Assembly: GCA_030550615.1 (NCBI GenBank)
Contig: JAUQPA010000008.1
Span: 1-32,398 of the forward strand
Source: Thermoproteota archaeon
GTDB lineage: Archaea; Thermoproteota; Thermoprotei_A; Sulfolobales; Desulfurococcaceae
Length of the DNA: 32,398 nucleotides
Reading direction: 5' to 3'
The position numbers and the translations under genes were made by a program. The notes beneath the pieces were generated by a model. It was not told the origin of the DNA. It made no database searches and saw only the letters and a list, made by a program, of their open reading frames with translations. Positions within the stretch are counted from its first letter, which is position 1. Every line of letters begins with the position of its first letter. Shown in pieces: positions 1 through 32,398 of the stretch.

Positions 1-226
1 AAACCATAATAGCGAAGTCGACGTATTTCCCCAGGATAAGGGAGATCAATGCTGCTATTTCTATAGCATATGGCGTTAACCCCGTAAATTTCTTTAAGAA
101 AATCACCACTATGTTCTCTTTCCTCTCGGGTACCTTGTTAGGACCGTAGGTCTTAAGCCTTGCAAGAGCCTCTTCACTAGTTAAGCCTTTATACATACTT
201 ATTTCACCCATCTTTTCGTTGCCCAT
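1..226 (-). CDS. P-type cation-transporting ATPase, N-terminal fragment (runs off window)
   Basis: Reading the minus strand from ATG at 226 gives 75 codons that continue past base 1. The peptide contains GLTSEEALARLKTYGPNKVP, the typical N-terminal cation-ATPase motif, followed by basic residues and TPYAIEIAALISLILGKYVD, which resembles the first membrane helix of plasma-membrane-type (P3A, proton-pumping) P-type ATPases. The phosphorylation DKTG site is outside the window. A second start at 196 is preceded by a perfect GGTGA seven bases upstream and may be the real one; the ATG at 226 has no visible ribosome site. Family assignment is good, the transported ion is inferred. Confidence 0.8.
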   Translation of the reverse strand, partial: MGNEKMGEISMYKGLTSEEALARLKTYGPNKVPERKENIVVIFLKKFTGLTPYAIEIAALISLILGKYVDFAIMV

Positions 227-262
227 GCCCGGACGTATTATTAGTATGCGATTTTAATAGGT

Positions 263-274
263 GTATTTAAGTAT
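263..274 (-). promoter_or_regulatory. TATA-like box of the P-type ATPase gene
   Basis: On the minus strand ATACTTAAATAC is centred at about 268, which would place transcription start near 242. That is 16 bases before the ATG at 226 and 46 before the ATG at 196. It is assigned by motif and spacing only. Confidence 0.4.
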
Positions 275-500
275 TGCGTCGATCACCTAGCGTGCAATAA
301 TATGGGATAACCGATTGTGAGTGCGGAGAGCTGGAATAAAGGAATTAGCTTGTAAATATGGAGCCTCGAGTTCATTGAAGATGCTCTTCTCCTAAATCAA
401 GTTATTGATATGAATAGAGAATCATGGACTTGGTCTTAACCTAGAGAGATATCACTATGCTTTAGAAAAAATTCGGGTACGTTGAAGGAGTTCCACGGGT

Positions 501-533
501 GTGTTTCCGGGGGTTCCGCGGATCCGGAAACGC
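501..533. repeat. GC-rich hairpin in the 341-base gap between the ATPase and tRNA-Arg
   Basis: Bases 501-510 pair with 524-533 to form a 10-bp stem (one G-U) around a 13-base loop, with CCA/TGG flanks at 493-495 and 534-536 able to extend it. The patch 490-540 is much richer in G and C than the AT-rich surroundings, as is typical of structured RNAs in hyperthermophiles. A run reading TTTTTT on the minus strand lies at 466-472. I see no box C/D, H/ACA or tRNA signature that I can name. The rest of 227-567 holds only the ATPase promoter and no credible reading frame. Confidence 0.35.
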
Positions 534-567
534 TGGAGGGATCTTTAAACAAACAGATGAATGATCA

Positions 568-642
568 CGGGCCCGCCGGGATTTGAACCCGGGTCCTCCG
601 GCTCCGAAGGCCGGCGCCCTATCCTGGCTAGGCTACGGGCCC
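568..642 (-). tRNA. tRNA-Arg (anticodon TCG)
   Basis: The minus strand folds into a complete 75-nt cloverleaf. The acceptor stem GGGCCCG/CGGGCCC is formed by 636-642 and 569-575, with discriminator G at 568. The anticodon arm is CCGGC-CTTCGGA-GCCGG, so the anticodon is TCG, reading CGA and possibly other CGN arginine codons. The T arm is CCGGG-TTCAAAT-CCCGG. There is no intron and the 3' CCA is not encoded. Nearly every stem pair is G-C, as expected for a hyperthermophile. Confidence 0.96.
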
Positions 643-660
643 TGGTTCCATTAAGTTATT

Positions 661-669
661 GTTTAAAAA
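661..669 (-). promoter_or_regulatory. TATA-like box of the tRNA-Arg gene
   Basis: On the minus strand TTTTTAAAC is centred about 23-25 bases upstream of the tRNA 5' end at 642. It sits between the stop codon of the upstream proteasome gene (688) and the tRNA, so the tRNA probably has its own promoter. Confidence 0.5.
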
Positions 670-687
670 GGGCTACTTTAAACTTGA

Positions 688-1296
688 TTAGGTCTGGGTT
701 GTTTTAAACACGTATTCTTTTGTTACGTATCCTTGCTTTGTGAAGATCAATAGGTCTACTCCATCCCCAGATAGAACATCTCTTTCTATAACTGTTTTAA
801 TTGCTTCAACTGCCATTTTCTCTGCTTCTTCCAATGATAAATCCTCTCTATATTTCGGCTCAATGTAGCCGAGAGCTAGTTGTGAGCCTGATCCGACCGC
901 GGCGTATTTTTCTTCTATTAAGCTTCCAACGGCATCTAATATATATAATCCCGGCCCCTCTTCATCGTAGCCTCCAACTATTACCTCCGTGAACATGGGG
1001 AACCACTTATAGCTATATAGTATTATGGAAAGAACTTTGGCAAGCCCCCTTGTTTTTAATTCCCTACCGAACTGTAACTCGTAGTATTTTGCTTCAAACT
1101 TTAATAGCTTTGTCAAGTAGCCAATATCTCCCATTAACCCAGCAAATGCTACGCCGTTTCTACTTGTAACAGGGTACACTTTCCTAGCTTGCTTACTTAG
1201 AATGAATCCATCGTAGGATACTCTTTTCTCACTGGCTAATACTACTCCATCTTTTGTTCTTATACCAACAGCTGTTCCAGGTAATACTATGCTCAT
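688..1296 (-). CDS. psmB: Proteasome beta subunit 1 (probably non-catalytic paralogue)
   Basis: A 20S proteasome beta-type subunit of about 200 residues. The fold signatures are visible: GTAVGI, LASEKR, FILSKQARKV, and the C-terminal GSGSQLALG and SGDGVDLLI. Anchoring on VG(I) and on the conserved E17 and K33 equivalents (LASE and ARK) puts glycine, not threonine, at the position of catalytic Thr1; the only nearby threonine is one residue later. The subunit is therefore probably inactive or structural (inference), partnering the active paralogue at 6869-7492. The start is taken at ATG 1296, preceded by GATGGTGG; an upstream ATG at 1317 adds seven residues but has no ribosome site. A TATA-like CTATAAAC lies near 1336-1343. 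Confidence 0.92.
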   Translation of the reverse strand: MSIVLPGTAVGIRTKDGVVLASEKRVSYDGFILSKQARKVYPVTSRNGVAFAGLMGDIGYLTKLLKFEAKYYELQFGRELKTRGLAKVLSIILYSYKWFPMFTEVIVGGYDEEGPGLYILDAVGSLIEEKYAAVGSGSQLALGYIEPKYREDLSLEEAEKMAVEAIKTVIERDVLSGDGVDLLIFTKQGYVTKEYVFKTTQT

Positions 1297-1460
1297 GTTG
1301 CTACCACCATCAAGCATGCACTATACATAAATGGAGTTTATAGTAGGTAAAATAGTTTATTGAAATCACTTTAAACACTTTCGGTAAACCCCCAGGCTCT
1401 GGTTTAAGAAAAAACCATTATAATAACGAAGAAACCGAGTTAAATAATGGTGAAGAAGCA

Positions 1461-2054
1461 GTGAAATGCAGCGCATGCGGGGGATCCTTAGTCTGGGACT
1501 ATGAACACGGGGAAGTAGTTTGCAGCAACTGTGGCTTAGTTCATGATAAAATAACAACACTAGAGATAATGGAATATAAAGATAGCACATACAACAACTC
1601 CAGCGAGACTAGAAAACCGCGCGTGGATCATAGGTATCCTATTTCAAGGAAGTATAAACATCACATTAAACTATATAGGAAATGTTTGAGAATAGTCAAA
1701 GGTAAACCATGGCTTGAAGTAGATTACGACAAGTTGTTGGAGAATGGGAAATTCATACATACGGTTAAATCAAGAGCCTCCATGAAAGCTCTCAAAAACA
1801 TCGAGGAAAACGGATACTGGGATATTGTACGAGAAGGCTTAGAATACATTGTTTCCATAAATCCCGCTTTTCTAGCTAGAAGCGAGAGAAGCAAGTATGC
1901 TCTAGCATACATAGTTGCAGTTAGAATTAAAACAGGTAAGTATCCATGTAAAGATGATATAGTGAACGTATTCAACATAAGTGATACAAGTTACCGTAGA
2001 CTGTGTTCAATAGCTGAAAAACTCCTGAGTAACACCTGCATATTGAAGTGTTGA
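1461..2054 (+). CDS. TFIIB-type zinc-ribbon protein, short TFB-like
   Basis: A 197-residue protein starting at GTG, with GGTGA eight bases before the start. The N-terminus is a TFIIB zinc ribbon with Cys3, Cys6, Cys21 and Cys24. A basic linker follows, then a helical C-terminal part (about residues 115-197) that looks like at most one cyclin-like repeat, whereas a full archaeal TFB is about 300 residues with two. It could be a divergent transcription-initiation factor or a regulator; the function is not known. It lies upstream of the NOG1-type GTPase on the same strand with a 156-base gap and divergent from proteasome beta 1. A TATA-like ATTATAAT at about 1417-1427 suits it. Confidence 0.7.
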   Translation: MKCSACGGSLVWDYEHGEVVCSNCGLVHDKITTLEIMEYKDSTYNNSSETRKPRVDHRYPISRKYKHHIKLYRKCLRIVKGKPWLEVDYDKLLENGKFIHTVKSRASMKALKNIEENGYWDIVREGLEYIVSINPAFLARSERSKYALAYIVAVRIKTGKYPCKDDIVNVFNISDTSYRRLCSIAEKLLSNTCILKC

Positions 2055-2210
2055 ATGTTTCAAACACTAGAATTAAGGTTAAAAGATTCTTTACACTATG
2101 TTTACTACCAGCTGAGTAGATGAGAATCTCTGTTGAAACCTTGTCAGAGTATGTTGAAATAATAAGCGAGATAACTATAACGGAGATTAAACTCAAGCAA
2201 GGGATTAATC

Positions 2211-3230
2211 TTGAAATCAACAACTGCTAGTAGTATCAGTAGATACTACGTTAAAAACTACGAAGAACTCTACGAGTACATCAATGAAAACCTAAAAAAG
2301 ATAAAAGCTAGAAATGGAGAGCTGTTCGGAGACCTCATGAAGAGAAAGCTCACCTATACTTACCAAGTACTGACCAGGGAGCTCCAACAGGTACATCAAG
2401 TACTACGTGAAATATGTTCGCAGGGGGATTTCTTCAAGGAGCTATTCAAAGCCTACACGGGAGAAAACATAGAATACTTCGCATCAGGTATTAGAAAACG
2501 TATTAAACAATCTAGGTTAATATATAGTGAAATCATCGAAGAATACTCCCGCATAGGCCATAACAACAGAGAAGCAGTTAAAGCATTCAAGAGAGGCATT
2601 GGAAGACTCTTATCTATCTATAAGAGAATCAATAAGAAAATAATTCTCCTGAAAGAGTACCTGAAAGAAGTCTCCAAAATGCCGGATATTAGAGGAGACT
2701 ACGTCGTAGTATTCGCGGGTTTACCCCAGGTGGGGAAATCAACTATTCTATCAAAACTAACTTCAGCGAAACCCGAGATAGGTACATACCCGTTCACGAC
2801 AAAAACCCTGATCGCGGGCCACTTAATTGTCGAACCCTATGGAAGAATTGTTTTACTGGATTCGCCTGGAATACTTGATTCTCCAATAGAGGGAAAAAAC
2901 ATAATAGAATACAAAGCAATACTAGCCATTAAGTACTTAGCTGATCACGTGCTATATGTTTTCGCAGTATACCCAAGTTTCTATTATACTTTAAATGAAC
3001 AATTAAATGTTTACTACTCGGTTAGAAAACTCGTGGGGGATAAGCCGGTAACGTTGCTTATTAATAAAGTGGACCTAGTTGATAAAGCTTTTCTGGAGGA
3101 AACCATGGTTGAAATAGAGAAGCATACTGGTGTGAAACCGATTCCTATTTCAGCTCTTACTGGCTATAACTTAAATATTGTTCGCGATATATTAATCAAG
3201 GAATTCATGGGTAAAAACCAGTACCTTTAA
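2211..3230 (+). CDS. NOG1-type GTPase, predicted 50S ribosome assembly factor
   Basis: A 339-residue protein. Residues 1 to about 160 are helical and charged, as in the N-terminal bundle of NOG1. The GTPase domain follows with G1 GLPQVGKST, G2 threonines in YPFTTKT, G3 DSPG, G4 NKVD and G5 SAL. NOG1 family members act in large-subunit assembly, and the archaeal form is this short. The only plausible start is TTG at 2211, because an in-frame stop lies at 2178; GGGATT just upstream is a weak ribosome site. The 3' end overlaps the convergent rtcA gene by 26 bases. Confidence 0.87.
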   Translation: MKSTTASSISRYYVKNYEELYEYINENLKKIKARNGELFGDLMKRKLTYTYQVLTRELQQVHQVLREICSQGDFFKELFKAYTGENIEYFASGIRKRIKQSRLIYSEIIEEYSRIGHNNREAVKAFKRGIGRLLSIYKRINKKIILLKEYLKEVSKMPDIRGDYVVVFAGLPQVGKSTILSKLTSAKPEIGTYPFTTKTLIAGHLIVEPYGRIVLLDSPGILDSPIEGKNIIEYKAILAIKYLADHVLYVFAVYPSFYYTLNEQLNVYYSVRKLVGDKPVTLLINKVDLVDKAFLEETMVEIEKHTGVKPIPISALTGYNLNIVRDILIKEFMGKNQYL

Positions 3231-4278
3231 TTGATATCACGCCTGGTTCGTTTAATTTACCCTGTATTTCCACGGAGGCATCAGGCATAAACATCTTGGT
3301 GATTTCAACAGCTGTGAGCAAATGCATTGTTATTTTAGCTACACCTACCCTGCTTAATCCTTTTGCTAGGAACATGTATGGTATCAGCATATCACCCATG
3401 TGTCTATCAAACGCCATTCCTGTTTCATAGTCTTCGATAAGAGTTAGTGCGGCTTCTTCGCCTACTTTCTCAGCTGGTTTACCTCTTTCGCCCACAGAGT
3501 CTCCGCCTAACCTGATTTTATTTTCTGTTTCAATATAAACTAGTATTCCGCTCCCAGGACCTAAATGAGGATCTCTGTCTGGTGGATACGTTTCAATTTC
3601 AACTACTGGATTTAATTGAAGTATTTTTCTAACTACGTTGAGCGCGGAATCAGCCTGTCTTTTTGCAACATGATGCGGTAATTTCACGCAGTGGCTTACA
3701 ATATGTAGTTTTACTGGTTTACCGCGAGATATGATCTCCACGGGATCCAATGGTTTATCAATGGGTTTAACTCTTAGTTCCACTAGTCCACCGCCGCGAG
3801 GATAGTGGCCTCTTCTGTGAAGTTTCAGGTCTATGTTTACTCCGAAGTGCCTTATGTTGTATGAAAACACATGAATCATGTAGTCTACTGGTGGGCTAAG
3901 AGGTACATTTGTTCCACCTCTAATTGTTATTTTCGATGAGCAATCGCTGAACAATAGCACGGGTAGTATGGCTTGCATTACTAGTGAAATACTTCCAGCT
4001 GTTCCTATATCGAAGTCGAAGTCTCCGCAGAGTCTTTCCTTTGGTTTAAATAATAAACGCGTACTACCTACAAATGCTCCATCTACTTCAGCCTTAGTTA
4101 ATTCTGCTATGGCTTTAACGGCTGTTAAATGTTGTGGTCTCAAACCGGGGTTCTCTCTCTTAGCTCTAATGTTGTAGATCTCTACTGGTTTAAGAAGTAA
4201 AGCTGAGATCGCTAGGGAATATCTGAGTATTTGGCCGCCTCCCTCACCAGTGCTTCCATCAATACTGAGAATGCTCAT
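3205..4278 (-). CDS. rtcA: RNA 3'-terminal phosphate cyclase
   Basis: A 357-residue RtcA, which converts RNA 3'-phosphate ends to 2',3'-cyclic phosphate using ATP through a covalent histidine-AMP. Visible signatures are DGSTGEGGGQILRYSLA at the N-terminus, AKRENPGLRPQHLTAVKA near residues 38-55, and RHMGDMLIPYMFLA near residue 300, whose histidine matches the adenylated residue of the family. The length is normal. The gene overlaps the upstream nadM by 20 bases, so translation is likely coupled, and it overlaps the convergent GTPase gene by 26 bases. It is the last gene of the psmB2 - aCPSF1 - nadM - rtcA cluster. Confidence 0.95.
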   Translation of the reverse strand: MSILSIDGSTGEGGGQILRYSLAISALLLKPVEIYNIRAKRENPGLRPQHLTAVKAIAELTKAEVDGAFVGSTRLLFKPKERLCGDFDFDIGTAGSISLVMQAILPVLLFSDCSSKITIRGGTNVPLSPPVDYMIHVFSYNIRHFGVNIDLKLHRRGHYPRGGGLVELRVKPIDKPLDPVEIISRGKPVKLHIVSHCVKLPHHVAKRQADSALNVVRKILQLNPVVEIETYPPDRDPHLGPGSGILVYIETENKIRLGGDSVGERGKPAEKVGEEAALTLIEDYETGMAFDRHMGDMLIPYMFLAKGLSRVGVAKITMHLLTAVEITKMFMPDASVEIQGKLNEPGVISIKGTGFYP

Positions 4279-4789
4279 CTAGACACAGCCTCCGTACTCT
4301 TTCAACACCTTTAATTTCATCAATGTATTCAACAACCTCGGATGGAACTAGCTCTCTCCATTCATCGCTTCCCGAAATCATTATGTTTCTTATGCGTGTT
4401 CCATGATACTTTGTTGGCTCCATGAGCTTTATTTTCCTTGTTTTAAACCCGAGCCATTCGAAGAGATAGAGTGTTTGTGGATTACCCGATGCAACTGCTT
4501 CAACACTAGGTGAGAGGGATAGAACGTACGCAGTCCATGTGAGAGGCATATTGATGTCTGGAATGGGAATAGCCCAGATTCTGCCAACGAGATTATTGTT
4601 TTTAATAACGCGATATATCATTTCCCAGCGCTCACCAGCAGTAAAGGGATTTCTACATGTGTACCCTTCTTGAGCACTACCTATACCAATTATTATTTCA
4701 TCGTATTCCTCAAGTAGTTGTATCACTGCCGAGTAGTGTCCTTTGTGAAACGGCTGGAATCTACCTGGAAAAAGCACTCTCCTAGTCAA
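4259..4789 (-). CDS. nadM: Nicotinamide-nucleotide adenylyltransferase, archaeal type
   Basis: A 176-residue cytoplasmic enzyme that makes NAD from NMN and ATP. It has the nucleotidyltransferase motif GRFQPFHKGH at residues 9-18 and the C-terminal ISGSDEWRELVP motif that matches the ISxxxxW signature. The length fits archaeal NadM. It sits 39 bases downstream of aCPSF1 and overlaps rtcA by 20 bases, consistent with one transcript. Confidence 0.95.
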   Translation of the reverse strand: MTRRVLFPGRFQPFHKGHYSAVIQLLEEYDEIIIGIGSAQEGYTCRNPFTAGERWEMIYRVIKNNNLVGRIWAIPIPDINMPLTWTAYVLSLSPSVEAVASGNPQTLYLFEWLGFKTRKIKLMEPTKYHGTRIRNIMISGSDEWRELVPSEVVEYIDEIKGVERVRRLCLDEHSQY

Positions 4790-4828
4790 TTCTTACACCG
4801 CTTCACGTAAACTTATTTTTCTGCAAAG

Positions 4829-6811
4829 TTAAAATGACGTTAGATGTATTGAGTCAAGGTTTGATGGAGTATATATTCTCTGGGCGAATTGTCTTATTTC
4901 CCGCGTTTTCTTAAGCAACGTGGCTAGAGCTTCAATAGCTGTTGGTTCACCGTGATTCAACATAATGGTTTTTGGTTTTGGATTAATGTCCTTTACATAT
5001 GATACTAGTTCCCGCTGATCACTATGACCGCTGAATCCATCAATACTCTGCACTTCTAACTCTACTTTGACAACCTCTATTTTGTTTTCAACAACTATAG
5101 GCACCTCCTTCATGCCGTCTTTAATTGATCTTCCGAGAGTGCCCTCAGCTTGATAACCAACGAAGACGATCGCATTGCGCGGGTCATTCGCAATTAGTTT
5201 AAAGTACTCTACTGCGGGTCCTCCGTTGAGCATTCCGTTTGTTGCAATTATTATTGATGGCTTATCCTCAACTATGTCGGGTCTGGCGATGGGGCCTTCG
5301 AGGATTCTAACTTGATCTGTTATAAATGGGTTTTCACCATTGTAGATCTCATCGCGTACCTTCTTACTCAAGTACTCTGGGTACTCTAGGTGTATAGCGG
5401 TGACTTCGTTTACTAAGCCCTCTACATATATATTCATTGACGGAATTAATCCTTGTTTCATAGCATTATTTAGAACCAAGAGAACTTCTTGTCCTCTACC
5501 AGCTGCAAAAACCGGTATTAATACAACTCCTTTTCTTTCAGCTACTCTCTTTACTATTTCAATTAACCTTGACTCAGCCTGCGATCTCTGTTCTTGAATA
5601 GTAGCACCATAAGTACTCTCCATGATCAACGCTTCTACTCTGGGAAACTCTGTGTGAGCTCTGCTGAGAAGCCTTGAGTCAGCGTACTTGAAGTCACCTG
5701 TATATACGATATTGTATAAACCCATTCCTATATGTAGGTGAACTATGGCTGAACCCAGCAAGTGACCTGCATTGTACATTGTCAGTTTAGCGTCAGGTGC
5801 TACATCTGTTACTTCTTCGTAATCAACAGTGATGGTATGTAGGAGAGTTGATACTATATCTTTTTCACCATAGGGTAAATACCTACCCGATTTCTTAGAA
5901 ACTTCTACGAGGTCCTTTAACATTATAGCCATTAACTCGCGTGTAGGCCTTGTAGTATACACTGGGCCCCTGTATCCATATTTGTATAGTAGTGGAACCA
6001 AACCAACGTGATCTAAGTGTGCATGAGTAACTATAACTCCATCTAATTCATCTATTCTCAGCGCATCTATTATCGGGTAGGCTTTGTTGGGGTCATTTAT
6101 TGCACCTACGTTTATTCCAAAATCTAATAGTATTTTGCTCTCTCTAGTCTCTACTAAGATAGCGGATCTACCGACCTCCTTGAAGCCTCCGAGTGCTGTG
6201 ACTCTCACGTAGTTATTCTTGTATACTACATCCCTGTGGACTCTTTCACCTAGAGTTCGAAGGAACTCTACTCTATAAGTGTTTTGTTTCAGTAAAACAG
6301 ATGTTATTTCTTTCAGTACTTTCGATTCAAATGGAGTGGTTCGCAGCGGTATTACTCTCCACCCGGTTTCAGCTAGTAGGAGATTTCTAAACACGCTTCC
6401 TTTTCCAACTATGTACCCTGGTTTCTCTGCTTTGACGAGGACTTCGCCACTTGCTTCGTCGAAGTATATTGCGTTATAGTCTATACCAGCATCCTTCGGG
6501 GAATACTCTACAATGATTTTCTTAGCTTCATCGGGACTCAACCTGGCATCTGGTGAAACACGAATCAATATCCTCTTCCTTACTTTCTTCGCAATATTTT
6601 GTGCGAGTGTGGGGTAATTAACCAACGCTTTTCTATTTCTAATATATAATACTATGAAGGGTCCTTCAAACTCTATGTTGGCTAATTCAAGCTCCCCTGG
6701 CACTTCTTCCATTATGCTCTTCAACAGCGCTAATTTACTTTTATCTAGCATTAACCTACCCGAAGTCACGTAAAACCCCTTTAAGGATAGCGTTAATTGC
6801 TGGTAAACCAC
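4829..6811 (-). CDS. aCPSF1 (FttA): KH-domain beta-CASP ribonuclease and transcription terminator
   Basis: A 660-residue archaeal cleavage and polyadenylation specificity factor homologue. This family cleaves RNA and acts as the archaeal transcription termination factor. The N-terminal 200 residues hold KH-type RNA-binding modules (GYIVGKGS near 132-139). The metallo-beta-lactamase core has HAHLDH at 263-268, GHLLGSA and TGDFKY, and the beta-CASP part has ESTYG, FVGYQAEGTLG and FSGHSDQRE with a late NHGEP histidine motif. The listed start is GTG at 6811; a TATA-like GTTTAAAAAGG near 6833-6842 would start transcription almost on it. An ATG at 6751, preceded by GGGTAGG, is an alternative start that shortens the protein by 20 residues. 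Confidence 0.95.
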   Translation of the reverse strand: MVYQQLTLSLKGFYVTSGRLMLDKSKLALLKSIMEEVPGELELANIEFEGPFIVLYIRNRKALVNYPTLAQNIAKKVRKRILIRVSPDARLSPDEAKKIIVEYSPKDAGIDYNAIYFDEASGEVLVKAEKPGYIVGKGSVFRNLLLAETGWRVIPLRTTPFESKVLKEITSVLLKQNTYRVEFLRTLGERVHRDVVYKNNYVRVTALGGFKEVGRSAILVETRESKILLDFGINVGAINDPNKAYPIIDALRIDELDGVIVTHAHLDHVGLVPLLYKYGYRGPVYTTRPTRELMAIMLKDLVEVSKKSGRYLPYGEKDIVSTLLHTITVDYEEVTDVAPDAKLTMYNAGHLLGSAIVHLHIGMGLYNIVYTGDFKYADSRLLSRAHTEFPRVEALIMESTYGATIQEQRSQAESRLIEIVKRVAERKGVVLIPVFAAGRGQEVLLVLNNAMKQGLIPSMNIYVEGLVNEVTAIHLEYPEYLSKKVRDEIYNGENPFITDQVRILEGPIARPDIVEDKPSIIIATNGMLNGGPAVEYFKLIANDPRNAIVFVGYQAEGTLGRSIKDGMKEVPIVVENKIEVVKVELEVQSIDGFSGHSDQRELVSYVKDINPKPKTIMLNHGEPTAIEALATLLKKTREIRQFAQRIYTPSNLDSIHLTSF

Positions 6812-6868
6812 CGTATTTATTATGATATGTACCTTTTTAAACTCTGATTTAATTGAAACTAAATAAAA

Positions 6869-7492
6869 TTAACTTGAGGTAAGAGTTTTCTTTAATTGAA
6901 TAGTTTTCTCTAATACCACTCCACTTTTACCTATAACTAAAACATCTACGCCTTCACCAGAGAACCCGTCTCTGGTTAACGCAGCTGTAACAGCTTTAAC
7001 TGCTAAATCTATTGCTTCATTTAAATTCATACTGGATTTATAGCCTTCCTCAAGTACTCCGAATGCTACTGGTGAACCACTTCCAGTAGCCATGTACTTC
7101 TCCCGGGTAAGCGTTCCATATAGGTCTAAGTAATACAATGTAGCTCCTTCCACGTCATCGTTTCCCCCTATCAGTATTTGCACTATGAACGGGTATACTC
7201 TCAGGTAGCTCGATAAAATAGTAGATAACGCGCTTGCCAAGCTTCTAATACTCATGGATTTACCTGTTGACGCTTCATATTCCTTTACGAGGTACTTGGC
7301 GTTTTCTATTAAGAACTGTGCATCTGCAACAAGACCGGATATGGTTAAAGCTACTCTATCGGTTATTTTCGCTATTTTCTTCACGTTTTTATGGTATATG
7401 GTTGCTCCAGCTGTTGCTCTTTTATCAGCTGCTAGTACGACGTGATCTCCAATTACCAAGCCGACCGTTGTTGTTCTAGATTCCTTATTCAT
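6869..7492 (-). CDS. psmB: Proteasome beta subunit 2, catalytic
   Basis: A 207-residue 20S beta subunit carrying the full catalytic set. Propeptide removal before TTTVGL gives Thr1 (residue 7). D17 and K33 equivalents are Asp23 in AADKR and Lys39 in NVKKI. GSGSPVAFG and RDGFSGEGVD complete the active-site region. The propeptide is only MNKESR and ends in arginine, not the usual glycine, which may mean that processing depends on a partner subunit (inference). The ATG start at 7492 is divergent from the G1P dehydrogenase gene. It is first in the cluster with aCPSF1, nadM and rtcA, and psmB next to aCPSF1 is a recurrent archaeal arrangement. Confidence 0.96.
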   Translation of the reverse strand: MNKESRTTTVGLVIGDHVVLAADKRATAGATIYHKNVKKIAKITDRVALTISGLVADAQFLIENAKYLVKEYEASTGKSMSIRSLASALSTILSSYLRVYPFIVQILIGGNDDVEGATLYYLDLYGTLTREKYMATGSGSPVAFGVLEEGYKSSMNLNEAIDLAVKAVTAALTRDGFSGEGVDVLVIGKSGVVLEKTIQLKKTLTSS

Positions 7493-7572
7493 TTAGAAAA
7501 CACCTAAAGTAAGGTATTAAAGTAGGGTTTTTATTTCTTTAGAAACAATTACATACTTAATAGTAGCTTCAA

Positions 7573-8649
7573 ATGAAAGTGGAAAATATGAGTAATATAC
7601 ATGAGATTTTTCTACCGCAGAAAGTCATTGTTGGTGAAGGAGCAATTTTCACTTTACCAAATGTTTTGAAATCTTTGGCGAGAAAAAATAAATTAAAAAT
7701 CGGGCTAGTGACAGGTGAAACAACTTATAAAGTCGGCGGGGTCTTAGTTGAAGAACTTGTTAATGAGATAGGTGAAATATCGGTTTGGAAAATAAGAGAC
7801 TCCACTCTTGAAACAGCTAATAAGGTAGCTGATGAGATCCAGGATAAGAAGATTGAAGTTGTATTGGGTGTTGGCGGCGGCAAATCAATAGACATCGCCA
7901 AGTACTCTGGTCATAGAGCAAATATACCTGCTATAAGCATACCACTTGCTCCGAGTCACGATGGAATAGCAAGTCCTTTTTCGAGTTTGAAGGGCACAGA
8001 TAAACCATATAGTATGAGAACAACTGTACCATACGCTATCATTGCTGACACGGAGATTATATCTAAGTCGCCGCGTAGATTAATACTATCTGGATTAGGG
8101 GATTTATTGGGTAAATTAGTATCGGTGAGAGACTGGGCTCTGGCACATAGATTGAAAGGGGAGTATTATGGAGAATACGCTGCCCAATTAGCTTTACTGA
8201 GTGCTAAGCACGTTCTGAAGTACCACGAAGTTATAGCTACGGGTTCAGTTGAGGGTGTTAGAATACTTGTAGAAGCGTTGATCAGCAGTGGTGTTTCAAT
8301 GTGTATTGCGGGATCCAGCAGGCCTGCAAGCGGTAGCGAACACTTGTTTGCACATGCTCTCGAGATGCTGGCACCTGGCAGAGTACTACATGGCGAAGCA
8401 GTAGCGGTAGGCACCATAATTATGCTATATATATACGGTGATCCTCTATGGAAAAAAGTCAAGAGAATAATGAAGAAAATCGGGCTACCTACAACAGCGG
8501 AGGAACTTGGGTTGCAAGGCGATATCCTAGTAAGGGCGCTTTCAATTGCCCACGCGGTAAGACCTGAACGCTATACTATACTAGGTGAAAAAGGGCTATC
8601 TGAGGACGCAGCTAGAATGGTACTTAAGGAAACGGGGATTATCAGTTAA
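7573..8649 (+). CDS. egsA: sn-glycerol-1-phosphate dehydrogenase
   Basis: A 358-residue NAD(P)-dependent, metal-binding enzyme that reduces dihydroxyacetone phosphate to sn-glycerol-1-phosphate, setting the stereochemistry of archaeal membrane lipids. Motifs are GVGGGKSIDIAKY (nucleotide binding), LAPSHDGIASPFSS, SGSEHLFAHAL and VLHGEAVAVG, the last two carrying the metal-binding histidines. The length matches the family. The ATG at 7573 is listed; an ATG at 7588, preceded by AAGTGGA, would remove five residues. It is a single gene divergent from psmB2 and convergent with the FKBP gene. Confidence 0.96.
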   Translation: MKVENMSNIHEIFLPQKVIVGEGAIFTLPNVLKSLARKNKLKIGLVTGETTYKVGGVLVEELVNEIGEISVWKIRDSTLETANKVADEIQDKKIEVVLGVGGGKSIDIAKYSGHRANIPAISIPLAPSHDGIASPFSSLKGTDKPYSMRTTVPYAIIADTEIISKSPRRLILSGLGDLLGKLVSVRDWALAHRLKGEYYGEYAAQLALLSAKHVLKYHEVIATGSVEGVRILVEALISSGVSMCIAGSSRPASGSEHLFAHALEMLAPGRVLHGEAVAVGTIIMLYIYGDPLWKKVKRIMKKIGLPTTAEELGLQGDILVRALSIAHAVRPERYTILGEKGLSEDAARMVLKETGIIS

Positions 8650-8707
8650 ATCTACGTGTAGAGGATTATTTGAAAAACCACAATTGATGTTTAGATTAAT
8701 TCTACAG

Positions 8708-9406
8708 TTATTGCTGCGGTTTCTTTATTTCCTCTTGATACACCAGTGTTGATATATTTTCTTTGAACATCTCGAAAATATCAGCTGCTAGTGCTAGTTT
8801 AGCGTAACCTAGGTTCTCGCGTGTCATGTATTTACCTGGTATTTTAATCAAGGTTTTCTTTTCGTTCTCGATGTAGTCTACGCTTATTTCTTCTCCAGGT
8901 ATACCGAGATGTCTTATTGCAAGAGCTTTGATTTTCTCATTGAAGTCTTCGAGCTTCTTTACTATTTTAACCTTGTATATTAGTGTTTTACCTGCTAATG
9001 GATGATTGAAATCTACTACTACTCTACCTCCACTTATTTGCTTAATAACTCCTCTTGCTCCCCCTATTTCAACCACGTCTCCGATATTAATGCTGTATCC
9101 TCTTCTCTGGAACTCCCTTATACTGAAAACTTTTACTTTACCAGGGTCTCTTTCCCCATATGCTTTATCAGGTGTAACTTCTATTTCTTTTTCTTCGTTT
9201 TCGATCATTTTCGAGATTTCTTCTTCAACATATGTATTTAACCAGTTTTTGCCAAGCACGATCAGTACTGGGCCGTATATTCTATTGGATTCATATATGT
9301 TTTCTCTTTTAGCTAGCTCGGCATCAGTAGTTTCCACTATCGTACCTGTATCTTTTATTTTAACCGTGTATTCTATAAGCAAAAAATCGCCTTTGTTGAA
9401 CGGCAT
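8708..9406 (-). CDS. FKBP-type peptidyl-prolyl isomerase, long SlyD-like archaeal form
   Basis: About 232 residues. The N-terminal FKBP domain (KGDFLLIEYTVKIKDTG, then an inserted chaperone-like IF region with NEEKEIEVTPDKAYGERDP and DFNHPLAGKTLIYKVKI) matches archaeal long FKBPs, which accelerate proline isomerisation and hold folding proteins. The C-terminal 70 residues are the extra charged domain found in the long type. The start is taken at ATG 9406 with GTGGTTGAG just upstream; a TTG two codons earlier (9412) is possible. It is cytoplasmic with no signal sequence. Confidence 0.93.
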   Translation of the reverse strand: MPFNKGDFLLIEYTVKIKDTGTIVETTDAELAKRENIYESNRIYGPVLIVLGKNWLNTYVEEEISKMIENEEKEIEVTPDKAYGERDPGKVKVFSIREFQRRGYSINIGDVVEIGGARGVIKQISGGRVVVDFNHPLAGKTLIYKVKIVKKLEDFNEKIKALAIRHLGIPGEEISVDYIENEKKTLIKIPGKYMTRENLGYAKLALAADIFEMFKENISTLVYQEEIKKPQQ

Positions 9407-9582
9407 ACTCAACCACTCTTATTTACCTGTAGTGCTGTTTAACTTAAAAGTAAATATACTCCTAATAAGCACTTTTGTTGTGAAAAATGTTAAAAAGCAA
9501 GGTATTTTAAACCTGTATAAGGTAGTTAAGTAAAGACCCGGAGATTTAACGGCATGGATTCACGTGGAGAAAGGTGTTAATT

Positions 9583-9810
9583 TTGAGTGACACTGCTCAC
9601 AAGATACTTGAAGAAAACCTCGGAAACGTGGTATTAATAAAAACAAGGGAAGGAATTGCGCTGAGAGGTAAATTGAAGAGCTTTGACCAACACCTCAACA
9701 TTGTGTTGGAGGATACGGAGGAAATTAGATATGATGGTGCTACACGTAAATTAGGTACTGTTGTCATACGAGGAGATAATGTAATACTAATATCACCCAT
9801 AACGGAGTAA
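9583..9810 (+). CDS. Sm-like (Lsm/SmAP) RNA-binding protein
   Basis: A 75-residue single Sm fold. Sm1 is [20 protein letters not shown] with the [14 protein letters not shown] segment, and Sm2 is [16 protein letters not shown]. Archaeal Lsm proteins form heptameric rings that bind U-rich RNA. The start is taken at TTG 9583 because GGTG lies eight bases upstream; GTG at 9574 would add three residues. It is followed after 20 bases by the eL37 gene, a pairing that recurs in archaea and indicates cotranscription. A TATA-like TATTTTAAACC lies near 9501-9511. Confidence 0.94.
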
Positions 9811-9830
9811 ATTAGAGCTTGGTGATGCAC

Positions 9831-10019
9831 ATGGTTAAAGGAACAACCAGTTTTGGTAAACACGGTAGAAGTAAAACACACATCAGATGCAGGAGATGCG
9901 GTAGACACAGCTTTAACGTTTCCAAAGGATACTGTGCTGCATGTGGATTCGGGCGCAGTAAGAGAATAAGAAGGTATAGTTGGCAAAACAAGAAGGTAAA
10001 TAGAGTAAGAATAGTGTGA
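9831..10019 (+). CDS. rpl37e: 50S ribosomal protein eL37
   Basis: A 62-residue basic zinc-binding ribosomal protein with two CxxC pairs (CRRC and CAAC) and the conserved [15 protein letters not shown] and [11 protein letters not shown] segments. The start ATG at 9831 is fixed by a perfect GGTGAT four bases upstream; earlier in-frame TTG, GTG and ATG codons at 9819-9827 overlap that ribosome site. It is cotranscribed with the Lsm gene. TTGTTTTTAAC after the stop may act as a terminator. Confidence 0.96.
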
Positions 10020-10105
10020 TATATTGTTTTTAACAATGGTTAAACAACGAGGTTAACGCTATTACGGTGTTTTGACAAAAATCTACCTGTACCGGTGTTA
10101 CACTT

Positions 10106-11308
10106 ATGGCTAAATACTTGATAAAAGCGAAAATAGTAGTCGATGGCATAGTCGAGAAACACGACATCATAGGAGCGTTGTTTGGTCAAACAGAGGGGTT
10201 GCTGGGTAGCGAGTTTGATTTAAGATCTCTCCAGGACAAGGGTAGAGTTGGAAGAATAATTGTTAACACCAAGATTCAAAATAACAGAACACTCGGCGAG
10301 GTTCTAATTCCCAGCAATCTTGATAGAATTGAAACAGCTCTTCTTGCAGCAATGATTGAAACAGTTGATAGAGTTGGACCATATGATGCTGAATTAAAAG
10401 TAACAGATATACAGGATCTGAGGTTAGAGAAAATCAAAAAGATAGTTGAAAGAACAGTTGAGTTGCTAAAAGTATGGGGCAAGGAGAAAACTCCTGATCT
10501 CAAAGAAGTTGTAAGAAGTATACAAGAATATCTGAAAGCACCCGAGCCAATTTCATATGGGCCGGAGGGACTACCAGCAGGGCCCGATGTCGATAAAAAC
10601 AATACACTAATAGTTGTTGAGGGCAGAGCAGATGTAATCAACTTACTTAAATACGGTTACACCAACGTAATAGCCATGGGAGGTGCTCGCAGAGTACCTG
10701 ACACAATAAAGAATCTTGCTAACACAAAGAAGATTATATTGCTCGTAGATGGCGACCACGGAGGGGATCTGATCCTCAAAGAAGTATTAAGAACTCTGAA
10801 GGTAGACTATGTTGCAAGAGCACCGCAAAATCGCGAAGTAGAAGAATTAACAGGTAAGGAAATAGAGGAAGTATTAAATAACGCACAGCAAATATTCTCA
10901 TTCCTCGAGGAGCGAATTAAAGCAGGAGATAAGGAAGCGGAAGTACTTTTACAAATTCAAAAGAAGCTGCATAAGATCCAAGAAGAATACGTTGAATCGG
11001 AAACGATAAATATTCCAGTAAATGTTATCGAAAGCGCTAAGAGCATGCAGGGAACGCTCGAATCCATTATATATTCAGCGGATTGGAGTGAGATCAAAAG
11101 GTTGCCCGTGAGAGATCTAGTAGCAGAGATAGAATCAATGGAGCCGGGTAAAGCGTATGCGGTACTAATGGATGGTATTATAACTCAAAGATTAATTAAT
11201 ACAGCACTAAATAAAAACATTAAGTTAATAATTGGTGCTAGAATCGGGAAAGTGCAGTATAAACCAGTTGACATAACAATATTGACTTATAATGAACTAT
11301 TCTTCTAG
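10106..11308 (+). CDS. dnaG: DnaG-type primase / exosome-associated protein
   Basis: A 400-residue archaeal DnaG. It has a central TOPRIM domain with the catalytic glutamate in VVEGRADV (about residue 172) and DGDHGG (about residues 215-220). The zinc finger and helicase-binding parts of bacterial DnaG are absent, as is normal for archaea. Archaeal DnaG is a stable part of the RNA exosome cap and can also make RNA primers in some species. ATG at 10106 has GGTG eleven bases before it. The stop lies 5 bases from that of the convergent polymerase gene. Confidence 0.95.
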   Translation: MAKYLIKAKIVVDGIVEKHDIIGALFGQTEGLLGSEFDLRSLQDKGRVGRIIVNTKIQNNRTLGEVLIPSNLDRIETALLAAMIETVDRVGPYDAELKVTDIQDLRLEKIKKIVERTVELLKVWGKEKTPDLKEVVRSIQEYLKAPEPISYGPEGLPAGPDVDKNNTLIVVEGRADVINLLKYGYTNVIAMGGARRVPDTIKNLANTKKIILLVDGDHGGDLILKEVLRTLKVDYVARAPQNREVEELTGKEIEEVLNNAQQIFSFLEERIKAGDKEAEVLLQIQKKLHKIQEEYVESETINIPVNVIESAKSMQGTLESIIYSADWSEIKRLPVRDLVAEIESMEPGKAYAVLMDGIITQRLINTALNKNIKLIIGARIGKVQYKPVDITILTYNELFF

Positions 11309-11313
11309 GATTC

Positions 11314-13707
11314 CTAAGATGATTTTTTACTAAGGTATTCAAATAAGCTCTTCTTACCACTTGATACCTTCTTTAACTGAGCTTCTGTTACCCCGAAGTA
11401 CTCCAGTATTCTAAGAGCGGCTGGTATTACCTGGTGGTCTATGTAGTAGTTGTAGTCTATGGAGCGTGGATCTTTCACGAACATGTATGGTTCAGCTCTC
11501 TCGGATATTTTGCCTGATCCTTTTAATACTACGAATCCTATTTTGTCACCGATTTCGACTCTGAACCCGTGCCGGAGCATTTTTCTAGCAACACTTACAT
11601 GAGGGGTTTCTGCGTCATATTCCTCTATGGGTTTAGTTAACGTTTTCCATATGATCAATTTTTCGATGGGTATTTTGCCCTGAATTAGATCAGTCACGAC
11701 GGATCTAACGTATTCTATTGCTTTTTCCACGCTTCCTTCTTTTAATAATATCTCTGTTACTTTCTCCTGGACTTCTCGTGCTATTTCTGCCCAATCCCCT
11801 CTGACAGCCTCGAAACCAACAATATCTATTCTGCCATCCTCCAGTAAACCAGCATATCTTTTCTTGACTTCGCTGAAGAAAACTCTTTTATATGTTTTAT
11901 CCACTTTGATTTCAAAACCCAGCTCTTTCTCAACGAGCTCCATGAACGTTTTGATTTTATCTGGAATGTAAGTTATGAATAAAGAATCTGTATCTCCGTA
12001 TATGACTTTTAAGCCCAAGCTGGTTGCAAGTTCAATGGCTCTGCCTATTAGTAATCTTCCCCATGCTGTAACCGCTTCTGCACAAGCCCTGCAGTACCAT
12101 CTTGCACCAGCCCAGCCCATGTAACCATATGTAGCATTCGCCAGTATCTTAACAGCTCTTTGTCTCTCATCGAGCAATCTATATTCATAAGATTCAGGAG
12201 GGTATTTTTTCATTTCATCTCTAATGGTTTTTCTAATTTGTATAAGCTTCGTTAATACGTTTTTGAAGAACCCCGCTGGTGTTGATTTAAAGCAGTGATT
12301 CACCTCTGGTGCAATGTTGTATTCTTCTCCAATGCATTCTCCTTCCACCAGCGTATCCGGGCCAACATTGTATTTAATCATTATGCTGGGATACATGCTC
12401 GTAAAGTCTAAAACAGATATGTTTTCATGTATCCCCTGCACTGGTTTAAGAACAATTGCACCTTTATATGGTTCCGCCTCTCTCTCTTCCCTGTTTGGAA
12501 TCAATTCATTTCTCTTGTAGGCTTCATACATTAACACCCATTCTAATCTATAGCCTACGCTCGCTGCACCCACCTGATCTAACGGGAGCCTCGTGATATA
12601 TGATAATTGCATTGCAAACGGCAAGAACTTCTCGCCGAGACCCATGGTTGATGTAACGTCATCTAGATTGTACTTTAATAGTAGTTTTCTCTTATCTGGG
12701 TCTTTCCAATATTTAGGGAACTCCGTGTAATCTATTAATACTCTTTCATCGCGTTTCATTACACCCAAGTAATCTGCCACTACATCTAAACTCTTTAGTT
12801 TAATCTCAGGTATTTCCTCTGCGTAGTTTAATAAATCAACATTTAATCTACCTGGTACCGAGACGTGGCCGTAGGTGCTTGTTGAAGGCGGTGTTCCTAT
12901 TTTCCTACCGATATCTAGTTTTAATCCGTGGATTTTGGCTCTGTTAATTAGGTATGGCCAATCAAACATATTGCTATTGTATCCCAGTATGATATCAGGA
13001 TCTAGTTTAATAACGTAATTAATGAATTCTTCCAGTATTTTTTTATCGTTTAAATCATCAGCAATAAATTGTTTTACTTCGCCGTTGTTTGTTGCAGTAC
13101 CTATGATTATTATGGGGTCCCTTTCTACATGCGGTGAACCATGCTCTGTATATACTTCTAAATCTAGTGCAAGTATTCTGAGATCTTTCGGGGGCGTGGA
13201 GTCCTCGAGGGAACGCACTTCGCCTGTTATTTCATATTCATCACTTACTCTAAAAGATTTCGTAGCAGGAAGCTTGTTTACTCTTGCTATATGCCATCCA
13301 CAGGGTCTTAGTTCCTTGTCTAAAATGTACCTCATGCTAAATCTGATATCTGCTTCAACAACATCTTTTACTCCTGGGATCAATCTTATTTTTTCACGGT
13401 ATTTCCTGACGAATTCAGGTATTACGGTTGTTACTTTTAATGTTTTAACTGGTTTTCCATAGTAATATTTCTCTACGGGTTCTACTCTAATAATCGGCGA
13501 AGATGCTTCAGATACCGTTTTTATTTTCGTAGCAACGTTCATTACATCAGAATTATCGTGAAGTATTACGTAAAAATACGGTCTAAAAGACCGATCTCTT
13601 AGAACAATTCTTCTTCCATCACGAGTAGCAGCATACATAATGATGTGGGGTTCACTACCAACTACATCATAGGTTACATCAAGCAAGTAGAACTCGAGTT
13701 CCTCCAT
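11314..13707 (-). CDS. Family B DNA polymerase with 3'-5' exonuclease
   Basis: A 797-residue replicative-type polymerase with all motifs intact: Exo I ALDLEVYTE (about 181-188), Exo II GYNSNMFDW (242-250), Exo III YNLDD (346-350), Pol A LDFTSMYPSI (433-442), Pol B ILANATYGYMG and Pol C YGDTDSL (570-576). Cysteines in GECIG/NHCF and WYCRAC sit where thermococcal enzymes form stabilising disulfides. The tail KKSLFEYL resembles a degenerate PCNA-binding box. The length suits the PolB3-like group, and the subgroup call is tentative. It starts at ATG 13707, divergent from Pelota. Confidence 0.95.
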   Translation of the reverse strand: MEELEFYLLDVTYDVVGSEPHIIMYAATRDGRRIVLRDRSFRPYFYVILHDNSDVMNVATKIKTVSEASSPIIRVEPVEKYYYGKPVKTLKVTTVIPEFVRKYREKIRLIPGVKDVVEADIRFSMRYILDKELRPCGWHIARVNKLPATKSFRVSDEYEITGEVRSLEDSTPPKDLRILALDLEVYTEHGSPHVERDPIIIIGTATNNGEVKQFIADDLNDKKILEEFINYVIKLDPDIILGYNSNMFDWPYLINRAKIHGLKLDIGRKIGTPPSTSTYGHVSVPGRLNVDLLNYAEEIPEIKLKSLDVVADYLGVMKRDERVLIDYTEFPKYWKDPDKRKLLLKYNLDDVTSTMGLGEKFLPFAMQLSYITRLPLDQVGAASVGYRLEWVLMYEAYKRNELIPNREEREAEPYKGAIVLKPVQGIHENISVLDFTSMYPSIMIKYNVGPDTLVEGECIGEEYNIAPEVNHCFKSTPAGFFKNVLTKLIQIRKTIRDEMKKYPPESYEYRLLDERQRAVKILANATYGYMGWAGARWYCRACAEAVTAWGRLLIGRAIELATSLGLKVIYGDTDSLFITYIPDKIKTFMELVEKELGFEIKVDKTYKRVFFSEVKKRYAGLLEDGRIDIVGFEAVRGDWAEIAREVQEKVTEILLKEGSVEKAIEYVRSVVTDLIQGKIPIEKLIIWKTLTKPIEEYDAETPHVSVARKMLRHGFRVEIGDKIGFVVLKGSGKISERAEPYMFVKDPRSIDYNYYIDHQVIPAALRILEYFGVTEAQLKKVSSGKKSLFEYLSKKSS

Positions 13708-13790
13708 AAAACATTATCCTCTGATAGTAAGTATTGTTTAGGGATTAATTTAATATTTACCAATAAGGCACGCTTCAAAGTGATTTAATA

Positions 13791-14867
13791 ATGAAGATAC
13801 TCGAAGAAGATATTAAACACGGTGCAATCAAGTTACAAATTGAAACAATCGACGACCTCTGGGTACTCTACAATATCTTGAGAGAAAATGACGTAGTATA
13901 CGCGAAAACCACGCGTGAGGTAAAAGTTGGGGATTACTCGGAGGGATCTAGGTTACCAATGATTCTAGGGATAAAAGTAAAGAAAATAGAGTTTCAGCAG
14001 TTCAGCAATAAACTAAGAGTATCAGGGATCGTTGTTGAGGGACCGGAGAAATACGGTGTAAAGGGAAAACACCATACATTATCGTTAAGCGTGGGAGATG
14101 TTTTAACAATAGTGAAAGAACAGTGGAGTAGTATTGAACTAGATCTTTTGCGGGATTATACAAGTAAAAGAGAAAACGTTCTTGTAGTTTCAGTAGATCA
14201 TGACGAAGTATGTGTAGGAATTGTAAGTGAGCAAGGTGTAAGGCATGTTTGGGAGGAGGAGTTAAATCTTCCGAGTAAACACTACGATGTCGATTACGAA
14301 TCCTTACTAAAGACTTTTATTTCGAAAGTAGTCAAAGTGGTAGTAGATGTTACCAATGGCGAGGATGTAAGAGCAGTAATAATAGCTGGCCCCGGTGATT
14401 TAAAGAATCGTATTAAAATAGAACTCGAGGAAAAGGTGAAGGTACCTTTATACGTTGATACCGTGTCCACGGGGGGATGTAAAGGAGTAAGTGAGGTCTT
14501 AAATCGCGATGTTATTAAAAACATTGTTGGTGAACTAAACTTAATTAAAGCAAGGGGGATACTCGAGGAGTTTAAGAAGCTACTAGTGAAAGAACACGAC
14601 TTGGTTGCATACGGGATCGAAGAGGTATATGAGGCATCTCTAGTGGGTGCTGTATTGAAGTTACTTGTAGTTGATGAATTATTGAGAACAAGTGATGATG
14701 ATGAAAGAAATAAAGTCTACGAATCACTCAAGTATTCCTACCAGAGGGGGGCAGAAGTAATAATTGTACCGGGGAGAAGCGAAATAGGCTTCGAACTCGG
14801 TGGCTTTGGCGGAATAGTAGCAATACTGAGGTTTAAACTATATAAGATCCGGGAGAATTCTCTTTAA
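13791..14867 (+). CDS. pelA: aPelota (Dom34) mRNA surveillance and ribosome-rescue factor
   Basis: A 358-residue Pelota homologue. The N-terminal Sm-like domain contains MKILEEDIKHGAIKLQIE and IETIDDLWVLYNIL, and the eRF1-like central and C-terminal domains follow. It ends with the conserved EVIIVPGRSEIGFELGGFGG-like region. Pelota recognises stalled ribosomes and, with aEF1A and ABCE1, dissociates them; it lacks the GGQ motif of release factors, and none is present here. ATG at 13791 has AGTGAT upstream. The 3' end overlaps the convergent nucleotidyltransferase gene by 30 bases. Confidence 0.95.
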   Translation: MKILEEDIKHGAIKLQIETIDDLWVLYNILRENDVVYAKTTREVKVGDYSEGSRLPMILGIKVKKIEFQQFSNKLRVSGIVVEGPEKYGVKGKHHTLSLSVGDVLTIVKEQWSSIELDLLRDYTSKRENVLVVSVDHDEVCVGIVSEQGVRHVWEEELNLPSKHYDVDYESLLKTFISKVVKVVVDVTNGEDVRAVIIAGPGDLKNRIKIELEEKVKVPLYVDTVSTGGCKGVSEVLNRDVIKNIVGELNLIKARGILEEFKKLLVKEHDLVAYGIEEVYEASLVGAVLKLLVVDELLRTSDDDERNKVYESLKYSYQRGAEVIIVPGRSEIGFELGGFGGIVAILRFKLYKIRENSL

Positions 14868-15557
14868 TAGAGGTTTCTCCCTGAGTAAACGCTCAAGTCC
14901 CTCCTCGAAACTTTCACTAGGTGCAAGTATTATCTTGGCGAAAACACCTGTTCTTCCCACGTGGTTTCTCCTAGTAAGAACCTCTACTCTCTCTCGGACG
15001 ACTTCAACATTAACATTTAGAAATCTTGCAACATAGTCTTCGTACCCTATAACAGGTGCCTCTAGGTGTCCTCGGGGCGTGGGAACAATTAAAACAAGGT
15101 TTTTATTCACACCGGGAACTCTTTTGTTCTCCAGGAGTTCCTCATACGTTAATATTCCACCATATTTATAGAACTCTATTTCGCGTGGCTTGTATTCAAC
15201 TAGTGGAAAACTAATTGTGAAACGCTCTTCCTCGTCTAAAGCTATATATGCTTTAAGAGTAGTAGTTGGAGTAGCTGCTACAATGTATCTAGCATATGGC
15301 TTTAAACCAGCGTAATCAATTATTGTTTCAATAATGTAGGGCTGGATCTTATGTGGAATTACTATATCTACGTCACTTTTATCCGAGACATCGCCTCTGG
15401 CTACACTACCATGCAACCACGCGGTAATTCCTTTACCTGTAAATATTTTCATGATTTCAATTGCTTTTTTTCTTAGATTTTCAAGTAGTCTCCAGTGTTG
15501 CTCATCGTATATTACTTCTTTGAAATCAGGTATGCTTCTTACTCTTGTTCTTGGCAA
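14838..15557 (-). CDS. Predicted archaeal nucleotidyltransferase
   Basis: About 239 residues. It carries the minimal polymerase-beta nucleotidyltransferase motif GSVARGDVSDKSDVDIV near residues 50-67, with two metal-binding aspartates in DVD. The C-terminal 150 residues are conserved-looking but not identifiable. The substrate is unknown; the family resembles archaeal predicted nucleotidyltransferases (COG1665-like, from memory). A TTG at 15572 would lie upstream of the expected transcription start, so the TTG at 15557 is preferred; the next methionine is far downstream. It shares its promoter region with the S2P-like gene and overlaps Pelota by 30 bases. Confidence 0.8.
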   Translation of the reverse strand: MPRTRVRSIPDFKEVIYDEQHWRLLENLRKKAIEIMKIFTGKGITAWLHGSVARGDVSDKSDVDIVIPHKIQPYIIETIIDYAGLKPYARYIVAATPTTTLKAYIALDEEERFTISFPLVEYKPREIEFYKYGGILTYEELLENKRVPGVNKNLVLIVPTPRGHLEAPVIGYEDYVARFLNVNVEVVRERVEVLTRRNHVGRTGVFAKIILAPSESFEEGLERLLREKPLLKRILPDLI

Positions 15558-15577
15558 ATTTAACCCTAACAACCTAT

Positions 15578-15583
15578 TTTAAA
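15578..15583. promoter_or_regulatory. Symmetric TATA element between two divergent TTG starts
   Basis: TTTAAA reads the same on both strands. Its midpoint, 15580.5, is exactly halfway between the plus-strand TTG start at 15604 and the minus-strand TTG start at 15557. Standard archaeal spacing would put both transcription starts within a few bases of the start codons, implying leaderless or nearly leaderless mRNAs. Confidence 0.45.
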
Positions 15584-15603
15584 CTAAGGTTTATTATCAT
15601 AAA

Positions 15604-16716
15604 TTGAGGGAATTAATTGAAACCCTATTCCAAGTGATTTTAATGCAGATGTTAATATATGCGTTAAGTTTACTAATAGCATGGTTGATCATAAACCTAG
15701 CTGTTGGTTTACTTAGGAAGAAGATTAGTAAAAGTGGATTTAACATAGAAGTGAAGTATGGTATATTGTTAATGGCGAAGAAGCAATATACGGGGTCTCC
15801 TTCGATTAAAGAACATGTTGTTTATGTTTACGCAATGTCGGCAGGATATGTTATAGCCCTTGTATTAACTATTAATCTACTTGCAACAATTATCTATACG
15901 AGTTTAATTAGAAACGTTAGAAGCGTGGTTGTATTACTACCAGGATTGAATGTCACAGGGGAGGATCTTATTTACTTTATCCTAGCAGTGGCCGTCGGGG
16001 CCTTCGTACACGAGTTGTTTCACGCAAAAACATCTCTGAAAACATGTATACCGGTTAAATCGTATGGCTTCATATTAGCTCTTATTCTACCAGTGGCGTT
16101 CGTTGAAATAGATGAAGAAGCCTTCGCAAAAGCGAAGAAAAAAATTAAAGTAGCTGTATTATCAGCAGGTTTAGTAGCGAATATTCTATTGTTTTTCATA
16201 GCTATGGCCATAATGCAGTTCACCGTGTCTCCAACGGGTTTCACTATAGTTGGCGTCGAAGAAAATAGCCTTGCGGAGAAAAGCGGTTTTCTTATTAATG
16301 ATGTTGTATATAAGATAAACGGCTCCGATGCCACGCTTGAGGATCTAAGAAATTATTTATCCATGAATAAAACAACAGTATTAGTGTTTGAAACGTATAG
16401 ACCAAAAGTAGGATTCATTAATATAACGGTGTTGAAGCAGCCGTTTGAGAATAAACTAGGAGTACTACTTGCACCTGCACCCTCTATTTCCTTGGTTAAG
16501 ATCCTGCATCCAGGAGTTTTTATACAATTATTTAAAATAATATATTGGTTTTACATTGTTAACTTCAGCCTAGTTTTCTTCAATACCCTACCATTATTCA
16601 TAACCGATGGAGGTAGGATAGCTAAGGAGATTCTGGGAGAAAGAATAGGCAATGTAGTTAACTACGTGGGGCTTTCACTACTATTACTGATGTTAATGTT
16701 GAGTGCAAGAATATGA
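15604..16716 (+). CDS. Site-2-protease-like membrane metalloprotease with PDZ domain (M50)
   Basis: A 370-residue multi-pass membrane protein. The zinc site HELFH is within AVGAFVHELFHAKTS (about residues 134-148), and the second metal motif NTLPLFITDGGRIAKE is near residues 325-340. Between them is a PDZ-like region (VEENSLAEKSGFLINDVVYKI) that usually gates substrate entry. Such proteases cut membrane-embedded regulators or signal peptides within the bilayer; the substrate is unknown here. TTG at 15604 is almost leaderless from the shared TATA. The stop codon at 16714-16716 abuts the SRP RNA terminator on the other strand. Confidence 0.88.
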   Translation: MRELIETLFQVILMQMLIYALSLLIAWLIINLAVGLLRKKISKSGFNIEVKYGILLMAKKQYTGSPSIKEHVVYVYAMSAGYVIALVLTINLLATIIYTSLIRNVRSVVVLLPGLNVTGEDLIYFILAVAVGAFVHELFHAKTSLKTCIPVKSYGFILALILPVAFVEIDEEAFAKAKKKIKVAVLSAGLVANILLFFIAMAIMQFTVSPTGFTIVGVEENSLAEKSGFLINDVVYKINGSDATLEDLRNYLSMNKTTVLVFETYRPKVGFINITVLKQPFENKLGVLLAPAPSISLVKILHPGVFIQLFKIIYWFYIVNFSLVFFNTLPLFITDGGRIAKEILGERIGNVVNYVGLSLLLLMLMLSARI

Positions 16717-16720
16717 AAAA
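16716..16720 (-). terminator. U-tract terminator of the SRP RNA
   Basis: On the minus strand five T residues follow the closing helix of the SRP RNA after CTGCTC. This matches the simple U-tract termination of archaeal RNA polymerase. It touches the last base of the convergent protease stop codon. Confidence 0.5.
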
Positions 16721-16723
16721 GAG

Positions 16724-17015
16724 CAGCCCGCGGACAAAGCCCCGTGCTCCATATATAAACACGCACCAGAGCCATCTCACGCCGGCTTCCTCCGGTGACC
16801 CATGAACGCTGGCGTCCGGGGTTAGGTTGCTCCCTTCCGGGCCTGGCCCGGTTCCCCCAGCTAAGGCGGTTCACCCTCTCTCTCCAGAGAGGGCTCCGCC
16901 TCCGCCAGCCCCATGGGGCGGAGTTCATTGCCTGCGCGTGAGGGGTGATGCGTGCTTATATATGGAGCACGGTTATCTGCCTCGGTGAACCGAGGCCTAC
17001 CCTTGTCCGCGGGCT
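16724..17015 (-). ncRNA. ffs: Signal recognition particle RNA (7S RNA)
   Basis: About 291 nt, strongly GC-rich. Ends 17003-17014 and 16726-16737 form a perfect 12-bp closing helix. Near the 5' end GCCTCGG/CCGAGGC forms an Alu-domain hairpin. Helix 5 is seen as 16956-16972 pairing with 16742-16758 (17 bp), continued by 16950-16954 with 16760-16764. Helix 6 is CCCTCTCT-GGAG-AGAGAGGG at 16874-16893, with the GGAG loop bound by SRP19. Helix 8 carries the SRP54 site CAGGCCCGGAAGGGAGCAAC near 16827-16846 with a GGAA tetraloop. This RNA is the scaffold that targets ribosomes making membrane and secreted proteins. Confidence 0.97.
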
Positions 17016-17035
17016 ATTTAGTATTGTCTGCCAAG

Positions 17036-17045
17036 TCTTTTATTA
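17036..17045 (-). promoter_or_regulatory. TATA box of the SRP RNA gene
   Basis: On the minus strand AATAAAAG is centred at about 17041, 26-27 bases upstream of the RNA 5' end at 17014-17015. It lies in the 37-base gap before the end of the threonine-synthase-like gene. Confidence 0.6.
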
Positions 17046-17051
17046 ATTTTT

Positions 17052-18116
17052 CTATAGTGTTTTAAGACCGGATCCGGTTAGCAGAAGCAGTACTGCTGCA
17101 CCACTGGGTATTTTATCTTTTATTTTCCTGTACGCTGCATAAACTGTTGCCGAGGTTGGTTCTACCAGGAACCCTGCTTGCCATAACTCTTCAAGTGCTG
17201 TGAGTATTTCGCTGTTCCCAACGAGTACTAGTTCTCCATGGCTTGATTTTATTTTATCCACTATTTCACTTAACCTCGGCGGATTATAAACCATTATTCC
17301 ATCCGCTAAGCTAGAATCTTCGCCTTCGGCTCGCTCACCGTATAATGCTTCGTGTAATGGTTGACAACTATACCCTTGAACAGCTATAAGCTTTGGCATC
17401 CTTGTGATCAAGCCCTGCTCCATTAGCTTTTCGAAGCCATATGCAAGCGCTAAAAACAAGCCCCCCGAGCCTACCGGTGCAAGAACATAATCTGGAACAC
17501 CGTAATCTTCGAAGACTTCATAGGCTATAGTTGCATGACCTATTATATATAATGGATTCCACAAGTGGGCAACGTAATAAACCTCTCTGTCTTTAACATA
17601 TTCGCTAACTATTCTAGATGCGCTTGATCTATCCTCGGATTCAATTACTTTACCACCAATTTTCAAAACAGCTTTCTTTTTACCGGGTGGAGCGGTTTTA
17701 GGCATAATTACAATGGGTTCAAGTCCATAGAGCTTCGAGTATAGTGTCACGGAGATACCAGTATTTCCACTAGTATCTACTACTGCTTTCTTAAATCCCA
17801 TTTTGTAGCCATAGTAAACAGCGAGAGCAGAGCCGCGATCCTTGAAGCTTCCGCCGGGGTTAAGGTATTCGAGCTTAAATAACAATACATGTTTAGAGTT
17901 TTTCTCGATAACCAATGGAGTTAAACCCTCCCCCCTAGTTTTCTCGGGTACAAACGGAACAAAGCCACTGTAGCGATGCCAAATGTTTCTCGAGGAATTA
18001 AATTCGCTTTTCACAGTATACTCTATAAATAAGGGTCTACCGCATTTTGGGCATTTCCAATGATAATTTTCAAGTAAGTTCTCCTCGAATCCACAGAATG
18101 TACATTTCCACTTCAT
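17052..18116 (-). CDS. thrC: Threonine synthase-like PLP enzyme
   Basis: A 354-residue fold-type II PLP enzyme. The N-terminus has a zinc ribbon (CTFC and CPKC pairs). The cofactor lysine is in NPGGSFKDRG, followed by SGNTG for the carboxylate and GSGGLFLAL for the phosphate of PLP. Threonine synthase converts O-phosphohomoserine to threonine. The lysine motif has NPGG where NPTG is more usual, and no other threonine-pathway gene is nearby, so a related beta-replacement enzyme is possible. A TATA-like GTTTAATT near 18139-18147 would start transcription at about the ATG, so the mRNA may be leaderless. Confidence 0.82.
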   Translation of the reverse strand: MKWKCTFCGFEENLLENYHWKCPKCGRPLFIEYTVKSEFNSSRNIWHRYSGFVPFVPEKTRGEGLTPLVIEKNSKHVLLFKLEYLNPGGSFKDRGSALAVYYGYKMGFKKAVVDTSGNTGISVTLYSKLYGLEPIVIMPKTAPPGKKKAVLKIGGKVIESEDRSSASRIVSEYVKDREVYYVAHLWNPLYIIGHATIAYEVFEDYGVPDYVLAPVGSGGLFLALAYGFEKLMEQGLITRMPKLIAVQGYSCQPLHEALYGERAEGEDSSLADGIMVYNPPRLSEIVDKIKSSHGELVLVGNSEILTALEELWQAGFLVEPTSATVYAAYRKIKDKIPSGAAVLLLLTGSGLKTL

Positions 18117-18162
18117 TGTGAAATACCCTAGTAACCTGAATTAAACAATTAGACAAGATTAG

Positions 18163-18172
18163 AATATAAATA
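18163..18172 (+). promoter_or_regulatory. TATA box of the GH57 gene
   Basis: AATATAAATA is centred near 18168, giving an expected start near 18194, just before the AGGGGAT ribosome site and the TTG start at 18205. Confidence 0.5.
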
Positions 18173-18204
18173 ATGCTTCTTTAAAATTAAATCAGGGGAT
18201 AATC

Positions 18205-21200
18205 TTGATATATTCGAGTAAAATTTACCAGAGAATCTCGGTAATTCTCATTATAATTATTACATTAAGCACCATAACATCGTTTTTTGTCAACACTGTA
18301 AATGCTCAACAGGAGAAAATATACGTGGCTATAATCTGGCATTATCACCAACCCTGGTATTATAGTCCCGATGAAACATACTTCATACTACCATGGGTTA
18401 GGATGCATTCGGTCGGTAACTACTATAAGATGGCCTACATTCTATCAAAATACCCGTCAATTAGAGTAACATTCACTTTCTCAGGTTCTCTCCTAGAGCA
18501 AATCGTGGACTACGTTGAAAACAACAAAATGGATATCAGAGAAATAATATCGTTGAGGATAGTGAATGGATCAATCTCGCGAGACGATGTTTACGATATG
18601 CTGAAGATACCAGGTGGATTTTTCGATATAAACTGGGCTAGATTCGTGGAAAATTCACCCAGGTACAGAGAACTAAGAGATCTCTCGCAGAGCTTGCAGA
18701 AAGACTGTGCATTAAAATCGAAAAGTGAAAACGAATACAAAAACTGCATTATAGATGGATTTACCCAGGGTAATCTACTGCATCAGAACGTGGTAGATCT
18801 AGCAGTATTATTCAATTTGCTTTGGATAGACCCCGAGGTTGCTAGAGAAAACTACCCAGATATATATGAATTAATGGTTAAAGCGTATAATTCAACTAAA
18901 CCAAGCTACTCGATTAGCGACTTAGTTAAAATACTCGGTGTTCACAGAGAAATAATGAAAAAAGTACTAGCAACTTACCGTGAACTAGCTTCAAGAAACC
19001 AAATAGAGCTCATACCTGTTCCCTATAGTCACCCATTAGCACCTCTCCTAGTTGATGCTAATTTGTCAAGTGACTTGGAAACACACGTCAGGCTAGGTGT
19101 TGATCTATTTAAAAAATACTTTGGAATAACCCCTAAGGGAATTTGGCCGGCTGAGCAGGCAGTAAACGAATATGTTGTACATGCTTTTAAGAAAGCGGGT
19201 ATTAATTGGACTGTTACAGATAGCACGATATTATCAGCCGCTGGTATAAATGCTAAAGATGTAAATAATCTAGGTGTTCCATGGTACATAGATTTCCCAG
19301 AAGGAAGAATATACGTATTTTTCAGGGAAACCGAGCTAAGCAACTTGATTAGTTTTCAGTATAGTACCTGGGACCAGGATCAGGCAGTCAACGACTTCAT
19401 TAGTAGAATATTACAATACAGAAGCAACGCTAGAGGACCCAGAATCGTAGTAATAGCACTAGATGGCGAAAATCCATGGGAAAATTACCCGGATTTCGGA
19501 TGTGTTTTCTTGAATAAATTGTACTCTAAACTCTCCGAGCTACAGAAACAAGGGGTTTTAGAAACTATTACACCCTGGGATTTCATATCTAGGTTTGCGA
19601 GTGAAGCGAGATCTCTACCTTTAAGACAGTACAGCTACTTGGATTTAGTACAGAAAGACATAGCTGATCTACCAAGCGATAGTTACGGAGACGCATACTC
19701 TGATCTACCGAGGAAAAATGTAACAGCTAGATTACCGGAGGGCTCGTGGGGAGGCGGAGAGATTGCTATATGGATTGGTGATAGGCAGGAGAACGTTGCC
19801 TTCATGTGGATGATTAAAGCGAGAGATGAAATAATGAGAAAACTAGGAGTAGAGGATCTCATTGAATTATACAACAAGTACCCAGATGTAGCAAAGTATT
19901 TGCTCAAAGCACAAGCAAGTGATTGGTGGTGGTGGTATGGTGGCGACGGAGGAGGTTCGCCCGCGCCATTTGATCCATTATTCAAAGCATATCTAATTAA
20001 AGCATATGAACTAGCGGGCTTAGAACCTCCTAATTATTTGAAAGTAACCGCGTATCCTGATGGAAGACCTATTGGTACATTAAATTCAATTGCACCATCA
20101 CTTATCGATAAAGAATTAAAAATGGATGGTGTTATCGAGAACACTTGGTATGAATTGTTAAATCAAGGTAAAGCATTAAATGTAGTAGTAGGCGATGTTT
20201 TATCGAATGCTTTTGTAGCTTTAGATACAAACACCTTGTACTTTGCATTTAGCATTGGAGAAGTTAACTTAAGTGGTTTAAAAATAGCAATATATTTTGC
20301 AACTCCCCGCGTTAATATGACTCCTTACAATCCAGGTTACAACATATACCCAAGAAATGCACGTGTAGATCTAGGCATTCACTTAGCCCGCGAAATACTA
20401 ATAGATCCCTTATCTAGAACAGCAACTATAAGTAAAGCGGATGGGAAAGGTAACTGGATAGTAATGAAGACTATTACTGATGTGTACTCATCTACTACTT
20501 CTAATGCAAGTTACGTAGAAGTAGGAATTAAAATAGTAGACCTAGATCTCGCTCCTGGAGATGCTTATTTCGCAATAGCTCTCTACAGGAACGAGCAATT
20601 AATTGAATGGTCCACAAGGCTGGGTTCCGCATACCTTTTATTTATTCCAACACCGCCCATAGAGGTTCAAGGCAATGTAGTACTCGACATGGAAGACCCG
20701 GTAGGAGATGACGATGGAGCAGGAGGATACACTTATCCAACCAACCCGGTATTTAAACCAGGAGTATTTGACCTTGTAAGGTTTACTCTAATAGATGCTC
20801 AAGATAAGTTAATCTTTAAGTTCCAGTTTAGAACTCTCGGAGGGAACCCATGGGGTGGGCCAAACGGGTGGAGTCTCCAGCAAATACATGTGTACGTCAA
20901 AACAACTCTGCCTGAGACAGGAAAACTCGAAGCAATAGGATTAAATATCGTGATTGAACATGGATGGCATATGGCGTTATTAGTTGCTCCAGGATGGGGG
21001 ACAGACCCGCTTCCAAAAGGCGAGAGAACGGCATTGTATTACTATGATAAGGAGCAGCCGGTTGTTCAAAATGGATTCCTCAAAGCATATGCAGATCAAG
21101 CCACAAACAGTATAATAGTTGAAGCATCCAAGAGCATCTTTTATGATGTAGAAAACATCGAGAAATGGACCTTTGTTGTCGCAGTTACAAGTCACGATGG

Positions 21201-21648
21201 TTATGGTGAAAACAAGATACGACCATTCCTGGTGGGTGGCGGGGAGTGGCAAGTAGGAGTTCCATCAGGATACGCTCTAGCTGTATTGAATCATGTTATT
21301 CCCTACGTGCTAGATTTGCTGGCTCCAACAAAGGATGAGCAGTATAGAATGCTGCAGAGTTTTGATCCAAGCAAAAAGGAATTAGCCAGGGTTTCTGGAA
21401 TCACTGTATCTAAACCTACACCGACTTCAACTACAACTATTCCTACGACCCCGTATACGACAATGCCTACAGTAACTACACCGAGTTCAACAACAACCCC
21501 GCGTACTACTCCAACAACTACTTCCCCGATATCTACGGCGCTGGCAACAGAACCTTCTATAAACACGGGTTTAATAATTGGGATAACCGTGGTGTTCGTG
21601 GCTATAGTGGTAGCAATAGTAGCACTAGTGAAGAAAACTCGTAGATGA
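18205..21648 (+). CDS. Secreted, membrane-anchored GH57 amylopullulanase
   Basis: An 1147-residue extracellular glycoside hydrolase. Residues 1-34 form a signal peptide ending VNAQQ. The GH57 catalytic domain shows HYHQP (46-50), the nucleophile Glu317 in GIWPAEQAV and the acid/base Asp420 in ALDGENPWENYPDF. Their 103-residue spacing equals that in characterised thermococcal amylopullulanases. Residues of about 690-1060 form beta-rich C-terminal modules like those of glucodextranase-type enzymes. A Thr/Ser/Pro-rich stalk (about 1065-1110), likely glycosylated, leads to one membrane helix and a KKTRR stop-transfer tail. It would cut alpha-1,4 and alpha-1,6 links of starch or pullulan at the cell surface. 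Confidence 0.93.
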   Translation: MIYSSKIYQRISVILIIIITLSTITSFFVNTVNAQQEKIYVAIIWHYHQPWYYSPDETYFILPWVRMHSVGNYYKMAYILSKYPSIRVTFTFSGSLLEQIVDYVENNKMDIREIISLRIVNGSISRDDVYDMLKIPGGFFDINWARFVENSPRYRELRDLSQSLQKDCALKSKSENEYKNCIIDGFTQGNLLHQNVVDLAVLFNLLWIDPEVARENYPDIYELMVKAYNSTKPSYSISDLVKILGVHREIMKKVLATYRELASRNQIELIPVPYSHPLAPLLVDANLSSDLETHVRLGVDLFKKYFGITPKGIWPAEQAVNEYVVHAFKKAGINWTVTDSTILSAAGINAKDVNNLGVPWYIDFPEGRIYVFFRETELSNLISFQYSTWDQDQAVNDFISRILQYRSNARGPRIVVIALDGENPWENYPDFGCVFLNKLYSKLSELQKQGVLETITPWDFISRFASEARSLPLRQYSYLDLVQKDIADLPSDSYGDAYSDLPRKNVTARLPEGSWGGGEIAIWIGDRQENVAFMWMIKARDEIMRKLGVEDLIELYNKYPDVAKYLLKAQASDWWWWYGGDGGGSPAPFDPLFKAYLIKAYELAGLEPPNYLKVTAYPDGRPIGTLNSIAPSLIDKELKMDGVIENTWYELLNQGKALNVVVGDVLSNAFVALDTNTLYFAFSIGEVNLSGLKIAIYFATPRVNMTPYNPGYNIYPRNARVDLGIHLAREILIDPLSRTATISKADGKGNWIVMKTITDVYSSTTSNASYVEVGIKIVDLDLAPGDAYFAIALYRNEQLIEWSTRLGSAYLLFIPTPPIEVQGNVVLDMEDPVGDDDGAGGYTYPTNPVFKPGVFDLVRFTLIDAQDKLIFKFQFRTLGGNPWGGPNGWSLQQIHVYVKTTLPETGKLEAIGLNIVIEHGWHMALLVAPGWGTDPLPKGERTALYYYDKEQPVVQNGFLKAYADQATNSIIVEASKSIFYDVENIEKWTFVVAVTSHDGYGENKIRPFLVGGGEWQVGVPSGYALAVLNHVIPYVLDLLAPTKDEQYRMLQSFDPSKKELARVSGITVSKPTPTSTTTIPTTPYTTMPTVTTPSSTTTPRTTPTTTSPISTALATEPSINTGLIIGITVVFVAIVVAIVALVKKTRR

Positions 21649-21688
21649 GATGAAAGTTTGATTATGATTATACATAAAAAATATTTGC

Positions 21689-21697
21689 TTTTTAAAA
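21689..21697 (+). promoter_or_regulatory. TATA-like box of the sugar ABC ATPase gene
   Basis: TTTTTAAAA is centred near 21694, giving an expected start near 21720, upstream of the GGAGG ribosome site. T-rich bases at 21703-21712 may at the same time terminate the GH57 transcript. Confidence 0.4.
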
Positions 21698-21749
21698 TCA
21701 CGTTTTATTTTTCCCAAACTTAAAGTAATTATTGGAGGAAGTGGGGAAC

Positions 21750-22928
21750 ATGGCTAAAGTTGAGTTGAAAGATATTGTGAAGAAATTTGGCAAGGTAATA
21801 GCAGTTGATCACGTTAACTTAAAGATAGAAGATGGAGAATTTTTCACTCTTCTAGGACCAAGTGGTTGTGGTAAAACAACTACTCTGAGAATAATTGCTG
21901 GCTTAGAATTTCCAGATGAAGGAGATGTTATAATCGATGACAGAGTTGTAACGCATCTTCACCCAAAGGATAGAGATATAGCAATGGTGTTCCAGAACTA
22001 CGCACTATATCCACACATGACAGTATTCGAGAACATAGCATTTCCGCTAGAAGCACGGAGAAAACAACATGGTCTAAGCAAGGAGGAGATCCGTAGACGA
22101 GTAGTAGAGGTAGCAAAATTCCTTGGCATAGAAGATCTTCTCGATAGGTATCCAGGTCAATTAAGCGGTGGTCAGCAACAAAGAGTTGCCTTAGCTAGAG
22201 CTCTGGTTAGAAAACCAAAAGTTTGGTTACTAGACGAGCCCTTAAGTAACTTAGATGCTAAATTAAGAGTGCTCATGAGAGGTGAATTGAAAAAACTTCA
22301 GAAAACACTGGGTATAACGACAATTTATGTTACTCATGATCAAGTTGAAGCAATGAGCATGTCGGATAGGGTAGCTGTCATGAACAAGGGTAAGGTACTT
22401 CAGGTTGGCTCACCGGACGACCTTTATAATAAACCAATGGATATATTTGTCGCAACATTCATAGGATCTCCGCCAATGAACATTATATCATGTGTATTCG
22501 AGGAATTAGCTAAAGAAATAGAGTACATTTCACCCGTGGAGCTGAAGGGAGGTATACTCGGGGAAGGAGAGGTTTTTACAAGGTACCAAATAAACTGTTA
22601 TGATGCATTAAAAATACCAGTTGCTCCAAGTTATGCCAGCATTCTCTTGGAGAAGAACGTAAAAGAAGTATTTATTGGAGTAAGACCGGAATACATGGAG
22701 ATTCATAAAATACCTCCTCAATTTGAACTCGGAGTATTAAAGGCAAAGGTAGATGTGGTTGAAGCCCTTGGATCCGAGAATATTCTAAACATACTCGTTG
22801 GATCCGATCTAGTTAAAGTAAAGACGCCGGGAACATTACGGGTTAATCCAGGCGAAGAAATCTATGTCAGAATAGACTTGAGTAAAATACTAGTATTTGA
22901 TAAAAAATCAGGCAAATTAATTATATGA
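21750..22928 (+). CDS. Sugar ABC transporter ATP-binding protein, MalK/MsmK type
   Basis: About 392 residues. Walker A is GPSGCGKTT, Q-loop VFQNYALYPHMTV, signature LSGGQQQR, Walker B VWLLDEPLSNLD and H-loop YVTHDQVEA. The C-terminal 130 residues are the TOBE/OB regulatory region typical of carbohydrate importers (CUT1). No permease or binding protein is in the window, so it may energise importers encoded elsewhere. Its place just after the GH57 amylopullulanase suggests uptake of maltooligosaccharides. The start is taken at ATG 21750, preceded by GGAGG and GTGGGG; a TTG at 21732 is the upstream alternative. Confidence 0.93.
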   Translation: MAKVELKDIVKKFGKVIAVDHVNLKIEDGEFFTLLGPSGCGKTTTLRIIAGLEFPDEGDVIIDDRVVTHLHPKDRDIAMVFQNYALYPHMTVFENIAFPLEARRKQHGLSKEEIRRRVVEVAKFLGIEDLLDRYPGQLSGGQQQRVALARALVRKPKVWLLDEPLSNLDAKLRVLMRGELKKLQKTLGITTIYVTHDQVEAMSMSDRVAVMNKGKVLQVGSPDDLYNKPMDIFVATFIGSPPMNIISCVFEELAKEIEYISPVELKGGILGEGEVFTRYQINCYDALKIPVAPSYASILLEKNVKEVFIGVRPEYMEIHKIPPQFELGVLKAKVDVVEALGSENILNILVGSDLVKVKTPGTLRVNPGEEIYVRIDLSKILVFDKKSGKLII

Positions 22929-23153
22929 TTACTTAGTACTAACCACTCATTAGTTTTAAGCACGAAGTATTACTTTAATTTATCCATGGGATTTTCCTCG
23001 AATATAATTAACACCATCGTGGTTTCATGATTTAGAATTTCGCTATGTTCATTTCTCAATATTCGTTTTCTTCATGTACAGCTGTATTGTTAAACCTTGA
23101 AAGACCAGGGACAATGCTAGCCTGTGTGGCTACTTATACTTAGTTCAAAATAA

Positions 23154-24707
23154 TCAATATCTTGCCGAAACATACTTTAAATAATAACTTCCAATAACTC
23201 TAACTACTCCTCCTACGTATTCTAATCTAGTTGCTAAGTTGAATAAATTGTAGATAGTCTCCCTATCTGTAAAAAACGGTATTAACGCCAAGTAAACTAA
23301 TGAATATATAGATAAACCCGTGATTGTAGCCGCGATTAAACCCAGTATGAAATACACTGTTGCCATTGTACTAACATGGATTGTTATTAACGTTGAGGAA
23401 GCGAATCCCGAGATAAAAGCTATTAGAGAAGGAATAAAGGTTTTAATATTACGTGAGAAGTTTAGCTTTAGATCAAGCGATTTTGAGGCAATAGCGTACG
23501 CTATAGTTGCTGAAACAACATTTCCTACTATATACGATAGCCCAGCGCCTGCGACGCCCATTATGGGTGTAAGCATGTATGATAAAATAACAGTAATGCT
23601 GAATCCCGCGAGGCTGGTTATCGCATTGTACTTCGTGGCTTTCAACACGATGAAGTAATTTCCTATCACAAGTGAACCGAGAAGAACTGGCAGCAATGAG
23701 CTTAATCCATATATTATTGCGTATATTGGGGCGTTTACATAGGATCTTCCGTAGATTCGTGTAAGTGGATAAATTACGGATAAGTAACAAAAGCCTAACG
23801 CAATGGAAATTGTTGAAGAGTAGAATACAGCATCTTTGGCGCTTTCCTTCATTTGGTCTACGTTTTCAATTAAGATAGGGAGTGAAGTAAGCACAGCGGT
23901 CGAAATAGAGCCTAGAAGTATCCCAAGGGGCATTAGAGAATTAAGTGCAACACCGTAATCACCTAGTTCGCTATTTGATACATTTCTCGAAAGAATAGTG
24001 TCAACTATGGGTTTCAGGAAAACGCCACTTAATGACGCAACAAATAAAGGCCATGAAATACCCAGCATCTTGGTGGCGATAGATAAAGAAAACCGGGGGC
24101 TTCTGAAAATTGAGATAAATAAAGCCATATATAGGATCGAAACAACCATGTAACCAATAGAATAAGCTAAGGCGGCTCCATGGATTCCTAGGCCTAGTAA
24201 TACGAATAAAACCGCTAGAGGGCCTCTCACAACATATTGAGTAATATTGATTGATGCTGAGATTTCATACTTACCCAGTCCATTAAATATAGCTGAGAGA
24301 ACGCCTAGTATTGATGAAAAAATCGTGTAAAATGAAAGTGCTCTGATGGGTTCTGTTAGTATAGGTCTTCCGAGCAAGTACGCGAAGTAATCAGCGGAGA
24401 GATATACTATGATGCCTCCTATAGCGCTCGTCAATGCTCTTAACACCAGCCCGGTCCACGCATAGATATCCTTGTTGGATCCGGGCTTAGCAGTATACCT
24501 CGATACTACTCCCCCTAAGCCAAGGTCAACGAGGCTTGCAACCATGGAGGGATAGGTAAGGGCGATTGAAAGTAATCCATAGTTATCGCGTCCAAGCAGG
24601 TTAGCTATTAGAACACTAAACACGAAGCCCACAGCAATTGATAGAAGTTGACCTAGCGTTAATACGAAACTTCCTTTAACAATCCTTTCAGCAACCTCGT
24701 TACTCAA
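23154..24707 (-). CDS. MOP-superfamily flippase, polysaccharide/lipid-linked sugar exporter
   Basis: A 517-residue protein with about 14 predicted membrane helices and the N-terminal pattern GSFVLTLGQLLSIAVGFVFS and ANLLGRDNYGLLSIALTYPS of Wzx/RfbX-type polysaccharide flippases. These proteins move lipid-linked oligosaccharides across the membrane, for example for S-layer glycosylation or surface glycans. The substrate is unknown; no glycosyltransferase is adjacent, though a sugar epimerase lies 3 kb away. TTG at 24707 has GGTG eight bases upstream. The 225-base gap after its stop (22929-23153) holds only a 5-bp TAGCC/GGCTA hairpin near 23120-23135. Confidence 0.88.
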   Translation of the reverse strand: MSNEVAERIVKGSFVLTLGQLLSIAVGFVFSVLIANLLGRDNYGLLSIALTYPSMVASLVDLGLGGVVSRYTAKPGSNKDIYAWTGLVLRALTSAIGGIIVYLSADYFAYLLGRPILTEPIRALSFYTIFSSILGVLSAIFNGLGKYEISASINITQYVVRGPLAVLFVLLGLGIHGAALAYSIGYMVVSILYMALFISIFRSPRFSLSIATKMLGISWPLFVASLSGVFLKPIVDTILSRNVSNSELGDYGVALNSLMPLGILLGSISTAVLTSLPILIENVDQMKESAKDAVFYSSTISIALGFCYLSVIYPLTRIYGRSYVNAPIYAIIYGLSSLLPVLLGSLVIGNYFIVLKATKYNAITSLAGFSITVILSYMLTPIMGVAGAGLSYIVGNVVSATIAYAIASKSLDLKLNFSRNIKTFIPSLIAFISGFASSTLITIHVSTMATVYFILGLIAATITGLSIYSLVYLALIPFFTDRETIYNLFNLATRLEYVGGVVRVIGSYYLKYVSARY

Positions 24708-24813
24708 TAGTTAACACCATTCAGGGTAATCTCCATTTAATACTCGAGGCTGTTTCAACTTTGTAGTTTAATTCCTATCATTAAATAATGGAATAATATC
24801 ACTCATTTTTAAA

Positions 24814-24823
24814 GTATAAATAA
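24814..24823 (+). promoter_or_regulatory. TATA box of the HAD phosphatase gene
   Basis: GTATAAATAA is centred near 24818. Normal spacing puts the transcription start at about 24845, which is the A of the first ATG, so the mRNA may be leaderless. Confidence 0.5.
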
Positions 24824-24844
24824 CGACATAAACTATGTTCAGGA

Positions 24845-25477
24845 ATGCTTGTGCTAAATAGGTTGAAGGTGATGAATCAAGCTAGCTGGCTGCTGTTAGT
24901 TGATCTTGATAAAACGATTTGGGATTGCGAAGATATATCATCAATGCGCCCGCCTTTCAAAACGCAGGGAGGCAACTTGTTCTTTGATGCTAATGGAAAC
25001 GCGGTAAGAATTAAGGAATACATGGTTAGGTTCTTAAGATGGGCTAGGTCCAGAGGAGCACTGGTGGTTGCTTTAAGCTGGAATATTCCAGAAGTAGCAT
25101 TGGAAGCCTTAAAGACAACGCATCTAATAAGTTTATTTGATTATTACGCAATAGAGTTTCACCCACGCAAGGACATGATGTTATTGAACCTTGCTCGAGA
25201 ACTAAGAGAGAAGGGGTTGTATCATGTGTTGAACTGCATAGTATACATCGATGACTCCAAACATCACTTAGAACTAGTTTCAAGCATCGTGGATGCCTGT
25301 TGTCTACAACCCGAAGTAGATTTTAATGATTTAGCGTCACTTATTAAAGCTGTTTCAAGGTGTTTAATAAGATGTAGATTGAAGACGTGGTTTCAGTACT
25401 ACGGTGAACAACATGGAGATAATGTACCCGGTGATAGCGGCAGTTATCTGGAGCACGAATCCAGCGTTCATTTATAA
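24845..25477 (+). CDS. HAD-superfamily phosphatase, MDP-1-like
   Basis: 210 residues. HAD motif I is DLDKTIWD, motif II is the serine in ALSWN, motif III the lysine of HPRKDMM, and motif IV IDDSKHH. The order and spacing resemble magnesium-dependent phosphatase 1. The substrate is unknown. The ATG at 24845 would be leaderless; an ATG at 24872, with GGTTGAAGGTG upstream, would remove nine residues. The last 20 or so codons overlap the start of the EamA gene in another frame, and this tail looks less protein-like than the rest, so the true C-terminus may have been extended by loss of an earlier stop. Confidence 0.78.
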   Translation: MLVLNRLKVMNQASWLLLVDLDKTIWDCEDISSMRPPFKTQGGNLFFDANGNAVRIKEYMVRFLRWARSRGALVVALSWNIPEVALEALKTTHLISLFDYYAIEFHPRKDMMLLNLARELREKGLYHVLNCIVYIDDSKHHLELVSSIVDACCLQPEVDFNDLASLIKAVSRCLIRCRLKTWFQYYGEQHGDNVPGDSGSYLEHESSVHL

Positions 25478-26261
25478 ATTTGCGAGAAAAGCTAGTCCGG
25501 TGTTTTTTACTTTTATGAGAGCACTTATGGCTGTTGCATTCATGTGGATGTTAGTGGTGTTTAATGGTGGAATACACTCGAATGATTTAGGTTTTTGGCA
25601 GGTACTGTTGCTTACATTAACCGGGGTAATAGGTCCCGGAATAGGTGATATAGCTTATACTCGTGCCATTCAATTACTGGGGGGTTCGTTGGCAATAGTT
25701 TTAAGTTATACATATATATTTTTTGCTCAATTTTTTTCAATTACTTTGTTTAATGAAGAAGCCACTTACGTCACGATCATTGGTGGTGTATTAGCTTTCA
25801 TGGGAGTAGCAATAGCTACTATAGGCAATGGTTCTGTAGGAGCTATTAGTAAAAAAGGGTTAATTTACAGTTTCGTTGCAGCTATTTGCTGGGGATTAGC
25901 ATCAGCTCTCATAAGACCTTTGAGAGATCAAGTTGATGCATATACTACAGCTTTAATTAGAACGAGCGCGGTTGCAGTTTTCTCGTTACTAACAAGCGTA
26001 ATTCTAAAAGAGCATAGAGAAATTACTAAGAGTTTCATGGTAGCCGCGTTCTTCACCGGTGTATTAGGTTGGGGAATAGGTATGGTTTTATTTGTTTACT
26101 CTATATATACGATAGGTGTATCAGCTACTGTTGTAGCAACTGCACTAGCACCAGTTCTTTCTCAATTTGTCAATCGATTAATAGCTGGTGAAAAAACCTC
26201 TTTAAAGGTTCTAATTGGAGCATTACTTGTGGCTACAAGTATAGCTTTACAAGCGATATAA
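25413..26261 (+). CDS. EamA/DMT-superfamily transporter
   Basis: About 282 residues with ten predicted membrane helices in two repeats of five, each starting with a pattern like AAVIWSTNPAFIYKFA and AAICWGLASALIRPL. This is the drug/metabolite transporter layout (10 TMS, EamA repeats). The substrate cannot be read from sequence. The start is taken at ATG 25413 because GGTGA lies five bases upstream; the first helix begins almost at once. It overlaps the HAD gene by 65 bases, so the two are likely cotranscribed. Confidence 0.9.
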   Translation: MEIMYPVIAAVIWSTNPAFIYKFARKASPVFFTFMRALMAVAFMWMLVVFNGGIHSNDLGFWQVLLLTLTGVIGPGIGDIAYTRAIQLLGGSLAIVLSYTYIFFAQFFSITLFNEEATYVTIIGGVLAFMGVAIATIGNGSVGAISKKGLIYSFVAAICWGLASALIRPLRDQVDAYTTALIRTSAVAVFSLLTSVILKEHREITKSFMVAAFFTGVLGWGIGMVLFVYSIYTIGVSATVVATALAPVLSQFVNRLIAGEKTSLKVLIGALLVATSIALQAI

Positions 26262-26313
26262 CCTGTCGTTATTTTTAATTCTTTTATTAAGCCATGTTAT
26301 GTTAGGGGCTTAA

Positions 26314-26787
26314 TTGACACATGCTATTATTCAACATGAAGCAGACGGCGAAATTCTTAAAAAATACGAATACGACCTAGTTGAGAAAATAATGCTTTAC
26401 CTTGATGAATACTCCAAGACTTGGAGTGATGAAGCATATTCATTGTTTCTGAAAACGTTTAACGAGTATCTCGAGGTACTTAAACCAATAGCGTATATTC
26501 CAAATATAGCTAGTAAATTATCTATGCAAACCATAATTCCCTTATGGAGTACGCGTTTCGACCGAGATGTTTTAGAAACCCTCCTGATTAGTAGTATTGA
26601 AATTAAAAGGAACATCGAGCGGTATGATCATCTCGTGGAAACACGCGAGAACTTAATTAAGCTTATGTCATTTCTTGGAATCGAGAACCCTGATGAATTA
26701 GTAATGGAGTGTAAAAACTCTAGCATGGAACGCGAATGCCTAGTTTACGTATTAGTATTAACTATTGTTCTAGCTACAAATCCGTAA
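26314..26787 (+). CDS. Hypothetical helical protein
   Basis: 157 residues that I cannot assign. The product is predominantly alpha-helical and acidic, with no signal peptide and no clear membrane helix except a short hydrophobic stretch at the very C-terminus (VLVLTIVLAT). Two cysteines near the end (MECKN and RECLV) could be structural. It starts with TTG at 26314 after AGGGGC and lies 52 bases downstream of the EamA transporter on the same strand. T-rich sequence between them may hold a terminator and a separate promoter. It could be an accessory factor of that transporter or lineage-specific. Confidence 0.6.
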   Translation: MTHAIIQHEADGEILKKYEYDLVEKIMLYLDEYSKTWSDEAYSLFLKTFNEYLEVLKPIAYIPNIASKLSMQTIIPLWSTRFDRDVLETLLISSIEIKRNIERYDHLVETRENLIKLMSFLGIENPDELVMECKNSSMERECLVYVLVLTIVLATNP

Positions 26788-26863
26788 ATTAATCCGTAGT
26801 TTCATAATAATCACCAGTAGTATTAATTGAAAATCAAAACGTGATTTACACGACAAACACTAG

Positions 26864-27595
26864 CTATGCATATAGAAGAAGGTAAACTGCCATAGAGATC
26901 ATTAAAATTGAACCAATAATTCTGAAAACTCTCTCATGTCTCACTATACCCATGTGTATACCTTTTAATCTTGAAACGTATGCTAATGCAATGAAAAGCA
27001 ATATTATAGGAGCTATGAATACAGCTACGTAGAACAATGTTAGTAAAATCCACGTAGCGAACTCCAATTCTCTCGTTATAGTAATGTACAGTATTAAGAG
27101 CTGTGCAGAACACGGTTGAATAGTGAAAGACGATATTATACCCAGTATAAATACAGGTAGTAGTCCTTTACCTACAAATTTCTCAATTTTCAAGTACGAT
27201 GCTATTTTACAGGGGATTTCATTTTCCCTGCACACGATCTCTTGGCTTAGTGGATTTTTAGCATTCCTCCTCGCGATGCCTGTAATAAGCGTAATTGACC
27301 CATAGACTAGCAGAAATAAAGCGAGAACATATATTGGTAACCTGATTATCGCGTATCTCAGTAAAATGCTTAGTAAGAAGTAACCAATATAGACAGCTAT
27401 AATTAATGTTAATCCTGCTCTAATAGCATACGTGTAATTAATAAACATTGCCGAGGTGAAAACTAGCATAAATAAAGCATAGAAGCATGGGTCAAAAGAA
27501 TCTATGAGAGCTGATGTCACAATTAAGCCCAGTAAACCCAATATATCCACGTAACCCCCCTCTGCATCCTTATTGACTAGTATCACCTTCAGCAT
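26864..27595 (-). CDS. CcdA/DsbD-like membrane thiol transporter
   Basis: 243 residues with about six membrane helices. Cysteines in SFDPCFYA (helix 1) and TIQPCSAQ (helix 4) occupy the positions of the redox pair of CcdA/DsbD transmembrane domains, which carry reducing power across the membrane. An extra CRENEIPC loop lies between the halves, on one side of the membrane. No thioredoxin or cytochrome c maturation gene is nearby, so the acceptor is unknown. ATG at 27595 is listed; a GTG at codon 16, after AGAGGGGGG, may be the true start. Confidence 0.82.
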   Translation of the reverse strand: MLKVILVNKDAEGGYVDILGLLGLIVTSALIDSFDPCFYALFMLVFTSAMFINYTYAIRAGLTLIIAVYIGYFLLSILLRYAIIRLPIYVLALFLLVYGSITLITGIARRNAKNPLSQEIVCRENEIPCKIASYLKIEKFVGKGLLPVFILGIISSFTIQPCSAQLLILYITITRELEFATWILLTLFYVAVFIAPIILLFIALAYVSRLKGIHMGIVRHERVFRIIGSILMISMAVYLLLYA

Positions 27596-27761
27596 AAGAT
27601 AGAATTAGAGTAGTATCCTATTAAACATGATGGGTTTATGGTTCAAGGCTTTTCGCGAGTAATTGATTAGATAAGAATTTCATGATATATGAGGATATAG
27701 TTGTTTTAGCCGCGACTTATTATGTCTCAATGTGTGTTTTCCAATTTGATTATTAATTAAA

Positions 27762-28658
27762 TTAACAATTATTTACACGTAGTAATTCACGTAACCCCTC
27801 TTCCAAACATATCCTCGGCTTCCATCCGAGACTAAGAGCTTTACTTACATTTGCTACGCTATGTTCAATATCCCCCCTCCTATGTGGAGCATAAATTGGT
27901 TTCATATTTACACCGGCGAGTTTTATTATAAGATCTGCGAGTTCATTAATAGATGTAGCTTTACCTGTGCCCACGTTAAACACATCTCTTTCATTTCTCA
28001 TTATAAGTACTTCAATAAACTCTGCTACGTCTCTTACATGTATGAAATCCCTTGTTTGTCCACCGGTTCCGAAAATTATGGGTGGTTCACCTCGTTTAAC
28101 TCTATTTATAAATTTCGTTATTACCCCGGCGTATGCTTCACTCTGGCATGGTCCATAAACATTGAATAATCTTACAATAGAACTTCGTAATCCTAACTTA
28201 CTATAAAATTCAACTACTTGTTCACCGAGAAGCTTGCTCAACCCGTAGGGTGAAAGGGGGTTTCTTGGGTGAACTTCATCAATGGGAAGGTAAACAGGGT
28301 TTCCATATACTGCAGCCGAGCTAATGTAAATTAGATATGATTTTTCGTCAAATGCTTTTTTCGCCATTCTACCTGTTACAGCAACATTGTTAACCATGTA
28401 TTCATATGGTTTTTTGAATGATTCAGCCACGTCTATGTATGCTGCTGCATGAATTATTACATCAGCCACCGGCAGTTCACTACTATCTCTTAGGTCTTCT
28501 ACTAGGAGAGGTATCTCCGCGTCTCTAATCAATTTAATCATAACTTCCGATGATCTCTCCAGGTTATCAACAGCAATTACGTTAAATCCTTTTCTCTTTA
28601 AATGTAGAGCTAAGTGTCCTCCAATGAAGCCTGCTCCACCAGTTACTAAGATTTTCAA
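27762..28658 (-). CDS. NAD-dependent nucleotide-sugar epimerase (GalE-like)
   Basis: 298 residues of the extended short-chain dehydrogenase type. The NAD site is GGAGFIG at residues 7-13; the catalytic set is ISSAAVYG serine and the SPYGLSK tyrosine/lysine pair. FNVYGP and GTGGQTRDFIHV mark UDP-sugar 4-epimerases. It would interconvert UDP-glucose and UDP-galactose or a similar pair, feeding glycan synthesis. TTG at 28658 has a perfect GGTGA seven bases upstream, directly after the DUF47 stop, so translation is probably coupled and the gene belongs to the phosphate operon. Confidence 0.9.
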   Translation of the reverse strand: MKILVTGGAGFIGGHLALHLKRKGFNVIAVDNLERSSEVMIKLIRDAEIPLLVEDLRDSSELPVADVIIHAAAYIDVAESFKKPYEYMVNNVAVTGRMAKKAFDEKSYLIYISSAAVYGNPVYLPIDEVHPRNPLSPYGLSKLLGEQVVEFYSKLGLRSSIVRLFNVYGPCQSEAYAGVITKFINRVKRGEPPIIFGTGGQTRDFIHVRDVAEFIEVLIMRNERDVFNVGTGKATSINELADLIIKLAGVNMKPIYAPHRRGDIEHSVANVSKALSLGWKPRICLEEGLRELLRVNNC

Positions 28659-28671
28659 ATTAGTTCACCAT

Positions 28672-29355
28672 TTACCTGAGAAGAGCTATTGATCTCAGTA
28701 CATCGGCAACTTCTTCGCATTTATCTGCGGCGTTTTCAACGGTATCAGTTATTTCTTTTGCAAGCATGCAGTTAGATGTCTTAGCTGAATTGCAGTAAAG
28801 TAATACTTCTTGTAGCGCATCAACGTGGAGATCATCCACTTTTTCTTCATATAACTCGATCTTATTAGCTAACTCCAGTACTTTACTCCTATGTCCAGCC
28901 AACAGCTCTCTACTAGCCTCTAATATGATTTTAGCTGCTTCGTAGACGTAATTAGCCATTTCAATTAGCTTATCTATGAGGGTTGATGGTAACTCGTTTT
29001 CTTTTATGAAGCTTATTCTTCTACACCAAGCTTTCGCGTATGAAGCTATATCATCACTTGTAATTGCTAACCTAACTACTTCTTCTCTATCAATAGGATG
29101 AAAAACTCCTTCAGCTAATTCCGCAAGTATTTTTCTCTTCAACTCATCTGCTTCTCTTTCCTCATCGAAGACCCTTCTCCACTCCTCGCTGAACTTTTCC
29201 CAGTTGCCTTCTTTATAAGCTTTAATAGCTATTAAAGCATGGTATACAATACTGACGATCTTAGAGGCGTGTTCAATGTATAACTCAAGGGCTTTTTTCT
29301 CTCTTGCCCTAGAAATCCAGCTCCACGTTGACACATCAGGCACCTGTAAACACAT
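28672..29355 (-). CDS. DUF47/PhoU-like phosphate transport accessory protein
   Basis: 227 residues, all-helical, with acidic metal-binding-like clusters (EEREADELKRKI and KVDDLHVDAL) and the PhoU-type ENAADKCEEVADVL near the end. DUF47 proteins are encoded with PiT transporters and are thought to regulate them. Its start region overlaps the last 20 bases of the pit coding frame and it precedes the epimerase by 13 bases. ATG at 29355 is listed; GTG codons 5 and 8, close to GGTG, are alternatives. Confidence 0.88.
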   Translation of the reverse strand: MCLQVPDVSTWSWISRAREKKALELYIEHASKIVSIVYHALIAIKAYKEGNWEKFSEEWRRVFDEEREADELKRKILAELAEGVFHPIDREEVVRLAITSDDIASYAKAWCRRISFIKENELPSTLIDKLIEMANYVYEAAKIILEASRELLAGHRSKVLELANKIELYEEKVDDLHVDALQEVLLYCNSAKTSNCMLAKEITDTVENAADKCEEVADVLRSIALLR

Positions 29356-29647
29356 TTATTAAACCATAATAAAAGCACATGGATAGAAGAATATTCGTAG
29401 GGAGCGTTAGAACCCACGATAACAGTATTGTTAATAACAGTTTTAAATTTAATCCTTTTTTAAAACTCCTATATTTTGCAATACCTACACCTGTTATTGC
29501 GCCAACAGATATGTAAGTTGTTGAAACAGGTAATCCATAACCAAATAGCATGTAAGGCACTGTGGTGAACATCCACACTGATGTGGCTGTTACTAGCGAT
29601 GAAGAAAGCGACCCCAAGGGATCCAACCTTGTGATCTTGAACCCCAT
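29336..29647 (-). CDS. pit: PiT phosphate transporter, C-terminal part after a frameshift
   Basis: 103 residues from ATG 29647. It includes LDPLGSLSSSLVTATSVW and LPVSTTYISVGAITGVGIA, which are the second PiT repeat, plus the last membrane helices. On its own it is not a complete transporter. It continues the N-terminal part (29656-30348) in the -1 frame; the open frame reaches back through VVET to the shift site. No convincing ribosome site precedes the ATG. If the parts are fused, the protein is about 337 residues, normal for archaeal PiT. Confidence 0.8.
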   Translation of the reverse strand: MGFKITRLDPLGSLSSSLVTATSVWMFTTVPYMLFGYGLPVSTTYISVGAITGVGIAKYRSFKKGLNLKLLLTILLSWVLTLPTNILLSMCFYYGLINVFTGA

Positions 29648-29655
29648 AGTTTCAA

Positions 29656-30348
29656 CTACTTTTTCCCCATGATCGAACCTCCTAGGGCAATGAATAATGT
29701 TCCGTAAAGAGCTAGAAGAATACTACCCCTAACGTTAAATAGAAATGGTAGAGACCCAGCTAACGCTAAGTATACTCCTGTAGCGTTTCCAACATCATTA
29801 GCGCCAAACGAATAACCATTCCAGAAAGCAATTGCCAATGCTAGAACTTTCGTTGTTTCTTCATTGAGCCTGGTTTTCTCCAACACGATATAGGCTAAAG
29901 CTGCAGTAAACATTGCAAGCACTGGTGAAATCATCCAACTAGTAATGATGGTTTTCACAACGTTGATATTTACCCCCTCTAATGTACCGGAGGTAAATGC
30001 TATTGCTAAACCAGAGCCTAGAACAGCGCTGGTAACGCTTTGAGAAGTGGAAACAGGTAATCCAAGCTTCGTGGCAACGAGAACCCAGGTTAAAGCAGCA
30101 AGACTAGCCGACACTGCTCCATATAGGTCCAAGTTCTTAACAACTCCTTTACCTAGAGTCTTCATAACCATGTATCCTTGTAGAAGAGAACCTAAAGTTA
30201 CACTTACAGTAAATATCAATACAGCAACTCTGTAGCTTGTTACTCTACCTCTCACCAAGGTTGCTATGACGTTTGCCATGTCGTTTGCTCCAATTGCAAA
30301 AGCATACATAGCTGCAAGTGCTAATCCTAGAAAAATCAACAGTTCCAT
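29656..30348 (-). CDS. pit: PiT-family phosphate transporter, N-terminal part, ending at an early stop
   Basis: 230 residues of an inorganic phosphate symporter. Both GAND signatures are present: FAIGANDMANVIA near residue 18 and SFGANDVGNATG near residue 190, and LPVSTSQSVTSAVLGSG closes the first repeat. The frame ends at TAG (29656-29658) after MGKK, within the second repeat, just where homologues continue into VVET and LDP. The start is taken at ATG 30348, preceded by AAGGGC; a TTG at 30366 would add six residues. It is the first gene of pit - DUF47 - epimerase. Confidence 0.85.
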   Translation of the reverse strand: MELLIFLGLALAAMYAFAIGANDMANVIATLVRGRVTSYRVAVLIFTVSVTLGSLLQGYMVMKTLGKGVVKNLDLYGAVSASLAALTWVLVATKLGLPVSTSQSVTSAVLGSGLAIAFTSGTLEGVNINVVKTIITSWMISPVLAMFTAALAYIVLEKTRLNEETTKVLALAIAFWNGYSFGANDVGNATGVYLALAGSLPFLFNVRGSILLALYGTLFIALGGSIMGKK

Positions 30349-30375
30349 ATTGCCCTTGATTAGCAATGGAACGAA

Positions 30376-30416
30376 ACCTTTTATATAGTTACTATATGAA
30401 CTATATATGACTATAT
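30376..30416 (-). promoter_or_regulatory. pit operon promoter with repeated ACTATAT operator-like motif
   Basis: A TATA box (CTATATAAAAGG on the minus strand, 30377-30388) predicts a start near 30354. Immediately upstream, on the plus strand, ACTATAT occurs at 30391, 30400 and 30410, that is at about one helical turn each. TATATAG (30382-30388) and CTATAT (30392-30397) form a palindrome across the TATA box. This arrangement suggests a regulator that could compete with TBP; phosphate control is inferred from the operon only. Confidence 0.45.
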
Positions 30417-30489
30417 ATTGATCTCTGTGTGAATATAGCAGATATGGTTATTATATTAAAAATGTTAATAAAGAAAAACAAAGAAAACA

Positions 30490-30545
30490 TGTATTCAGCT
30501 TTCCTGGCCATCGTCATCTATCAGTCCAGCGCACATCATCACCAA
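30490..30545 (-). ncRNA. Box C/D guide sRNA (candidate 1)
   Basis: Minus-strand order: box C GTGATGA (30542-30536, perfect consensus), 11-nt guide, box D' CTGA (30524-30521), spacer TAG, box C' ATGACGA (30517-30511, six of seven), 12-nt guide, box D CTGA (30498-30495). Spacings match archaeal dual-guide sRNAs that direct 2'-O-methylation through L7Ae, Nop5 and fibrillarin. The predicted targets are UCCAGCGCACA (D') and CUUUCCUGGCCA (D), most likely in rRNA. It is more GC-rich than its surroundings, has a TATA-like box at the right distance and is followed by T-rich sequence at 30460-30488. Confidence 0.8.
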
Positions 30546-30565
30546 TCACTAAGATATCAATGACG

Positions 30566-30575
30566 GCTTATAATT
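30566..30575 (-). promoter_or_regulatory. TATA-like box of box C/D sRNA 1
   Basis: Minus-strand AATTATAAGC is centred near 30570, giving an expected start near 30544, two bases before box C. The position agrees with archaeal sRNA genes that have their own promoters. Confidence 0.55.
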
Positions 30576-30576
30576 G

Positions 30577-30980
30577 TAGTAACATTACTACACTATTATA
30601 CTCTGCTAGCAACAGTATAAGCAGTAGTTTAGATGATTAACGAAGGAAAAATAAGGATGTAATCTAAGAGCAGGACGTAATCCAGGATTCTAGGCCTAAT
30701 AACGTGAATAGTTGAAGTAACCTTGAATTCTCGGGTTAATCCTACTAGTAGACCTATCATTTCACGAATGATATTTTAGAACAACGAGATCAAGTTTGAT
30801 AAGTAAATAATCATAAATTCTGCTTAGAACATGTCTTGATTCTCAGCATGGTTGAAGTTTCTAAGCATATACCGCCGCGTTAGACCAGCTGATTATTATT
30901 GAATGAAACGCATGTAACCACGCCTCCTTCTAGGATTAAAAAACACTACAACTATAAAGATCTTCTCGGTAAATAACAAT
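30577..30980. other. Non-coding stretch without an assigned gene
   Basis: No reading frame here looks protein-coding. A perfect 10-base palindrome, CTACTAGTAG, lies at 30742-30751. A 6-bp hairpin (ATCATT/AATGAT with a 5-base loop) at 30756-30772 is followed by ATTTTAG. A small GC-rich patch lies at 30869-30890. None of these matches a known RNA family that I can recognise. Confidence 0.5.
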
Positions 30981-30986
30981 ATTAAA

Positions 30987-30996
30987 AATTTAATAT
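30987..30996 (+). promoter_or_regulatory. TATA-like box of box C/D sRNA 2
   Basis: AATTTAATAT is centred near 30991, giving an expected start at about 31017, eight bases before the proposed box C. Confidence 0.4.
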
Positions 30997-31016
30997 GCTC
31001 TTATTTCCCTAAAGTT

Positions 31017-31077
31017 GTAGAGGGATGAGGAGGGCTGTACTCGCTGATGAGTGAAGAATTCATTGAGTACTGACTAT
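31017..31077 (+). ncRNA. Box C/D guide sRNA (candidate 2)
   Basis: Plus-strand order: box C ATGAGGA (31025-31031), 12-nt guide GGGCTGTACTCG, box D' CTGA (31044-31047), spacer TGA, box C' GTGAAGA (31051-31057), 12-nt guide ATTCATTGAGTA, box D CTGA (31070-31073). The 12-3-12 spacing is exactly that of archaeal sRNAs. Both C boxes deviate from RUGAUGA only at the fifth base, which faces U of box D and so can form G-U or A-U instead of U-U. TTTT at 31079-31082 may terminate it. The 3' end overlaps the stop codon of the convergent ATPase gene. It is less certain than candidate 1 because neither C box is perfect. Confidence 0.55.
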
Positions 31078-31937
31078 GTTTTCTTCAAAATATAGTTCAC
31101 GAACTCTTTGTGCACTTTGTGTTCCTTGGGCTTAGGGGTGAACTCGATGTTCAGGATAGTATCCGGCCTTAGATCACCAACAATGAATTTCGCGCGGAAT
31201 CCTTCTAATCCAAGTTTTTTAACATTATTCTCCAGAACTTCACGTAGTTTACTTGAGTTTTCGTAGACAAAGACGCGGGATGGTGCAACGACAGCAATTA
31301 AATTGGTTCTTTCAAGTAAACCTGCGTATGGCGTGATTGCATCATTAAAGCTTTCGACAAAGACTATGTCACATCTTTTTTCTATGAGTTCAAGGCACTT
31401 GTTTAAATCATGATCAACAGAACTCGAAGACATATAATTCAGCAAGCTAGGCAAAGAACTTTTTTCCGCTTTAAGCACCAACGCTAGTTTCTCAACAAAT
31501 CTCCTTGTACCCGGAGAGGTTTTTTCAAGGTTTTCGTAATATAAACTATGTCGTATTGTTCTACTGTGACATGAAGTAATTCTTGAGAGCACAGTTATGG
31601 AATATGTTTCTTCGAGAATTCTTAAATAATCATCAATTTTCTCTAGGTAACGCGTTGGATCAGGGGGCGCTGTTGCAAGCGCTATTGGATTAGCAATAGC
31701 AGGGTCTTCAATGAATTTGTTATCATGGTATATTGCTACATCGTTTCCGACGAGTAATTTTAATTTCAGTGTCTTTTCAACAGCTCTTGGGCTATACCAT
31801 AAATTATGTCCTGCTACGGGTTTGAATACTTCTACTCTTAAACCATGATTACGTGCAGATAAAGCTGATCCCAGCGTGAACCAGGTTTTACCAGACTCGT
31901 ATGGTATTAATCCGGCTACTAATACGAGTTTAACCAT
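31074..31937 (-). CDS. P-loop ATPase, BioD/CobQ-like (SIMIBI class), function unknown
   Basis: 287 residues. A deviant Walker A GLIPYESGKT is at residues 9-18 near the N-terminus, followed by a segment EVFKPVAGH that resembles the KPV motif of dethiobiotin synthetase and cobyric acid synthases. FVESFND near residue 195 may hold the Walker B-like acidic residues. No biotin or cobamide genes are near, so it is probably a distinct archaeal ATPase. ATG at 31937 has GGTGGA 11-12 bases upstream, inside an inverted repeat. Its 3' end overlaps sRNA candidate 2 on the other strand. Confidence 0.7.
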   Translation of the reverse strand: MVKLVLVAGLIPYESGKTWFTLGSALSARNHGLRVEVFKPVAGHNLWYSPRAVEKTLKLKLLVGNDVAIYHDNKFIEDPAIANPIALATAPPDPTRYLEKIDDYLRILEETYSITVLSRITSCHSRTIRHSLYYENLEKTSPGTRRFVEKLALVLKAEKSSLPSLLNYMSSSSVDHDLNKCLELIEKRCDIVFVESFNDAITPYAGLLERTNLIAVVAPSRVFVYENSSKLREVLENNVKKLGLEGFRAKFIVGDLRPDTILNIEFTPKPKEHKVHKEFVNYILKKT

Positions 31938-31945
31938 ATTTAGTG

Positions 31946-31992
31946 TTCCACCAGAATACGTGATTATGTCTCGTTAGATGCTTATGGTGGAA
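31946..31992. repeat. Inverted repeat TTCCACCA/TGGTGGAA in front of the ATPase gene
   Basis: A perfect 8-base inverted repeat (31946-31953 and 31985-31992) with a 31-base loop. On the minus strand the proximal arm contains the GGTGG ribosome site of the ATPase gene. TATA-like sequences at 32001-32013 place the transcription start near or inside the distal arm, so it is uncertain whether that arm is transcribed. Confidence 0.3.
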
Positions 31993-32109
31993 ATAAGATA
32001 TTATACTTTTTAATGACGTATTCCAGTAAATTTATCTGAAGACATCGACTTGATTTTTACCCAACACATGATTTAAGATAACATCTGCATATACAGTTCA
32101 GGGGCTAGA

Positions 32110-32398
32110 GTGTCCAAGCCATCTCTTTCCAAGGTTGAAGTGTTGATATTAGTTGATGATTACGCTGGTTTCACTGAACTCATAGGGGAACACGGGTTTA
32201 GTGCTTTGATCACTATTCACTACGATAATGGCGAGAACTATCGTCTCCTATTCGATACAGGTAGAACAGGACGCGGATTACTTGAGAACATCAAGTTGCT
32301 TAACGTAGATTTATCTAATATTAATGTAATTGTTCTTTCACATAGACACCATGATCATACCGGTGGATTGCCGAGCCTCGTGAACCTATTGAAAGGTA
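32110..32398 (+). CDS. Metallo-beta-lactamase-fold hydrolase, N-terminal fragment (runs off window)
   Basis: 96 codons are visible. VDDYAGF, GEHGFSALI, LLFDTGRTG and the zinc motif HRHHDHTGGL identify an MBL-fold protein of the COG1237 type, related to the methanopterin-pathway enzyme family of archaea; in a non-methanogen the role is open. The start is GTG 32110 with AGGGG seven bases upstream; an in-frame stop at 32074 excludes a much longer N-terminus. It is divergent from the P-loop ATPase. Confidence 0.82.
   Translation, partial: MSKPSLSKVEVLILVDDYAGFTELIGEHGFSALITIHYDNGENYRLLFDTGRTGRGLLENIKLLNVDLSNINVIVLSHRHHDHTGGLPSLVNLLKG

Follow-up and report, generated by a model that had tools for sequence, protein, structure and literature searches.

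A predicted double-guide box C/D sRNA gene directed at 23S rRNA domain IV, upstream of a phosphate transporter gene in an uncultured Desulfurococcaceae archaeon

Does the intergenic DNA that precedes a phosphate transporter gene in this heat-loving archaeon encode a small RNA of its own and, if so, which RNA would that molecule act upon? The stretch in question lies near the end of the window (the whole 32,398-nucleotide piece of DNA that was analysed), between an ORF without Pfam match, which ends upstream, and the gene of a PiT-type phosphate transporter (PF01384), which has the same orientation and starts 146 nt further downstream. An earlier note had read it as an archaeal box C/D guide sRNA gene, a reading supported by box order, spacing, a promoter-like element, conservation and paired rRNA complementarity. 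We conclude that this stretch of about 55 bases is very probably an archaeal box C/D sRNA gene transcribed on its own, whose product would be a double guide for two 23S sites.

The core of the element, 48 nt from box C to box D (30495–30542, minus strand), reads GTGATGA TGTGCGCTGGA CTGA TAG ATGACGA TGGCCAGGAAAG CTGA from 30542 to 30495, i.e. GTGATGA-11-CTGA-3-ATGACGA-12-CTGA, exactly the boxes and spacings that the earlier note had reported. The order is that of a box C/D sRNA, all on the minus strand: box C (RUGAUGA; GTGATGA, 30536–30542), box D' (CUGA; CTGA, 30521–30524), a RUGAUGA-like box C' (ATGACGA, 30511–30517), which is one base off the consensus, and box D (CUGA; CTGA, 30495–30498). 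Between them lie two guides of a usual length (about 9–13 nt), the D' guide TGTGCGCTGGA (11 nt, 30525–30535) and the D guide TGGCCAGGAAAG (12 nt, 30499–30510), with a short D'–C' spacer of 3 nt. The pattern GTGATGA-N9..13-CTGA-NNN-ATGANGA-N9..13-CTGA has a single match in the window and none in 100 dinucleotide shuffles. The TATA-like element and the T-rich stretch mentioned previously are both in place: TTATAA occupies 30573–30568 (minus strand) and begins 31 nt before box C, a position that would place the transcription start a few nucleotides before this box, and a T-rich sequence past box D (30451–30487, minus strand) is a putative termination region. The stretch as a whole has no stable fold (z −0.13), which is expected since the C/D sRNA is considered here outside its protein complex.

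A DNA search of 61 genomes (the organism's own and related ones) showed that three further species of the genus have orthologs of this element. In the four-species alignment, box C, box D and all columns of the D-guide core GGCCAGGAA are invariant and the flanks diverge; box D' is CTGA in three species and CTAA in one. The boxes and the guide are thus kept in relatives; a lack of box conservation was one of the joint conditions under which the earlier note would have given up its reading. A TATA-like hexamer precedes box C in all four species, at 31, 31, 35 and 40 nt (TTTAAA or TTTTAA at −31, −35 and −40 in the other three), which supports the presence of an own promoter. The description of the gene as 'unlinked' needs a qualifier, however: the PiT gene lies directly downstream, in the same direction, in all four species, at a distance of 77–146 nt. 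G005 and G006, both good genomes from the same genus, have PiT but no sRNA upstream of it.

We located the organism's own 16S and 23S genes and searched them for sites complementary to the two guides. The D' guide has its best site at 23S nt 2138–2148 (UCCGGCGCGCA), with 11 contiguous pairs, two of them G–U, and a Watson–Crick pair at +5. The D guide pairs with nt 2172–2183 (CUGUCCUGGCCU) through eight contiguous pairs, a mismatch at position 3 and two more pairs, again with a Watson–Crick pair at +5. The +5 rule gives Gm2142 for the D' guide and Cm2176 for the D guide as predicted modifications (E. coli positions ~1960 and ~1994, numbers obtained by alignment and approximate to a base or so), 34 nt apart and in helices that we take to be 71 and 61 of 23S. 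Helices 61 and 68–71 of domain IV are known hotspots of predicted methylation (PMC4644070). Scored by a simple pairing measure, the best two 23S sites within 100 nt of each other reached 50, a value equalled by one of 1000 shuffled guide pairs and by none of 1000 random window pairs. Neither UCCAGCGCACA nor CUUUCCUGGCCA, the exact target strings proposed earlier, is present in the 16S or 23S of the organism, where near-complementary sites exist; the bases predicted to be modified, G in one case and C in the other, agree with the sites found. In the relatives of the genus the D' pairing is weaker: it comprises at most about seven pairs and is interrupted in one species (G002).

Other RNAs were rejected as targets. 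The best paired score in 16S was 41, against 50 for 23S, and nothing convincing was found among 30 tRNA loci, nine more and the SRP RNA: the best D-guide match among the tRNA loci is antisense to a tRNA gene, and a D' match over 11 positions in the SRP RNA comprises only five Watson–Crick pairs. Two observations concern the rRNA genes themselves. The 16S gene (L001, G000:C15:44878-46685) spans 1808 nt, compared to a model of 1478 positions, which suggests an insertion or intron. In addition, the 23S sequences of G005, G019 and G007 (L068, L070 and L072) are sharply unlike the others directly before AGUUCCGGCGCGCAUG, as if an intron ended a few nucleotides upstream of the D' target site.

The assignment of the D guide calls for more caution. 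According to Dennis et al. 2015 (PMC4644070), nine contiguous pairs are required, a rule that is relaxed for double guides; the D duplex alone, with its eight contiguous pairs and a mismatch, falls under the strict rule, so that the assignment, taken alone and judged from base-pairing potential, is acceptable but not strong. Moreover, the D guide has a second 23S site at nt 2025–2036 (GAAUCCUGGCCA; C2029, E. coli ~1830), where it forms nine contiguous Watson–Crick pairs with a score equal to that of the nt 2172 site. The sRNA could hence be a box C/D guide whose D guide mainly serves C2029, or both sites. The core of the nt 2025–2036 site is unchanged in all 10 LSU sequences checked, and the guides listed by Dennis et al. 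2015 (PMC4644070) include some with a distant target beside a linked one. On the other hand, guide positions 1–3 are unpaired there, C2029 is 113 nt away from the D' site, and those relatives whose guide has a C at position 3 form 11–12 pairs with the nt 2172 site. We regard this assignment as unlikely, though a serious competitor.

The C2176 site is indeed better argued from the relatives, because of the C at guide position 3. A relaxed C'-guide-D pattern matched 17 of 214 genomes, compared to three for a reversed control, and a stricter version, run on 398 genomes of the phylum, found matches in 12, all inside the order (0 of 327 outside; control 0). C/D-type sRNAs carrying the D-guide module beyond the genus amount to about 15 further genomes from five families of the order, counted by eye and by script with boxes C and C' in place; the pattern matches L093, L096, L097, L098, L126, L127 and L130, which lack a recognisable box C/D layout, were not counted. 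Most of these modules are GGCCAGGACAG before CTGA and, owing to the C at position 3, form 11–12 contiguous Watson–Crick pairs with 23S CUGUCCUGGCCU, a pairing computed with the 23S of those relatives that have one, the carriers' own 23S genes being mostly not found. The D' guides beside the shared module differ between these genomes; several are CACCGGCUC, complementary to 23S GAGCCGGUG at nt 2203, about 30 nt from the D site. As read from these sequences, a conserved D module is combined with varying D' partners, as in C/D sRNAs described by Dennis et al. (PMC4644070). For three genomes with a changed 23S site (G012, G042 and G046), in which guide and target might co-vary, the pattern search returned no matching guide.

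The constant proximity of PiT raises another reading, namely that the k-turn motif belongs to the leader of the PiT messenger and regulates PiT via L7Ae instead of guiding methylation. Archaeal L7Ae has been proposed to bind mRNAs, and in four species the motif keeps its place 77–146 nt before PiT, which would fit such a role. However, a TATA-like element of PiT itself, CTATATAAAA, lies downstream of the sRNA; the repeats that precede PiT are retained in G006, where the sRNA is absent; the related D-guide modules of other families sit in different surroundings; and the guides are conserved, not the boxes alone. We consider a leader function very improbable. As to chance C/D-like boxes in AT-rich intergenic DNA, the boxes are admittedly short, but the absence of matches in the 100 shuffles, the four-species conservation and the maintenance of the D guide beyond these species leave this explanation virtually no credit, the conservation having already refuted it.

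The PiT neighbourhood shows features of its own. The PiT frame is split into two ORFs (236 and 103 aa) through a stop or frame change (29336–30348, minus strand; L006); it is likewise split in G003 and forms a single frame of about 350 aa in G002 and G004. PiT is followed by a PhoU-like protein (PF01865; both within 28672–30348, minus strand), and the pair is likely a phosphate uptake operon. A direct repeat of about 11 bp occurs three times, as AATATATAGTC, ATATATAGTTC and ATATAGTAACT, directly before the PiT TATA-like element (30387–30419, minus strand; L004 and L137), and similar repeats precede PiT in G002 and G006; they are possibly an operator for a phosphate regulator.

Is the box C/D sRNA, then, of a known kind? 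The genome encodes fibrillarin (E 8.5e-105), and a strict pattern recognizes five C/D genes in it, this one and hence at least four others; this sRNA would therefore be one of a set. The four other C-D'-C'-D candidates, each with a correctly spaced CTGA box D, are at G000:C15:22029, C29:4541, C47:23116 and C48:33521 (L108, L109, L111 and L112), the C29 candidate lying about 3 kb from the fibrillarin gene. At the gathering score, Rfam gives no match at the sRNA, the window yielding only an SRP RNA and a tRNA-Arg. In a permissive scan, archaeal C/D sRNA models made up nine of the 10 best weak matches in the stretch, and all 10 in a narrower scan. The best model, sR21 (RF01137), scored 28.7 bits, where the gathering score is 45: in the D-guide half, AGGCCUGGAUAG-CUGA is similar to UGGCCAGGAAAG-CUGA, but the D' half has no match and one core base differs (U versus A), so that the sRNA is not a member of this family. 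It shares with the archaeal double-guide box C/D sRNAs of Sulfolobus, Ignicoccus, Pyrobaculum and Pyrococcus the box sequences, their order, the guide lengths and the short D'–C' spacer, as well as an own TATA-like element and two targets within 100 nt of 23S, in a hotspot region (PMC4644070). It differs from them in that its guide pair is absent from Rfam at the gathering score and in that its duplexes contain G–U pairs and one mismatch. Its sequence features are those of a genuine gene missing from the annotation, and they show no departure from a very well-known kind.

In the mechanism that we propose, L7Ae, Nop5 and fibrillarin would assemble on the C/D and C'/D' motifs, and the two guides would pair with 23S domain IV at sites 34 nt apart. 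Fibrillarin would then methylate, at the ribose 2'-O, the rRNA nucleotide that pairs with the fifth guide base before each D box, presumably G2142 and C2176, and the double contact may also aid the folding of that part of 23S. A bolder proposal, which we find decidedly doubtful, is that one D guide serves two 23S sites sharing UCCUGGCC (nt 2028–2035 and 2175–2182). Together with the D' contact, the sRNA would bridge three places of domain IV, and its role would be that of a folding chaperone and a methylation guide in equal measure; the A at guide position 3 would have loosened the strong duplex in this lineage.

With the double-guide reading, an uncultured archaeal lineage gains an RNA gene that its annotation lacks, together with two predicted, testable ribose methylations of its 23S rRNA. 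Its relatives provide a small case study in which a conserved D-guide module is combined with varied D' guides, all apparently aimed at one rRNA neighbourhood.
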